From Haloflavibacter putidus (lineage in GTDB: Bacteria; Bacteroidota; Bacteroidia; Flavobacteriales; Flavobacteriaceae), in contig NZ_VIAR01000013.1 of the NCBI RefSeq assembly GCF_006546625.1, forward strand, positions 1 through 64,000: a DNA stretch of 64,000 nucleotides. Direction: 5' to 3'. Shown here piece after piece: positions 1 to 64,000 of this stretch. Every line of letters starts with the position of its first letter. Positions within the stretch are counted from its first letter, which is position 1. Both the position numbers and the translations under genes were made by a program. A model generated the notes under the pieces. It ran no database searches. It was not told the DNA's origin and was given only the letters and a program-made list of their open reading frames with translations.

Positions 1-75
1 GCACGTGTCTTAAAAGCTGATAAAATACAAACTCTCATTCCGTTATCAAGAATTATAGACTACTATAAGCGGTAA
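1..75 (+). CDS. C-terminal tail of an unidentified gene (partial)
   Basis: Frame 1 is open from the first base to TAA at 73-75 and encodes 24 residues ending in IIDYYKR. The start lies outside the window. The tail is too short to assign. Because a sugar aminotransferase gene follows on the same strand, a surface-polysaccharide gene is a reasonable guess, but this is inference only. The frame could also be open by chance. Confidence 0.35.
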   Translation, partial: ARVLKADKIQTLIPLSRIIDYYKR

Positions 76-142
76 GCTGTACGCTATAAAACCCAAAAAG
101 AATTAACATAATGCCTAAAGCATATAGCTTAAAGCTGAAATT

Positions 143-245
143 GCGTTAAGGATAGTAGCGGTTACCCTGCAAACAAGCCTTTTTGGGCTTGTTGAAGCGT
201 AAAAGCGCATAGCCTGACCCTCAATTTTTATTGGGGGGAACGCCC
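143..245 (-). ncRNA. Structured noncoding element, copy 1 (possibly Flavo-1-like RNA)
   Basis: This sequence resembles, in inverted orientation, the element at 19248-19370. Read on the minus strand both copies begin GGGCGTT, carry CAATAAAAATTG, then a GGGTC-GGCTAT-CGCT block, and end with CCGCTACTATCC-TAACGC. The ends pair (GCGTT at 143-147 with AACGC at 239-243). An internal hairpin is formed by 172-179 and 186-193, and a second by 219-225 and 230-236. The internal hairpin sits at the same place in copy 2 but has a different sequence, which points to a selected structure. From memory it resembles the Flavo-1 RNA family of Flavobacteria; this was not tested. The strand is uncertain: the minus strand is chosen because copy 2 has a promoter in that orientation. 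Confidence 0.5.
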
Positions 246-312
246 TAATAATTATTTTGGAAAACCGTAATTTTGAAATATATTCTATAGTTTTACGCTT
301 AAAAACAAATGT

Positions 313-1452
313 ATGGGGAAAGATAAAATTTGGCTCTCTTCGCCGCATATGGGTGGAGAAGAAAAAAAATATGTAGATAAGGCTTTTGAAGAAAATTGGA
401 TTGCCCCATTAGGACCAAATGTAGAGGCTTTTGAAGGCGAATTAGAAAACTTTTTGCAGGGACAAAGCCAAGTAGCTGTTCTAAGCAGCGGAACTGCCGC
501 TATACATTTGGCATTACTCCGTTTGGGGGTTACTGGCGGTGATGAAGTGCTTTGCCAGAGTTTTACTTTTGCGGCTTCGGCAAATCCTATTACCTATTTG
601 GGCGCAAAACCGGTTTTTATAGATTCTGAAGAAAAAACCTGGAATTTATGTCCGTTAACCTTAGAGAAAGCAATTAAAGACCGCATAAATGCAGGGAAAA
701 AACCCAAAGCCATATTGACCGTACATTTATACGGAATGCCTTACCAAGTAGATAAAATACACCAACTTGCCAGGGAATATGAAATTCCGGTAGTAGAAGA
801 TGCTGCAGAGGCCTTAGGTTCTTCCTATGCCAGGAGAAAATGCGGAACCTTTGGAGATTATGCGGTACTTTCTTTTAACGGCAATAAAATTATAACCACT
901 GGAGGCGGCGGCGCTTTGGTTTGCCGTAGTCAAGAACAAAAAAAAGAAGCGATTTTTTATGCCACCCAAGCCCGGGATCAAGCTCCGCATTACCAGCATA
1001 GTAAAATTGGGTACAATTACCGGTTGAGTAATGTTTCTGCGGGTATTGGCGTAGGACAAATGCAGGTATTGGCGCAACACGTGGCTTTACGCCGAAAAAT
1101 GCATGCTTTTTACCAAGAGTTATTTAAAGAAATTGATGGAGTTACTGTGTTTTCTGAACCCAATGAAAAGTACTACAGCAATCATTGGCTATCTGCTATC
1201 TTAATAGATCCTAAAAAAACCAATGGCATTAGCAGAGAAGATTTACGGTTGGCTTTTGAAAAAGAAAATATAGAAAGCAGACCATTGTGGAAACCAATGC
1301 ATTTGCAGCCGGTTTACAAAGATGCTCTTTATTATGGCGAGGCTGTGGCCGAAAATTTGTTTGCTAAAGGTTTATGCTTACCTTCGGGCTCTAACCTTAC
1401 AAACACCGACAGAAGTAGAATAGAAAAGGTTGTTAAATCTGTATTTAAGTAA
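313..1452 (+). CDS. DegT/DnrJ/EryC1/StrS-family PLP-dependent aminotransferase
   Basis: The 379-residue protein has the full length of sugar aminotransferases that transfer an amino group to a nucleotide-linked keto-sugar, a step in making surface glycans. An SSGTAAIHLAL phosphate-binding segment lies at residues 58-68. VEDAAEALG with Asp163 contacts the PLP pyridine nitrogen, and SFNGNK places the Schiff-base lysine at Lys192. The protein should be cytoplasmic. The exact sugar cannot be read from the sequence; PglE- and WecE-like enzymes are the closest types. The next gene begins 1 base after the stop, so the two are probably co-transcribed. A second ATG at 309 is out of frame. Confidence 0.88.
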   Translation: MGKDKIWLSSPHMGGEEKKYVDKAFEENWIAPLGPNVEAFEGELENFLQGQSQVAVLSSGTAAIHLALLRLGVTGGDEVLCQSFTFAASANPITYLGAKPVFIDSEEKTWNLCPLTLEKAIKDRINAGKKPKAILTVHLYGMPYQVDKIHQLAREYEIPVVEDAAEALGSSYARRKCGTFGDYAVLSFNGNKIITTGGGGALVCRSQEQKKEAIFYATQARDQAPHYQHSKIGYNYRLSNVSAGIGVGQMQVLAQHVALRRKMHAFYQELFKEIDGVTVFSEPNEKYYSNHWLSAILIDPKKTNGISREDLRLAFEKENIESRPLWKPMHLQPVYKDALYYGEAVAENLFAKGLCLPSGSNLTNTDRSRIEKVVKSVFK

Positions 1453-1453
1453 T

Positions 1454-2008
1454 ATGAAAATAAATGAACTTATAAAAAAAAGACGGTCGGTTTTTCCTGC
1501 TCAATACAATAATAAACCAATTAGTAAAGATGTTATACAGCAAATTGTAACAGCAGCCAATTGGGCCCCAACCCATAAAAAAACAGAGCCTTGGCGTTTT
1601 AAAGTCTTACAAGAAGAAGCTTTATTGGAGTTTGGTGAATTTTTGGCGGCAAAATATAAAGCAACTACCAAAAAATATTCTGCCTTTAAGGAAAAGAAAA
1701 TTCTTAAAAAATTTGAACAATCTGCTTGTGTTATCGTTATTAGTTTTCAGCGTGATCCAAAAGAGAGGATACCCGAATGGGAAGAAATTGCTTCTACTGC
1801 TATGGCCGTGCAAAATATGTGGTTACTTGCTACAGATTTAGGTATTGGTGCTTATTGGAGTTCTCCGGCATTAAAAGAATTTACGCCAGAATTTTTTGAT
1901 TTTGAAGAAGGCGAACACTGTTTAGGTTTTTTCTATATGGGGTATTTTGACGAAAGCCTACCTGAAGATAAACGTATACCTATAGATGAAAAAGTGCAAT
2001 GGTTTTAG
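1454..2008 (+). CDS. Nitroreductase family protein (YdjA-like)
   Basis: This 184-residue protein fits the small nitroreductases, FMN enzymes that use NAD(P)H to reduce nitro or quinone-like substrates. The RRSVFPAQY segment near residue 10 is the family's N-terminal FMN-contact region. NWAPTHKKTEPWRF (about 35-48) and the GIGAYWSSP segment (about 128) also fit. The frame opens at 1430 inside the aminotransferase gene, but the ATG at 1454, just after that gene's TAA, gives the normal family N-terminus. Tight spacing suggests one transcript with the aminotransferase. The natural substrate is unknown. Confidence 0.85.
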   Translation: MKINELIKKRRSVFPAQYNNKPISKDVIQQIVTAANWAPTHKKTEPWRFKVLQEEALLEFGEFLAAKYKATTKKYSAFKEKKILKKFEQSACVIVISFQRDPKERIPEWEEIASTAMAVQNMWLLATDLGIGAYWSSPALKEFTPEFFDFEEGEHCLGFFYMGYFDESLPEDKRIPIDEKVQWF

Positions 2009-2166
2009 TTGTGGTTAAAAGTCAAAAAGTCAGAGAGTCAAAGAAGTAATAAGTATAATCTCGAAAATAGAGATTAGGAAAAAGGTGTAAAACAAGTAAT
2101 TTTAATTGAATAGACTCATTTGAATTACCTTTCTCTGGTGTAAATTGCAATTATAAAAAGCAGTAT

Positions 2167-2937
2167 TTATATAGTTCTAAATGCTAGTTCTCCCAAGCCC
2201 TCTATATGCGCTTTTACTACATCGCCTTTTTGCAAAACTACCATTGGACCTAAAGCTCCAGATAAAATAATCTCGCCTTTTTTTAACGGATTTCCAATTT
2301 CTATCATTTTTGTAGCGAGCCATTGCACCGCATTAAGCGGATTGCCCAAGCAACTTGCTCCACTGCCATCAGAAACTAATTGGTCATTTATATACAATTG
2401 CATTTTGCAATTTTCTAAATCTACTTTATCCAGTTCTATTGGTTTTTTACCGACAACAAAATGACTGGAAGAAGCGTTATCTGCAATGGTATCGGTTATT
2501 TTTATGTCCCAATCTTTTATGCGGCTACCAACAATTTCTATGGCAATTAAAGCGTAATCTATGGCTTGTTTAAGACTTTCTATTGTGGGAGGAGTGGTAA
2601 TATCTTCTTTCAGTACAAACGCAATTTCGGCCTCTACTTTTGGTTGCAAAAATTTAGAATGCATTATAACGCCATCCGGTTCTATTTGCATACTGTCTAA
2701 TAAAATACCAAAATCGGGTTGATCTACTCCCAGTTGCTCTTGTACTTTTTTATTAGTAAGACCAATTTTCTTTCCAATTTCTTTTTTTTCTTCCGCTTTA
2801 GCTTTTTCAATATTTATGGTTTGAATTTTATAAGCGGCAGTCAAATCTTTTTCCGCTAAAAAAGAACGAATGGGTTGGCAAGGTTTATTGGTAATTGTTG
2901 CGTTGTGAAGCAAATTTGCTATTTCTTCTAATTGCAT
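2167..2937 (-). CDS. 2-keto-4-pentenoate hydratase / MhpD-type FAH-superfamily enzyme
   Basis: The 256-residue protein matches the 2-oxopent-4-enoate hydratase and 4-oxalocrotonate decarboxylase group, which adds water to, or decarboxylates, short unsaturated keto acids during aromatic catabolism. GKKIGLTNKKVQEQLGV, the acidic KVEAEIAF metal-site segment and a C-terminal GEIILSGALGPMV stretch are typical. No aromatic-degradation genes lie nearby, so the role here may be a general keto-acid one. A DUF456 gene lies upstream on the same strand with an 11-base gap, which suggests a two-gene transcript. Confidence 0.82.
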   Translation of the reverse strand: MQLEEIANLLHNATITNKPCQPIRSFLAEKDLTAAYKIQTINIEKAKAEEKKEIGKKIGLTNKKVQEQLGVDQPDFGILLDSMQIEPDGVIMHSKFLQPKVEAEIAFVLKEDITTPPTIESLKQAIDYALIAIEIVGSRIKDWDIKITDTIADNASSSHFVVGKKPIELDKVDLENCKMQLYINDQLVSDGSGASCLGNPLNAVQWLATKMIEIGNPLKKGEIILSGALGPMVVLQKGDVVKAHIEGLGELAFRTI

Positions 2938-2948
2938 AAGGACGATGT

Positions 2949-3449
2949 TTAAAAAAATGAATCTTTAAAGCCCCAAAATACATAAATATATAAACCTAAA
3001 AACACGCAAGCAATAATAAATTTCATAAAAGTAGAAGCCAGAAAACCTAAAAAGGAGCCGTAAGCGGCTTTTAATGCCTTGCCAGAAGTAGAATTTTTAA
3101 AGAAAAACTCGCCTATAAAAGCGCCAAGAAAAGGACCGATTAAAAACCCTAAGGGAATGGGTGCAATTATACCGGCAATTAGACCAACAGTAGTGCCAAT
3201 TGCTCCGGCTTTACTGCCGCCATAACGTTTGGTTCCCGCGGCGGGAATAACATAATCTAAAACCGAAATAATTATTGCTACAGCCAGTGTACTGACCAAA
3301 ATCCAATAATTGGTGGGCACAATACTGGTTGAATATAAAAGCAACAACCCAACCCAGCTAATTGGCGGGCCGGGCAAAACCGGTAAAAGACTGCCTACAA
3401 TACCAACTAAGCATAGTATAAAACCAAGCAAGAGTAATAAAATATCCAT
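2949..3449 (-). CDS. DUF456 domain-containing membrane protein
   Basis: The 166-residue protein is almost entirely hydrophobic, with about four to five membrane segments. It carries the family's LPVLPGPPISW motif near residues 23-33 and a glycine-rich stretch, GSKAGAIGTTVGLIAG. The family is widespread and uncharacterised. It lies just upstream of the MhpD-like gene on the minus strand. It is divergent from the blaI-like gene, with a 124-base intergenic region holding that gene's promoter. Confidence 0.85.
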   Translation of the reverse strand: MDILLLLLGFILCLVGIVGSLLPVLPGPPISWVGLLLLYSTSIVPTNYWILVSTLAVAIIISVLDYVIPAAGTKRYGGSKAGAIGTTVGLIAGIIAPIPLGFLIGPFLGAFIGEFFFKNSTSGKALKAAYGSFLGFLASTFMKFIIACVFLGLYIYVFWGFKDSFF

Positions 3450-3511
3450 AGAAATAGTTTTCAGATTTTAAATGTACATTATTTTCTAAAACAAAATTAA
3501 CACCTAAAATA

Positions 3512-3525
3512 TTAGTTTAAACTAA
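3512..3525. promoter_or_regulatory. Perfect 14-bp palindrome, candidate BlaI-type operator
   Basis: TTAGTTTAAACTAA is a perfect inverted repeat. It lies where the -33 element of the promoter at 3535-3542 should be (TTAG at 3512-3515 is 19 bases upstream). BlaI/MecI dimers bind dyad operators at their own promoters, so autorepression by the product of the next gene is the obvious inference. The sequence differs from the staphylococcal bla/mec operators. Confidence 0.55.
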
Positions 3526-3534
3526 ATAAATAGT

Positions 3535-3542
3535 TATATTTG
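3535..3542 (+). promoter_or_regulatory. Promoter -7 box of the blaI-like operon
   Basis: TATATTTG matches the Bacteroidota -7 consensus TAnnTTTG. It lies 31 bases before the ATG and 19 bases after a TTAG that could serve as the -33 element. Confidence 0.55.
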
Positions 3543-3573
3543 TTTTGGTAAAGCAAATAAAAAACAAAGTATA

Positions 3574-3936
3574 ATGAAAGAATTAACCAAAGCAGAAGAA
3601 GAAATTATGCAACTTCTATGGAAGTTAGAACAAGCTAATGTTGCTGCTCTTTTAGAAGAAATGAACGAGCCTAAACCGGCTTATAATACCGTTTCTACTA
3701 TTGTGCGAATTTTGGAGACCAAAGGTTTTGTAGGCTACAAAAAGGTTGGGAGAGGGCACGAATACTATCCGTTGATAGAAAAAGATAACTACAGTAAATT
3801 TTCATTAAGCAAGCTAATGAACAATTATTTTGACGGCTCTATGAAAACCATGCTTTCCTTTTTTGTAGATAAAAACGATATGAGCGTAAAGGAGTTGGAA
3901 GATATTCTTTCGGAAATAAATAAAAAGAAAAAATAA
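3574..3936 (+). CDS. BlaI/MecI/CopY-family transcriptional repressor
   Basis: The 120-residue protein has the winged-helix fold of BlaI/MecI: LTKAEEEIMQLLWKLE at the N-terminus and the recognition-helix region AYNTVSTIVRILETKGFVGY at about residues 35-55. Its C-terminal half should form the dimer. It probably represses its own operon through the palindrome at 3512-3525. Its stop overlaps the start of the next gene by one base, so repressor and M56 sensor are translationally coupled, as in blaI-blaR1. Confidence 0.9.
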   Translation: MKELTKAEEEIMQLLWKLEQANVAALLEEMNEPKPAYNTVSTIVRILETKGFVGYKKVGRGHEYYPLIEKDNYSKFSLSKLMNNYFDGSMKTMLSFFVDKNDMSVKELEDILSEINKKKK

Positions 3937-5453
3937 TGGCAACCTATCTACTTAATTTTAGTCTGTTTTTAGCCCTTTTTTGGGTCTTATACATGGCATT
4001 TTTCCGTAAAGAAACCTTTTTTAACCACAATAGGGTGTATCTTATATTGGCACCAATAATCGCTGCGCTTTTGCCTTTTGTGGTAATTCCTTCTTTAGAT
4101 TTTATGCCTAACAACAGCGCAAATTGGTATATGCAAACGCCTATATTTTTGACAAATAATACTATTGCAACAACGCCCGAAACCGTAATTAATGCAGAGA
4201 GTAGCAACACCTTTTCTTATATAAACGCCGTTCTCTTATTCTATCTTGTAGGCTTTTTATTTATGTTTTTTAAGCTTACGCGGAAAATAATACGCTTTAG
4301 AAAATTAAAAACTTCGGCTAAAGTGATAAAAGTTGGCAGACACAAAATTTACCAATTAACCAATAGCGATGCGGCTTTTACTTTTTTTAATAGTGTTTTT
4401 ATTGGCGATAGTTTAGAAGGCGCTAAGCAAAGTAAAATTTTGCAACACGAACTGGTGCACAAACGCCACAAACACAGTTTCGATTTACTTTATTACGAAA
4501 TTTTAAAAGTAATCTGTTGGTTTCATCCGGTAGTTTACAGCCTTCAAAATCAACTCCGGTTAGTACACGAATATACTGCCGATGCTTTGGTGGTGCAAGA
4601 ACACAATAAAATAAACTACACAGAGAACATTCTTAACGGATTTTTTCAAGTAAAAGGAATATCCTTTACCAATCAATTTTTCAACCATTCATTAATTAAA
4701 AAACGTATAATTATGTTACACAAAACAAAATCTCAAAAAACAGCATTGCTCAAATACCTAATGCTTTTGCCGGTATTGGCAATTATGCTTACATATGTTT
4801 CATGTACACAAGAAACGGCTGCTACAAAAGAACCAATGAAAACAGAGGAAAATGTGGTAAATGGCGACATGATATTTAAAATGCAGGTGGGAGATATAGA
4901 TAACCTAACCCAAGAAGAATCTGCTACAATGGCAGATAAAGTGCAAGAAGCGGTAGATACCAACATCAAGTTAATAATTGTCTTAGACGACGGCAAAAAC
5001 CAAAAACCTATTACGGTAAACGCGAATAAGTTAGGTGTGCCACCCTTACCGCCAACGCCGCCATCTCCTAACACGCCGCCCAATCCGACAGAGAGTGGAG
5101 TTCCTTATTCCTCAATAGACGTGGTGCCGGCTTATCAAGGTTGCGACCAAAATCAAGATAACGAAAGTCTTAGAAAATGTACCAGCAACAAAATTTCAGA
5201 ATTTGTAAATGCTAATTTTAATACCAACTTGGGTAAAGAATTAGATTTAGAAGGTGTAAACCGAGTTTATGTGCGTTTTACCATTGCAAAAGATGGCATA
5301 ATTAAAGACGTACAAGCACGCGCACCACATCCAGATTTACAAGAAGAAGCAGTTAGAGTGGTAAAAAGTTTACCAAAAATGCAACCGGGTATGCAAAATG
5401 GCAAACCGGTAAACGTGCTTTACTCGTTACCAATTGTATTTAAAATTAACTAA
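3936..5453 (+). CDS. M56-family (BlaR1-like) membrane metalloprotease with TonB-like C-terminus
   Basis: In this 505-residue protein, membrane segments lie at about residues 5-23, 34-52, 95-114 and 272-290. A cytoplasmic zinc-protease site follows the third: HELVH at 171-175 and HEYTAD at 211-216. BlaR1 proteins of this kind sense an outside signal and trigger cleavage of the partner repressor. The penicillin-binding sensor of BlaR1 is missing. Instead there is a proline-rich linker around residues 365-395 and a TonB-like C-terminal domain (VYVRFTIAKDG to PIVFKIN). The inducer is unknown. The start overlaps the repressor stop (TAATGG). Confidence 0.88.
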   Translation: MATYLLNFSLFLALFWVLYMAFFRKETFFNHNRVYLILAPIIAALLPFVVIPSLDFMPNNSANWYMQTPIFLTNNTIATTPETVINAESSNTFSYINAVLLFYLVGFLFMFFKLTRKIIRFRKLKTSAKVIKVGRHKIYQLTNSDAAFTFFNSVFIGDSLEGAKQSKILQHELVHKRHKHSFDLLYYEILKVICWFHPVVYSLQNQLRLVHEYTADALVVQEHNKINYTENILNGFFQVKGISFTNQFFNHSLIKKRIIMLHKTKSQKTALLKYLMLLPVLAIMLTYVSCTQETAATKEPMKTEENVVNGDMIFKMQVGDIDNLTQEESATMADKVQEAVDTNIKLIIVLDDGKNQKPITVNANKLGVPPLPPTPPSPNTPPNPTESGVPYSSIDVVPAYQGCDQNQDNESLRKCTSNKISEFVNANFNTNLGKELDLEGVNRVYVRFTIAKDGIIKDVQARAPHPDLQEEAVRVVKSLPKMQPGMQNGKPVNVLYSLPIVFKIN

Positions 5454-5456
5454 AAA

Positions 5457-6608
5457 GTGCGCATAACATATTTACTTTTCTTATTTATAATAATTCCCCG
5501 GGTCGAAGCGCAAACTTCGACCTTGGTTTTGGCAGATAGCTTATTCGCGATTGGCAACTATCAAAAAGCCATTCAACTTTATAAAAATCAAGCTACTATT
5601 TCTGCTACGGTTTATCAAAAAATCGCTTCCGCGGAAAAGACTCGGGGCAATTTAACTCAAGCTTTGTCGGCCTACAAAAAAGCCATTGCGCAAGAACCAA
5701 ATTTGTTAATTGCAAAAGCGAACTACGGAAAATTGTTACGCCAAACCTATCAGTATAAAAAAGCAGATAGCGTTTACACGGAATTAATTCAGAAGCATCC
5801 TAAAAACCCTGATTTTCATTACCAAATGGGAATAGTAAAACAGCGGTTAAAAGATACAACAGCTGTGCATTATTTCCAGAAAACGATCCAATTAGATTCG
5901 TTTCACCAAAATGCCTTATATTATTTAGCAAAACATTTTTACACCAAGAAAAATTTCAGTAAAACCGAAAAACTTACTCAAAAGGTCTTACAGAAAAATA
6001 ACCTTAATTTAAAAATAAATCTTTTATCTGCACAAAATGCTTATACGCAAAAACACTATAAAACAGCAGTTAAGCGCTATTTAAACGTACTTAATTTAGG
6101 GTATAAATCTGCTACGGTTTATGAGAAACTTGGAGCGGCTTGTTACCAAGAATCACAAATAAAAAAAGCTATAGGTTTTTATCAAAAAGCAATTCGGTTA
6201 GACCCGCAAAAAGCTTCTGCACACGCATCTTTAGGTAAACTTTATTTACTACACGAAAAACCTAAGAAAGCAGAAGAACATTTGTTATTGGCTCTTCTTT
6301 TGTCTAAACCGCAATTAGATGAGCTATACCAATCTTTGGGTCTTACCTACAAATTGCAAAAAGACTATAAAAAAGCTTTGCCTTATTTTAAACTTGCGTT
6401 GGAAGAAAATCCTAACAAAATACGTAGCCAGTTTGAGTTGGCCGTAGCGGCAGATAATTATTACGCAGAATTAGACACAAGACTTTCGTATTACAAATTG
6501 TTTCTTAATAAATTTGAATTAAATTCTAAAGCTACTTATTATACCAGTTTAGCCAAACGCAGAATTTCTGATATTAAGCAAGAAAAACATCTAGGTAAGG
6601 GCAAGTAA
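5457..6608 (+). CDS. TPR-repeat protein, exported
   Basis: The 383-residue protein has an N-terminal signal peptide ending near VEAQ. It is followed by about eight tetratricopeptide repeats, recognisable as repeated A..YKKAI...P units (for example ALSAYKKAIAQEPN and AIGFYQKAIRLDPQKA). TPRs bind other proteins. The start is GTG, 3 bases after the stop of the M56 gene, with no better in-frame ATG nearby, so it should be the third gene of the blaI operon. A periplasmic partner for the M56 sensor is a plausible inference. Confidence 0.8.
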   Translation: MRITYLLFLFIIIPRVEAQTSTLVLADSLFAIGNYQKAIQLYKNQATISATVYQKIASAEKTRGNLTQALSAYKKAIAQEPNLLIAKANYGKLLRQTYQYKKADSVYTELIQKHPKNPDFHYQMGIVKQRLKDTTAVHYFQKTIQLDSFHQNALYYLAKHFYTKKNFSKTEKLTQKVLQKNNLNLKINLLSAQNAYTQKHYKTAVKRYLNVLNLGYKSATVYEKLGAACYQESQIKKAIGFYQKAIRLDPQKASAHASLGKLYLLHEKPKKAEEHLLLALLLSKPQLDELYQSLGLTYKLQKDYKKALPYFKLALEENPNKIRSQFELAVAADNYYAELDTRLSYYKLFLNKFELNSKATYYTSLAKRRISDIKQEKHLGKGK

Positions 6609-6664
6609 AGCTTTCAACAAGTAATAATAAAAACTTAAATAAGCTTTAAACGCATTAAACCTGA

Positions 6665-6672
6665 TAGATTTG
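6665..6672 (+). promoter_or_regulatory. Promoter -7 box for the glutathione peroxidase gene
   Basis: TAGATTTG matches TAnnTTTG exactly, 30 bases before the ATG at 6703. The -33 element is weak. Confidence 0.45.
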
Positions 6673-6702
6673 TTTGTATTTTTATCCAAAAAAATAAACA
6701 AT

Positions 6703-7257
6703 ATGAGAAATTTGGTTTTGTTTAGTTTGGTGTTAGTAAATTTCAGTCTTTTTGCCCAAAAAAGTGCTTCAGATAAACACAATATTTATCAATTTACGGT
6801 AGAGGATATTAGCGGAGAAAAATTTGATTTAAAAGAACTTAAGGGCAAAAAAGTAATGCTGGTAAACACGGCAAGCAAATGCGGATATACGCCACAATAC
6901 GCAGATTTGCAGCGTCTTTATGAAAAATATAAAAGTCAAGATTTTACCATAATAGGATTTCCGGCCAATAACTTTGGGCGGCAAGAACCGGGTAGTGACG
7001 AAGAAATAGCAAAGTTTTGCGAAGCTAATTACGGCGTTAGTTTCCCGATGATGAGTAAAATTTCCGTAAAGGGAGAAGATATGCATCCGCTTTATGCATT
7101 TTTAACGCAAAAAGAAAAAAACGGCTTTAAAGATTCTGAAGTAAAATGGAATTTTCAAAAGTATTTGATTAACGAAAAAGGCGAGTTGGTACGCGTGGTT
7201 CCTTCGGCTACTTTGCCTACAGATAAAAGCATTATCAGTTGGATTACCAATGGCTAA
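6703..7257 (+). CDS. Glutathione peroxidase family protein, exported
   Basis: The 184-residue protein starts at ATG 6703, giving a signal peptide (MRNLVLFSLVLVNFSLFAQ), rather than at the upstream TTG. The peroxidatic cysteine is Cys60 in NTASKCGYTPQ and the active-site tryptophan is Trp149 in VKWNFQKYL. The classical NQFG glutamine is replaced by asparagine (FPANNFG, Asn90). The enzyme should reduce peroxides in the periplasm or at the envelope, probably with thioredoxin-like donors rather than glutathione. It appears to be a single-gene unit with its own promoter. Confidence 0.88.
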   Translation: MRNLVLFSLVLVNFSLFAQKSASDKHNIYQFTVEDISGEKFDLKELKGKKVMLVNTASKCGYTPQYADLQRLYEKYKSQDFTIIGFPANNFGRQEPGSDEEIAKFCEANYGVSFPMMSKISVKGEDMHPLYAFLTQKEKNGFKDSEVKWNFQKYLINEKGELVRVVPSATLPTDKSIISWITNG

Positions 7258-7364
7258 ACCTTGAGCGGTAATTTTTAAAAAAACCTGCTTTTTCTATCTT
7301 GGTGAGAATAACAATTTTAAGAATTGCTATTCCTTTTTTAGTGCTATTTGCGTACTTTTACGCT

Positions 7365-7841
7365 ATGAGTAAGATGTGGGCAATTATCTTTTTATTGGCA
7401 TTGGCGGGTTGCAAAAATTTTGAAACCCAAAAACTATCGTCTAAAGAACTCGTAGACCAAGAATTAAAACAAATAGATTGGAAAGAAGTAGATCGTTACC
7501 CAACCTTTGTAGTTTGTCAGGATTACAACAGTCAAGAAGAAGTAGCGCGTTGTTTTGCTAAAGTAATTACAGAAGAAATTTATAAAAATCTGCAACAAAA
7601 AGAAATCAATTTTAAAGATTCTATTACAGAAAAAGCTTGGTTGTTTATTTCTATTACAGAAGAGGGTAAAACCCATTTAGACTCTTTACAGCAATCTTCT
7701 AAGCTGCAAGAAAATCTGCCCAATTTAAAAGATTGGTTGCAAGTTGCTGTACAAGATTTACCAAAAGTCTATCCGGCACAAAAACGCGGAATTCCCGTTG
7801 CTACAAATTTCAGGTTGCCCATTCGGTTTGAAACCGAATAA
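7365..7841 (+). CDS. Small lipoprotein with TonB-like C-terminal fold
   Basis: The frame opens with GTG at 7299. The ATG at 7365 gives a standard lipoprotein signal (MSKMWAIIFLLALAGC) and a 158-residue product, so it is preferred; ATG 7371 is also possible. The mature part ends with GIPVATNFRLPIRFE, which resembles the last strands of TonB C-terminal domains. No function is recognised. The stop is one base from the end of a convergent gene. Confidence 0.6.
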   Translation: MSKMWAIIFLLALAGCKNFETQKLSSKELVDQELKQIDWKEVDRYPTFVVCQDYNSQEEVARCFAKVITEEIYKNLQQKEINFKDSITEKAWLFISITEEGKTHLDSLQQSSKLQENLPNLKDWLQVAVQDLPKVYPAQKRGIPVATNFRLPIRFETE

Positions 7842-7842
7842 T

Positions 7843-8724
7843 TTATAGTCTAAACTTATAACCTAAGCTAAAATCTATAGGAAACTCGTCGTTGTTATTT
7901 ATGCCAGGGGCAACAATATCATTATACCCCAAGGTCAAAAAGCCGTTTGGCGTAATACGGTATGCTAAGCCTATACCTAATCCTACCGGAAATTCTAAAG
8001 ACGCTTCTGTGTTGCTTTCCGAAGAGAAAACACTGCCGTCATCATTAAATATTACACGCTCTGAGTCAGAATAAATAAAACTCACCAACTTTGCGTTTAT
8101 AAACGCGCGAAAATCTTTGCCGTTTATTAATCGAAATCTATAATTTAAACCAACCTCAAAAGCAGAATAATCATAATCGTCAGATTCAAAAACATACTCT
8201 GTAGTAATGGCTGCCGAGTGTCGCGTCCAGTTTTCTTCGTCATAAATCTCGAGTTCCGCCCCCATAAACGGATTTTTAGCATTGGTAGGATTAGGCGTAT
8301 AAACAGAGTTTGTTATACCGCCATAAAAACCCAAACGCGTAGAAAGCATACTGCTTTCGTTCTCTACAATCACAAAATCGGGATCGGTAATACTATTATA
8401 CGATTGAATATAAGAAGTTAAGCTACCCAAAGTAAACCGAACGTTTTTCGGGTCCATTGCGGCATCTTTGGTTAAGGCTTCTAAAGTTTTTTTGTATTCT
8501 TTTTGAAAATCACCATCTTTTTTAGTGTTTTTCAATTCCATTATAGTGCCATTTTTCTTGGTAAAATAACGGTATTCTTTATCGATGGTATTCCATAATA
8601 AACTTAAATTACCGTCAACTTCGGTATGCAAAGTATAAGTTTCACCGTTTACCGTATAGTTTTCTTGTGCGTTGATAAATTGTAAGCTTAAAATGCAAAT
8701 CAAAAGGCTAAAAACTTTTTTCAT
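7843..8724 (-). CDS. Exported protein, predicted outer-membrane beta-barrel
   Basis: The 293-residue protein has a signal peptide (cleavage after INAQ) and a short soluble N-terminal part. A C-terminal half rich in alternating aromatic and polar strands follows (GLNYRFRL, AFINAKLVSFIY, GLGIGLAYRI), ending in GYKFRL. That pattern suggests a small outer-membrane barrel. I do not recognise the family. It is convergent with the lipoprotein gene and followed by only one intergenic base. Confidence 0.6.
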   Translation of the reverse strand: MKKVFSLLICILSLQFINAQENYTVNGETYTLHTEVDGNLSLLWNTIDKEYRYFTKKNGTIMELKNTKKDGDFQKEYKKTLEALTKDAAMDPKNVRFTLGSLTSYIQSYNSITDPDFVIVENESSMLSTRLGFYGGITNSVYTPNPTNAKNPFMGAELEIYDEENWTRHSAAITTEYVFESDDYDYSAFEVGLNYRFRLINGKDFRAFINAKLVSFIYSDSERVIFNDDGSVFSSESNTEASLEFPVGLGIGLAYRITPNGFLTLGYNDIVAPGINNNDEFPIDFSLGYKFRL

Positions 8725-8805
8725 AGATAGGAAGTCATTTTTAAAGTATTGTTAAAATTAAACAATTTTATTAATCTTAGAGAATAAGCAAGCAATTTTT
8801 CGGGT

Positions 8806-9927
8806 TTATTTTTTAAAGTTTCTCTCTTTCCAAGTGTAGCCACCAAATAATGCCTTTACGGAAACCGCCGTATTAAAAAACGGATGAAGTGCAGCAACGC
8901 CAATAAATTTACGTAAACTATTTTCTTGTTTAAAAAATTTACCTGCGGTATAAAGTACGATAAAATCTAAGTTTAATTTTATAAAAAATAAGATGAAGAA
9001 AGTTATTGGTTGGGTTAAAAAAAAGATAGCTCCAAAAAAACTAAGAACTAAAAATAGATGCACGGCAAAAATTAGAATCCCTATACTTTTAGGAAGAAAA
9101 TTTTGATAAGCCGAAGTTTTAGAAGCCCATCTAACGCGTTGCCAAAACAATGCTTTCCACGATTGTGGTGCTTGTGTTTTTACAGCAGCTTTCATATTAA
9201 ATAAATAACCAATTGGTTGTTTGTGTTGTTGCATTTTCTCTAACAAAAATATGTCGTCACCACTGGCAATATTTTCATTTTCTTGGTACCCATTTACTTG
9301 TACAAAAGCAGATTTCTCAAACCCCATATTTGCAGCATTGAGTAAAAACGGTTTTTTATTGCCAAAACCACCAAAAGTTGCGGCTTGTAAACTTAAAAAA
9401 TCCAAGTGTTGAAAGTGTTCAAAAAAAGAGTTTGGCGTTGTATATTTTACGGGACCGGCAAGTAACTTTACCGGTTCTCTAAGAAAACCGCTGTTATAAT
9501 ATTGCAACCAATTTTGCGGTAAAATACAATCTGCATCGGTTTGAAGAATATAATTGTGTTTAGCCTTTGTAATTCCTAAATTTAAGGCTTGTTTTTTACC
9601 GCTTTTTTCTGCGCTGCTTTGTAATAAAACGCAATTATTAAGTTGGTATTTTTCTTTGAATTCTTGTGCAATTTTTTCGGAAGCATCTTCAGAATTATCA
9701 TTTACCAAAAGAACTTCAAATCTGTCTTTAGGATAGTTTAGGTTGGCTATACTTTGTAGTAAAGCAGGCAAATTTTCGACTTCATTTCTGTACGGAATGC
9801 AAATGGAAAAGCTTATTTCGGGCGACTTAAACTCGTCACTGGTTTTTGGGAGTTTTTTTATTCCGTAAAGTAACCAAAGCATCAATGCGGCATAAACAAG
9901 GCTTAAAATTATCGAAACATAAATCAT
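8806..9927 (-). CDS. Membrane glycosyltransferase family 2
   Basis: The 373-residue protein has an N-terminal membrane helix (about 3-23) and a GT-A domain. SICIPYRNEVENL binds the nucleotide sugar, TDADC carries the DxD metal motif, GDDIFLLEKM the catalytic acid region, and QRVRW matches the QxxRW motif of processive enzymes. Two or three membrane helices follow near the C-terminus. The acceptor and sugar are unknown. Its start overlaps the stop of the upstream membrane-protein gene by 4 bases, so the two are coupled and probably act on the same envelope glycan or glycolipid. Confidence 0.85.
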   Translation of the reverse strand: MIYVSIILSLVYAALMLWLLYGIKKLPKTSDEFKSPEISFSICIPYRNEVENLPALLQSIANLNYPKDRFEVLLVNDNSEDASEKIAQEFKEKYQLNNCVLLQSSAEKSGKKQALNLGITKAKHNYILQTDADCILPQNWLQYYNSGFLREPVKLLAGPVKYTTPNSFFEHFQHLDFLSLQAATFGGFGNKKPFLLNAANMGFEKSAFVQVNGYQENENIASGDDIFLLEKMQQHKQPIGYLFNMKAAVKTQAPQSWKALFWQRVRWASKTSAYQNFLPKSIGILIFAVHLFLVLSFFGAIFFLTQPITFFILFFIKLNLDFIVLYTAGKFFKQENSLRKFIGVAALHPFFNTAVSVKALFGGYTWKERNFKK

Positions 9928-10877
9928 TTTTGAAATAATTTGTACTGGTATAATTTAGAATTGGCTATAAAAACGCTTCCTAAAACTGCCGGCAAACCAA
10001 AATTAAACAACCACATAATTAGGCTTGCCAAAACCACATTTACTTCGGCTATGCCGTAAAAAGAAAATATAAAAATACCCACACCACCTTTTACAACTGC
10101 GTCTAGTAAAAATATTGTGGGCAAAAAAGAAGCGATAAGATAAACTAAGAATATTGCGCTTAAAATTGGGAAGTAAGCAAGCTCTTCGTTTTCTAACAAA
10201 TACAATAAAAAGAAAAACTGGTGGCTAAAAACCAAATACCGCATTGCCGATAAACCAATTACTTTTAACTTTAAAACCGGCTTTACTTGTAAAAAAGCCT
10301 TTTTTAAACGGAAGAAATAATTCTGGAAAACAGAAAATTGCCAGGTTATAATTCCGACAAGAAAGACAGAAAAAAATAGGAACAAAGCATATTTCCAATT
10401 AAACCAAGTTGCCGAAAAACCTTGGTGAAAAAAGAAATATGCACCAATTAAACCAAATAAAAGCGTGGATAGCAGTTGTGAAAAATTCCCCAGAAGGTTT
10501 AAAAAAACAATACGTTTCCAGTAAGGTTTTTGAAAGAATAAAGATTTTGCTCCATATTCTCCCAGTCTGTTAGGGGTTAAAATACTTATTGCGTGGGCAG
10601 AAAAAACTTGGTTGAAAGCAGTTTTAAAGGCTGTTTTTTGAAAGCTGGAAATAAGTAATTTCCATTTTTTAACTTCCAACAACCAGTTAATGCCGCTTAA
10701 AATAAGTAAGATAAAAACAATTTTAAAACTTAAAATAGAATGTAAGTTTATGTTTTGTGTCACAAGCCCAGCATTCAATTTAAAATAAATATAAATGCAA
10801 ATGCCAATTAGCAGTGCTAATTTTAAAGCCTTAAAAAATATTTGCTGATATTTATGCCTAAGTTTGCGCATACGCAA
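9924..10877 (-). CDS. Lysylphosphatidylglycerol synthase-like (UPF0104) membrane protein
   Basis: The 317-residue protein has about seven or eight membrane segments and the family's [13 protein letters not shown] segment near residues 103-115. It consists of the flippase-like transmembrane part only and lacks the aminoacyl-transfer domain of MprF. Such proteins often accompany glycosyltransferases, as here, where the next gene overlaps by 4 bases. A role in moving or modifying a lipid-linked product is inference. It is divergent from ruvC with only 17 bases between. Confidence 0.8.
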
Positions 10878-10894
10878 AGAAACAACTATTTAAT

Positions 10895-11446
10895 TTGAAT
10901 ACAGAAAAAATCATATTGGGTGTAGATCCGGGAACCACCATTATGGGTTACGGTTTGATTAAGGTGGTAAACAAAAAAATGGAATTTATGCAGCTTAACG
11001 AGCTTATGCTCAAAAAATACAACGATCATTACGTGAAATTAAAACTGATTTTTGAGCGCACAATTGAGTTGATTGACACTTACCATCCAGATGAAATTGC
11101 TATTGAAGCGCCTTTTTTTGGAAAAAACGTGCAATCTATGTTAAAATTAGGTAGGGCGCAAGGCGTAGCAATGGCTGCCGGTTTAAGCAGGGAAATTCCC
11201 GTAACCGAATATTCGCCAAAAAAAATAAAAATGGCCATTACCGGCAATGGTAACGCTAGCAAAGAACAAGTTGCCAGAATGTTGCAAAGCACTTTGAAGT
11301 TAAAAAGCTTGCCTAAAAATTTAGATTCTACAGATGGTTTGGCCGCAGCGGTTTGCCATTTTTACAATCAAGGCAAAATCACAACAGGTAAAAACTATTC
11401 GGGTTGGGCTTCTTTTGTAAAAGACAATCCGAATAAAGTAAAATAA
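10895..11446 (+). CDS. ruvC: Crossover junction endodeoxyribonuclease RuvC
   Basis: RuvC cuts Holliday junctions made during recombinational repair. The 183-residue protein carries the acidic metal-binding residues: Asp11 in GVDPGTT, Glu71 in IEAPFF, and Asp144 and Asp147 in [13 protein letters not shown]. The start is TTG: no in-frame ATG or GTG precedes it in the 40 bases upstream, and the next ATG would remove the first catalytic Asp. No Shine-Dalgarno is visible. The gene is divergent from the glycosyltransferase pair and convergent with the broken ClC gene. Confidence 0.95.
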
Positions 11447-11766
11447 CAGTAGATCTTAATATAGCAATGTTTTTTCTCTTCTTTTTCTTCAGTATAGCTA
11501 AGCTTTTTCGTGAATATTTTTGAAGCCTTGGAAAAAATTTAGAAAAAGCTTAGTGGTTTTTCGCTGAAAGCGAAAAAATACCTAAGAAAAAGTGTCTTTT
11601 CTTTTGGCTTGGTTTATCCTGAGCTTAAGCCGAAGGGTTTTCTTTGGACGAGCAAAGAAAATGAACTAAACTTCTTAAAAATGCAAGAGGCTTATTACAT
11701 TTATAAAAAGATTAGTTTGAACTTAAGTTAACATTTTTGAGACTTCCGTGCGTTAAAAAAGCTTAT
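11447..11766. other. Convergent intergenic region with three hairpins
   Basis: These 320 bases between ruvC and the ClC gene contain no credible ORF. Three inverted repeats are visible: CTAAGCTTTTTC at 11498-11509 with GAAAAAGCTTAG at 11542-11553; a tight hairpin at 11557-11577 (9-bp stem, 3-base loop); and TTTTCTTTG at 11638-11646 with CAAAGAAAA at 11653-11661. They may end transcription from both sides. The stretch TCCTGAGCTTAAGCCGAAGG near 11618 resembles a common dispersed flavobacterial intergenic word. Confidence 0.6.
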
Positions 11767-13029
11767 TTACGGTTCTAACTGACTACGAATAAAAGGAATT
11801 CTTGGTGCTAAAAAATAGCCTACCAAGCTGGCAAAAAATATCGGGATTAAATATTCGAACCCGGTTAAAGTTCCTAAAAGAATAGTGGTGCTCATTGGCG
11901 TTCTGGTAACACAAGCATTAATTGCCGCCATACAGCTAACAATTATCAAAGAAGGATTTACGCCCGGAAAAAAGTTTTGTAAAAACAAGCCTAAAGCAGT
12001 TCCTACAAAAAATAACGGAATAATAAATCCGCCGCGCCAACCGGAAGTCACCGTAATGGCAATAGCCAGAATTTTAGCAACACAAATCCAGATTAGAAGT
12101 TGCATAGAAAATTCGCCCAACAATAAATGATTGATTTCATAATGGCTAAAAAAACGGGTTATTGGGTAATGATAAGAGATTACGCCCAGTAAAATTCCTC
12201 CAATAGTGGTATTGATATAAATAGGCGTTTTTAGCTTTTCAAAAGCTTGTTTTAAGGTTTTTGTTACCAAAATAAAAAGCCAACCGGCCATAGCTGCTAT
12301 AGCTGCAAAAAGTACCGCATAAGCAAAATCAAAAGTACTGCTAATTTCGTAAGTTGGTAAATTCTACATCGGGCCTAAACCTAAATGTACAATTAGTGCA
12401 AAAACCAAAAAGCTAAATGAGCTCGCCACAAAGGCCGGAATTATGGCGCGATAATATTCTACCGTGTGTTTGTGGTGCAAAATCTCTAAAGAAAACAAAC
12501 TACCGCCCAGCGGAGCCCCAAATAATGCGGTAAAACCGGAAGCCATTCCGGCAATACTCAGCGAACGCAATTTTTCTCCTTTTAAACGGAATATTTTCCC
12601 CAGCCAGGTTCCGGTAGAACCGGTAACTTGTACCAACGGGGCTTCTGGTCCTAAACTTCCGCCCGAACCAACGCATAAAAGCGAAGACAAAATCATAGAC
12701 GGATTGTTCTTAGGATTTAGCTTTCCTTTATTAAAACGAATGTTGTTTACAATCAAATCCATCTCGCCGGGATCGCCTATAAAATGAATAATCAAACCGG
12801 CCAAAAAACCGGCAGAAGCCATAATAGGAATTACTAACAAGCCTTGAAAAAATTCTACTTTGTAAATTATATAATCTAGAATTATCCAGTAAACTCCGGT
12901 TAGAACGCCTCCAAAAATGCCTAATAATGCCCATAACAAAAACATCCTGCTAAATAAAAACGGCCTGAATTTTACCGGTTTATCTAGCAGGTTGGTATAG
13001 GTTATAAGTTTCTTTTTGTATTTCAACAA
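11767..13029 (-). pseudogene. ClC-family chloride channel/antiporter interrupted by an in-frame TAG
   Basis: One reading frame spans 421 codons and encodes a ClC protein, which moves chloride, usually in exchange for protons. The N-terminal part (221 residues) has GSGGSLGPEAP with gating Glu129, and the C-terminal part has GGWRGGFIIPLFF. The only interruption is TAG at 12364-12366 (codon 222). It lies between LGLGPM and NLPTYEIS, where ClC proteins normally continue. Both sides remain in phase, so this is one nonsense change and not a frameshift. The CBS domains are absent, as in many short ClCs. It could be a recent pseudogene, a sequencing error, or, less likely, readthrough. Confidence 0.85.
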
Positions 13030-15060
13030 TTAGTTTTTTAACAAGCCGGCTCTTTCTAATAAAGCATCCGGATTGGGTTCTTTTCCGCGAAAGCGTTTAT
13101 ACAAAATCATCGGATTTTCGCTACCACCTTTTGATAAAATATTTTCTTTAAATTTTGTAGCTATTTCTTTAGCAAAAATACCTTTTTCCTTAAAGTATGC
13201 ATATGCATCTGCATCTAAAACTTCTGCCCACTTATAAGAGTAATAACCGGCAGAATAACCGCCTTGAAATATGTGCGAAAATGCAGTACTCATACAATTT
13301 TCTGGTATATCTGGATATAGTTTTGTGTTTTCAAAAGCTTTTAATTCGTGCGCTTTTACGTTTGTAATTTCGGTTGGGTCTATTGCGTGCCACGCCATAT
13401 CTAACATGCCGAAACTTAACTGGCGTACGGTTTGTATACCTTCTAAGAAATTGGCAGATTTTTTTATTTTTTCAATCAATTCCATCGGAATTATTTCGCC
13501 GGTTTTGTAATGTTTGGCAAAAAGCTCTAAGGCTTCTTTTTCATAGCACCAATTTTCTAGCAACTGACTTGGTAATTCTACAAAATCCCAATACACCGAA
13601 GGTCCCGATAAACTTGGGTAAGTAGAATTGGCTAAAATGCCGTGAAGCGCGTGGCCAAATTCGTGAAAAAGCGTGGTAACTTCCGTAAAGGTTAATAAAG
13701 AAGGTTTGCTTTTGGTAGGTCTCGTAAAGTTGCAAACGTTAGAAACATGCGGCCGAACATCTTTTCCGTTTTGTTTTTTTTGGTCTTTGTAAATGGTCAT
13801 CCAAGCACCGTTGCGTTTGCCTTCCCGCGGATGAAAATCTGCGTAAAATAAAGCAACAAATTCATTCTTCCGATTATAGATTTCAAAGGTTTTTACCTCT
13901 TCGTGGTATTTGTCGATATTTTCTACTTCCTTAAAAGTGATATCGTATAACTTTTCGGCTACGGTAAAAACACCTTTAATTACGTTTTCTAAAGAAAAAT
14001 AAGGTTTTAGCTGCTCGTCGTCTAACTGAAAACGCTTTTGGCGTAACTTTTCGGAATAAAATGCGCTGTCCCATTTTTGCAGTTCTTCTATGCCGTCTTC
14101 TTCTTTGGCAAAGTCTTGCAATTCTTTAAACTCTTTCTCTGCTGCGGGTTTTGCTTTTTGTAATAAATCTTCTAAAAAGTGGTTTACTTTTTCTGGAGAT
14201 TTTGCCATACGTTCTTCCAGAACAAAATGGGCGTGGGTTTTAAAACCAAGTAAATTGGCACGCTTATGACGTAATTTTGCAATTTGCAATACGTTTTCTT
14301 CGTTGTTGTATTTATTGTCTTGAAAAGCTTTGGCACCAAAAGCAATTGCCATTTTTTTGCGGAGTTTGCGATTTTGCACATATTTCATAAATGGCAAATA
14401 GCTGGGAAAATGCAAGGTAAAAAGATAGCCTTCTTTTTCTTTGCTTTTGGCCAGCTCTGCTGCGGTTTCCAACTCGCTTTCCGGCAAGCCTTTTAAATCG
14501 TTCTTATCACTTACCAATAGCTCAAAATTATTGGTTTCTGCCAAAACGTTTTCGCCAAACGTAAGCGATAATTTTGCGAGCTCTTGGTCTATTTTACGTA
14601 GTTCTTCTTTTTTATCGTCCGGCAGATTAGCGCCGTTTCTACTAAATGCTTTATAGTGTTTATCGAGCAAAGTTTTTTGTTCCTCGGTAAGGTTTAAAGA
14701 ATCTTTTTTCTCGTAAACTTCTTTTACGCGTGCAAATAAGTCTTCGTTTAAAAGCAAATCGTTATTAAAAGCACTTAACCAAGGCGAAACTTCTTGGGCA
14801 ATTTTCTGGATTTCCTCACTGGTTTCGGCAGAATTTATATTAAAAAAAATACCGGCAACCCGACCTAATTTTTCGCCCGAGAATTCTAAAGCTTCAATCG
14901 TATTTTCAAAACTTGGTTTTTCTGGATTGGAGGTAATTTGTTCTATTTCGGCTTTAGCTAAGTTAATAGCTTCTTGTATTGCCGGTTTATAATGTTTGGT
15001 TTCTATTTTAGAAAAAGGTGCCGTATCAAACTCTTGTAATAACGGATTTTGATTGCTCAT
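13030..15060 (-). CDS. M3-family zinc metallopeptidase (peptidyl-dipeptidase Dcp / oligopeptidase type)
   Basis: This 676-residue enzyme should cut short peptides, trimming dipeptides or degrading oligopeptides. The zinc site is HEFGHALHG, with HEFGH at residues 466-470. The C-terminal block FQGGYSAGYYSYKWAEVLDADAY is diagnostic for the Dcp group. The frame opens at 15108, but the ATG at 15060 gives the usual MSNQNPLLQEF start. No clear signal peptide is seen, so it is probably cytoplasmic. The ClC gene begins immediately downstream on the same strand, 1 base after this frame's end coordinate. Confidence 0.9.
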   Translation of the reverse strand: MSNQNPLLQEFDTAPFSKIETKHYKPAIQEAINLAKAEIEQITSNPEKPSFENTIEALEFSGEKLGRVAGIFFNINSAETSEEIQKIAQEVSPWLSAFNNDLLLNEDLFARVKEVYEKKDSLNLTEEQKTLLDKHYKAFSRNGANLPDDKKEELRKIDQELAKLSLTFGENVLAETNNFELLVSDKNDLKGLPESELETAAELAKSKEKEGYLFTLHFPSYLPFMKYVQNRKLRKKMAIAFGAKAFQDNKYNNEENVLQIAKLRHKRANLLGFKTHAHFVLEERMAKSPEKVNHFLEDLLQKAKPAAEKEFKELQDFAKEEDGIEELQKWDSAFYSEKLRQKRFQLDDEQLKPYFSLENVIKGVFTVAEKLYDITFKEVENIDKYHEEVKTFEIYNRKNEFVALFYADFHPREGKRNGAWMTIYKDQKKQNGKDVRPHVSNVCNFTRPTKSKPSLLTFTEVTTLFHEFGHALHGILANSTYPSLSGPSVYWDFVELPSQLLENWCYEKEALELFAKHYKTGEIIPMELIEKIKKSANFLEGIQTVRQLSFGMLDMAWHAIDPTEITNVKAHELKAFENTKLYPDIPENCMSTAFSHIFQGGYSAGYYSYKWAEVLDADAYAYFKEKGIFAKEIATKFKENILSKGGSENPMILYKRFRGKEPNPDALLERAGLLKN

Positions 15061-15826
15061 ATTTTTGTGTTTTTTGGGTAATACCAAAGTAACAATGTAA
15101 TATCGCATTTAAACTCGTTCGTTTTTTATACGACATTACACAATTAAATTGGTAGTACAAATTTACGAAGCTTTTTAGGCTTTGCCATTTTTGCACGCTA
15201 AAATGCCGTTAAAAAATGGTTTTTACTGAAAAAAAAGTTTAGGGAACTAATCCCATCCCCAGCCCTTCCCCGAGGGAAGGGAGCGTGTTCGAAAAAAAAG
15301 AAAATGGTTAATTGGTTAAATGGAAACCCGATAAAAGAATTTGAATTTTCACGCCGAGTTTTAAAATAAATTTCAGTATTGATTTGAAAAGCAATTTAAA
15401 GTCCTTCCCTCAGGGAAGGATATAGGATGGGATGAATAGCATTGAATTCCCATCTCCAGCCCTTCCCTGAGGGAAGGGAGCGTGTTTGAAAAAAAAGAAA
15501 ATGGTTAATTGGTTAAATGGAGAACCGATAAAAGAATTTGAATTTTCACGCCGAGTTTTAAAATAAATTCCAGTATTGATTTGAAAAGCAATTTAAAGTC
15601 CTTCCCTCAGGGAAGGATATAGGATGGGATGAATAGCATTGGATTCCCATCCCCAGCCCTTCCCCGAGGGAGGTAGTAAACTTCTTAAGAAACTAAAAAT
15701 GAATACAAATTGAATAGTTGCAATGAAAATTGATTATCACATCTATCTAGGTGTCAAATCGAGCGCAGTCGAGATTTTCTAAAGCTTGAAACAGTTTTTG
15801 ATTTAAGTTTATTTCAAAAAAGAAAA
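15061..15826. other. Intergenic region, mostly repeat
   Basis: There is no gene in these 766 bases. Most of the stretch is the 197-bp tandem repeat described separately. The flank near 15759-15777 carries TCGAGCGCAGTCGAGATTT, a fragment of a word that recurs near 63330. Confidence 0.7.
15252..15672. repeat. 197-bp direct tandem repeat, two full copies and a partial third
   Basis: Units run 15252-15448 and 15449-15645, and a third begins at 15646 and breaks off after about 26 bases. The copies differ at only a handful of positions. Each unit contains two near-palindromes, one of type CCCTTCCC(C/T)GAGGGAAGGG near its start and CCTTCCCTCAGGGAAGG near its end (15403-15419 and 15600-15616). The same 17-base near-palindrome recurs at 29589-29605, which suggests a dispersed family. 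No open reading frame fills the unit. Confidence 0.9.
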
Positions 15827-17323
15827 CTAATACTCAAATTCTTCAATTTCTTTGCTTGGTGCTAAGATGTTGTATGCTTTCCAGATTTGCGAATTGTATG
15901 CTTTTATCTTTTCTAATTTAATGCCTTTGCCGGGTTTTATGGCTTCAAAATCAGCCTGGCTAATGGCTTGATTGTCTATAAAAAGAAACTCTGAAGTAGA
16001 ATGGTTGAGGTTTTCGATTAGAAAATTGAATTTCAATTTTGGTTTGCTGGTAAACCAACCAACTTCTTTATTTTCTTTAAATAAAATATTCCTGTCTAAA
16101 TAGACATAATCCCGTGCCGATTTTTTAATGTATTTTGGTAAATACTTACCCTCTTCATTCTTCTGAAAAATTAAAATACCTTTGGCTTGATCTCTTTTAT
16201 AGTTTATACCAAACAGAAACTTCATGTTCATGCCGGCTGCTTTTTCTCCTTCTAATAAAGCATAATCCATTTTTATAACCGCGTGCGTGTCTGCGCTAAT
16301 GTATAGCGTACCTTGGTATTTTGCGCTACCGCGGTCTGGTTCAAAACCTAAAACGTAAACCATTTCGCCTTTATAACCGCTTACGTCTTTTAAGGTGAAT
16401 TTGTAGCGTTTATAATTTTCGATAAAATCGAAACCAGTAATAGTAAAAAAGGTTTCGCGGTTTTGTTTAAATTCAAAACTTTTGGCTTTGTTTTCGTTTA
16501 AAATAGAGTCGCTGGTGCTTAATTCTATGGCTTCTTTTAATTTTAAAGAATCTTGTAATTTAAAAAGTCCGCTTTTTACTTTAAAGGTTTTATCGCTGTC
16601 TAAATTTGCGGTAAGCGAGTTGAGGGTTTTTTCTAAAATCTTCCCGGATTCTTTGCTTTTTTCTTCGTTGGCCAATTTGGTGGCTTTTTGTAATTGCGTT
16701 TTAAAATTGGCGTCCTTGTCTTTATATAAGTAATAGAAACTTTCAGAATACTGCTCAGAAGGTTTTCCTTTGGAAGCATTGGCTATGCTGTCTACCACTT
16801 CTACAAAGCGATTTTGTTGTTTTTTACTGAGAAAATCGGCTTTTTTTATGTTTACCTCCATATCTTTCATTTCGTAGGTGCCGGAATAGCGTTCAAAAAC
16901 TGCCATTTTCGCTTCCGCGGAAGCGTAATTGTTTTCGGCATTTTCCAAAACTTTCTCCATAAGCTCTTCGGGAATGATTTTACTGCGATCTATCAAGTAA
17001 ACATCTTCTAACTCATCTATTTTTTCTTCCAGATAAATTGCATCTTGGTCGTTAAAATCTTTTACCGCAATCTTTTTAGGAGCGTAACCAAGTGAGTAGA
17101 ATTTCAGGCTGTCTGTTGGAGTTGCTTTTTCTGTGTTGATGCTGAATTTACCTTCGGTATTGCTAATAACCCCATAGTTTTTACCCAGCGTAATTTCTGC
17201 AAAGGGAATAGGTTCTTGCGTCGATTTGCTAAAAATACTGCCGGAAAAATTTTGCGCCGCAAGCGAAAAAGAAGCGCCAAATAGCAAAATGCCTGCAAAT
17301 AGCAGGAAAAATAATTTTTTCAT
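15827..17323 (-). CDS. Exported CarboxypepD_reg-like domain protein
   Basis: ATG 17323 gives a signal peptide (MKKLFFLLFAGILLFG to SLAAQ) and a 498-residue product; the 20 upstream residues of the open frame are not used. Residues about 24-105 form a carboxypeptidase-regulatory-like beta-sandwich (FSGSIFSKSTQEPIPFAEITL). The rest is a long uncharacterised region containing a YISADTHAVIKMDYALLEG segment. Such proteins are common in Bacteroidota and are probably periplasmic or outer-membrane associated. Function unknown. Confidence 0.75.
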   Translation of the reverse strand: MKKLFFLLFAGILLFGASFSLAAQNFSGSIFSKSTQEPIPFAEITLGKNYGVISNTEGKFSINTEKATPTDSLKFYSLGYAPKKIAVKDFNDQDAIYLEEKIDELEDVYLIDRSKIIPEELMEKVLENAENNYASAEAKMAVFERYSGTYEMKDMEVNIKKADFLSKKQQNRFVEVVDSIANASKGKPSEQYSESFYYLYKDKDANFKTQLQKATKLANEEKSKESGKILEKTLNSLTANLDSDKTFKVKSGLFKLQDSLKLKEAIELSTSDSILNENKAKSFEFKQNRETFFTITGFDFIENYKRYKFTLKDVSGYKGEMVYVLGFEPDRGSAKYQGTLYISADTHAVIKMDYALLEGEKAAGMNMKFLFGINYKRDQAKGILIFQKNEEGKYLPKYIKKSARDYVYLDRNILFKENKEVGWFTSKPKLKFNFLIENLNHSTSEFLFIDNQAISQADFEAIKPGKGIKLEKIKAYNSQIWKAYNILAPSKEIEEFEY

Positions 17324-17451
17324 GGTAGTTGGTTTCTTATAAGACGAGAAAGAAGAAAAGTTGTTACAATTTCTAAAAGGCAACTGCGTCTATTCTATTA
17401 AAACCTGTTCCTTTTTTTTTAGGAAAATATCGGTATTTTAAAAACAAATCA

Positions 17452-17937
17452 CTACTTTTTCATCTCTTCCGCACCTTTTATAACCTTATCTTTTAAACTT
17501 TCTTTATAGGCTATAATTTTATCTTGTACCGCTTTATCGGAAGCGCCGATAATTTGGGCAGCCAGAATACCGGCATTTTTAGCGCCGTCTAAAGCTACCG
17601 TAGCAACCGGAACGCCACCCGGCATTTGTAAAATAGACAAAACAGAGTCCCAACCATCTATAGAATTACGCGATTTTACCGGAACGCCAATAACCGGTAA
17701 TGGCGAAAGCGAAGCTATCATTCCCGGCAAATGTGCGGCGCCACCGGCTCCGGCAATAATTACTTTTAAACCGCGCTGATGGGCGTTTTTGCCATAATCA
17801 AATAGTTTGTCGGGCGTGCGGTGAGCAGAAACAATATCTACTTCTACCGTAATGCCAAAGTCTTTTAAAACCTCTATCGCGTCTTGCATAACAGGAAGAT
17901 CGCTAGTGCTTCCCATAATAATTCCTACTTTATTCAT
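17452..17937 (-). CDS. purE: N5-carboxyaminoimidazole ribonucleotide mutase PurE
   Basis: PurE moves the carboxyl group of N5-CAIR to give CAIR in purine synthesis. The 161-residue protein has the class I signature: MGSTSDLPVM at residues 9-18, SAHRTPDKLF near 40, and the glycine-rich AGAGGAAHLPGM near 64-75. It follows purK on the same strand, 137 bases downstream, and works directly after it in the pathway. Confidence 0.96.
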   Translation of the reverse strand: MNKVGIIMGSTSDLPVMQDAIEVLKDFGITVEVDIVSAHRTPDKLFDYGKNAHQRGLKVIIAGAGGAAHLPGMIASLSPLPVIGVPVKSRNSIDGWDSVLSILQMPGGVPVATVALDGAKNAGILAAQIIGASDKAVQDKIIAYKESLKDKVIKGAEEMKK

Positions 17938-18074
17938 GTCTTATTTTATTTTTTTATTTCTGCCAACGGCCAACTGAACACGGCTTTCGTTTCGATACAA
18001 AATTCTTTAGAATTTCACTCAACGCCCGCTATCATTTAAATGTTTACTAACTACTCAATATTCAATACTCAATA

Positions 18075-19232
18075 CTAATTACTCACCACCTCAATCTCTT
18101 TCTTCACCGCTTCGGCTGTTTTTCTGGCCTCGTCCAAATCTTTGTTTACAATGGTAACGTGGCCCATTTTTCGGAAAGGACGGGTTTGTTTTTTACCGTA
18201 AATATGCGGACTCACCCCATCCATTTTCATTATTTTTTCAATGTTTTTGTAGCGTACTTGTCCTTCGTAATCTGGATGCCCAACTAAGTTAACCATCACG
18301 CCGGCAACCTTGCTATCTGTGTTTCCTAATGGCAAATCTAAAATAGCACGTAAATGCTGCTCGAACTGGTTGGTGTAGCTTGCCTCAATGCTGTAATGAC
18401 CGCTATTGTGTGGCCTTGGCGCTACTTCATTTACCAAGATTTCGTTTTCTTGTGTCAAAAAAAGTTCTACCGCCAATAAGCCCACATGTTCAAAACTCTC
18501 CGAAACTTCTTTAGCAACCGCGCGGGCTTTTTCAGCTATTTCGGGTTCTATTCTTGCCGGGCACAAAACGTATTCTACCTGATTGGCCTCCGGGTGAAAT
18601 TCCATTTCTACCACCGGATAAGTTTTTACCTCTCCAGAAACGCTTCGGGCAACCACCACGGCCAATTCGTTTTTAAAACGAATCATTTTTTCGGCTAAAC
18701 ACGCGCCATCGGGCATTGGTATCAAATCTTCTTCTTCTCTAATCACGCTCACACCTTTGCCGTCATAACCGCCGGTGGTGCTTTTCCATACAAACGGATA
18801 TTCCCATTCTTTACGCACCAAAGCTTCTGTCAAATCGTCTTTTTCGGGGTAAACCCTAAAATCTGCTGTAGGAATATTTTGTTCTTTATAAAAATTCTTT
18901 TGTACGCCTTTGTCTTGTATTTTCCGTAAAGTTGCCGCAGAAGGATATACTTTTTTGCCTTCCTTTTCCAATTGCTCTAAGGCCTCTACGTTTACGGTTT
19001 CAATCTCAAAGGTGAGTACATCTACTTTTCTGCCAAAATCTAACACGTTTTCAAAATTCATTAAGTCTCCTTCCGTAAAGGCATTGCACGCAATTTTACA
19101 CGGTGCTTCCGGATTAGGATCCATCACAGCGGTTTTTATATCGTATTTCCTGGTTTCGTACAACAACATTTTGCCTAACTGGCCGCCGCCTAAAATTCCT
19201 AAAGTAAAATTGGATGAAAAATAATTGTACAT
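18075..19232 (-). CDS. purK: 5-(carboxyamino)imidazole ribonucleotide synthase PurK
   Basis: PurK uses ATP and bicarbonate to convert AIR to N5-CAIR, the substrate of PurE encoded just downstream. The 385-residue protein has the ATP-grasp fold: TLGILGGGQLGKML at residues 10-23, WKSTTGGYDGKG for ATP binding, and NEVAPRPHNSGHYSIEA near 265. The frame opens at 19265 but ATG 19232 (MYNYFSSNF) fits the family. The noncoding element at 19248-19370 begins 16 bases upstream and, if transcribed from the plus strand, is divergent. Confidence 0.95.
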   Translation of the reverse strand: MYNYFSSNFTLGILGGGQLGKMLLYETRKYDIKTAVMDPNPEAPCKIACNAFTEGDLMNFENVLDFGRKVDVLTFEIETVNVEALEQLEKEGKKVYPSAATLRKIQDKGVQKNFYKEQNIPTADFRVYPEKDDLTEALVRKEWEYPFVWKSTTGGYDGKGVSVIREEEDLIPMPDGACLAEKMIRFKNELAVVVARSVSGEVKTYPVVEMEFHPEANQVEYVLCPARIEPEIAEKARAVAKEVSESFEHVGLLAVELFLTQENEILVNEVAPRPHNSGHYSIEASYTNQFEQHLRAILDLPLGNTDSKVAGVMVNLVGHPDYEGQVRYKNIEKIMKMDGVSPHIYGKKQTRPFRKMGHVTIVNKDLDEARKTAEAVKKEIEVVSN

Positions 19233-19235
19233 AAA

Positions 19236-19243
19236 TAAGTTTG
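19236..19243 (+). promoter_or_regulatory. Promoter -7 box for noncoding element copy 2
   Basis: TAAGTTTG matches TAnnTTTG. The element's first conserved bases, GGGCGTTT, begin 4 bases later at 19248, which is the expected distance to a transcription start. The -33 element is poor. Confidence 0.4.
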
Positions 19244-19247
19244 TTTT

Positions 19248-19370
19248 GGGCGTTTCCCTCCCCAATAAAAATTGGGTAGGGTCGGGCTATTCGCTATATC
19301 TTTTTTGGCAAAATGTAAAGCAGAGCCCAAGAGTTTTGCCAAAAAAGGATGCCGCTACTATCCCTAACGC
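19248..19370 (+). ncRNA. Structured noncoding element, copy 2 (possibly Flavo-1-like RNA)
   Basis: This matches copy 1 at 143-245. The ends pair (GCGTT at 19250-19254 with AACGC at 19366-19370). A first hairpin is CCCAAT at 19261-19266 with ATTGGG at 19271-19276. A second has a perfect 13-bp stem, 19301-19313 with 19334-19346. The last block, CCGCTACTATCCCTAACGC, is nearly identical in copy 1. A promoter-like TAAGTTTG just upstream supports the plus strand. No ORF is present. The Flavo-1 name is from memory and was not tested. Confidence 0.6.
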
Positions 19371-19437
19371 GGTAAGCAACAAAAATAAATCTTTCCAATA
19401 GATTTTACTAAACAATAGGCTTTAAATATGTAATCCT

Positions 19438-19445
19438 TATATTTG
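19438..19445 (+). promoter_or_regulatory. Promoter -7 box for hpt-adk-obgE
   Basis: TATATTTG matches TAnnTTTG and lies 31 bases before the hpt ATG. Confidence 0.5.
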
Positions 19446-19475
19446 CATTTTGTTAAGCAAAACACCCAAATTTTT

Positions 19476-20006
19476 ATGCTTAAACTACACGATTTAGAAT
19501 TTGAGCCGTTTATTTCTAACCGGCAAATAGAAGCAGCTGTAGAAGAGGTTGCGCAAAAAATAAACGAAGACTTTTCAGGTAAATGTCCGGTTTTTTTAAG
19601 TGTTTTAAATGGCGCTTATCCGTTTACAGCGGCTTTAACCCAGCGCTTTAAAGGAGATTGTGAGGTAGAATTTACCAAGCTAAAATCGTATGAAGGCACT
19701 TCGTCTACCGGAAAATTAAAAAACCTAATTGGCGTAGAAAACCTAAAAGATAAACACGTAATTATAATAGAAGATATTGTAGACACCGGCAATACTTTTT
19801 CAGAAATCATTAAAATTTTAGAAGAAAAAGAAGTAGCCAGTTTTAAAATAGCTACTTTATTTTACAAACCCGAAGCTTATAAAAAAGAGCATAATCTAGA
19901 TTATGTAGGGATGGAAATACCCAACAAATTTATAGTAGGTTATGGTTTAGATTATGATGGTTTAGGTCGAAATTTGCCAGAAGTCTATCAATTAAAACAA
20001 AAATAA
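19476..20006 (+). CDS. hpt: Hypoxanthine phosphoribosyltransferase
   Basis: The enzyme salvages hypoxanthine or guanine with PRPP to give IMP or GMP. The 176-residue protein has the PRPP loop IIIEDIVDTGNTFSEI at about residues 96-111 and a C-terminal IVGYGLDYDGLGRNLPEVY block typical of the family. ATG 19476 gives the usual MLKLHDLEF start; the earlier ATG at 19443 overlaps the promoter. adk follows after one base, so purine salvage and nucleotide balance are co-expressed. Confidence 0.94.
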   Translation: MLKLHDLEFEPFISNRQIEAAVEEVAQKINEDFSGKCPVFLSVLNGAYPFTAALTQRFKGDCEVEFTKLKSYEGTSSTGKLKNLIGVENLKDKHVIIIEDIVDTGNTFSEIIKILEEKEVASFKIATLFYKPEAYKKEHNLDYVGMEIPNKFIVGYGLDYDGLGRNLPEVYQLKQK

Positions 20007-20007
20007 A

Positions 20008-20589
20008 ATGATTAAAATTGTATTGTTTGGCCCTCCGGGCGCCGGAAAAGGAACACAAGCAGATATTTTAAAAGATAAATACAATCTAATACATCTTTCT
20101 ACCGGAGATATTTTTCGTTATAATATGAAAAATAATACTCCGCTGGGTAAAGAGGCAAAAGCTTATATTGAAAAAGGACAATTAGTACCTGATAAAGTTA
20201 CCGTAGAAATGCTCAAAGATGAGGTAAACCGACAAAAAGAGGCCAATGGTTTTATTTTTGACGGTTTCCCTAGAACGCAAACACAAGCCATAGCCTTAGA
20301 TGAGTTTTTAGAAAATAAAAACGAAAAAATTGATGGCATGATTGCTTTAGAGGTTTCAGATGAGGTTTTGGTACAACGCCTTTTAGAACGTGGAAAAACA
20401 TCTGGACGTGCAGACGATGCCAACGAAGAAGTAATACAAAAAAGAATAAATGTATATCACGAAGAAACTGCGGTTTTAAAAAACTATTACGAAAAACAAG
20501 GTAAATATTACGGGGTAGACGGCGAAGGTAGTATAGAAGAAATAACCGAGCGTTTATCTAATGTAATCGATAAAATTAAAGCAGAATAA
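20008..20589 (+). CDS. adk: Adenylate kinase
   Basis: The enzyme converts ATP plus AMP to two ADP. The 193-residue protein has the P-loop GPPGAGKGT at residues 8-16, the AMP-binding segment HLSTGDIFR, FDGFPRT near 85, and a short lid (LLERGKTSGRADD) without zinc cysteines. In many bacteria adk lies next to secY; here it is in an hpt-adk-obgE operon. The stop is followed directly by the obgE ATG. Confidence 0.96.
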   Translation: MIKIVLFGPPGAGKGTQADILKDKYNLIHLSTGDIFRYNMKNNTPLGKEAKAYIEKGQLVPDKVTVEMLKDEVNRQKEANGFIFDGFPRTQTQAIALDEFLENKNEKIDGMIALEVSDEVLVQRLLERGKTSGRADDANEEVIQKRINVYHEETAVLKNYYEKQGKYYGVDGEGSIEEITERLSNVIDKIKAE

Positions 20590-21615
20590 ATGAAAGAAGG
20601 AAACTTTATAGATTATGTAAAGCTACAAGTTAAATCGGGTAAAGGTGGTAAAGGTTCTGCGCATTTGCACCGGGAAAAATTTGTAGAAAAAGGCGGTCCC
20701 GATGGGGGAGATGGCGGCAGAGGAGGCCACGTAATCATTAAAGGAAACGAAAATTTATGGACGCTTTACGAATTTAATTTTAAACGCCATATACGCGCAG
20801 AACACGGTAAAGATGGCAGTAAGCAACGCAGTTCTGGTGCTGCCGGTACAGATGCTTATGTAGAAGTGCCACTTGGTACGGTTATTCGCGATACAGAAAC
20901 CAATACCATAATAAACGAAATAACAGAGCACGACGAAGAGATAATTATTGCAGAAGGCGGCAAAGGCGGGCAAGGCAATTGGCATTTTAAATCTTCTACC
21001 AATCAAACGCCACGTTATGCACAACCCGGTTTAGAAGGCGAAGAAAAAGCTATAACCTTAGAGTTAAAAGTGCTGGCAGATGTTGGGCTGGTTGGTTTTC
21101 CTAATGCAGGAAAATCTACTTTACTTTCGGTTATTACCGCTGCTAAACCAAAGATTGCCAATTATGAGTTTACTACTTTAAAGCCCAATTTAGGGATTGT
21201 AGAATATCGCGACCACAGAAGTTTTATAGTAGCCGATATTCCGGGAATTATAGAAGGTGCCGCCGAAGGAAAAGGCTTGGGCTATCGCTTTTTACGCCAT
21301 ATTGAGCGCAATTCTACCTTATTGTTTTTGATACCTTGCGATGTAGATGACATCAAAAAGCAATACGATATTTTGGTAGACGAATTGAAAAGATATAATC
21401 CTGAACTATTAGATAAAGAACGTTTGGTGGCTATTTCTAAAAGCGATATGTTAGATAGTGAGCTTCAAACCGAACTCAACCAGCAATTACAAAAAGATTT
21501 TGGTTCTATTCCTTTTCTCTTTATATCTTCTGTAGCGCAACAAGGTTTACAAGAGCTTAAAGACGAACTTTGGGATTTGCTCAATAGAAAACCCGAAGAT
21601 AAGCAGGACTTATAA
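20590..21615 (+). CDS. obgE: GTPase ObgE/CgtA
   Basis: Obg is an essential GTPase linked to late assembly of the large ribosomal subunit and to stress control. The 341-residue protein begins with the glycine-rich Obg fold (about 1-160, with [12 protein letters not shown] and [12 protein letters not shown]). The G domain follows: GFPNAGKST at 169-177, the switch segment [12 protein letters not shown], and DIPGIIEGA at 216-224. There is no C-terminal OCT domain, which is normal outside Firmicutes. It is the last gene of the operon. Confidence 0.96.
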
Positions 21616-21686
21616 AATGTTAAGAATGCGTTATTAAAACGCCAACCGAAATTATTTTCTTTATTTTTAATGGTAAATCAACCATT

Positions 21687-22214
21687 ATGCGAAAATTACT
21701 TTTATTAACGATGATTTCGGTTTTTTTGAGCTCTTGCGGCGGCCCGAAAGTTTTTTACGACTACGACCAAAATATAGATTTTAATAACTTTCAGAGTTTT
21801 TCTTTTTATAAAGATATGCAAAGCGGTTTGCGGCCTTTAGATCAAGAAAGAGTGCAAGAAGCAATTAGAGAACAGCTGAAAGAACAAGATTTCGCGACGA
21901 GCGAAACGCCAGATTTTAAAGTAAATTTTTACGCAGATTTTTATAACGAACGCAGTAATAGTACTATTGGTATAGGTGTTGGTGGCGGAGGCGGACGCGT
22001 TGGCGGTGGTGTTTCGGGCGGAATACCTATTGGTGGAACAAAAACCTTTATTAGTCTTACTGTAGAGTTTGTACAAGCATCCAACAACGAGCTGTATTGG
22101 CAAGCCGTGATAGAAAGTCCGTTTAACAATAACACCAAACCAGAAGAGCGCATTGCTTTTTTTAATGCGATAATAGAAAAAGCCTTACAATCTTATCCGC
22201 CGGAAGAAAAGTAA
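21687..22214 (+). CDS. DUF4136 lipoprotein
   Basis: The 175-residue protein has a lipoprotein signal with lipobox LSSC (Cys at residue 17). The DUF4136 pattern follows: FYDYDQNIDFNNFQSFSFY, a basic helix, and DFKVNFYADF. An unusually glycine-rich stretch lies at about residues 93-115 (GIGVGGGGGRVGGGVSGG). It should sit in the periplasmic face of a membrane. The family's function is unknown. Confidence 0.8.
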   Translation: MRKLLLLTMISVFLSSCGGPKVFYDYDQNIDFNNFQSFSFYKDMQSGLRPLDQERVQEAIREQLKEQDFATSETPDFKVNFYADFYNERSNSTIGIGVGGGGGRVGGGVSGGIPIGGTKTFISLTVEFVQASNNELYWQAVIESPFNNNTKPEERIAFFNAIIEKALQSYPPEEK

Positions 22215-22244
22215 TTCTTACTTTGGCAGCACTTTTGTAATATA

Positions 22245-22967
22245 ATGCGTATGTTAAGAATAGTATTTCTTTTATTATTTATTCCCGCTTTAAGCTTTGG
22301 TCAAAATGCAAGTTTTGAAACAGGGGTTGCGCAATACGAAAATAGAAATTACCAAGAAGCGGCAGTTTTTTTTAATTCCGTAAAGAAATCTTCCAACAAC
22401 TATTACAAAGCCCAAGAATATTTGGGAGATATTGCTGCGCAAAAGAAAAAATGGGATAAAGCCTTAAAATACTACGAAAGCTTAATAGAGAAATTTCCTA
22501 ATAACGCCAATTACCATTTTAAATATGGCGGGGCTTTGGGTTTAAAAGCTTTGGAGCTAAGTAAAGTAGAAGCTTTATTTTATATTTCAGATATTAAAAA
22601 ACATTTAAATAGGGCTGCACAATTAGATAAGCAACATATTGAAGTACGTTGGGCGCTAATTGAATTATATTTAGAATTACCTGCTGTTTTAGGCGGTAGT
22701 AGTGAGACAGCCTCTAATTGTGCCGATGAGTTACTCGAAATTAGCGAAGTAGACGGGTGGTTGGCAAAAGGCAAAATAGCATTGGAAGAAGAAGATTACC
22801 AAGCTGCAGAAAATTACTATAAAAAAGCAATAAAAGTAGGGCAATCTGTCACTACTTATAAGAAATTGCTGCACTTATATAAAATTAGTGACCAAATAGA
22901 AAAACAAGAAAAGTGGCAGCAAGTGGCCGCTAAAAAGCATCCACAAATAGATTGGACCAATATTTAA
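22245..22967 (+). CDS. Exported TPR-repeat protein
   Basis: The 240-residue protein has a signal peptide (ending LSFGQ) and four or five tetratricopeptide repeats, including YENRNYQEAAVFFNSV, KWDKALKYYESLIEKFPNN and DYQAAENYYKKAIKVG. TPRs bind partner proteins, but no partner is evident here. It follows the DUF4136 gene by 30 bases, so the two may be co-transcribed. ATG 22251 is a possible alternative start. Confidence 0.75.
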   Translation: MRMLRIVFLLLFIPALSFGQNASFETGVAQYENRNYQEAAVFFNSVKKSSNNYYKAQEYLGDIAAQKKKWDKALKYYESLIEKFPNNANYHFKYGGALGLKALELSKVEALFYISDIKKHLNRAAQLDKQHIEVRWALIELYLELPAVLGGSSETASNCADELLEISEVDGWLAKGKIALEEEDYQAAENYYKKAIKVGQSVTTYKKLLHLYKISDQIEKQEKWQQVAAKKHPQIDWTNI

Positions 22968-23026
22968 CCAGCTAACTGTTTGAATGGTCAAAATTTTTTA
23001 TATTTCCTTTTAAAAGAAAATAATAT

Positions 23027-24379
23027 ATGCGCACACATTTTATAGCTATAGGCGGCAGTGCAATGCACAATTTGGCAATAGCTCTACAAGAAAAAGGTTA
23101 TACGGTTACCGGTAGTGATGATACAATTTTTGAACCTTCTAAATCTAGGTTGGAAAATGCAGGTTTACTGCCAGAAGAATACGGTTGGTTTCCCCAAAAA
23201 ATTACGGCCAACTTAGATGCTGTTATTTTAGGAATGCATGCAAAACCAGATAATCCGGAGTTACAGAAAGCACAAGAATTGGGTTTAAAAATTTATTCGT
23301 ATCCAGAGTTTCTTTACGAACAAAGCATAGACAAAACGCGAGTGGTTATTGGCGGTTCGCACGGTAAAACATCTATTACCGCTATGATTTTGCACGTTAT
23401 GCATTATCATGAAAAAGAAGTAGATTATATGGTTGGTGCCCAACTGGAAGGTTTTGATACGATGGTACATTTAACCAGTGATAATGATTTTATTGTTTTG
23501 GAAGGTGACGAATATTTATCTTCGCCGATAGACCGCAGACCTAAATTTCATTTATACCAAGCCAATATTGCGTTAATAAGCGGTATTGCCTGGGATCACG
23601 TAAATGTTTTTGAAACTTTTGAAGACTATAAAAAACAGTTTGAAATCTTTACCGATACTATGATAAATGGTAGTATTTTGGTGTATAACGAAGAAGATCC
23701 TCTGGTTAAGGAAGTAGCCGAAGCTGCTACCAAACCCACAAGAAAACACGCTTATTATACGCCAAACTATACGATAAAAAACGGTGTCACTTTTTTGGAA
23801 ACCCCGGAAGGCGAAATGCCTATTGAAGTTTTTGGTGAGCATAACCTAAACAATTTGGCCGGGGCAAAATGGATTTGCCAACATATGGGCGTAGACGAAG
23901 CAGAATTTTATGAAGCAATAGCAGATTTTAAAGGCGCATCTAAACGCTTAGAAAAAATAGCCGATAAAAAAGGTACAGTCATTTTTAAAGACTATGCCCA
24001 TAGTCCGTCAAAGGTAAAAGCTACTACAGAAGCTGTACGGAAACAATATCCTAAAAAACGTTTTATTGCCTGTTTAGAATTGCATACCTACAGCAGTCTA
24101 ACCCCTGTCTTTTTACAGCAATATAATAATACACTTGCGGCGGCAGATGAGGTTGTTGTGTTTTACTCGCCAGAAGCTGTAGAAATAAAACAATTAGATG
24201 CTTTAAAACCTAAGCAAATTAGTGAAGCTATACAACACGATAGGTTAAAAGTTTATACCAATCCGGTTATGTTTAAAGAGTATTTAAAAAACGGAGCCTT
24301 TGCAAATACAGTTTTGCTATTAATGAGTAGTGGTAATTATGGTGGACTTAATTTTAAAGAAATAGAAGATTGGATTTAA
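23027..24379 (+). CDS. mpl: Mpl-type Mur ligase (UDP-MurNAc:tripeptide ligase)
   Basis: Mpl attaches recycled murein peptides to UDP-MurNAc. The 450-residue protein has the Mur N-terminal Rossmann motif HFIAIGGSAMHNLA (residues 4-17), the ATP loop GGSHGKTSI at 109-117, LEGDEYLSSPIDRRPKF in place of the MurC substrate loop, and the C-terminal FKDYAHSPSK. The N-terminus and the DEYLSSPIDRRPKF segment favour Mpl over MurC. It acts in the cytoplasm. The Mpl choice is inferred from motifs only. Confidence 0.82.
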   Translation: MRTHFIAIGGSAMHNLAIALQEKGYTVTGSDDTIFEPSKSRLENAGLLPEEYGWFPQKITANLDAVILGMHAKPDNPELQKAQELGLKIYSYPEFLYEQSIDKTRVVIGGSHGKTSITAMILHVMHYHEKEVDYMVGAQLEGFDTMVHLTSDNDFIVLEGDEYLSSPIDRRPKFHLYQANIALISGIAWDHVNVFETFEDYKKQFEIFTDTMINGSILVYNEEDPLVKEVAEAATKPTRKHAYYTPNYTIKNGVTFLETPEGEMPIEVFGEHNLNNLAGAKWICQHMGVDEAEFYEAIADFKGASKRLEKIADKKGTVIFKDYAHSPSKVKATTEAVRKQYPKKRFIACLELHTYSSLTPVFLQQYNNTLAAADEVVVFYSPEAVEIKQLDALKPKQISEAIQHDRLKVYTNPVMFKEYLKNGAFANTVLLLMSSGNYGGLNFKEIEDWI

Positions 24380-24448
24380 AAATAGAGCAGTTTGAAAAGC
24401 GTTTTGTCTTTTTGGCATTCAGCTTAAAGTAGTATATTTATACAAATT

Positions 24449-25150
24449 ATGCCAATGCAAAAGTCAAATTCTTTCTCTATAAAGCAATGGGCAGAAGCCG
24501 ACAGACCGCGTGAAAAACTGCTTCAAAAAGGAAGACAAAGCTTAAGCGATGCAGAACTATTAGCTATTTTAATTGCATCGGGCAACAGAGAGGAAAGTGC
24601 TGTACAACTTTCGCAACGTATTTTGTTGGATTCTGAAAATAAGCTAAACAATTTGGGGCGTTTATCTGTTAAACAACTTACGCGTTTTAAAGGCATTGGC
24701 GAGGCAAAAGCCATAACTATTGTGGCAGCTTTAGAATTGGGTAGACGCCGTCGCAGCGAAAGCGCTTCAGAAAAAAAGAAAATTACTTCTTCAGATGTGG
24801 CTTATGAGATAATGCAACCCATCATAGGAGATTTAAACCACGAAGAATTCTGGATTTTATATTTAAATAATTCTAATCGGGTTTTACAAAAATTGCAATT
24901 AAGCAAAGGAGGCATTACCGGCACTTTGGTAGATGTGAGAATTGCTTTTAAAAACGCTTTAGAAAGCGGTGCTACGAGTATTATTTTGGCGCACAATCAC
25001 CCTTCTGGCACATTAAAACCCAGCCAAGCCGATATTAAACTTACTAAAAAATTAAAAATTGCCGGAGAGAGTTTAGATATAAAAGTACTGGATCATTTAA
25101 TTATAACCCAAAACAATTACTTTAGCTTTGCAAATGAAGGAATTTTATAA
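24449..25150 (+). CDS. radC: RadC-family JAMM/MPN+ protein
   Basis: The 233-residue protein has the RadC layout: an N-terminal UPF0758 part with GLRPREKL-like PREKLLQKGRQSLSDAELLAIL, a helix-hairpin-helix (FKGIGEAKA), and the MPN+ domain with HNHPSG at about residue 182 and a following PSQAD. RadC was named for DNA repair, but its true role remains unsettled. The protein is chromosomal and complete, not phage- or island-like in context. Confidence 0.9.
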   Translation: MPMQKSNSFSIKQWAEADRPREKLLQKGRQSLSDAELLAILIASGNREESAVQLSQRILLDSENKLNNLGRLSVKQLTRFKGIGEAKAITIVAALELGRRRRSESASEKKKITSSDVAYEIMQPIIGDLNHEEFWILYLNNSNRVLQKLQLSKGGITGTLVDVRIAFKNALESGATSIILAHNHPSGTLKPSQADIKLTKKLKIAGESLDIKVLDHLIITQNNYFSFANEGIL

Positions 25151-25162
25151 GCCCCGCACATT

Positions 25163-26452
25163 ATGCTGCTAGTTTACACCAAGTCTTTAACGCCGCGTAT
25201 TAATTATACCTTTAAGCACGTTTGTACCAATATTTTAGGTCTGGAGGTAGAATTTACTTCAAAAATCGAAGCTTTTATCGCGCACGAAGACATGAAGCTT
25301 TCTTACGGAAAACAAAAAATGGGGAACGAGTTTTTTGTGCAACAAAAAGGTTTATTGCTAGAGCAAGGTTATACAGATACAGATATACGCGTGGGCAAGT
25401 GGGATGATACGCCTTGTTTTTTTAAAGTTGGAGAAAGTAGTGATTTACCTTTTGATATATTTTCTGCCTCTTTTTATATGCTTAGTAGGTACGAAGAATA
25501 TTTACCACACGTAAAAGATAAAACCGGCAGATTTCCTTCTAACGAAAGTTTGGCAGTAAAAAAGAAATTTATAGACAAACCGGTAGTTGACATTTGGGCC
25601 TATAAATTTAAAGAACATTTACAGGAAAAATTTCCTTCATTTGATTTTCCCGAGAAAAAATTTCGCAACAAAAATATACTTAGCGTAGCACAAGCCTACA
25701 AATACCGTAAAAAAGGTTTGGTGCGCTCTGTGGGAGCAAGCTTACGCGATATTTTTCAATTAAATTTAAATAATTTAGTAGATAGGTTTAAGGTCTTGCT
25801 GTTTCTTAAAAACGATCCGTATGAGATTTATGATGAATTGGTGGCTTTTTCCAAAAAAGAAAAAATACGTTGGAATTTTATGTTTCAGCTTAGTAACTAT
25901 TCAGTAAACAACAAAAATATTTCCTACAACAAAATAAAATACCACGCTTTAATAAAGTCTATGGCAGATTATGGTAAAATTGGTTTGCTGCCGGGTTTTG
26001 AAGCTACCAAAAGTTTTAAAACTTTAAAAACCGAAAAAAAGCGTTGGGAAGCAATTGTAAATAGACCATTAACCAGCGCTTTGGTAAAACATTATGACAT
26101 AAATTTGCCGCAGCTTTATAATAATTTTGATAAACTGGAAATACAAGAAGATTACTCGATGGTGTTTGCAGATGTAATTGGGTTTAGAGCAGGAACTTGT
26201 ACCCCCTTTTTATTTTATGATATAAATTTAGAGAGAATTTCACCCTTGGTTTTGCAACCCTCTGTTATTAATAGCGATATCTTTTCGGAACTTACCTATT
26301 TTGAATTGAAAACAAAGTTGGAAAAAATAAAACTTGCCGTAGAAAAGGTAAACGGTAAATTGGTGTTACTTTTTGAAAATGCTAATTTTGAAGACGAACG
26401 AACAAAAGAAAAATTACTGAAATTAATTTATGCCCTTAATAAAACCGAATAA
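25163..26452 (+). CDS. DUF7033 / polysaccharide deacetylase-like protein
   Basis: The 429-residue protein resembles the Bacteroidota proteins annotated as polysaccharide deacetylase family with an N-terminal DUF7033. The central part (FDIFSASFYMLSRYEEYLP) and the C-terminal FADVIGFRAGTCTPFLFYD fit NodB-like barrels. I cannot point to a complete Asp-His-His metal set, so catalysis is unproven. It begins 12 bases after radC and overlaps the next gene by 23 bases, so the three are likely one transcript. Confidence 0.6.
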   Translation: MLLVYTKSLTPRINYTFKHVCTNILGLEVEFTSKIEAFIAHEDMKLSYGKQKMGNEFFVQQKGLLLEQGYTDTDIRVGKWDDTPCFFKVGESSDLPFDIFSASFYMLSRYEEYLPHVKDKTGRFPSNESLAVKKKFIDKPVVDIWAYKFKEHLQEKFPSFDFPEKKFRNKNILSVAQAYKYRKKGLVRSVGASLRDIFQLNLNNLVDRFKVLLFLKNDPYEIYDELVAFSKKEKIRWNFMFQLSNYSVNNKNISYNKIKYHALIKSMADYGKIGLLPGFEATKSFKTLKTEKKRWEAIVNRPLTSALVKHYDINLPQLYNNFDKLEIQEDYSMVFADVIGFRAGTCTPFLFYDINLERISPLVLQPSVINSDIFSELTYFELKTKLEKIKLAVEKVNGKLVLLFENANFEDERTKEKLLKLIYALNKTE

Positions 26453-27122
26453 TATAACCGATATTTTTTTTGATCTGGACCACACGTTGTGGGATTTTGA
26501 AAGAAATTCTGCTCTAGCGTTTCAGACAATATTTAAGAAAAATAGCATAGCCATAAATCTAGATACTTTTTTAGATGCTTATGTGCCTATTAATCTTTCG
26601 TATTGGAAAATGTACCGCGAAGGCAAAATAAATAAAGAAGATTTGCGCTACCAAAGGTTAAACGAAGCTTTTTTACATATAAAACAAGAACATCCTGCAG
26701 AAACGGTTAATAAGCTTGCTGCAGATTATATTAATCATTTACCAGACAATAACCATCTTTTTGAACATGTAACACCCACTTTAGACTATTTGCAACAAAA
26801 ATATAACTTGCATATTATTACTAATGGGTTTGATGAGGTACAATTTAAAAAATTGCGCAAATCTAAAATTGAACATTATTTTAAATCGGTTACCACATCA
26901 GAAACCGCCGGCGTAAAAAAACCGGATCCCTTAATTTTTGAAACCGCTTTAAAGCAAGCCAAAGCATCTGCCAATACTTCTTTAATGATTGGCGATAATC
27001 TGGAAGCAGATATTTTAGGCGCAGAAAAGCTTGGTTGGCAAACTATTTTCTTTGATTTACATGGAGAAGAGCATAACGGTATAAAAATTGATTCGATAAA
27101 GAAATTAACAGAATTACTCTAA
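26430..27122 (+). CDS. YjjG-family HAD nucleotidase
   Basis: The 230-residue protein has HAD motif I FFDLDHTLWDFERN (Asp15 nucleophile, Asp17 acid/base), motif II TNGFD, a lysine in AGVKKPDP and motif IV GDNLEADILGA. YjjG enzymes remove phosphate from non-canonical pyrimidine nucleotides. The gene starts inside the end of the deacetylase-like gene (23-base overlap) and is followed within 1 base by another gene, so it lies in an operon. Confidence 0.85.
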   Translation: MPLIKPNNITDIFFDLDHTLWDFERNSALAFQTIFKKNSIAINLDTFLDAYVPINLSYWKMYREGKINKEDLRYQRLNEAFLHIKQEHPAETVNKLAADYINHLPDNNHLFEHVTPTLDYLQQKYNLHIITNGFDEVQFKKLRKSKIEHYFKSVTTSETAGVKKPDPLIFETALKQAKASANTSLMIGDNLEADILGAEKLGWQTIFFDLHGEEHNGIKIDSIKKLTELL

Positions 27123-27123
27123 G

Positions 27124-27912
27124 ATGAAAAAAACACTCGTATTGCTGTGCCTTTTATTGGTTGCCTCGATAAACAAAATAACGGCACAAAATAATTTTCA
27201 AGATTTGAACAATTATAAGTTTGTGGTAGTGCCTTTAGAATATAAATTGTTTGAAGAAGAAAATAAATATTTATTGAATTCTCTTACGAAACATCTATTA
27301 GACCAAGCAGGTTTTACAACCTATGTAGAAACAGACCCAAAATTGGCTAATATGCAGTTAGATAGATGTGTAGGTTTATATGCAGATATAACCGGGACGC
27401 CGCAAGACTTGTTTTCTTTTAATACTGTTTTACAATTGCAGTTAAAAGATTGTAAAGGAAATATTATTTACGAAACACCGCCTGGGAAGAGTAAATTAAA
27501 AAAATACAAAGAAGCTTATCAAGAAGCTTTGCGTGAATCTGCTACAGTTTTATCAAGCTTTAATTATACGTATAATGGGGGCGAAGGTTTTTTTGAAAAC
27601 AGAAAAACACTAGTTGGTGCAGAAAAAGATAAAGAAAACGAAACGCCTTTAGATCGCGCAGTTATGTTTGATTATAGTTTTGGCAATAATTTGTATAATA
27701 TTCAAAAAATAGAAGCAGGTTATATTCTGGAAAGTATGAGTACTAAAGAAAAATTAGCGCATTTACATTATAATAAAAATCAAAACATTCTCTATAATTC
27801 AAAAAACATAAACGGTACCGCAACTTTAGAAAATGGCGATATTATTGTAGAGTATTTTGATGTAGACGCCGGTAGGTTAAAGAAACTGATTTTTGAACGC
27901 GTATCAAAGTAG
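27124..27912 (+). CDS. Exported protein of unknown function
   Basis: The 262-residue protein begins with a signal peptide (MKKTLVLLCLLLVASINKITAQ). The mature part includes NNYKFVVVPLEYKLFEEENKY and ends with a strand-rich region (HYNKNQNILYNSKNINGTATL). I recognise no domain. It follows the HAD gene with one intervening base, so it is probably part of the radC operon. It is likely a conserved flavobacterial periplasmic protein. Confidence 0.6.
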   Translation: MKKTLVLLCLLLVASINKITAQNNFQDLNNYKFVVVPLEYKLFEEENKYLLNSLTKHLLDQAGFTTYVETDPKLANMQLDRCVGLYADITGTPQDLFSFNTVLQLQLKDCKGNIIYETPPGKSKLKKYKEAYQEALRESATVLSSFNYTYNGGEGFFENRKTLVGAEKDKENETPLDRAVMFDYSFGNNLYNIQKIEAGYILESMSTKEKLAHLHYNKNQNILYNSKNINGTATLENGDIIVEYFDVDAGRLKKLIFERVSK

Positions 27913-28003
27913 GTAGTAGTTAGTATTGAGTAATTGTTACTGAGTGTTGAGAATTTGGCATTCCGTAAAGATTTATATTTCAAATTTCTAATCTCTAACC
28001 CCT

Positions 28004-29281
28004 TTAATACCCATATTTATTTTTCCAACGGTTTTTTAAGAATTCGCGTATGGCATTTTCGCGTTTGTTATTACCGGGTTCGTAAAAAACGCTATTGCTT
28101 ATTTCTTTGGGCAAAAATTCTGCTTCCGTAAAGTTTTGCTCATAATTATGGGCGTATTTATAATCTTTGCCATAGCCAATATCTTTCATCAATTTGGTAG
28201 GTGCGTTGCGTATAGACAAAGGCACCGATAAATCGCCGGTTTGTTTTACTTGTTGCTGGGCTTTATTAATAGCCATATAACTAGCATTGCTTTTTGCCGA
28301 AGTTGCGAGATAAACAGTGCATTGACTTAAAATAATGCGAGCTTCCGGGTAACCAATAGTTTGTACCGCTTGAAAGGTGTTGTTGGCTATTACCAAAGCA
28401 GTAGGATTGGCATTACCAATATCTTCGCTGGCAGCAATTAAAAGTCTTCTGGCAATAAACTTAACATCTTCTCCACCTTCTATCATTCTGGCTAACCAAT
28501 AAACTGCCGCATTGGGGTCGCTTCCGCGGATACTTTTGATAAATGCCGAAATAATATCATAATGCTGGTCGCCTGCCTTATCATACCGCACCGTATTTTG
28601 CTGCACTTTTTGCTCAACCATAGTATTGGTTATCTCTACGCTATCTGTATTTTCTGAAGTAACCAACAATTCAAAAATATTTAATAATTTTCGGGCATCG
28701 CCGCCACTTAATCTTAAAAGCGATTCGGTTTCTTTTAAAACAATATTCTTTTTAGAAAGCAAGTTGTCTTGTTGCATTGCCCGTTCTAAAAGTTGCAAAA
28801 GATCGTTTTTATCAAAAGGATTAAGCGTGTATACTTGACAGCGCGATAAAAGTGCCGGAATAACTTCAAAACTCGGGTTTTCTGTGGTAGCGCCAATCAA
28901 GGTTATCCATCCTTTTTCTACCGCGCCCAAAAGAGAATCTTGCTGCGATTTGCTAAAACGATGAATTTCGTCTATAAACAAAATAGGATTTTTGGTGGTA
29001 AAAAGTCCGTCTTGTTGTTTTGCTTTGTCAATAACTTGGCGCACATCTTTTACGCCGCTGCTAATTGCGCTAAGTGTAAAAAACGGCCGTTTTGTCTCCT
29101 CGGCAATAATATTTGCCAAGGTTGTTTTACCAACTCCCGGCGGTCCCCAAAAGATAAGCGAAGGAATTATACCATTTTTTATTTGGGTATAAAGAGAACC
29201 TTCTTTCCCAACCAAATGTTGCTGGCTAAGGTAATCTTCTAAGGTTTTTGGTCGTAATCTTTCTGCTAAAGGTTTATTCAT
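28004..29281 (-). CDS. rarA: Replication-associated recombination protein A (RarA/MgsA)
   Basis: RarA is an AAA+ clamp-loader-like ATPase that acts at stalled replication forks. The 425-residue protein starts [16 protein letters not shown]. It has Walker A GPPGVGKT (46-53), Walker B FIDEIHRF (Asp104, Glu105), sensor ATTENPSFE, and the RarA C-terminal helical domain with the [16 protein letters not shown] segment. Full length. It is convergent with the unknown exported gene. Confidence 0.95.
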
Positions 29282-29924
29282 AATGCAAAAGTAAAACTTT
29301 AAACCGACAATTTAGTTGTGAGAATATAGGGAATAGGGAATTAGAAATCTTAATTCTTATAAAAAATCAAACTGTCATCTCGACGATAGGAGAGATCTCT
29401 TTGGTGGTGGTGAGTTGTGAGTGGTGAGTTGGTGAGGCTTTACGCTGAATTCATAATTAATGTGAAACTATATTTTTCAAAACCTACTCCCTTTCCTAAG
29501 GGCATGGCTAAAAGGATGGGATAAAAACTTCACGATCAAATTCCTGCTAATTTCAATTTTAGTTTCAACTTCAAAATCCACTCCCTTCCCTTCCCTCAGG
29601 GAAGGACCGGCTAAGGGATGCTTCTTTACTTCCAAGACTTTTTTACTCGTACTAAAGTGACAGTTTAAAATCTGTAAAAAAATGCTGAGCGCGGTCTTAA
29701 AGCAAGCATTGTAAGTTTACATAAAATTTAGAATTGGTAAAATGATAAATTTATAGGGACAAAGCCTGACAAAATGTTATTTTAGTACTTTACGGAAAGG
29801 AATTTGATTATTGTTTTATGCATATAGACTTGGTCTAATCAAACTTTGACTGCGCTAAATCTGCTTTTCGGATTTGACTGTGCTCGGTCTGATATATGCA
29901 TAAATATTATTTTTAACTACTTCT
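29282..29924. other. Intergenic region with dispersed repeat fragments
   Basis: No gene is supported in these 643 bases. CTGTCATCTCGACGATAGG at 29372 starts a common flavobacterial intergenic word. CCTTCCCTCAGGGAAGG at 29589-29605 is shared with the 197-bp repeat at 15.3 kb, and a degenerate copy of its other end (AAAGGATGGGATAAAA) is near 29510. An inverted repeat at 29815-29904 lies just before the rhomboid gene. Confidence 0.7.
29815..29904. repeat. Inverted repeat with internal direct repeat
   Basis: TTTATGCATATA at 29815-29826 pairs perfectly with TATATGCATAAA at 29893-29904. Inside, TTTGACTGCGCT near 29845 and TTTGACTGTGCT near 29873 form an 11 of 12 direct repeat, and AAATC/GATTT can form a small inner stem. 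It ends 20 bases before the rhomboid ATG, so it may be part of that gene's leader. Confidence 0.6.
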
Positions 29925-30719
29925 ATGAAGACAGAAAAATTGGTTTTTAAAGCGTCTACAATTGGCTTTCCTTTGCTATTTGTACTTTTAATATGGATTG
30001 TTTTCTGGCTGGAAGTTCGGTTTGGGTATAATTTTAATAAATGGGGTGTGCAGCCTCAAAAGTGGAGTGGCTTAAAAGGAATTTTATTTAGTCCGTTTAT
30101 ACACGGAAATATTAAACATCTTTATAGCAATACTCTGCCGCTGCTAATTTTATCTACTGCATTATTTTATTTTTATCGTGCCATAGCTTGGAAGGTTTTG
30201 GGCTTGGGTTTATTGTTAAGCGGTTTAGGAACTTGGTTTTTGGGAGAAAGCGGTTCGGTACATATTGGAGCAAGCGGAATTGTTTACTTGCTTAGTTCTT
30301 TTCTGTTTTTTAAAGGTATTTGGTCTAAGAATTATCGGTTAATTGCCTTGAGTCTAATTGTAGCTTTTGTATATGGCGGAATGGTTTGGGGTATGCTGCC
30401 CATAGAAGAAAAGGTTTCTTGGGAAGGTCATTTATCCGGGTTTGCAGCGGGAATTTTATTAGCATTAGGCTTCCGTAAAGTGGGCTATGCAAGTAGCAAA
30501 AAATACGAATGGGAAAAACCGAATTATAAACCCGAACAAGATTTATTTATGCAGCATTTTGATGAAAAGGGTAATTTTATTCCTTATTCAGAATGGAACA
30601 ATGAGGAGGATAATACCCGGAATGATGATTTTGAGAATGCAAATTCTCATAATGACAATTTAACTTACCGTTATATTTATACCGAAAATAAGCAAGAAGA
30701 AGAAAACCGAAAAGTTTAG
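29925..30719 (+). CDS. Rhomboid-family intramembrane serine protease
   Basis: Rhomboids cut membrane proteins within the bilayer. The 264-residue protein has about six membrane segments. The catalytic Ser117 lies in GASGIVY, His169 in EGHLSGF, and Asn69 in HLYSNTLPLL helps form the oxyanion hole. The C-terminal tail from about residue 195 is polar and acidic. The gene converges with the rRNA methylase gene, and the stop codons overlap (TTAG). Confidence 0.92.
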   Translation: MKTEKLVFKASTIGFPLLFVLLIWIVFWLEVRFGYNFNKWGVQPQKWSGLKGILFSPFIHGNIKHLYSNTLPLLILSTALFYFYRAIAWKVLGLGLLLSGLGTWFLGESGSVHIGASGIVYLLSSFLFFKGIWSKNYRLIALSLIVAFVYGGMVWGMLPIEEKVSWEGHLSGFAAGILLALGFRKVGYASSKKYEWEKPNYKPEQDLFMQHFDEKGNFIPYSEWNNEEDNTRNDDFENANSHNDNLTYRYIYTENKQEEENRKV

Positions 30720-31453
30720 TCTCCTAAACGTTGTCTTAGCGCTTCGTATAAAAACACCCCGCAAGCTACCGATACATTTAAGGAAGAAGTCTCGCCCAAT
30801 AAAGGTAATTTTGCTTCGTGATCTACCATTTTTAATATAGATGGGTTAACGCCTTTACCCTCGCTACCCATAATGATTACCGAAGCTTGTTTTAAGTCTA
30901 CCTTATAGATAGATTGCTTGGCTTTCTCGGTTGCGGCAATTTTTATTACTTTATAAGTATCTAAAAAAAATAAAGCATCTTTAATATGGTTTACCTTGGC
31001 TATTGGTAGATTAAAAACAGCTCCGCTGGAGGTTTTAACGGTTTGCTCGTTAATCATTGCGCCACCTTGGCTTGGTAATATAAGTCCGTTTACGCCGGTA
31101 CATTCTGCAGTGCGTATAATTGCTCCCAAATTACGAACATCTGTAATTTGGTCTAAAATTAGAAAAAGCGGAGTTTTGGTTTTAGCGAAAGCTTGTTCTA
31201 CCATTTCTTCCAAACTTTGGTAGGTAATGGGAGAGATCTTGGCTATACAGCCTTGGTGATTTTCTTGGCTTAAACGATTAAGCTTTTGTATTGGCACGTA
31301 AGAAACGGCAATGTTTTGTTCTCGTGCTAAGGTGCTAATTTCCTTAAAGGCTTCTGAGTTCAATCCTTTTTGTAAAAATATCTTCTCAATATTTTGCTCA
31401 GCGCGTAATGCTTCTAACGTACTGTGTATACCGTAAATTTGTTCTTCTTTCAT
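30716..31453 (-). CDS. rlmB: SpoU-family 23S rRNA (guanosine-2'-O-)-methyltransferase RlmB type
   Basis: The 245-residue SAM-dependent enzyme has a small N-terminal substrate-binding domain (YGIHSTLEALRAEQNIEKIFL). The SPOUT trefoil-knot domain follows: DQITDVRNLGAIIRTAECTG, IMGSEGKGV and PLLGETSSLNVSVACGVFLYE. ATG 31453 (MKEEQIYGIHS) is chosen over 31501 because the earlier start would run through the terminator hairpin at 31473-31498. RlmB assignment over other SpoU methylases is inferred. Confidence 0.9.
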   Translation of the reverse strand: MKEEQIYGIHSTLEALRAEQNIEKIFLQKGLNSEAFKEISTLAREQNIAVSYVPIQKLNRLSQENHQGCIAKISPITYQSLEEMVEQAFAKTKTPLFLILDQITDVRNLGAIIRTAECTGVNGLILPSQGGAMINEQTVKTSSGAVFNLPIAKVNHIKDALFFLDTYKVIKIAATEKAKQSIYKVDLKQASVIIMGSEGKGVNPSILKMVDHEAKLPLLGETSSLNVSVACGVFLYEALRQRLGD

Positions 31454-31472
31454 GGCGGTAAATTTACATAAA

Positions 31473-31498
31473 AAAGAGCAGCCAATTGGCTGCTCTTT
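31473..31498 (-). terminator. Rho-independent terminator of the SusCD block
   Basis: AAAGAGCAGCCAA and its perfect complement TTGGCTGCTCTTT form a 13-bp palindromic stem. On the minus strand it is followed by further T residues. It lies 24 bases past the stop of the last lipoprotein gene. Confidence 0.88.
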
Positions 31499-31521
31499 CA
31501 AAATTTATATAAATGGTTTAT

Positions 31522-32502
31522 TTAGTTTAAACCATTGGTGTTAGAAGTACTTGCTCTTCCTTGCCCAATTACATTACCGTTAGCATTCATAACAGTATAC
31601 GTATTACCGCTAATTTCGAATGTCGCAGGTATAGCGTACGCACTAGGATCATCTATGGTTCCGTCTCCGTCAGGATCTAAACCACCAGCAAAGTCTGTCC
31701 AAATACCAGACAAATCTATAGTGCTTGCAAAAACACCACGTTTGGCTACGATAAGCTCAGCAGGAATACTTTCGTAATCTACTGGTAAAGCAGAACCCCC
31801 ATTATAGTAAAAGCTGGTTTGAATTTGGTATGTTCCATCAGGAAGATCACCTGGAAAGATGTTTATTTCTTCCGGGCAAGAGCTATAACTTGTAGCTATA
31901 ACATTGTTATTAGCGTTAAGTAGCTCCAAATCTAAATCAAAATCACAGAAAGAATGGGTGTCACCATCTTCATCTGTATATTCTGCATCCCAAGCAAGAC
32001 GAATTACAAACTCGTCTGTAACTTCATCTTCTACCACTATGGTTAAGTCTATACCGCCATCTTTGGTAAGACCTAAGCGAGAACCGGTTGCAGACATATT
32101 TAATTCTATGCTCTGGCTTCCTTCGTTTTCACTTAAGTTTCTATAAAGATAAACCGGTACTTGAAAAGATTCTACAAAACCGTCTGCGGTATACATAAAG
32201 TTGGCAGGATCTCCGTAATCTGCTACTAAATGACCATCACCAACAGAAAAGTCTTCCATATTAGCTGTGGTACCTTCTTTCACCTCAAATTTAAAATCCA
32301 TTGGGTTAGTTGCAGGATTTTGCACTTGAAAATCCATATAGATGGTATCTCCTTCACTACCAGAATAATTAGTTTGGCTGGCAGTAATTACAGCTTTTTG
32401 GTTAGAGGTGTCTGCAAAGTCATAATCGTCTTCACACGAAGTAGCAAAAACACCGGCCAACATCAAACTGCCAATTGCTATTTTATTTTTAAAATTTATC
32501 AT
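31522..32502 (-). CDS. Surface lipoprotein of the SusCD locus
   Basis: The 326-residue protein has a lipoprotein signal (lipobox FATSC, Cys at residue 23) followed by an acidic stretch (EDDYDFADTSN), which fits a lipoprotein export signal for the cell surface. The body is beta-rich, and includes a DPDGDGTIDDP acidic calcium-like loop. It may bind the substrate imported by the SusC/SusD pair, in the manner of SusE/SusF, but I see no named domain. It is the last gene before the terminator. Confidence 0.65.
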   Translation of the reverse strand: MINFKNKIAIGSLMLAGVFATSCEDDYDFADTSNQKAVITASQTNYSGSEGDTIYMDFQVQNPATNPMDFKFEVKEGTTANMEDFSVGDGHLVADYGDPANFMYTADGFVESFQVPVYLYRNLSENEGSQSIELNMSATGSRLGLTKDGGIDLTIVVEDEVTDEFVIRLAWDAEYTDEDGDTHSFCDFDLDLELLNANNNVIATSYSSCPEEINIFPGDLPDGTYQIQTSFYYNGGSALPVDYESIPAELIVAKRGVFASTIDLSGIWTDFAGGLDPDGDGTIDDPSAYAIPATFEISGNTYTVMNANGNVIGQGRASTSNTNGLN

Positions 32503-32519
32503 TGTTATAATTTTGTTTA

Positions 32520-33368
32520 TTAGTTAATAGGCTCATAAACGCTTTCGAATACACTGTCTCCACTGGAGTAGGTAATGGTATAGGTGATAGTTATCACTCC
32601 CGTCTCCGGATCTACGCTACCAGCACCAAATACTTGGTTAGAGTAGGCTCCTACCAAATTTTGTGAAGATACGGTAATTTGTCCGCAAATGTCTATAAAA
32701 GTAAAACCATTATCACCACCACCAATGTCACCACCGGCATAATTACCTACACCGTAAGGCCCGGTAGACTCTGTTTTAAAATTGTTCACTCCAATCTCCA
32801 TTATGTTTTCTTCGTCAGAACCCATTAATGCACCATCACTTAAACGAGTGGTAGTTACATTATATGTATATTCATTTACGTCTGATTGGCAACCAACAAA
32901 AGTAATTGCTAAGGTGTTATTTACAGATGAAATTACCGCTTCACCTTGAATAACTTCTGTTAAGTTAAGGATTAGTTCTGTTGGCACGTTCGGGTCTAAA
33001 TTACCGGTATTAATGTCAATTCCAAAATTAGCAAAACCAGAACCAGCTTCAATCGTTAAAGTACCAGAGTTACTCGTAAAATCGAATTCTTGCCCTTCTG
33101 TAGCGGTAGAACTAGCGTCTATTTCATACGCAATAACAATATCTTCGGTAGGATAAGTTCCGTCGCCGCCATTACCCAATAAAACTACTGGGTAATTGGT
33201 TAAAACAGCTCCTTCGTCTGAAAAATAATTTTCAGCAGCCAAATCGTTTTTAAAGCCTACTACCGCAGGACTTTCGTCGAATTCGCGTGCAACATCATCG
33301 TCTACAAGACAAGAGCTTGCAAAGATAGAAGCAACAAACGCGAACAATAAAATTTTTATATTTTTCAT
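32520..33368 (-). CDS. Lipoprotein of the SusCD locus, beta-sandwich type
   Basis: The 282-residue protein has a lipoprotein signal with lipobox FASSC (Cys at residue 20) and then an acidic LVDDDVAREFDES segment typical of surface export. Residues about 75-150 resemble a Calx-beta or similar sandwich (ASSTATEGQEFDFTSNSGTLTIEAG). It lies 24 bases after susD and 17 bases before the next lipoprotein gene, so all four are one transcript. Substrate unknown. Confidence 0.65.
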   Translation of the reverse strand: MKNIKILLFAFVASIFASSCLVDDDVAREFDESPAVVGFKNDLAAENYFSDEGAVLTNYPVVLLGNGGDGTYPTEDIVIAYEIDASSTATEGQEFDFTSNSGTLTIEAGSGFANFGIDINTGNLDPNVPTELILNLTEVIQGEAVISSVNNTLAITFVGCQSDVNEYTYNVTTTRLSDGALMGSDEENIMEIGVNNFKTESTGPYGVGNYAGGDIGGGDNGFTFIDICGQITVSSQNLVGAYSNQVFGAGSVDPETGVITITYTITYSSGDSVFESVYEPIN

Positions 33369-33392
33369 TTGTTTAATTTTTTAAATTCAATT

Positions 33393-34928
33393 TTAATTTA
33401 CGTCCCAAAAGATAGTCGTGTTAAACGCATCTGCTTGGCTCTGCGTAGGTACGTTAGCCGCATTGGTAATATACTCAGATTGCGGGTATAATAAACGGTT
33501 ATATCTTTCTGGTTTTTCTGCAGTAATTGCTAATGGCACTACTGGGAAACCAGTTCTTACATAGTCAAACCAAGACTCATAAGCAGTTCTACCATTGGTA
33601 GCCAACCATTTTTGGGTCATAATAGCCTCTAATTTGTTAGCGCTACCATCCCAACCAATTCTATCTATATTATTACTTGCAGTAATATAACCGTCTGCTT
33701 GACCTTCTATTCCTAGCGATCTAAAAGATGCACGAATACCATTCTGGAACAAAGCTTTAGGGTTACCTGGTAAATAGCCTTCTAAAGCAGCTTCCGCTTG
33801 TAAGAAATAACTTGTTGCTCCTAGTAATAAGAAACCGTCTTGTGAAGGATCTTCAATAATTTTTTCTCCTAATTTAGAAAGTTCATCCGGAGCGTTATTA
33901 CTGGTTTCTCCCATAATCACACCTTGTACTTCGCCATCTACAGGTTGGAAATACAAAGGAAGACGTGGATCACTTACTCCTGTACCCGAAGCTGTGTAGT
34001 TAGGGTTATTAGGTGTTTGTCCTTTCATAAACTCTGCTACAAAATCTGCTGCTACAGTAAAAGTATAGGTTTGTGTAGATGTACCTTGAGAATCAAAGCC
34101 CCAAGTAGAATAAAACGGGTTTAATTTTCCGGTAGAATTCGTATAACCTGGGTTTATGGTTACGTCATTAGTTACAAAGTTATTATCTAAATTTGCAAAC
34201 TGCTCTGTCAAGTAACTAGCTGTTTCACCATCTGTTTTAGCTAACGTGATTTGACGTACTAATAAACGTAGCTTTAAAGTGTTAGCATATTTTACCCATT
34301 GGTTCATATCGCCACCAAAGACAACATCTTCAGAACCTACAGTATTGTCAAAATCATCTGCATTATTTATCAAAGCTAATGCTGCATCTAATTCTTCTAT
34401 CAATGATCTATAAATCATCTTATCATCGTCGTAGCCAGGGGTGTAATTATCGCCTAACTTAAGTGCTTCTGAATAAGGAATATCTCCATAAAAATCTACT
34501 AACATTTGAAAGTAGTTAGCCTTTGTTATTTTGGCAATTGCTCTATGATAGTCGTAAACTTCAGAATCTGTATTATCAATATATTCGGCTGTAGACAAGT
34601 TAGGATATATACCATCCCAAATTTGCATGTAAAAACTTGTCGTAATGTTCAAACGGAATTCATCTAAATAGCCTCCCGTAAAAGAGTTTACATTAGGACC
34701 CCAGTTACCTAGCATCACATTACCAAACTCGTTGGCTTGTCCAAAATAGTTTCTCTGTCTTGTTTGCGCCTCGTAAGGGCCAGTCAGTGCTCCCGCCAAC
34801 ATTAAGTCGGGAGTTACTGCATCTGCTGTGGGTTCGTTAGGGGACTCATTAATGTCCAAATAATCTGAACAAGAGATTAAACTCCCCGAAATAAACAAAC
34901 CTATTAGTGTTTTACTTATTAGTTTCAT
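33393..34928 (-). CDS. SusD/RagB-family outer-membrane lipoprotein
   Basis: SusD-like lipoproteins form the lid over SusC transporters and bind the substrate at the cell surface. The 511-residue protein has lipobox LISC (Cys at residue 20), then SDYLDINESPNEPT. YHRAIAKITKANYFQMLVDFYGDIPYSEA is typical of the TPR-like core. The overall pattern suggests the SusD-like_2 group. It lies 12 bases after susC. No glycoside hydrolase is nearby, so a polysaccharide substrate cannot be assumed. Confidence 0.92.
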   Translation of the reverse strand: MKLISKTLIGLFISGSLISCSDYLDINESPNEPTADAVTPDLMLAGALTGPYEAQTRQRNYFGQANEFGNVMLGNWGPNVNSFTGGYLDEFRLNITTSFYMQIWDGIYPNLSTAEYIDNTDSEVYDYHRAIAKITKANYFQMLVDFYGDIPYSEALKLGDNYTPGYDDDKMIYRSLIEELDAALALINNADDFDNTVGSEDVVFGGDMNQWVKYANTLKLRLLVRQITLAKTDGETASYLTEQFANLDNNFVTNDVTINPGYTNSTGKLNPFYSTWGFDSQGTSTQTYTFTVAADFVAEFMKGQTPNNPNYTASGTGVSDPRLPLYFQPVDGEVQGVIMGETSNNAPDELSKLGEKIIEDPSQDGFLLLGATSYFLQAEAALEGYLPGNPKALFQNGIRASFRSLGIEGQADGYITASNNIDRIGWDGSANKLEAIMTQKWLATNGRTAYESWFDYVRTGFPVVPLAITAEKPERYNRLLYPQSEYITNAANVPTQSQADAFNTTIFWDVN

Positions 34929-34940
34929 TTTTTTCTTTTT

Positions 34941-37900
34941 TTAGAATGTTAAATTTAGTCCCATACCAATACTCTTTGTTGAAGGATATTGTCCAACGGT
35001 AGAGATACCTTGTGCGTTTCCGTCCGTAAAGTTAGATTCAGGATCTGCATAGCCCCTGTTTTCTTCCGGGAATACGGTTAAAAGGTTTCTTGCAATGGCA
35101 CTAACGCTTAAGCTATTGATAAAGGTATCTTTTAAAAGGTCTTTGTTTACATCATAACGTAAAGAAAGCTCTCTTAATTTAAAAGCCGTAGCATCTAAAA
35201 CGTGGTTTTCACCAATTCCTTGCATTGTACTCCAGAAATTAATATACTGAGAACCACTGCTGCCACCACTAGGCACGTTGGTGTTGGCTACATATTCTCC
35301 AGAACCCGGAGCAGTTTCTACTGCAGAGTTAGGGAATATAAAAGAACCTCTACCACCAGCTGCGGTTTCTACTGTATGTCCAGGCCAAGTTAAATTTTCA
35401 CGTTGTCCAGAATAGAATACGTGTCCGGTTCTATAATCCATTGTTGCCGCTAAAGTAAAGCCTTTATAACGGAAAGATGTATTTAAGTTAATGGTATAAT
35501 CTGGGGTTGTAGAGCCCATAATTTTTACTTCTGAGGCCTGTAAAGGCTCGCCAGAGGTTGGGTCTACAATAACTCGTCCTTGACTATCTCTTTCATAAGC
35601 TGTTGCTTTTAATGTAGGGAATTGCTCACCTTCTACCGCGTAGACTTGGGCAAAACCACCACTACTTAAAGAAACTTCGTCTGCCTGGTCACTTATTTTT
35701 GTTACTTCCGTGCGAGCTTTAGACCAGCCAACTCTTACGTCCCATTGGAAATCTTCATTCTTTACAGGAGTAAACCCTAAGTCAACTTCTGCACCCCAGA
35801 TATCCATATCACCAATATTAATTACGGTTCTTTCTAGACCGGAAGCATTAGAAGTGGCAATGTTAGTAACTAAATCTGTACTGCTACCGTTATAGTAAGA
35901 TGCATCTAAAGTAATACGGTCGTTAAAGAAACCAAGGTTTATACCAGCTTCAATGGTAGAAGTAAATTCAGGTTTTAATAATGGGTCTGTAATAAGCTTT
36001 GGTAATACAAAAGAGTTTTGACCATCATAAGGGAAACCACTAGCTTGCTCTACCAATAAGTTGTTATCATAGGCTGCGCTATAATCGTTACCTACCTTTA
36101 CATAACTAGCACTAACTTTAGCGTAGTTTAAAACATCGCTCTTAAGGCCATCTATTGCTTTGGTAGCAACAAAAGCTAAACCGGCACTTGGGTAAAAGAA
36201 ACTGTTGTTAGATGGGTCTAATGTAGAAGACCAGTCATTTCTTCCGGTAGCATTAAAGAATAAATAATCTCTAAAGCCAACATTTATTTGTCCGTAAACC
36301 CCGTAGCGTCTTTCTTCTCTAATATTTTCATAGGTTCTAGCTTGGTCAAAATCTCCTGCAAGGTTATCTGTACCGTAAATACCAGGCACTGTAAGACCAA
36401 CACCGCCCACGGAACTGTTAGAAGTCTTTAGATATTGGTTATTAACCCCAAGGTTAGCATCAAAATCAAAATCTTCGTTCAACTCATAGTCAAAATTTAA
36501 AATTGCATCGGTATAATAACGTTGGTATTTTGTCATATAACGTTGGTAAGAAGCAGACTCTGAGCGGTCTCCTCCGGATAAATCTATAATGTATTGTGGT
36601 TCAGTATAACCATTGTTATAAACTAATCCGTCTGTAAAGTTAAACAAACCGTTTGTACGAACTACTGCGTTAATATTGTCGTTAAAGTCATATTTGATCT
36701 CTGCCAACAAGTTAAAACGGTTTCTGTCTATTTCTCTTCTTTTATTATCTCTTGTCCAGTAAGGGTTTAAGTAATAAGCATTCCAGTGTCCTTCGTTACC
36801 AGAGTTTTCAAAACGCTCAATTGGGATACTAGAAGAAGCTTGAATTAAGTTAGCCAAAATACCATCTGTAGCAGAAGTATACGACTCACTTGTAGTCTGG
36901 TAAGAGTAAGTAGCATTACCATTTACAGTCCAGTTTCCTAAAGTTTTACCACCTTTAAAATTAAAGGTTGACTTTTGCAACTCATCGTTTTCTATAATAA
37001 ACTCTGTTTTTTGGTTTTGTGCAGAAAAGAAAACATAGCCTTCCTCAGAACCACTAGAGATATTTATACTGTTTTGTTGCGTAACACCTGTTTGGAAAAA
37101 ATCTTTAATATGGTCTGCACCTTGTGACTCATAAGGAGCCATAATATAGCTTCCATCTGCTTGCGGAAGACCTACAGTAACCATTTGACCGTCAAATTCT
37201 GGTCCCCAACCACCATTTTCGTAAGTGATGTTCTCAAAACCATTGTTTACAGCCCAACCTTGCCCGTAACGGGTTTGTTTTTCCGGTACAAATGAAACTG
37301 TTTCGAAATCTAAAGAAGATTTTACGCTCACTTTCATTTTACCACCTTCTGTTCCTTTTTTGGTAGTAACAATAATCGCACCGTTAGATCCTTGCGAACC
37401 ATATAATGCAGCACCGTTAGCACCTTTAATTACGTTTACAGACTCAATGGTGTTTGGGTCAATAGAGCTTAAGAACTCTGCTGTAGAAATTGCACCATCA
37501 ATTACAATTAAGGCTTCGTTGTCTCCAGAGATAGAACGTGCCCCACGAAGGGTGATACTTGTTTCACCACTTACACCGCTACCCAATTGCTTGATATTAA
37601 GGCCGGTAACTTTACCGGTAAGACCTTTAACCACATCTGGGTTATTGGCTTTTACCAAGTCTTCACTTTCAACCACTTGGTTGGCTGTTGTAATCTCATC
37701 TTGTTTTCTTTTAATACCTAAAGCTGTCACTACAACTTCATCAAGCTCTGTCCCTGCTTGCATAGTAACATCGTAGGTATTAGAGGCGCCAACCGTAATT
37801 TCCTGGGTTTCAAACCCGATGTAGGAAAATGTTAAGGTCTCGCCCTGTGCGACCTCAATGGTGTAATTACCATCAAAATCTGTTTGTGTTCCAGATTGTG

Positions 37901-38045
37901 TTCCTTTCACAAGCACGTTAACTCCTGGTAGCGGCATGCCTTGATCATCGGACACCGTACCGGAAACTGTTTTTTCTTGTGCAAACGTGAGTTGCACCAC
38001 AAACGCCAGTAATAGCGTTAGAATTCCACTAAACTTTGTTCTCAT
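34941..38045 (-). CDS. SusC/RagA-family TonB-dependent outer-membrane transporter
   Basis: The 1034-residue protein has a signal peptide (about 1-22), and a carboxypeptidase-regulatory-like domain (about 27-95, GTVSDDQGMPLPGVNVLVKG). The TonB plug follows with ELDEVVVTALGIKRKQDEIT and the SusC signature GANGAALYGSQGSNGAIIVTTK. A 22-strand barrel ends with a terminal aromatic (GMGLNLTF). It imports an unknown nutrient with energy from TonB. It is the first gene of the four-gene block. No regulator (SusR, sigma/anti-sigma) is adjacent. Confidence 0.95.
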   Translation of the reverse strand: MRTKFSGILTLLLAFVVQLTFAQEKTVSGTVSDDQGMPLPGVNVLVKGTQSGTQTDFDGNYTIEVAQGETLTFSYIGFETQEITVGASNTYDVTMQAGTELDEVVVTALGIKRKQDEITTANQVVESEDLVKANNPDVVKGLTGKVTGLNIKQLGSGVSGETSITLRGARSISGDNEALIVIDGAISTAEFLSSIDPNTIESVNVIKGANGAALYGSQGSNGAIIVTTKKGTEGGKMKVSVKSSLDFETVSFVPEKQTRYGQGWAVNNGFENITYENGGWGPEFDGQMVTVGLPQADGSYIMAPYESQGADHIKDFFQTGVTQQNSINISSGSEEGYVFFSAQNQKTEFIIENDELQKSTFNFKGGKTLGNWTVNGNATYSYQTTSESYTSATDGILANLIQASSSIPIERFENSGNEGHWNAYYLNPYWTRDNKRREIDRNRFNLLAEIKYDFNDNINAVVRTNGLFNFTDGLVYNNGYTEPQYIIDLSGGDRSESASYQRYMTKYQRYYTDAILNFDYELNEDFDFDANLGVNNQYLKTSNSSVGGVGLTVPGIYGTDNLAGDFDQARTYENIREERRYGVYGQINVGFRDYLFFNATGRNDWSSTLDPSNNSFFYPSAGLAFVATKAIDGLKSDVLNYAKVSASYVKVGNDYSAAYDNNLLVEQASGFPYDGQNSFVLPKLITDPLLKPEFTSTIEAGINLGFFNDRITLDASYYNGSSTDLVTNIATSNASGLERTVINIGDMDIWGAEVDLGFTPVKNEDFQWDVRVGWSKARTEVTKISDQADEVSLSSGGFAQVYAVEGEQFPTLKATAYERDSQGRVIVDPTSGEPLQASEVKIMGSTTPDYTINLNTSFRYKGFTLAATMDYRTGHVFYSGQRENLTWPGHTVETAAGGRGSFIFPNSAVETAPGSGEYVANTNVPSGGSSGSQYINFWSTMQGIGENHVLDATAFKLRELSLRYDVNKDLLKDTFINSLSVSAIARNLLTVFPEENRGYADPESNFTDGNAQGISTVGQYPSTKSIGMGLNLTF

Positions 38046-38166
38046 TTTTATAATTTATTTGAATTAGCCAATGCCAAAAATCCTAATAAAAAGTTAATTA
38101 CACAACTATTTTAGGATTAAATTTACTTTTTTCTCTCAGAATCATTCGTCTGGCAAGCCTTTGCTG

Positions 38167-39858
38167 CTAAAATATGGCAGTTAAACTCAGGTGTATTTTC
38201 GAATTTCTGAACTCAAAATTTTGGCTTTCGGTCTTGCCGTTTGCAAAGTTTAAGCGTAGCAAACCTGCTTTGGTTTGTAGTCCCAGCCCAATGCCAATTC
38301 CGTAAAGGGTATTTTTTGCCTTGGTAATCCCGTTTTCGGTTTGGGCAAAATCTAAAATACTGTGGGCGTATAAATTGGGAGAAAGTAAATACCTGTATTC
38401 GGTTTGGAAGCTGGTATAAAAACTTGCACGTAGACTGTTTTCTTCAAACCCGCGTAAACTTTTAATTCCGCCAAAGCGAAATAATTCGTTTTCTAAGTAA
38501 TTGTCAGAATTTAAATAGCCGGTTTGGTTGCCAATAAATATACTGTTAAGTCTATTTAGGTTAAAAATATGCGTGCCTTGAAAAAAGGCGATTACTTGGT
38601 TAGTGTTTTTTCCTTCGGTCTCGCGTTGGCCAATATCTACTTGTAGGTTTAAATTGGTTTGTATTGGTGTTAATTGATTGTCTGCATTTAACACTCGGTA
38701 TTCCGCGCCAAGCGTAAAAAAAGAAGCATTATAATCTTGCGTAGCCGAAATTAAATTAGTGGTATTAGACAAGTTGTTAGATTTTTCTGCTTTATAGCCC
38801 GCATAGGTTAAAGTAGTTGGGTTTATTTGATAGTCTACAGCTACTTTTTGCGCGTTGGTGGTATAGGTGGAGTCTTGTTTGTAAAGTTCTAAATTAAACC
38901 GGAGCCCAAATGGACTATTAAAAATAAACGGCAATTTTAAATTGGCATAAAAATGTTGGCGCTCTTGTGCATCGTTTTTATATTCTAAAGATAAAGACTC
39001 GCCAAAATTTAGATTGTTTACCAAAGAAAGGTTTACATAGCCGTTTAATTCTAACTTATTTGTTTTAGGATTGGTGGCAAAACCCAAAAAGCCGTCGAAC
39101 AGGTTGCTGTCTTTTTTTTCTAAATATAAATAGATGTTTGTGCTGTCTTTGGTAAAAAGTACTTCTGGTTCTTTGTAGGAAGTTGCAAAGCGCAGGTTTT
39201 TTAGTTTTTTTAATTTGTTGGTTAGTTTCTCTTTACTGAAAACTTCTTTCTTTCTAATGCGTAAATAATGGCGTAAAAAAGATTTTGGGAATTTTTTATA
39301 ACCTTTTACTATAATATTATCTATTTGCCGCAACTTGGTTTGGTTAATAGTCAAATTTGCCGTTAGTAAGCTGTCTTTACTTTGCAGGTTTTTTAATTGT
39401 AAGCTGTTAAAAGGTTTTCCTTTTTCTGCTAAATTAGAGTTGAGTTCTTGCAAAACTTTTTCAACCATATTTAGTTTAATTACAAAACTGGTGTCTGTTT
39501 CTTTACGTAAATATTTTTTTACAGAATTTTTATCGATTTCTGAAGTGTGATAAATTTTTATGTCCCGATAAATTTTCCCTAAAGTAATTTTACTGAAATA
39601 GGTAGAGTCGTTTATTTTCTTTACGGAAGAATACTTTACGGAAATATATCCCGCTTTCTGTAATTTTTGTAAAAGCTTTTCTTGTGTGCTTGTTATGCTT
39701 TTAAAGTTTGAATGCTTTTTCTGATAACTCACGGAATCTAAAACGCTTTGGTTTTCTTTTTTGTTGGTGCTTATTTCTAAGTTTAGTTGTTGACTCCATC
39801 CGGCAGAAAACCAACAACCAAAAACCAGTAAAAGGTAAAAGCGCTTTAGGTAGCTCAC
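38167..39858 (-). CDS. BamA/TamA-family outer-membrane protein
   Basis: The 563-residue protein has a signal peptide (ending GWSQ), an N-terminal region with two or three POTRA-like modules (for example KINDSTYFSKITLGKIY and IIVKGYKKFPKSFLRHYLRI), and a C-terminal 16-strand-type barrel ending in HLSLTAIF. A GGIKSLRGFEENSLRAS segment near residue 460 corresponds to the Omp85 VRGF/Y loop. The start is GTG at 39858. It may help insert or secrete outer-membrane proteins. It is separated from susC by 121 bases. Confidence 0.82.
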   Translation of the reverse strand: MSYLKRFYLLLVFGCWFSAGWSQQLNLEISTNKKENQSVLDSVSYQKKHSNFKSITSTQEKLLQKLQKAGYISVKYSSVKKINDSTYFSKITLGKIYRDIKIYHTSEIDKNSVKKYLRKETDTSFVIKLNMVEKVLQELNSNLAEKGKPFNSLQLKNLQSKDSLLTANLTINQTKLRQIDNIIVKGYKKFPKSFLRHYLRIRKKEVFSKEKLTNKLKKLKNLRFATSYKEPEVLFTKDSTNIYLYLEKKDSNLFDGFLGFATNPKTNKLELNGYVNLSLVNNLNFGESLSLEYKNDAQERQHFYANLKLPFIFNSPFGLRFNLELYKQDSTYTTNAQKVAVDYQINPTTLTYAGYKAEKSNNLSNTTNLISATQDYNASFFTLGAEYRVLNADNQLTPIQTNLNLQVDIGQRETEGKNTNQVIAFFQGTHIFNLNRLNSIFIGNQTGYLNSDNYLENELFRFGGIKSLRGFEENSLRASFYTSFQTEYRYLLSPNLYAHSILDFAQTENGITKAKNTLYGIGIGLGLQTKAGLLRLNFANGKTESQNFEFRNSKIHLSLTAIF

Positions 39859-40727
39859 AATAACATTAAGGGGTTTAGATTATAAAATTACAAATTAAAA
39901 TAATATCTCAGTTCAAGGGTCAAAAAATAACAGAATTATTCTTGCCTGATAAAATTGCGTTGTGGTGGTGTACTTTTAGATAATGAGATTTGTTTTTGGT
40001 TTCAAAATAGATTTTTAATAGATGACACACTTTAATGATCACTCCAGTTAACAAATTCACCAATTTGCCATTTTCTAATCTCCAATTTACCACTTAACCA
40101 ATCTACTAATTAGTCATTGCTATACTTCGCCAACTCAATCTTTGCTTTGCGTTTTCTACAGCTTTATCTTATTCTTATACCGTGGTTATAGCGTAGTTAT
40201 GGCGTGCTTATGCCGTGTTTATAGCGTAATAAAGTCCGTAATACTCCTTATCACGCTATATGATGTGTTACATAACAGGGGGGGCTTGGTAATAAACAGC
40301 CAATATATTACTCTTGTGTAAAAGGATGTGCTTTTAATTAGGTAATCTATTTAAGTGGTCTTGTTATTTATCTTAAAAGAATTTTATGAAGGCTTACCAA
40401 AATTTTGTAAAAAATCGGTAGTAAGTGTTTTCTTTTTACAGCGACTTGTTTTTGTGGTGCATGCAACTTTAAAAAAAAACTAGTAAAGTATTGGCAAAGT
40501 TTCGGTCTAAGCTTTAAAATTTCTGTCAGATTTTTTTCGTTGAAGATAGAATAGAAATGATCCGTAAAATAATTAGTTGAAGTTCTGGTGTTTTTAATAA
40601 AAACCACGCGTTATTATTGACCTTTATAGAATAGTATAAAATTTTGCGGTTGAAAGAATTTACTTTTAGCAACATCTATCTTTCGAGTGTGCGGGAAGGA
40701 ATCAGATTGAAAATTAATTGATTATGG
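39859..40727. other. Long intergenic region before the ribosomal cluster
   Basis: No convincing gene lies here. A minus-strand ORF at 40368-40607 (79 codons) has a composition unlike the neighbouring genes and no family. The 11-bp tandem repeat at 40181-40248 and low-complexity words (repeated ccaat/ttacc runs near 40050-40115) are the only structure seen before the rpsL promoter. Confidence 0.65.
40181..40248. repeat. Short tandem repeat, period about 11 bases
   Basis: Four clean units share the pattern CGTnnTTATRS (CGTGGTTATAG, CGTAGTTATGG, CGTGCTTATGC, CGTGTTTATAG) from 40181 to 40224. Two degraded units of about 12 bases follow to 40248. Confidence 0.8.
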
Positions 40728-40758
40728 TTTGGTTCTTAAAAATAAATTTCTACATTTG
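40728..40758 (+). promoter_or_regulatory. Bacteroidota promoter of the rpsL operon
   Basis: TTTG at 40728-40731 is separated by exactly 19 bases from TACATTTG at 40751-40758. This is a close match to the TTTG-N19-TAnnTTTG consensus. The rpsL ATG is 57 bases downstream. Confidence 0.85.
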
Positions 40759-40815
40759 CAAACCCTAAAAATAGGGTATTTATTTTTTAATATAAATTAT
40801 AGTGTAAAAGAAATT

Positions 40816-41190
40816 ATGCCAACAATTTCACAATTAGTACGAAAAGGAAGAGCCAAGATGACCAAGAAGAGTAAATCGGCTGCTTTAGATTCGTGTCCTC
40901 AAAGAAGAGGGGTTTGTACACGTGTTTACACCACTACACCAAAAAAACCAAACTCTGCTATGCGTAAAGTAGCAAGGGTAAGGTTGACTAACGGTAAAGA
41001 GGTGAATGCATACATTCCCGGTGAAGGTCACAATCTACAAGAGCACTCGATAGTATTGGTAAGAGGCGGAAGGGTAAAAGATTTGCCAGGTGTTAGATAT
41101 CATATTGTTCGTGGAGCCTTAGATACCGCAGGTGTTGAAGGAAGAACGCAACGACGATCTAAATACGGTGCAAAACGCCCTAAAAAGTAA
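40816..41190 (+). CDS. rpsL: 30S ribosomal protein S12
   Basis: S12 sits at the decoding centre of the 30S subunit. The 124-residue protein includes [11 protein letters not shown] and [13 protein letters not shown], the two loops where streptomycin-resistance changes occur. Both read as the common sensitive form. ATG 40816 ([11 protein letters not shown]) is chosen over the frame's opening at 40729, which lies inside the promoter. It heads rpsL-rpsG-fusA-rpsJ. Confidence 0.98.
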
Positions 41191-41263
41191 AATGTTAAGT
41201 GGCAATTGTTAAGCTGTAAAACGCTAGCACCTGCCTATAATAGTAACAACTAACAGAGAAGAA

Positions 41264-41740
41264 ATGAGAAAAAGACAGGCAAGAAAAAGACCTCTTTTAC
41301 CAGATCCAAGGTTTAACGACCAGTTGGTGACCCGTTTTGTAAACATGATGATGTGGGATGGTAAAAAATCGGTTGCCTTTAAAATCTTTTACGATTGTAT
41401 GGATATCGTGGGGGAGAAAAAAGAAGACGACGAAAAAACAGCTTTAGAGGTTTGGAAAGATGCATTATCTAATGTAATGCCACACGTGGAAGTAAGAAGT
41501 AGACGTGTTGGTGGGGCAACTTTTCAGATTCCTATGCAAATTAGACCAGATAGGAAGGTGTCGACTGCGATGAAGTGGTTGATCACTTTTGCGCGAAAAC
41601 GTAATGAAAAAACTATGGCGGCAAAATTAGCTGCAGAGGTTTTGGCGGCAGCAAAAGAAGAAGGTGCTGCAGTTAAAAAACGTGTAGATACCCATAGAAT
41701 GGCAGAAGCAAACAAAGCATTCTCACACTTTAGATTCTAA
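41264..41740 (+). CDS. rpsG: 30S ribosomal protein S7
   Basis: S7 starts assembly of the 30S head by binding the 3' domain of 16S rRNA. The 158-residue protein begins [19 protein letters not shown] and contains [16 protein letters not shown] and a C-terminal [15 protein letters not shown], all typical. It lies 73 bases after rpsL and 4 bases before fusA. In other bacteria S7 represses its own operon; no specific site is recognised here. Confidence 0.98.
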
Positions 41741-41744
41741 ATAT

Positions 41745-43853
41745 ATGGCACAAAGAGATTTAAAATATACAAGAAACATCGGTATTGCAGCGCATATTGA
41801 TGCCGGGAAAACAACAACAACAGAGCGTATCCTTTATTATACTGGTATCAGTCATAAGATTGGAGAGGTTCATGATGGTGCTGCAACAATGGATTGGATG
41901 GAGCAGGAGCAGGAGCGAGGTATTACTATTACTTCTGCTGCGACGCACTGTACTTGGCCTTATAGAGATCAGGAATATACTGTTAATATTATTGATACTC
42001 CAGGTCACGTTGATTTTACCGTAGAGGTAGAGCGTTCGCTTCGCGTTTTAGATGGTGTTGTGGCATTGTTTAGTGCTGTTGACGGGGTTGAGCCGCAATC
42101 TGAAACAGTTTGGAGGCAGGCAGATAAATATAAAGTGCCACGTTTGGGGTTTGTAAATAAAATGGACCGTCAGGGAGCTGACTTCTTTAATGTGTGTAAG
42201 CAGGTTAGAGAGATGTTAGGTGGAAATCCTGTGCCATTACAAGTGCCTATTGGGGAGGAGATAGATTTTAAAGGTGTGGTAGATCTTATCTCCAAAAAAG
42301 CTATTATTTGGAATGAGGAGGATCACGGGATGACTTATGAAACTATTGAGATTCCTGAAGAACTGGTTGATGATGTGAATAAGTACAGAGCTGAGCTTGT
42401 TGAGGCTGTGGCTGAGTATGATGATGCGTTGATGGAGAAGTTTTTCGAAGATGAAAACTCTATTACTGAAGATGAGATTATAGAAGCATTAAGAAAAGCT
42501 ACTATAGATATGTCTATCATACCAATGATGTGTGGTTCTGCCTTTAAAAATAAAGGGGTGCAGGCTATGTTGGATGCCGTAATGCGCTATTTGCCATCTC
42601 CGGTAGAGGTAGAGGCAATTGAAGGTGTTAATCCTGATACAGGTGAGGAAGAAAAAAGAAAGCCAAATGTAGACTCTCCGTTTGCAGCCTTGGCGTTTAA
42701 AATTGCTACAGATCCATTTGTTGGACGTTTAGCGTTTTTTAGAACTTATTCTGGTGCACTAGAAGCTGGGTCTTACGTATTGAATAATCGCTCCGGTAAG
42801 AAAGAGCGTATATCTAGAATGTACCAAATGCACTCTAATAAGCAGGAGCCTATAAATAGAATTGAAGCCGGAGATATTGGGGCAGCAGTTGGTTTTAAAG
42901 ATATTAAAACCGGTGATACACTTACAGATATGGATCATCCTATTGTTTTAGAGTCTATGACTTTTCCTGATCCGGTAATTGGTATCGCGGTTGAGCCTAA
43001 AACTAAGGCAGATGTAGATAAGATGGGTATGGCTTTGGCTAAGCTTTCGGAAGAAGATCCTACTTTCCAGGTAAAGACGGACGAAGCTTCCGGTCAAACT
43101 ATTATTTCAGGAATGGGAGAACTTCATATTGAAATTTTGGTAGATCGTTTAAAAAGAGAATTTAAAGTAGAAGTAAACGAAGGAGAGCCTCAAGTAGAGT
43201 ACAAAGAAGCAGTTACCAAAACCGCACAACACAGAGAAGTTTACAAAAAGCAATCTGGTGGTCGTGGTAAATTTGCAGACATTGTATTTGAAATGGGTCC
43301 TGTAGATGAAGATTTTGAAGGAAAAGGCTTACAGTTTGTAGATCAAATTAAAGGTGGGCGTATTCCTAAAGAATTTATTCCTTCTGTAGAAAAAGGTTTT
43401 ACGGAAGCTATGAAGAACGGTCCGCTTGCAGGTTTCCATATGGATACTTTAAAAGTAACTTTAAAAGATGGTTCTTTTCACCCGGTAGATTCTGACCAGT
43501 TATCGTTTGAGTTGGCAGCAAAATTAGGATACAAATCAGCTGCAAAAAGCGCAGGTGCTGTAATTCTTGAGCCAATTATGAAAAATGAAGTGGTTACTCC
43601 AGAAGAAAACATGGGAGATATAGTAGGAGACCTTAACAGAAGAAGAGGTCAAGTAAACAGTATGTCAGACAGATCTGGTGCAAAAGTTATCAAAGCAGAT
43701 GTGCCGTTAGCAGAAATGTTTGGATACGTTACTACTTTAAGAACACTTTCTTCAGGAAGAGCAACCTCTACAATGGAATTTTCTCACTATGCTGAAACTC
43801 CTTCTAATATTTCAGAAGAAGTGATTAAAGCAGCTAAAGGAGCTAATGAATAA
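41745..43853 (+). CDS. fusA: Elongation factor G
   Basis: EF-G drives translocation on the ribosome with GTP. The 702-residue protein has G1 [13 protein letters not shown]2 [11 protein letters not shown]3 DTPGHVDF and G4 NKMDRQGAD in its first 150 residues. Domains II-V follow, with [18 protein letters not shown] in domain III and the [13 protein letters not shown] end. Length is normal. Codons in the first half use more GAG and GAT than the surrounding genes, but I see no sign of transfer. Confidence 0.98.
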
Positions 43854-43864
43854 TATTAAGGAAA

Positions 43865-44170
43865 ATGAGTCAGAAAATTAGAATAAAATTAAAATCTTAC
43901 GATCATAACTTGGTAGACAAATCTGCTGAAAAAATCGTAAAAACTGTAAAAACTACTGGTGCTGTGGTAACCGGACCAATTCCATTACCAACACACAAAA
44001 AAATCTTTACAGTATTGCGTTCTCCGCACGTAAACAAGAAAGCTCGTGAACAATTCCAGTTAAGCTCTTATAAAAGATTACTGGATATTTACAGCTCTTC
44101 TTCCAAAACCATCGACGCGTTGATGAAATTGGAATTACCTAGCGGGGTAGAAGTAGAGATTAAAGTTTAG
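43865..44170 (+). CDS. rpsJ: 30S ribosomal protein S10
   Basis: S10 belongs to the 30S head and is also the NusE transcription factor. The 101-residue protein has [41 protein letters not shown] and the C-terminal [11 protein letters not shown]. It follows fusA after 11 bases and is separated from rplC by 282 bases with several hairpins, so it may be the last gene of the str transcript. Confidence 0.98.
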
Positions 44171-44177
44171 TAAAGCT

Positions 44178-44209
44178 AGGTCTTTACGAGCGAAGCGAAA
44201 TAAAGACCT
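44178..44209 (+). terminator. Hairpin after rpsJ
   Basis: AGGTCTTTA at 44178-44186 pairs with TAAAGACCT at 44201-44209. There is no T-run after it, so it may be a processing or pausing signal rather than a classic terminator. It begins 8 bases after the S10 stop. Confidence 0.45.
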
Positions 44210-44386
44210 TAGTTGAATTAACCCTCGGCGTAGCTGAAGGATCTCAACAAAAAATAGTCTTTACAAGCTAAGTAAAAAAAAGGCTTTTAGTAATTAAACT
44301 TTTCGATATCAAATCGGAAGCCTTCGGGGAAACCCGAAATAACATGTCCGGAGCTGCGTGCAAAGGAAAAACGGAAGAATATAATC

Positions 44387-44424
44387 TAGGGGTTAGAATA
44401 TATTTTTCTTGCCCCTAATTTTTT
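44387..44424 (+). promoter_or_regulatory. Terminator-like hairpin in the rplC leader (candidate attenuator)
   Basis: TAGGGG at 44387-44392 pairs with CCCCTA at 44412-44417. The stem is followed by ATTTTTTT, the form of an intrinsic terminator. It ends about 28 bases before the rplC ATG, so it could control readthrough into the S10-spc operon. A leader like that of the E. coli S10 operon is an inference only. Confidence 0.45.
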
Positions 44425-44452
44425 TAATAATAGTAACTAATAAATAATAATT

Positions 44453-45067
44453 ATGTCTGGGTTAATAGGAAAAAAAATAGGCATGACCAGCATTTTTGAC
44501 GAGAACGGGAAAAACATCCCTTGTACCGTAATTCAAGCGGGTCCATGCGTTGTTACCCAAGTCAGAACCAAAGAGGTTGACGGGTATGAAGCACTGCAAC
44601 TTGGTTTCGATGACAAAAAAGACAAAAGTACTACGCAAGCTGCCAAAGGGCACTTTAAAAAAGCGGGTACTGATGCCAAAAAGAAAGTTATCGAGTTCCA
44701 AGGTTTTAAAGAAGAGTATAAACTAGGAGATGCCCTTACAGTAAAGCATTTTGTAGAAGGAGAGTTTGTAGACGTATCCGGAACTTCAAAAGGAAAAGGC
44801 TTTCAAGGTGTAGTAAAAAGACACGGGTTTAGAGGTTCTTCAAGAACTCACGGCCAACAGAGTATGTTAAGAGCTCCTGGTTCAATTGGTGCTGCATCCT
44901 ATCCTGCGCGTGTATTTAAAGGTATGCGAATGGCAGGAAGAATGGGAGGCGAAAAAGTAAAAGTACAAAACTTAAAAGTGTTGAAAGTAGTTGAAGATAA
45001 AAACCTACTTGTAGTAAAAGGTTGTGTGCCTGGTCACAAAAACGCTTATGTAACTATTCAGAAGTAA
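44453..45067 (+). CDS. rplC: 50S ribosomal protein L3
   Basis: L3 binds 23S rRNA early in 50S assembly and reaches toward the peptidyl transferase centre. The 204-residue protein starts [19 protein letters not shown] and has the [21 protein letters not shown] loop at about residues 112-132. Its stop overlaps the rplD start (TAATG). It is the first gene after the 282-bp leader. Confidence 0.98.
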
Positions 45068-45696
45068 TGAAAGTAGCAGTATTAGATATCAAAGGAAAAG
45101 AAACAGGCAGAGAGGCAAACCTTTCTGATGCTGTTTTTGGAATAGAACCTAACGAGCATGCAGTTTACTTAGATGTAAAACAATATTTGGCAAACCAAAG
45201 ACAAGGAACGCACAAAGCAAAAGAACGTGCAGAAATTGTTGGAAGTACACGCAAAATTAAGAAACAAAAAGGAACCGGTACAGCACGTGCAGGTAGTATA
45301 AAGTCTCCTATTTTTAGAGGAGGAGGAAGAATTTTTGGTCCAAGACCTAAAGATTACCGTTTTAAATTAAACAAATCTTTAAAGCGTCTTGCTAGAAGAT
45401 CTGCTTTAAGTCAGAAGGCTAAAGAGAATTCTTTAATGGTTGTAGAGAAGTTTGATTTTGATACACCAAAGACAAAAAATTTCCTCAACTTATTGCAAGC
45501 CTTAGGAGTAGACGACAAAAAAACTTTATTTGTCTTGGGAGAGAAAAATAAAAATGTATATTTGTCCTCACGAAATTTAAAATCCTCAGAAGTTATAATG
45601 AGCTCAGAACTAAGTACTTACAAAGTGCTTAATGCTAAGAATGTTATTTTTGTAGAGGGTGCTTTAGAAGAAATTGAAACGAATTTGAGTAAATAA
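45067..45696 (+). CDS. rplD: 50S ribosomal protein L4
   Basis: L4 lines the exit tunnel and in E. coli represses the S10 operon. The 209-residue protein starts at ATG 45067 ([14 protein letters not shown]), one base before the end of rplC; the earlier frame opening at 45022 lies inside rplC. The tunnel loop reads [22 protein letters not shown] (split here as [11 protein letters not shown] and SPIFRGGG). Confidence 0.97.
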
Positions 45697-45701
45697 ACGT
45701 T

Positions 45702-45992
45702 ATGAGTATCTTAAAAAAACCTATTATTACAGAAAAAGCCACCAACGATAGCGAGTTGAACAACCGCTTTGCGTTTGTGGTAGATAATAAGGCGAACAAG
45801 ATTGAAATAAAAGAGGCGGTAGAGTCTGCTTATGGCGTTTCAGTAGAAAAAGTTCGCACAATGAACGTTCGTCCGGATCGTAAATCCCGTTATACAAAAA
45901 CGGGTGTCGTGACTGGTAAAACAAACGCTTTTAAAAAGGCAGTTGTACAGGTGGCAGACGGCGATACAATAGATTTATATAGTAATCTTTAA
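45702..45992 (+). CDS. rplW: 50S ribosomal protein L23
   Basis: L23 is at the exit-tunnel mouth and docks trigger factor and SRP. The 96-residue protein has MSILKKPIITEKAT, FVVDNKANKIEIKEAVESAYGV and VRTMNVRPDRKSRY. It follows rplD after 5 bases. Normal length. Confidence 0.97.
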   Translation: MSILKKPIITEKATNDSELNNRFAFVVDNKANKIEIKEAVESAYGVSVEKVRTMNVRPDRKSRYTKTGVVTGKTNAFKKAVVQVADGDTIDLYSNL

Positions 45993-46003
45993 GAATTTAG
46001 AGA

Positions 46004-46831
46004 ATGTCGGTTAAAAAATTAAAACCTATCACTCCTGGACAGCGATTTAAAGTTGTTAATGGGTTTGACGCCATTACGACTGATAAGCCGGAGAAAAGTT
46101 TACTTTCTTCGTATAAAAAGTCTGGAGGAAGAAACAGTCAAGGAAAAATGACCATGCGCTACAAAGGTGGTGGTCATAAAAGACGTTACCGTATTATAGA
46201 TTTCAAAAGAAACAAACACGGTATACCAGCAACAGTTGCATCTATAGAGTATGATCCTAACAGGTCTGCATTTATAGCTTTACTGAATTATCAAGATGGC
46301 GAAAAGCGCTATATTATTGCTCAAAATGGTTTAGAAGTGGGGCAAAATATCGTTTCCGGAAAATCATCGGTAGCTACCGAGATTGGAAACACAATGCCAC
46401 TTGCAGACATACCTTTGGGTACGGTAATTTCTTGTATTGAGCTTAGACCTGGACAAGGTGCTGTTATGGCACGTAGCGCCGGAGCTTTTGCACAATTGAT
46501 AGCAAGAGAAGGAAAATACGCAACGGTTAAGTTACCTTCAGGCGAAATTCGTTTGATTTTAGGAACTTGTTTGGCTACAGTAGGAGCTGTTTCTAACAGT
46601 GATCACCAATTAATAGTTTCAGGAAAAGCTGGTAGAAAACGTTGGTTAGGAAGAAGACCAAGAACAAGACCAGTTGTAATGAACCCAGTAGATCACCCAA
46701 TGGGTGGTGGAGAAGGTCGGGCATCCGGAGGTCATCCAAGATCTAGAAAAGGCTTGCCTGCAAAAGGTTTTAGAACACGCTCTAAAACCAAAGCGAGTAA
46801 TAAATATATTGTAGAACGTAGAAAGAAATAA
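46004..46831 (+). CDS. rplB: 50S ribosomal protein L2
   Basis: L2 helps join the subunits and supports peptidyl transferase activity. The 275-residue protein includes the conserved [19 protein letters not shown] segment with the histidine long linked to activity, and the [16 protein letters not shown]-type N-terminal RNA-binding part. It follows rplW after 11 bases. Confidence 0.98.
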
Positions 46832-46837
46832 TAAGAT

Positions 46838-47116
46838 ATGGCACGTTCATTAAAAAAAGGACCTTACGTTCACTATAAGTTAGAGAGAAAAGTTGCTCAG
46901 AATGTAGAGGCAGGTAAAAAAACCGTTATTAAAACTTGGTCAAGGGCTTCTATGATTACCCCAGACTTTGTTGGGCAAACTATAGGTGTGCATAACGGAA
47001 AGCAATTTGTTCCTGTATACATTACAGAGAATATGGTAGGTCATAAATTAGGAGAATTTTCGCCAACGCGTTCCTTTAGAGGGCACGCGGGAGCAAAAAA
47101 TAAAGGTAAAAGATAA
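46838..47116 (+). CDS. rpsS: 30S ribosomal protein S19
   Basis: S19 binds the 30S head with S13. The 92-residue protein starts [15 protein letters not shown] and has [20 protein letters not shown] and the [14 protein letters not shown] end. It follows rplB after 6 bases. Confidence 0.98.
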
Positions 47117-47124
47117 TTGAAGCT

Positions 47125-47532
47125 ATGGGAGTTCGAAAAAGAGAAAGAGCAGAGCAAATAAAAGAAGCTAAAAAGCACGTAGCTTTTGCTAAACTGAATA
47201 ACTGCCCTACTTCGCCAAGAAAAATGCGTTTAGTAGCAGATTTAGTACGTGGCGAAGGTGTAGAGAAAGCGCTTCAAATTTTAAAGTTTAACTCTAAAGA
47301 AGCATCACGTAGGTTAGAAAAGCTTTTGCTTTCTGCTATTGCTAACTGGCAAGTGAAAAACGAAGATGAAAGTCTTGAAGATGCAGGGTTATTCATAAAA
47401 GAAATCCGAGTGGATGGTGGTAGTATGTTAAAAAGATTACGTCCGGCACCACAAGGAAGGGCACATAGAATAAGAAAAAGATCTAACCACGTTACATTGG
47501 TGTTAGGATCTAAAAATAATACACAAAGCTAA
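47125..47532 (+). CDS. rplV: 50S ribosomal protein L22
   Basis: L22 extends a hairpin into the exit tunnel, a site where macrolide-resistance changes occur. The 135-residue protein has [18 protein letters not shown] and the C-terminal loop [20 protein letters not shown] (20 residues), which reads as the normal form. It follows rpsS after 8 bases. Confidence 0.97.
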
Positions 47533-47542
47533 GAAGAGTAGT

Positions 47543-48262
47543 ATGGGACAGAAAACAAATCCAATTGGAAATAGACTTGGTATCATTAAAGGATGGGAAT
47601 CTAACTGGTACGGAGGAAATGACTACGGCGATAAAATAGCTGAAGATGATAAAGTAAGAAAGTACATCCATGCTCGTCTTTCTAAAGCTAGTGTAGCTAG
47701 AGTAATTATTGAGCGCACGCTTAAACTTGTAACCGTTACTATCACCACTGCCCGTCCTGGTATTATTATTGGGAAAGGTGGACAGGAGGTAGACAAGTTG
47801 AAAGAAGAGCTTAAAAAGATTACCGACAAAGAAGTTCAGGTTAATATTTTTGAAATTAAGAGACCTGAGCTAGACGCCCACTTAGTAGCTGCGAGTGTTG
47901 CGCGACAGATAGAAAATAGAATTTCTTATCGCCGCGCAATTAAAATGGCTATCGCTGCTGCGATGCGAATGAATGCGGAAGGAATTAAAATTCAAATCTC
48001 TGGTCGTTTAAACGGAGCAGAGATGGCACGTTCAGAAGGCTATAAAGATGGTCGTATACCTTTGTCTACTTTTAGAGCCGATATTGATTATGCTTTGGTA
48101 GAAGCGCATACTACTTATGGTAGATTAGGCGTTAAAGTATGGATCATGAAAGGTGAAGTTTACGGAAAAAGAGAACTTTCTCCGCTTGTTGGACTATCCA
48201 AAAAACAAGGAGGAAAATCCGGATCCGGACGAGGTGGTAACAAATCACGTCGTAGAAAGTAA
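47543..48262 (+). CDS. rpsC: 30S ribosomal protein S3
   Basis: S3 lines the mRNA entry site and has helicase activity. The 239-residue protein starts [20 protein letters not shown]. It has a KH domain with [16 protein letters not shown], and a basic C-terminal tail ([15 protein letters not shown]). It follows rplV after 10 bases. Confidence 0.98.
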
Positions 48263-48280
48263 TTTTTTAAAGAATAAGAA

Positions 48281-48700
48281 ATGTTACAGCCTAAGAGAAC
48301 AAAATATCGTAAACAACAAAAAGGACGCATGAAAGGAAATGCCGGAAGAGGGCATAGACTTTCTAACGGAACCTTTGGAATCAAATCTTTAGATACCAGT
48401 TTTGTTACTGCACGACAAATAGAAGCTGCGCGTATTGCAGCAACCCGTTACTTGAAAAGAGAGGGGTCTATATGGATTAAAATATTCCCAGACAAACCAA
48501 TTACCAAGAAACCATTAGAAGTACGTATGGGTAAAGGTAAGGGTAATGTAGAATATTGGGCAGCAACCGTAAAACCTGGTAGAATATTATTTGAAATTGG
48601 TGGTGTACCGCAAGCTTTAGCAAAAGAAGCATTGCGTTTGGCAGCCCAGAAACTTCCTGTGAGGACCAAGTTTATTGTGTCAAGGGATTATCAAGAATAA
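48281..48700 (+). CDS. rplP: 50S ribosomal protein L16
   Basis: L16 positions tRNAs near the A site. The 139-residue protein starts [19 protein letters not shown] and has [20 protein letters not shown] and [17 protein letters not shown]. It follows rpsC after 18 bases. Confidence 0.98.
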
Positions 48701-48711
48701 TTTTTGAAATT

Positions 48712-48903
48712 ATGAAACAATCAGAAGTAAAAGAATTATCTGTAGCTGAATTGCGCGAAGAGCTTGCAAAATCTCAACAGCAATATAGAGACCTTAAAAT
48801 GGCCCACGCAATTACGCCTTTAGATAACCCTGCACAGTTAAGAACTGTAAGAAGGACAAAGGCGAGGTTAGCCACGGAATTGACAAAAAGAGAATTAGAC
48901 TAA
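48712..48903 (+). CDS. rpmC: 50S ribosomal protein L29
   Basis: L29 is a small two-helix protein near the exit tunnel. The 63-residue sequence starts [20 protein letters not shown], and has [20 protein letters not shown] and an [13 protein letters not shown] end. It follows rplP after 11 bases. Confidence 0.97.
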
Positions 48904-48916
48904 TTCTGCTTACAAG

Positions 48917-49174
48917 ATGGAAAAAAGAAATTTAAGAAAAGAGCGTATAGGTGTAGTAACCAGTAACAAAATGGAGAAATCTATTGTTGTTTCGGAAACT
49001 AAAAAAATGAAACACCCTATGTATGGTAAATTCGTTTTAAAAACGAAAAAATATGTAGCGCACGACGAAAAAAACGACTGCAACGAAGGTGATACTGTAA
49101 AGATCATGGAAACACGACCTTTAAGTAAAAACAAATGTTGGAGATTAGTAGAAATAATTGAAAGAGCGAAGTAA
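48917..49174 (+). CDS. rpsQ: 30S ribosomal protein S17
   Basis: S17 binds 16S rRNA early in 30S assembly. The 85-residue protein has [27 protein letters not shown] and [20 protein letters not shown]. It follows rpmC after 13 bases and precedes rplN by 2 bases. Confidence 0.97.
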
Positions 49175-49176
49175 TT

Positions 49177-49545
49177 ATGGTACAACAAGAATCTAGATTA
49201 AGAGTAGCAGACAATACCGGGGCTAAAGAAGTTTTAGTTATACGCGTGTTGGGCGGTACAAAAAAGCGCTACGCCTCTGTAGGAGACAAAATTGTTGTTA
49301 GCGTAAAAGAAGCTAGTCCAAACGGTAGCATCAAAAAAGGTGCGGTTTCGACTGGTGTGGTTGTTCGTACTAAAAAAGAGGTACGTAGGCCAGATGGTTC
49401 TTACATTCGGTTTGATGACAATGCTTGTGTATTGTTAAATCCAACCGGTGAGATGCGTGGTACACGGGTATTTGGCCCTGTGGCCAGAGAGCTTCGTGAT
49501 AAGCAATTTATGAAAATTGTATCATTGGCACCAGAAGTGCTTTAA
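49177..49545 (+). CDS. rplN: 50S ribosomal protein L14
   Basis: L14 lies at the subunit interface. The 122-residue protein starts [20 protein letters not shown] and ends IVSLAPEVL, with [16 protein letters not shown], all typical. Normal length. Confidence 0.98.
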
Positions 49546-49555
49546 TACAGAAAAA

Positions 49556-49867
49556 ATGACAAAGCTTAAAATTACATCAGGAGATACTGTGCGCGTAATA
49601 GCTGGAGACCATAAAGGTCAAGAAGGTAAGGTGCAAAAAGTATTAATTGAGAAAAATAAGGCAATTGTAGAAGGCATTAATATGGTGTCTAAACATCAAA
49701 AGCCTAGTGCTAGCAATCCGCAAGGAGGAATAGCAAAAAAAGAAGCTCCAATTAATATATCTAACTTATCACTTATTGATAAAAATGGGAACACTACCCG
49801 TGTTGGTTATAGAATGGAAGGCGATAAAAAAGTAAGATTTTCAAAAAAATCTAATGAAGTAATTTAG
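49556..49867 (+). CDS. rplX: 50S ribosomal protein L24
   Basis: L24 starts 50S assembly. The 103-residue protein has the KOW motif [20 protein letters not shown] near its N-terminus and [11 protein letters not shown] after it. ATG 49556 ([10 protein letters not shown]) is used; the longer frame from 49517 overlaps rplN and has no family support. Confidence 0.96.
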
Positions 49868-49869
49868 AT

Positions 49870-50421
49870 ATGAGTTACGTACCAAGACTTAAACAAGAGT
49901 ATAAAGACAAGGTCATTTCTGCTCTTACTGAAGAATTTAGTTACGAAAATAAAATGGAGGTTCCTAAACTTACTAAAATAGTTATTAGTAGAGGAGTTGG
50001 AGGCGCTGTTGCAGATAAGAAACTAATCGATCACGCAGTAGAGGAATTAACTGCAATTTCAGGACAAAAAGCGGTATCAACCATTTCTAAGAAAGATGTT
50101 GCTTCGTTTAAATTACGTAAAGGGATGCCAATTGGGGCAAAAGTAACGCTACGCGGAGAACGTATGTATGAGTTTTTAGATAGACTTATTACTGCATCTT
50201 TGCCAAACGTACGTGATTTTAGCGGTATTAACGCATCTGGTTTTGATGGTAGAGGAAATTATAATTTAGGTCTTACTGAACAAATTATTTTTCCGGAAAT
50301 AAATATCGACCGTGTAAATTCAATCGCAGGTATGGATATTAGTTTTGTGACCACTGCAAAAACAGATAAGGAAGCAAAATCATTGTTAACAGAATTAGGA
50401 CTACCTTTTAAAAAGAAATAA
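49870..50421 (+). CDS. rplE: 50S ribosomal protein L5
   Basis: L5 binds 5S rRNA and forms a bridge to the 30S subunit. The 183-residue protein starts [16 protein letters not shown] and has [36 protein letters not shown] and an [17 protein letters not shown] end. It follows rplX after 2 bases. Confidence 0.98.
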
Positions 50422-50423
50422 TT

Positions 50424-50693
50424 ATGGCTAAAGAATCAATGAAAGCCCGTGAGGTAAAAAGACAAAAAATGGTTGAGAAGTACGCAGAAAAGCGCCAGGC
50501 TTTAAAAGAAGCTGGTGATTGGGAAGCGCTTCAAAAATTACCAAAAAACTCTTCTCCGGTGCGCTTGCACAATCGTTGTAAATTAACCGGTAGACCAAAG
50601 GGATATATGAGACAATTTGGTATTTCTCGCGTTAAATTTAGAGAAATGGCTAACCATGGTCTAATTCCTGGCGTTAAAAAGGCTAGTTGGTAA
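50424..50693 (+). CDS. rpsN: 30S ribosomal protein S14, zinc-independent form
   Basis: S14 binds the 30S head. The 89-residue protein is the long form without the CxxC zinc pairs; it has a single cysteine in [17 protein letters not shown]. The C-terminal [18 protein letters not shown] is typical. It follows rplE after 2 bases and is separated from rpsH by 71 bases. Confidence 0.97.
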
Positions 50694-50764
50694 AATATTA
50701 ATAGGTAACAGGTTCTTCTCCGATTGTTGCGGGCAAAGAAAACCATTACCACAAATAAATAAGA

Positions 50765-51166
50765 ATGAATATAGATCCTATTGCAGATTACCTAACAAGA
50801 ATTAGAAATGCTGTGGCAGCAAACCACCGTGTGGTAGAAATCCCGGCTTCTAATCTTAAGAAACAGATTACCAAGATTTTGTTTGACCAAGGGTATATTT
50901 TAAGCTATAAATTTGAGGAAGAAGCTGCCGGTAGAGGCACGATCAAAATAGCGCTTAAATATGATAAAGATACCAAAGAGTCTATCATTAGAGAGATTCA
51001 AAGAATAAGTAAACCAGGTTTACGTAAGTATTCCGGTGCCAATGAGCTTCCGCGTATCCTTAACGGATTGGGAATTGCTATCGTTTCTACTTCTCACGGA
51101 GTAATGACAGATAAGCAAGCAAGAAAAGAAAATGTGGGTGGCGAAGTACTTTGCTACGTTTACTAA
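50765..51166 (+). CDS. rpsH: 30S ribosomal protein S8
   Basis: S8 binds the 16S central domain and represses the spc operon in E. coli. The 133-residue protein has [13 protein letters not shown] and [19 protein letters not shown], and ends with [10 protein letters not shown]. The gap before it (50694-50764) is the longest within the spc part and could hold a control site, though none is recognised. Confidence 0.97.
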
Positions 51167-51184
51167 ACTCAAAACAAGAAAAGA

Positions 51185-51727
51185 ATGTCAAGAATAGGTA
51201 AAAGTCCGGTAACTATCCCAGAAGGCGTAGAAATAAACGTAAACGGTAATGTGGTTACGGTAAAAGGAAAATTAGGAGAGCTCCAACAGGAGTTTAACGA
51301 TATCGACATTAAAGTTGAAGATAATGAAGTAATCTTAGAAAGAACTTCAGAAAAGAAGCAGATTAAATCTAAACACGGCTTGTATCGTGCATTAATTCAA
51401 AATATGGTAGAAGGCGTTTCAAACGGCTTTACTAAAGAATTAGAATTAGTAGGAGTTGGTTATAGAGCTTCTAATCAAGGTCAAAAATTAGACTTGGCAA
51501 TTGGTTATTCTCATAATGTTGTATTAGCTTTGGCACCCGAAGTTAAGGTAGAAACCGTTAGTGAGAAAGGTAAGAATCCAATTGTAAAATTAACTTCTTA
51601 CGATAAGCAATTGGTTGGACAAGTAGCTGCAAAAATTCGCAGCCTTCGTAAACCAGAGCCTTATAAAGGAAAAGGAATTAAATTTGTTGGTGAGCAATTG
51701 CGTAGAAAAGCAGGTAAATCAGCTTAA
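51185..51727 (+). CDS. rplF: 50S ribosomal protein L6
   Basis: L6 lies near the sarcin-ricin loop. The 180-residue protein starts MSRIGKSPVTIPEGVEI. It has the GVGYRASNQGQKLDLAIGYSH segment (about residues 92-112; 20-residue core VGYRASNQGQKLDLAIGYSH) and EPYKGKGIKFVGEQLRRKAG. It follows rpsH after 18 bases. Confidence 0.98.
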   Translation: MSRIGKSPVTIPEGVEINVNGNVVTVKGKLGELQQEFNDIDIKVEDNEVILERTSEKKQIKSKHGLYRALIQNMVEGVSNGFTKELELVGVGYRASNQGQKLDLAIGYSHNVVLALAPEVKVETVSEKGKNPIVKLTSYDKQLVGQVAAKIRSLRKPEPYKGKGIKFVGEQLRRKAGKSA

Positions 51728-51739
51728 TAAAGTGTAGAT

Positions 51740-52093
51740 ATGGCATTTTCAAAAGTAAAAAGAAGAGAAAAAATAAGAAGAAGAATTCGTAAGAACCTTA
51801 CGGGAACTGCGCAAAAACCACGTTTGTCTGTTTTTAGAAGCAATAAAGAAATTTATGTGCAACTAGTAGACGACGTAGAAGGTAAAACTTTGTTAGCTGC
51901 TTCTTCTAGAGATAAAGAAATTGCAAAAGAAGGCAACAAGTCAGAAATTGCAAAAGAAGTTGGCAAGTTGGTAGCACAACGTGCGGAGAAAGCCGGTGTA
52001 GATGCCGTTAAGTTTGATAGAAGCGGTTATTTGTATCACGGTAGAGTAAAATCATTAGCAGAAGGTGCTCGCGAAGGAGGACTTAAATTCTAA
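51740..52093 (+). CDS. rplR: 50S ribosomal protein L18
   Basis: L18 binds 5S rRNA with L5. The 117-residue protein has [20 protein letters not shown] and [20 protein letters not shown], both typical. It follows rplF after 12 bases and rpsE begins 5 bases later. Confidence 0.97.
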
Positions 52094-52098
52094 AATAT

Positions 52099-52623
52099 AT
52101 GTATCAAGATTATAAAAACGTAGAACGCGTAAAACCGAGTGGTTTAGAGTTAAAGGATCGTTTAGTTGGAGTGCAACGGGTAACAAAAGTTACTAAAGGT
52201 GGTAGAGCTTTCGGATTTTCTGCTATTGTTGTTGTAGGAGACGAAAACGGCGTAGTAGGCCAAGGTTTAGGAAAATCTAAAGAGGTTGCAGAAGCTATTT
52301 CTAAAGCAGTAGAAGATGCGAAAAAGAATTTAGTTCGTATTCCTTTAAACAAAACCTCTATTCCTCACGAGCAAAAAGGAAAATACAGTGGTGCAAGAGT
52401 TATCTTGTTACCGGCTGCAGAAGGTACCGGTGTAATTGCAGGTGGACCTATTCGTGCGGTATTAGAATCTGTTGGAGTGCAAGATGTGCTTTCTAAGAGT
52501 CAAGGTTCTTCTAACCCACATAATATGGTAAAGGCAACTTTTGATGCTTTACTACAATTAAGAAGTGCAAAAACTGTTGCAAAACAGCGAGGAATTTCTT
52601 TAGACAAGGTATTTAACGGATAA
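52099..52623 (+). CDS. rpsE: 30S ribosomal protein S5
   Basis: S5 affects decoding accuracy. The 174-residue protein has the double-stranded-RNA-type N-terminal domain ([20 protein letters not shown]) and [21 protein letters not shown], with [19 protein letters not shown] in the C-terminal part. Start [15 protein letters not shown] is normal for this phylum. It follows rplR after 5 bases. Confidence 0.98.
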
Positions 52624-52638
52624 TAATTCAAGGATAAA

Positions 52639-52821
52639 ATGGGAAAGATAAAAGTAACAAAGTCAAAAAGTGCTATTAACCGCACTAAAGGCCAGAAACT
52701 TACTCTACAAGCGTTAGGATTAAAAAAGATAGGAGATACGGTAGAACACCAAGATACTCCTAACATCCTTGGAATGATAAATAAAGTGAAACACTTAGTT
52801 TCTGTAGAAGAAACAAAATAA
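52639..52821 (+). CDS. rpmD: 50S ribosomal protein L30
   Basis: The 60-residue protein is normal length for L30. [20 protein letters not shown] and [20 protein letters not shown] fit the family. It lies 15 bases after rpsE and 8 bases before rplO. Confidence 0.96.
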
Positions 52822-52829
52822 TTTAAACG

Positions 52830-53282
52830 ATGGAATTAAATAACTTAAGACCTGCTAAAGGTTCTGTACATAGCAATAGCAAACGTTTAGGCCGTGGAGA
52901 AGGTACCGGAAAAGGTGGTACGTCTACTCGAGGGCATAAAGGTGCAAAATCTCGTTCGGGCTACTCTAAGAAGATTGGTTTTGAAGGCGGGCAGATGCCG
53001 TTGCAACGTAGAGTACCTAAATTTGGTTTTAACAATATTAGTCGTAAAGAATATCAAGGTATAAACTTAGACACCATTCAAAGATTGGTAGATGAGAGTA
53101 AAGTAAACGATACCTTAGACTTTGAAACTATTGTTGAGCTAGGTTTAGCAAATAAAAACGAACTGGTAAAAATTTTGGGTAGAGGTGAACTTACTACTAA
53201 GGTAAAAGTAACCGCTCATAAATTTTCATCCACTGCAAAAAAAGCTATCGAAGCAGCTGGTGGCGAAGCAGTAACTTTATAA
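52830..53282 (+). CDS. rplO: 50S ribosomal protein L15
   Basis: L15 helps late 50S assembly. The 150-residue protein starts MELNNLRPAKGSVHSNSKRL and has the glycine-rich GRGEGTGKGGTSTRGHKGAK, then FEGGQMPLQRRVPKFGF. The C-terminal FSSTAKKAIEAAGGEAV is typical. It is followed by secY after 10 bases. Confidence 0.98.
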   Translation: MELNNLRPAKGSVHSNSKRLGRGEGTGKGGTSTRGHKGAKSRSGYSKKIGFEGGQMPLQRRVPKFGFNNISRKEYQGINLDTIQRLVDESKVNDTLDFETIVELGLANKNELVKILGRGELTTKVKVTAHKFSSTAKKAIEAAGGEAVTL

Positions 53283-53292
53283 TAAGAAACCA

Positions 53293-54630
53293 ATGAAATT
53301 TATTGAAACAATAAAAAATATTTGGAAAATAGAAGAGCTCAAAAACCGTATACTGGTTACCCTTGGGCTTTTACTTGTTTACAGATTTGGAGCGCAAGTG
53401 GTCCTTCCGGGGGTTGATGCAGCGCAATTGGCAGATTTAGCAACGCAAACAGATGGCGGTCTTCTTGGCTTGCTTAATGCTTTTACCGGCGGTGCGTTTG
53501 CAAATGCTTCTGTTTTTGCGCTTGGTATTATGCCTTATATTTCTGCTTCCATTGTAGTGCAACTTATGGGAATTGCGGTTCCTTATTTGCAAAAGCTTCA
53601 GAAAGAAGGAGAAAGTGGTCGTAAGAAAATTAATCAAATTACACGATGGCTTACCATAGCTATTACCTTGGTGCAAGGACCTGGATATATTTATAACCTC
53701 TTTGCTACCTTACCTGAAAGTGCTTTTCTTTTAGGTAACTCTGCTACCTTTATTGTTTCATCGGTAATAATACTAACAACCGGTACCATTTTTGCAATGT
53801 GGCTCGGAGAGCGTATTACAGATAAAGGTATTGGTAATGGTATTTCATTATTAATTATGGTTGGTATTGTAGCAACCTTACCACAAGCTTTCTTGCAAGA
53901 ATTTACATCGCGTGTTTTCGAATCTAACGGGGGCGCGGTAATGATTTTAATAGAATTGGTAATATGGTTTGCTATTATATTTGCTTCGGTTATGCTGGTT
54001 ATGGCTGTACGGCAAATACCCGTTCAATATGCCCGTAGAAATGCTGCCGGTGGCTATGAGAAAAATATCTTTGGCGGCGCAAGACAATTTATTCCGTTAA
54101 AGCTTAATGCATCTGGGGTTATGCCTATCATTTTTGCACAAGCAATTATGTTTATACCAGCTGCAGTTGCGGGATTATCAGATTCTGCAATGGCACAGGG
54201 TGTTACCGCTGCCTTTAATAATATATTCGGCTTCTGGTATAACTTGGTATTTGCGTTGTTAATTATAATATTTACCTATTTTTATACGGCCATTACTGTT
54301 CCAACCAATAAAATGGCAGACGATCTAAAAAGAAGCGGTGGTTTTATTCCGGGTATACGTCCCGGTACAGAAACTGCTGAATACCTAGATAGAATTATGT
54401 CACAAATTACCTTACCGGGTAGTGTATTTCTAGCTGCAATTGCGGTCTTTCCGGCAGTAGTAGTAGCTTTTGGGGTGCAACAAGGTTGGGCGTTATTCTT
54501 TGGTGGTACTTCTTTACTAATTATGGTAGGGGTAGCAATAGATACAATGCAGCAAGTAAATTCTTACTTATTGAACAGGCATTATGACGGATTAATGAAA
54601 ACAGGTAGAAATAGAAAAGCAGTAGCATAA
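53293..54630 (+). CDS. secY: Protein translocase subunit SecY
   Basis: SecY is the pore of the Sec system in the inner membrane. The 445-residue protein has ten membrane helices. The plug segment follows TM1 ([20 protein letters not shown]), the family signature [15 protein letters not shown] is in TM2, and the cytoplasmic loops include [19 protein letters not shown]. adk and map, often found between secY and infA elsewhere, are absent here; infA begins 2 bases later. Confidence 0.98.
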
Positions 54631-54632
54631 TT

Positions 54633-54848
54633 ATGGCAAAACAACCCGCAATAGAACAAGACGGTACTATAGTAGAAGCATTATCTAACGCTATGTTTAG
54701 AGTTGAGTTAGAAAATGAGCACATAGTTACCGCACATATTTCAGGTAAAATGAGAATGCATTACATCAAACTTTTACCTGGTGATAAAGTAAAATTAGAA
54801 ATGAGCCCATACGATTTAACTAAGGCTCGTATAACCTATAGATACTAA
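54633..54848 (+). CDS. infA: Translation initiation factor IF-1
   Basis: IF-1 binds the 30S A site during initiation. The 71-residue OB-fold protein has [39 protein letters not shown] and [20 protein letters not shown]. It follows secY after 2 bases. A 105-base gap with a promoter separates it from rpmJ. Confidence 0.98.
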
Positions 54849-54882
54849 TTACCAATAAATGTGTTATTTATATTTTTTTTCG

Positions 54883-54890
54883 TAGTTTTG
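54883..54890 (+). promoter_or_regulatory. Promoter -7 box before rpmJ
   Basis: TAGTTTTG matches TAnnTTTG. TGTG at 54860-54863 is 19 bases upstream and fits the -33 element at three of four positions. It could start rpmJ-rpsM-rpsK-rpsD-rpoA-rplQ apart from the spc genes. Confidence 0.6.
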
Positions 54891-54953
54891 CAACTCGAAA
54901 AAATATAATATCAATTTTTGAGAGCACTAAAATTGGTTGTAAAAACAATAGAG

Positions 54954-55070
54954 ATGAAAGTTAGAGCATCAGTAAAAAAAAGAAGCGCCGACTGCAAAAT
55001 AGTTCGCAGAAAAGGCAGGCTTTACGTAATTAATAAAAAGAATCCTAGATTTAAACAAAGACAAGGCTAA
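54954..55070 (+). CDS. rpmJ: 50S ribosomal protein L36, zinc-less form
   Basis: The 38-residue protein begins [20 protein letters not shown] and ends [12 protein letters not shown]. Only one cysteine remains of the usual zinc ligands (three Cys and one His), so this is the zinc-independent form. It lies between infA and rpsM, its standard place, with a 2-base gap to rpsM. Confidence 0.97.
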
Positions 55071-55072
55071 TT

Positions 55073-55447
55073 ATGGCAAGAATTGCAGGTGTAGATATAC
55101 CCAAACAAAAGCGAGGAGTTATAGCGTTAACCTATATCTTCGGAATTGGTAGAAGTAGAGCCCAAGATATCTTGGCTACTGCCAAAGTAGATGAAAGTAA
55201 AAAAGTATCTGATTGGACCGATGAAGAAATTGGTAAAATTAGAGAAGCAGTTGGTAATTACACAATCGAAGGAGAATTGCGTTCTGAAGTGCAAATGAGC
55301 ATCAAGCGTTTGATGGACATTGGTTGTTATAGAGGAATTCGTCATAGATCCGGATTGCCACTTAGAGGCCAACGTACTAAGAATAACTCTAGAACGCGTA
55401 AAGGAAGAAGAAAAACAGTTGCTAACAAGAAAAAAGTAACTAAATAA
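55073..55447 (+). CDS. rpsM: 30S ribosomal protein S13
   Basis: S13 is in the 30S head and contacts the P-site tRNA and L5. The 124-residue protein has [31 protein letters not shown], and [20 protein letters not shown], then a basic tail. It is followed by rpsK after 9 bases. Confidence 0.98.
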
Positions 55448-55456
55448 CAAGAAAGT

Positions 55457-55840
55457 ATGGCAAAGTCTACAGTAAAAAAGCGTAAAGTAAACGTTGATGC
55501 TTTTGGAGAAGCACATGTTACTGCATCGTTCAATAACATAATTGTCTCTTTAACTAATAAAAAAGGGGACGTTATTTCTTGGTCTTCCGCAGGGAAAATG
55601 GGTTTTAGAGGTAGTAAAAAGAATACACCTTACGCTGCTCAATTAGCTGCAGAAGATGCGGTAAAAGTAGCTAGCGAAGCCGGCCTTAAAAAGGTAAAAG
55701 TTTATGTAAAAGGCCCGGGTAACGGTAGAGAATCTGCCATCCGTTCTATTCATAACGGTGGTATAGAAGTTACCGAAATTATAGATGTTACCCCGGTGCC
55801 ACATAATGGCTGCCGACCTCCTAAAAAACGAAGAGTATAA
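55457..55840 (+). CDS. rpsK: 30S ribosomal protein S11
   Basis: S11 lies on the 30S platform. The 127-residue protein has [40 protein letters not shown] and the C-terminal [18 protein letters not shown]. It is followed by rpsD after 84 bases, the longest gap in this part. Confidence 0.98.
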
Positions 55841-55924
55841 TTAAGTATAACTAAAAGGTATTACGATTATCGAAGGATTTATTTCTAGACCTTAATTCAT
55901 AATCACCTTTTAAATTTAAATTCA

Positions 55925-56530
55925 ATGGCAAGATATACTGGTCCAAAAACAAAAATAGCACGTAAATTTGGCGAAGCTATTTACGGAGACGATAAGTCTT
56001 TCGAAAAAAGAAATTATCCACCGGGACAACACGGTAATAACCGTCGTCGCGGAAAAAAATCGGAATATGCTATCCAGCTTATGGAAAAGCAGAAAGCCAA
56101 ATATACCTATGGTATTTTAGAGCGTCAATTCCGTAATATGTTTAAAAAAGCAACTGCAGCTCGTGGTATACCAGGGGAAGTTTTGCTGCAACTATGTGAA
56201 TCTAGATTAGATAACGTAGTATTTAGAATGGGGGTTTCTCCTTCTAGAAGAGGTGCAAGACAATTAGTATCGCACCGGCACATTACCGTAAACGGTAAAA
56301 TTGTAAATATACCATCTTACCAACTTAAAGCTGGTGACATAGTAGGTGTACGTGAAAAATCGAAGTCTTTAAACGCTATTCAAGAATCTTTAGAAAATGC
56401 AAGCAGCGTTTACGAGTGGATAACTTGGAACAGCGAGAAAAAAGAAGGAACTTTTGTAGCGGTGCCAACAAGGATTCAAATTCCTGAAAATATAAACGAA
56501 CAATTTATTGTCGAATTATATTCGAAATAA
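55925..56530 (+). CDS. rpsD: 30S ribosomal protein S4
   Basis: S4 starts 30S assembly and in E. coli represses the alpha operon. The 201-residue protein starts [20 protein letters not shown] and lacks the N-terminal zinc cysteines. The S4 RNA-binding domain includes [20 protein letters not shown] and [19 protein letters not shown]. The 84-base region before the gene could hold a control site, but I recognise none. Confidence 0.98.
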
Positions 56531-56554
56531 TTTTTAACAGACAGAACTCACAAT

Positions 56555-57547
56555 ATGGCAATATTAAATTTTCAAAGGCCCGATAAAGTTATCATGATAG
56601 ACTCGACCGAGTTCGAAGGCAAATTTGAATTTCGTCCTTTAGAACCGGGTTACGGGCTTACAGTTGGTAACGCTTTAAGAAGAGTGCTGTTATCTTCTTT
56701 AGAAGGTTTTGCAATAACATCTGTTCGCGTAGAAGGTGTAGAACACGAATTTTCTACCATTTCGGGGGTTGTAGAAGACGTTACCGAAATGATTCTTAAC
56801 TTAAAACAAGTTCGTTTTAAACGCCAAATAGAGGAAGTTGATAACGAAACCATAACGGTAGCGGTTTCCGGTAAGGAACAATTAACGGCCGGTGATTTTC
56901 AAAAATTTATTTCCGGATTTCAGGTATTAAACCCCGATTTGGTAATTTGTAATATGGAGAAAGACGTTAGTCTTAACCTAGAGCTTACCATAGAAAAAGG
57001 TCGAGGCTACGTTCCTGCAGAAGAAAATAAAAAATCTAGTGCTCCGTTAGGAACCATTTTTACTGATAGTATCTTTACGCCAATCAAAAACGTGAAATAC
57101 AGCATAGAAAACTATCGTGTAGAACAAAAAACCGATTATGAAAAATTGGTTTTCGAAATTAGTTCCGATGGTTCTATACATCCTAAAGACGCATTGACAG
57201 AGGCTGCAAAAATTCTTATTCACCACTTTATGTTATTCTCTGATGAGCGAATAACCTTAGAGTCTGATGAGATAGCGCAAACTGAAACTTACGACGAAGA
57301 ATCGTTGCATATGCGCCAGTTGTTAAAAACCAAATTGGTAGATCTGGATCTTTCGGTAAGAGCATTAAATTGCTTAAAAGCGGCAGAAGTAGACACCTTA
57401 GGAGACTTGGTAGCATATAATAAAAACGATTTGATGAAGTTCCGTAACTTCGGAAAAAAATCCTTGACAGAGCTAGAAGAATTAGTTAACGTTAAAGGCT
57501 TAAATTTCGGTATGGATCTTTCAAAATATAAATTAGATAAAGACTAA
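56555..57547 (+). CDS. rpoA: RNA polymerase alpha subunit
   Basis: Alpha dimers start assembly of RNA polymerase. The 330-residue protein has the N-terminal domain ([20 protein letters not shown], then [19 protein letters not shown]) and the DNA-binding C-terminal domain from about residue 250 ([20 protein letters not shown] and [16 protein letters not shown]). Length is normal. It is followed by rplQ after 66 bases. Confidence 0.99.
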
Positions 57548-57613
57548 AAATAGACGTAGGATTAACCGACGTTTCTAAACCTTGGTTAATCCTATCTTCT
57601 AACATCTAAGAAA

Positions 57614-58117
57614 ATGAGACACGGAAAGAAATTTAATCATTTAAGTAGAAAGACTGCTCATAGAAAGTCTATGTTTGCAAACATGGCTAGTTCTTTAATA
57701 GAGCATAAACGCATAAATACCACAGTAGCTAAAGCTAAAGCTTTAAGACAATTTATAGAGCCTTTGGTAACTAAATCTAAAGCAGATACTACGCATAACA
57801 GACGCTTGGTTTTTTCTAAACTAAGAGATAAGTATGCGGTATCCGAGTTATTTCGCGAGATAGCTCCAAAAGTCGGCGATAGACCAGGAGGTTATGTAAG
57901 AATAATCAAATTGGGTAATCGTTTAGGAGATAACGCAGAAATGGCAATGATAGAGTTTGTAGATTTTAATGATATTTACAATAAAGAGACTGGCAAGAAA
58001 AAATCTACCAGAAGAAGTAGAAGAGGCGGTAAAAAGAGTAAACCGGCCGAGGCTACACAATCTGAAGGTAAACAAACTCCTGCAGAAGATAAAAAAACTT
58101 CTAATGAGGAAGAATAG
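57614..58117 (+). CDS. rplQ: 50S ribosomal protein L17 with extended tail
   Basis: The first about 120 residues are standard L17 ([20 protein letters not shown] and [16 protein letters not shown]). The last about 45 residues form a low-complexity tail rich in Lys, Ser, Glu and Ala ([18 protein letters not shown]). Such tails are common in Bacteroidota. It is the last gene of the ribosomal cluster and is followed by a terminator. Confidence 0.97.
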
Positions 58118-58145
58118 AATAAAATATTCAATTATTTAATTTTAT

Positions 58146-58180
58146 AAGGGATAAACGCTTTTGTGTTTGTCCCTTTTTTT
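58146..58180 (+). terminator. Rho-independent terminator after rplQ
   Basis: GGGATAAAC and GTTTGTCCC form a stem (one T-G wobble) followed by eight T residues. It begins about 30 bases after the rplQ stop. Confidence 0.88.
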
Positions 58181-58207
58181 TAACCCATACTTTAATAACT
58201 ATTTATA

Positions 58208-59320
58208 ATGCAGTTTCAAAATCGGCAAAAAGCAATCGTTTTATTAGAAGATGGTACCATCTTTCACGGTAAAATTATAGGACAAATGCAAGGTTCTTCG
58301 TTTGGAGAAGTTTGCTTTAATACCGGTATGACGGGTTATCAAGAAATTTTTACAGATCCTTCTTATTACGGACAGATTATGGTAACTACCAACGCACATA
58401 TTGGTAATTATGGTACTTATGAAGAAGATGTTGAATCAAATTCCATTAAGATTGCCGGTTTAATTTGTAAAAATTTCAGTTACAATTATTCGCGTAAAAA
58501 AGCTTCTGGCTCTTTAGAAAATTTCCTTAAAGGACATAAACTGCTCGCTATTGCAGATGTAGATACCCGCGCTTTGGTTGCATATATACGCAAACACGGC
58601 GCAATGAATGCTGTAATTTCTACTGAAGTAGACAATATAGAGGCGCTAAAAAAGCAATTGGCAGAGATTCCTGATATGAAGGGCTACGAGTTGGCCTCAA
58701 AAGTTTCTACTAAAGTACCTTATTTTGTTGGTAAAGAAAAAGCGAGCTATAAGATAGCTGCTTTAGATATTGGTATCAAGCAAAATATTCTTAGAAATTT
58801 GGCCAAACGCGATTGCTACGTAAAAGTCTTTCCGTACAATGCAACCTATGCAGAGATGAAAGAATGGAATCCCGATGCTTATTTTCTTTCAAACGGTCCC
58901 GGAGATCCAGAGCCACTAAAGGAAGCTATAGCGCTAACAAAAAATATTTTGGAAGAAAATAAACCACTTTTCGGTATTTGCTTAGGGCATCAAGTTATTG
59001 CTTTGGCCAATAATATTAAAACCTATAAAATGCATCACGGGCATCGCGGTATTAATCATCCCGTAAAAAATGTACGAACCGGAAAAGGTGAAATCACTTC
59101 CCAGAATCATGGATTTTCGGTAGACAGAGAAAGCCTGGAAAAAAACGATAACATAGAAATAACCCATTTGCATTTAAACGATCATACCGTGGCAGGTTTG
59201 CGTATAAAGAATAAAAATTGTTTTTCTGTTCAATATCACCCAGAAGCTAATCCCGGACCTAAAGATGCGTCCTATTTATTTGATGAATTTATAGAAAACA
59301 TAAAACTGGCAAAAGCTTAA
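58208..59320 (+). CDS. carA: Carbamoyl-phosphate synthase small subunit
   Basis: CarA releases ammonia from glutamine for carbamoyl phosphate, used for arginine and pyrimidines. The 370-residue protein has the N-terminal domain (LEDGTIFHGKIIGQMQGSSF, FNTGMTGYQEIFTDPSYYG) and a class I glutamine amidotransferase domain with Cys258 in FGICLGHQ and the His-Glu pair in QYHPEA. carB is not in the window after it; eno follows instead. Confidence 0.96.
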   Translation: MQFQNRQKAIVLLEDGTIFHGKIIGQMQGSSFGEVCFNTGMTGYQEIFTDPSYYGQIMVTTNAHIGNYGTYEEDVESNSIKIAGLICKNFSYNYSRKKASGSLENFLKGHKLLAIADVDTRALVAYIRKHGAMNAVISTEVDNIEALKKQLAEIPDMKGYELASKVSTKVPYFVGKEKASYKIAALDIGIKQNILRNLAKRDCYVKVFPYNATYAEMKEWNPDAYFLSNGPGDPEPLKEAIALTKNILEENKPLFGICLGHQVIALANNIKTYKMHHGHRGINHPVKNVRTGKGEITSQNHGFSVDRESLEKNDNIEITHLHLNDHTVAGLRIKNKNCFSVQYHPEANPGPKDASYLFDEFIENIKLAKA

Positions 59321-59372
59321 TTTATAGCTTAAAAATTAAACTTAATTTGTATTTTTCGGACATTCATTATAA

Positions 59373-60671
<1,299 letters not shown>

Positions 60672-60698
60672 TTATAGCATTTTGTTGCAAAAATTTAA

Positions 60699-60738
60699 AA
60701 ACCGCTGTCAAACTTAAAAATTGACAGCGGTTTTGTTT
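60699..60738 (+). terminator. Rho-independent terminator after eno
   Basis: AAAACCGCTGTCAA at 60699-60712 pairs perfectly with TTGACAGCGGTTTT at 60721-60734, followed by GTTTT. Confidence 0.9.
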
Positions 60739-60913
60739 TGAGTAAATTCTATTTTAAAAATAAAAACCAGTTCTTATAGAATTAAACTATAGAAAGTGTA
60801 AAAATTATGTGAAAGTTTGTTACTACAGTACAAATATCACGACTTCTTGTCGCTCTATTAGCACTAATTTTTGTAATTTAGCGACACTTAAAAAAATAAA
60901 ATAATTAAAGAAT

Positions 60914-62200
60914 ATGTCAGAGAAAGCAACCATAGAAATCGGCGGTAAAAAATACGATTTTCCAGTCGTAAAAGGTACCGAAGGTGAAGTAGGAATAGAA
61001 ATCAAAAAATTAAGAGGCGAAACAGGGGGATTAATTACCTTGGATCCCGGTTATAAAAATACCGGTTCTTGCGAAAGTGCGATTACTTTTCTAAACGGAG
61101 AAGAAGGTATTTTACGTTACCGTGGTTATGCTATTGAAGATTTAGCCGAAAAAGCTAGTTTTTTAGAAGTTGCTTATCTTCTTATTTTCGGAGAGTTGCC
61201 CACGCAAGAGCAACTTGACAAATTATATAAAGACATCAAAAAAGAGTCTGTGGTAGATGAAGAGATGAAGAAAATCTTAGATGGTTTTCCTAAATCTGCG
61301 CATCCAATGGGCGTTTTATCGTCTTTAAACAATGCTTTAATTGCATTTAACCCAAGCTCTGTAAATGTAGACTCTGACGAAGATATGTATAATGCCATTA
61401 TTAAATTATTGGCAAAATTTCCGGTTTTAGTAGCCTGGACTTTACGCAAACGTAACAGTCAACCATTAGATTATGGCGATACATCTTTAGGATATGTAGA
61501 TAACATCTTAAAAATGATGTTTAAAAAGCCTAACGAAGAATATAAGGTAGATCCTGCAATTTCTTCGGCTTTAAATAAGTTGTTAATTTTGCATGCAGAT
61601 CACGAGCAAAACTGTTCTACCTCTACGGTAAGAATGGTAGGTTCTTCGCACGCAGGTTTGTTTGCTTCTATTTCTGCCGGTATTTGTGCACTTTGGGGAC
61701 CATTGCACGGTGGTGCTAACCAAGCGGTAATAGAAATGTTAGAAGGTATTAAGCAAGATGGTGGCGATACTAAAAAGTATATGAAAAAAGCCAAAGACAA
61801 AGAAGATTCTTTCCGTTTGATGGGCTTTGGTCACCGCGTTTATAAAAACTTTGATCCTCGCGCAAAAATCATTAAAAAATCTGCAGACGAAGTATTGGGT
61901 AATTTAGGAATAGAAGATCCGGTATTAGATATAGCCAAAGGCTTAGAAAAAGAAGCTTTGGAAGATTCTTATTTTGTAGACAGAAAATTATATCCAAACG
62001 TAGATTTTTACTCCGGTATTATTTATAGAGCACTTGGCATACCAACAGAAATGTTTACGGTAATGTTTGCTCTTGGTCGTTTACCGGGTTGGATTGCACA
62101 ATGGAGAGAGATGCGCTTGCGTAAAGAGCCAATTGGTCGTCCAAGACAAATTTATATTGGCGAAAACCATAGAGATTTTAAAGATATAGAAAGCCGCTAA
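60914..62200 (+). CDS. gltA: Citrate synthase
   Basis: Citrate synthase condenses acetyl-CoA and oxaloacetate at the entry to the TCA cycle. The 428-residue protein is of the hexameric type II length. The catalytic His is in LHADHEQNCSTSTVR, the second His in WGPLHGGANQAVIEML, GFGHRVYKNFDPRA binds the substrate, and the Asp is in YPNVDFYSG. It is preceded by a 242-base gap and has no close neighbour. Confidence 0.98.
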   Translation: MSEKATIEIGGKKYDFPVVKGTEGEVGIEIKKLRGETGGLITLDPGYKNTGSCESAITFLNGEEGILRYRGYAIEDLAEKASFLEVAYLLIFGELPTQEQLDKLYKDIKKESVVDEEMKKILDGFPKSAHPMGVLSSLNNALIAFNPSSVNVDSDEDMYNAIIKLLAKFPVLVAWTLRKRNSQPLDYGDTSLGYVDNILKMMFKKPNEEYKVDPAISSALNKLLILHADHEQNCSTSTVRMVGSSHAGLFASISAGICALWGPLHGGANQAVIEMLEGIKQDGGDTKKYMKKAKDKEDSFRLMGFGHRVYKNFDPRAKIIKKSADEVLGNLGIEDPVLDIAKGLEKEALEDSYFVDRKLYPNVDFYSGIIYRALGIPTEMFTVMFALGRLPGWIAQWREMRLRKEPIGRPRQIYIGENHRDFKDIESR

Positions 62201-62225
62201 ATTGAAGCGGTTGGTTTAAACGGAG

Positions 62226-62340
62226 GCTGTCTAAAAGCAACTTGTCTTAAACTTGCAGGTTTATAAACTTACCAAAAACCAATGCGCGTTTTGGTAATTT
62301 AAACAGCAAAAGACAACAAAAAATTTAGACAGCTTCTTTT
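62226..62340 (+). terminator. Long nested hairpin after gltA
   Basis: GCTGTCTAAA at 62226-62235 pairs with TTTAGACAGC at 62324-62333. Inside, TTGTCTT pairs with AAGACAA, and TTACCAAAAC pairs with GTTTTGGTAA (around 62269 and 62289). The outer stem is followed by TTCTTTTTT. It may be a terminator with a large folded loop, or a small mobile or RNA element. Confidence 0.6.
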
Positions 62341-62365
62341 TTATAGATATAATAAAAGTTGCAGT

Positions 62366-63280
62366 ATGTTAAAACCACACGTTACCAACGAATTTTCAAA
62401 ACTGAAAGAAGTTGTTTTAGGAATTGCCAAAACTCCCGGTAAAACCCCGGCCTTAGAAGATACCTACGATCCTAAATCTAAAGAACACATAAAAGCCGGC
62501 AGCTATCCGGAAGAGGCAGATATGGTAGAAGAAATGGCTGCTGTAGAAAAAGTTTTAAAAAAATACGATGTGCAAGTTTACAGACCCAACGTAATTGAGG
62601 GTTATAACCAAATTTTTTCGCGCGATATTGGTTTTGTTATCGAAGACAAATTTATAAAAGCCAATATTTTACCGGACAGAGATCAGGAAATTGAAGCCAT
62701 ACAACACGTTTTAGATCTTATTGATCCTAAAAATGTGGTAAAATTTGAAGAGGACGCACACGTAGAAGGTGGTGACGTTATGCCGCACGAAGACTATATT
62801 TTTGTTGGCACTTACCGTGGAAAAGATTATCCAGATTTTATTACTGCACGCACCAATACCAAAGCAGTAAAGGCTTTACAGGATTTGTTTCCAGATAAAA
62901 AAGTGAAAAGTTTTAACTTACGAAAAAGCAACACAGACCCAAAAGACAATGCCTTGCACTTAGATTGTTGCTTCCAGCCAATAGGAAAAGGCAAAGCCAT
63001 TATTCATAGAAATGGCTTTTTGGAAGAAGAAGAATACAATTGGTTGGTAGATTATTTTGGTAAGGAAAATGTATTTGAAATCACCAAAGAAGAAATGTAT
63101 AATATGAATAGTAATATTTTTAGCATTTCGCCGGAGGTGGTTATTTCTGAAAAGAATTTTATCAGATTAAATCAATGGCTTCGCGATAATGGTTTTACGG
63201 TAGAAGAAGTTCCGTATGCCGAAATTGCTAAACAGGAAGGTTTGTTGCGTTGTTCTACTTTGCCTCTGATTAGAGAATAA
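62366..63280 (+). CDS. Dimethylarginine dimethylaminohydrolase / amidinotransferase-superfamily hydrolase
   Basis: The 304-residue protein belongs to the guanidine-modifying superfamily, which cleaves arginine-like substrates through a Cys. EGGDV lies at 134-138, the catalytic His is His198 (NALHLDCC), and Cys296 (LLRCSTLPL) is near the C-terminus as expected. Substrate (dimethylarginine, arginine or related) cannot be told from sequence. The next gene is another member of the superfamily, so the two may form an arginine/citrulline breakdown unit. Confidence 0.8.
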   Translation: MLKPHVTNEFSKLKEVVLGIAKTPGKTPALEDTYDPKSKEHIKAGSYPEEADMVEEMAAVEKVLKKYDVQVYRPNVIEGYNQIFSRDIGFVIEDKFIKANILPDRDQEIEAIQHVLDLIDPKNVVKFEEDAHVEGGDVMPHEDYIFVGTYRGKDYPDFITARTNTKAVKALQDLFPDKKVKSFNLRKSNTDPKDNALHLDCCFQPIGKGKAIIHRNGFLEEEEYNWLVDYFGKENVFEITKEEMYNMNSNIFSISPEVVISEKNFIRLNQWLRDNGFTVEEVPYAEIAKQEGLLRCSTLPLIRE

Positions 63281-63312
63281 ATGCGTTAGGGATTGAACGA
63301 TTGTTGGAGCTC

Positions 63313-63359
63313 TTTTTGTTTTGTTATTTTGAGCGCAGTCGAAAAAAACAAAACAAAAA
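63313..63359 (+). terminator. Inverted repeat between the two amidinotransferase genes
   Basis: TTTTTGTTTTGTT at 63313-63325 pairs with AACAAAACAAAAA at 63347-63359. The loop carries GAGCGCAGTCGA, a fragment also seen at 15760. The stem is A/T-rich and has no following T-run, so it may be only a weak terminator for the upstream gene. Confidence 0.45.
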
Positions 63360-63405
63360 AGCGACTCGTGAAAGCCCGCCCGAACGCCCAAAAAATTAAA
63401 AAAGA

Positions 63406-64000
63406 ATGAGACAGATTACAGATACAATTTTAATGATTAGGCCGGTAGATTACCGTATGAACGAGGAAACGGCCGTAAATAATTATTTTCAGAAAAGTAT
63501 AGATGCCGATGCGGCAGACCTTACCCAAAAAGCCCAAAATGAGTTTGATGCTTTTGTAGAAAAGTTAAAAAAAGTGGGCGTAAAAGTTGTGGTAATAGAC
63601 GATATTAAAGAAAATAAAACGCCAGATTCTATCTTTCCGAACAACTGGGTTTCTTTTCACGAAAATGGCAATGTGGCATTGTACCCAATGTTTGCCGAAA
63701 ACCGCAGAAGAGAACGTAGAGAAGATGTCTTGACAACTTTGGAAGACGAAGGTTTTTCTATTAAAAACATAGTAGATTACCGCAAAGCCGAAGAAGAAAA
63801 TGTGTTTTTGGAAGGAACCGGCAATTTAATTTTAGACCGCACCAACCGAAAAGCTTATTGCGCCCTTTCACCAAGAGCTAACGAAGAATTGTTGATTGAG
63901 TTTTGCGAAGAATTTGAATATACACCAATAATTTTTCACGCATACCAATACGTAAACAACGAGCGGAAACTTATTTACCATACCAATGTGATGATGTGCG
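63406..64000 (+). CDS. ctlX: Citrulline utilization hydrolase CtlX-type (partial, cut by window end)
   Basis: The first 198 codons are open to the window end. The start MRQITDTILMIRPVDYRMNE and the segments FPNNWVSFHENGNVALYPMF and FLEGTGNLILDR are typical of the arginine-deiminase-related proteins called CtlX, which hydrolyse citrulline or related compounds. The catalytic Cys would lie beyond the window. It follows the amidinotransferase gene by 125 bases on the same strand. Confidence 0.82.
   Translation, partial: MRQITDTILMIRPVDYRMNEETAVNNYFQKSIDADAADLTQKAQNEFDAFVEKLKKVGVKVVVIDDIKENKTPDSIFPNNWVSFHENGNVALYPMFAENRRRERREDVLTTLEDEGFSIKNIVDYRKAEEENVFLEGTGNLILDRTNRKAYCALSPRANEELLIEFCEEFEYTPIIFHAYQYVNNERKLIYHTNVMMC

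Follow-up and report, generated by a model that had tools for sequence, protein, structure and literature searches.

Flavo-1 upstream of purK in Haloflavibacter putidus is probably one module of a dispersed, structured intergenic repeat

BOX of Streptococcus pneumoniae is described as a dispersed structured repeat whose ends stay the same and whose inner modules vary and fold largely apart from the ends; it has terminal inverted repeats and target duplications, and its copies differ in the number of inner modules (PMC3049150, in the part cited here). ERIC (or IRU) of enterobacteria is 127 bp long, intergenic and highly base-paired, with 7-bp inverted ends and target duplications. In Yersinia it is co-transcribed with its neighbours and, once co-transcribed, is reported to affect mRNA stability; the excerpt cited does not mention module exchange for ERIC (PMC2229807). 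REPIN/RAYT systems are made up of small palindromic repeats in many copies, associated with a Y1 transposase (PMC3116915). Flavo-1 was listed in 2010 as a candidate structured RNA by Weinberg et al. (PMC2864571, in the portion cited), and a flavobacterial transcriptome study stated, in the passages cited, that no real indication of function came from where it is placed (PMC9723704). According to those passages, several 5' transcript regions of F. psychrophilum coincide with Flavo-1 hits, which seem to be indistinctly sense or antisense, and many hits lie outside transcribed regions. Rfam carries Flavo-1 as type 'Gene; sRNA', without known function.

The element studied here lies at 19248-19370 on the minus strand of the window, i.e., of the whole stretch of 64,000 nucleotides analysed. 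It is 123 nt long with its 5' end at 19370, its ends being assigned from the frame pattern and the fold and equal to the core coordinates of the original prediction. Read on the minus strand, it is predicted to fold into a three-way junction of a closing helix (P1), the hairpin modelled in Rfam (P2) and a further hairpin (P3). The 5' strand of P1 (GCGTT, 19366-19370) pairs with AACGC (19250-19254), as assigned from fold and covariation, and is followed after its 3' strand by CC, the first C being found in 96% and the second in 78% of the type A copies (Flavo-1 plus outer frame) described below. In P2 (19284-19364; Rfam match, fold and covariation), the A.G and G.A mismatches of the foot are conserved, and the apical stem, from the sequence, is a perfect 13 bp (19301-19313/19334-19346). 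P3 (19256-19281; fold and comparison of purK sites) lies outside the Rfam model, and its sequence differs between the window's own genome (G000) and the nearest relative (G005), with pairing possible in both. The closing pairing (on the plus strand, GCGTT at 19250-19254 and AACGC at 19366-19370), the short hairpin and the 13-bp stem had been read correctly in the original prediction. The minus strand folds with −44.0 kcal/mol versus −31.2 kcal/mol for shuffles (z −3.34; 0/200 shuffles as good), and the plus strand, with −40.7 kcal/mol (z −3.01; 1/200 shuffles as good), folds well too, in keeping with a near-palindrome. Judged by fold versus shuffles, Rfam score and covariation of the frame pairs, the structure of 19248-19370 exceeds chance.

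A resemblance to Flavo-1 had also been proposed and was borne out by cmscan of the window, which matched RF01705 at 19276-19378 on the minus strand with 60.8 bits, above the gathering score of 42. The match spans model positions 1-76, with the consensus hairpin and internal loops found on that strand in the alignment, and the purK copy is a member of Flavo-1 by the curated score. No other Rfam family reached its gathering score in the purK leader in the same cmscan. Flavo-1 was also found in G013, of the same genus, so that the occurrence in Bacteroidetes fits the family. Compared with Flavo-1 in Rfam, the element is longer, P1 and P3 lying outside the Rfam hairpin as aligned. In Flavo-1 copies of other genera (L019-L023, L026, L027), P3 seems to be missing by eye, with a short A-rich stretch in its place, and P1 resembles AGCC/GGCT or similar.

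The element is located upstream of purK (18075-19232, minus strand, ATG at 19232-19230; TIGR01161, 375.5 bits, cut-off 318.4), behind which purE is found, and the divergent neighbour encodes a hypoxanthine phosphoribosyltransferase (19476-20006, plus strand; TIGR01203, 160 bits, cut-off 150). The Flavo-1 match is on the purK strand and the 3' end of the element is 15 nt before the purK ATG. On the other side, 9 nt before the element and on the same minus strand, is TATTTTTG (19380-19387), the probable −7 box of purK, which we take to fit the Bacteroidetes −7 box TAnnTTTG. The element thus has the probable promoter box of purK on one side and the purK start codon on the other. The purK comparison covered 60 relatives, 57 of them with a match, and leaders were read by eye in 30 loci given with DNA, 16 of the window's genus (own genome included) and 14 of other genera. 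In 9/16 same-genus leaders, TATTTTTG is followed at a distance of 9-12 nt by a frame-bearing element, and the same box precedes purK in the remaining seven, i.e., in all of the element-less ones (7/7). In the 14 loci of other genera, no element was seen in the leader by eye, and TATTTTTG was found in 12 and a close variant in two. Since TATTTTTG is upstream of the element and also before purK in relatives lacking it, the element most likely lies inside the purK 5' leader.

The original prediction had instead drawn a promoter from TAAGTTTG (19236-19243, plus strand), which is indeed present between the element and the purK start, 4 bases before GGGCG at 19248, and had suggested an RNA transcribed divergently from purK. 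This box is not kept in G005, where it reads TAACTTTT. In addition, in the 100 nt upstream of the element and on its own strand, TAnnTTTG occurs 13 times in 75 type A copies versus 13, 13 and 8 times in three control directions, and three times in 40 copies of type B (see below) versus 6, 5 and 2. With the box changed in G005 and no enrichment over the 75 copies, an own promoter and divergent transcription from TAAGTTTG are unsupported, and the latter also conflicts with the Flavo-1 match being on the purK strand and with TATTTTTG upstream, kept in element-less leaders.

The purK element is of type A in four genomes and of type B in five. In G008, G011, G002, G010 and G014, P1 and the foot of P2 are as in type A and the hairpin is different, with the consensus TTGTTKRAGCTC ... 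AAGCGASTNNYGA by eye. By cmscan of 13 purK loci at E ≤0.1, Flavo-1 was found in L049, L055 and L057 and was absent from the five type B loci; the only other Rfam match was a sub-threshold STnc370 elsewhere in L054. A further CTGCCGGCAGG-like palindrome was seen inside the AGCCC foot of the purK element in L052 and L054 (G002 and G014). The purK tree for counting gains and losses, with 9/17 inner branches open, is too poorly resolved to demonstrate a single gain at purK.

A type B model, R1, was built from these five purK sequences, one of them poorly aligned. It gave matches in 24/40 relatives (own genome 10, G011 32, G013 29), counts that are upper bounds because R1 also finds type A weakly. 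By eye, P1, the foot of P2 and the motif of type B are recognisable in 39 of 40 further R1 loci, the exception (L230) being shifted or decayed. In 20 of these 40 loci, cmscan matched Flavo-1 to the elements themselves twice, both times below threshold (E 0.21 and 0.37), and in L206, one true Flavo-1 copy is located beside the type B element. The frame therefore also bears hairpins other than Flavo-1, and type B is a sister class that Rfam misses. In 80 named purK loci, R1 found a leader element only in Mesonia phycicola DSM 21425, in a search where type A could be missed, and two weak matches outside the leader (L285, L278).

Two more frame copies are present in the window. The first (63283-63389, plus strand; R1 56.7 bits, E 5.4e-12) has a type B module and lacks P3; it had no Rfam match above the gathering score in the cmscan of the window, and has orthologs with both flanks alike in G005 (L233) and G011 (L227). 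The other (143-245, plus strand), assigned to type C from its sequence and a weak R1 match (17.6 bits, E 0.043), is closely similar to L016. L016 lies at the start of contig C22, and the sequence there is closely similar to that at the start of the window, so that each of the two contigs appears to end in a duplicated region.

Using the pattern AGCCCGACC-N4-34-GCCC for the right half of the frame, 11 matches were obtained in G000 and 36 in G011 (two of which overlap), and none with the control pattern read backwards. Eleven loci were inspected, mostly ones new to the A and B lists. They comprised two type B loci (L423, L437), two of type C (L431, L433, both with sub-threshold Flavo-1 in cmscan at E ≤1) and two variants of type A (L417, L421). 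In L440 and L444, a B or A module contains an additional insertion, L435 carries an insert of about 115 nt that resembles none of the rest, L432 has a short hairpin, and L434 is a chance match in coding sequence. L435 and L432 had no Rfam match in cmscan at E ≤1. Relative to Flavo-1 in Rfam, the frame thus also bears modules below the detection threshold, and no description of a Flavo-1 sister class or of module exchange was found among the titles and abstract starts listed for open-licence papers.

Covariation was analysed in a type A set made up of all 16 matches of G000, the best 30 of 39 of G011 and the best 30 of 38 of G013, from which an exact duplicate (L162) was removed, leaving 75 of 76 copies from three genomes, including some low-scoring G000 copies with a type C or variant inner part. 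P1 reads GCGTT/AACGC, GCGCA/TGCGC, GCGTG/CACGC, GCATT/AATGC, GCAAA/TTTGC and others. If columns were independent, pair 4 of P1 would be expected to be standard in 45.3 copies and pair 5 in 33.8; the observed counts are 75/75 and 73/75. Pair 5 of P2, in which all four Watson–Crick pairs are used, is standard in 74/75 copies versus 43.4 expected. Since placing the 3' strand of P1 by best pairing favours pairing, a shuffle control was made: true partners scored 4.92/5 versus a mean of 4.43 with left strands dealt to other copies, and the highest of 300 shuffles reached 4.59/5. At the P2 foot, the first mismatch is A.G in 71/75 type A copies and G.A in 4/75, the second is G.A in 74/75, and G.A replaces A.G in 2/40 type B copies. 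Selection on the fold appears to be the better reading, because mere palindrome correction would be expected to erase these mismatches. For P3, at least two contiguous outer pairs are possible in 75/75 type A copies, and P3 is absent (one outer pair only) in 6/40 type B copies, with offsets of up to 2 nt allowed and the chance level not computed in either case. G.T pairs account for 10/1180 tallied pairs in 118 loci, a figure without a control set to compare.

Minimum-energy folds of single sequences were less uniform. Among seven sequences, those of G005 (L049) and G008 (L050) fold differently in P2, and L055 does not stand out from its shuffles (z −0.68). The frame is also missing from the minimum-energy folds of two full sequences with type C or short modules.

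Flavo-1 occurs dispersed among marine flavobacteria. It is widespread in the relatives, with at least one match in 38/60 and matches above the cut-off in 34/60. In the same genus, 14/15 relatives carry Flavo-1, with 0-39 matches each, and the own genome has 16 matches, 11 of them above the cut-off. As in BOX and ERIC, many dispersed intergenic copies were thus found per genome (with ORFs from a simple script), and, as in BOX, the copies have constant ends and variable inner modules. The comparison is one of architecture. BOX varies in the number of its inner modules, whereas the element replaces one module type by another. The copies are T-rich at the 5' end and read CC(A/T)AA at the 3' end, and filled and empty purK sites are too diverged to display a target duplication; thus, the terminal inverted repeats and target duplications of BOX are not demonstrated for the element.

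Copies persist in place. Orthologous copies were paired by flanking proteins among those fetched per genome. Each of the 13 G005 copies pairs with a G000 copy in the same orientation, and 3/16 G000 copies (L007, L011, L016) have no G005 partner. Of 30 G010 copies, 25 pair with one of the 30 fetched from G011 (best 30 of 39), and 14 of these 30 G011 copies pair with one of 29 from G013. Orientation is the same in all pairs except L249/L157, which is paired on one flank only. When ten frame pairs were tallied per copy, 128/130 were unchanged between G000 and G005 and 247/250 between G010 and G011. Between G011 and G013, 131 of 140 were unchanged and six were double changes to another standard pair, versus 0.46 expected if the two sides were independent; two of the remaining pairs were broken on one side and one changed on both sides without giving a standard pair. 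The element arms are 96% identical (637/663) between G000 and G005 versus 87% (612/707) for the flanks, and 90% (626/698) versus 75% (433/576) between G011 and G013, where in both comparisons the flanks may include coding sequence.

Placement was determined with ORFs from a simple script, with no gene finder. Counting one site per orthologous group and dropping three further sites at contig ends, 49 type A sites were 11 sense, 18 antisense, 12 convergent and eight divergent. The 40 type B loci, with orthologs not collapsed, were 11 sense, 14 antisense, seven convergent and eight divergent. No clear preferred sense relative to genes was observed. The distance to an ORF end is shorter from the 3' end of the element than from its 5' end (Wilcoxon p 0.0001 for A and 0.04 for B): stop codons on the 3' side are within 20 nt in 22/30 type A and 17/21 type B cases, and 18 of the 38 A and B sites with a start codon on that side have it at 14-26 nt. 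The 3' end thus often abuts the stop codons of opposing genes or precedes start codons by 14-26 nt, and the 5' end differs in this respect.

These data bear on two readings that assign a function to the RNA. If the Flavo-1 copies were genes for trans-acting sRNAs, each with its own promoter, the Rfam type, the compensation that maintains structure at orthologous sites and the higher conservation of the arms than of the flanks would be accounted for, as would the TAnnTTTG boxes found within 10 nt of the element in 4/75 copies (four of the 13 upstream boxes, the purK copy included). However, a genome may contain as many as 39 diverged copies, many copies have an end no more than 20 nt from a start or stop codon, which leaves little room for an independent unit, and upstream boxes are not enriched, so that sRNA genes are a distinctly unlikely explanation. 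A cis-acting riboregulator of purine genes, either riboswitch-like or a protein-binding leader, would agree with a copy between purK and the hypoxanthine phosphoribosyltransferase gene in the probable purK leader, and with the 14-26 nt spacing in 18/38 start-codon sites. It is very improbable given that copies precede or follow a wide variety of genes, in every orientation, that the element is missing from 7/16 same-genus purK leaders, and that the inner hairpin, the expected location of a ligand pocket, is of the other type at purK in 5/9 genomes.

The difference in module was found at further orthologous positions. At five sites matched by both flanks, type A is present in one genome and type B in another: purK, L216/L268, L219/L266, L212/L257 and L125, and L203/L249; several other A/B sites were matched by one flank. 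Between L216 (G011, type B) and L268 (G010, type A), the differences in the aligned stretch are confined to the GGGAT-AGCCCG interval, and P1, P3 and the near flanks are identical. The same holds for L219/L266 (G011/G010) except for a few flank bases, and P1 differs in L203/L249. The 2.2 kb surrounding L216/L268 and L219/L266 are about 95% identical, versus 49% and 56% for the 100-column hairpin block. Both swapped sites, 2 kb apart and in inverted orientation, are type A in G013, so type B in G011 is probably the derived state. At several sites, one inner module has been traded for another within a frame that is kept, with the direction deduced from G013. Two other candidates were set aside: the one-flank match of L221 with L001 and L235 was dropped because P1 and the near flanks differ, and L207 is ambiguous, as two different G011 sites were each matched to it by one flank.

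Changes were also found within type A. Among 25 G010-G011 pairs with type A on both sides, L257/L125, L263/L130, L271/L110 and L275/L119 have an apical identity of 0.45-0.65, versus 0.80-0.98 for the 5' flank and frame and 0.63-0.98 for the 3' side, and several of the changed apical stems recur in other copies. In the apical stems of L108-L130, palindromes such as CTTCGACTCCGCTCGAAGTGAC and ATTCCTGCCTACGCAGGAAT are shared by different copies and also occur in type B loci; they look as if they had been inserted into hairpin tips. No nearly identical sequence that could have donated the two B modules found in place of A was seen in G011 or G010, where the best other match over most of the module is 81% and 85%, respectively, with shorter stretches at 94-97%.

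Exchange in place would also suit an element acting at the DNA level, with a single-stranded or cruciform fold serving recombination, replication or chromosome organisation. The lack of sense preference towards genes and the seemingly few G.T pairs for an RNA (10/1180, no control) point the same way, and in G013, 19/25 type A copies are opposite to the locally G-rich strand. However, this last bias (6 same, 19 opposite) is not repeated in G011 (15 same, 13 opposite), and a replication-strand bias was rejected for this reason; the test is itself weak because the 20-kb skew mostly tracks gene orientation. As the strand-specific mismatches are equally compatible with RNA, a DNA-level role is considered unlikely.

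Regarding mobility, a REPIN-like element mobilised by a resident REP-associated (Y1) transposase was considered. Like REPINs, the element is palindromic, intergenic and present in many copies, some apical loops contain palindromes that we take to be REP-like, and Y1_Tnp was matched in 24/60 relatives. In contrast to REPIN/RAYT, no Y1_Tnp match at E 1e-3 was obtained in the copy-rich G003, G004, G008, G010 and G013, which have 13-38 Flavo-1 matches. A resident REP-type transposase thus fails to explain the spread, RAYT-driven mobility is unsupported and this explanation is highly improbable. No transposase partner was identified, nor any recent insertion for which a near relative has a cleanly empty site.

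From the structure, covariation, copy number, persistence in place and module differences at orthologous sites, the element is probably a dispersed, structured intergenic modular repeat that acts in the manner of BOX or ERIC and is not a dedicated sRNA gene. The statements on the F. psychrophilum transcriptome, in the part of the article cited (PMC9723704), fit this reading. The frame consists of the closing helix P1, the P2 foot with its two constant mismatches (A.G and G.A) and usually also P3; the hairpin module inside it is A (Flavo-1), B, C or a rarer one. At several sites, copies are inherited in place and orientation, with compensatory change keeping the fold. At purK, the element would be transcribed in its folded sense and make up most of the 5' leader; a cellular factor recognising the frame may bind the folded strand, and the stable structure in the leader could determine how stable the mRNA is or how accessible to ribosomes, in line with reports on ERIC and BOX. 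Swapping of modules might proceed by copying from another frame-bearing element via the shared GGGAT and AGCCCGACC, i.e., by template switching. Some points count against the modular-repeat reading: compensation at each site is unusual for an ordinary mobile repeat and would allow each copy its own RNA function, and the want of a near-identical module donor and of a clean empty site, together with the non-frame single-sequence folds, weighs in the same direction.

More tentatively, and with considerable doubt, the frame can be pictured as a conserved socket that a bacterial factor binds as a folded single strand, with structurally different hairpins exchanged in place via short shared stretches at the hairpin foot and Flavo-1 as one of several inserts. 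Flavo-1 as one module on a common frame would explain the lack of a sense relation to genes, and type B adds a class that Rfam misses. Near relatives with different hairpins at the same site provide a natural experiment, and a protein binding the frame would become directly searchable.

Phages may also bear frames. In a viral contig (IMG/VR) with an endolysin match, the sole match of one narrow frame pattern among viral contigs (L446, 5515-5595) has a perfect P1 (GCGAT/ATCGC) and yet another inner hairpin. Other structured RNAs were matched as well: a TPP riboswitch (82.8 bits) at 1947-2041 of L210, near a type B element of G013, and, in the window at 55865-55904, an S4-Flavobacteria ribosomal protein leader (RF03141, 46.9 bits).
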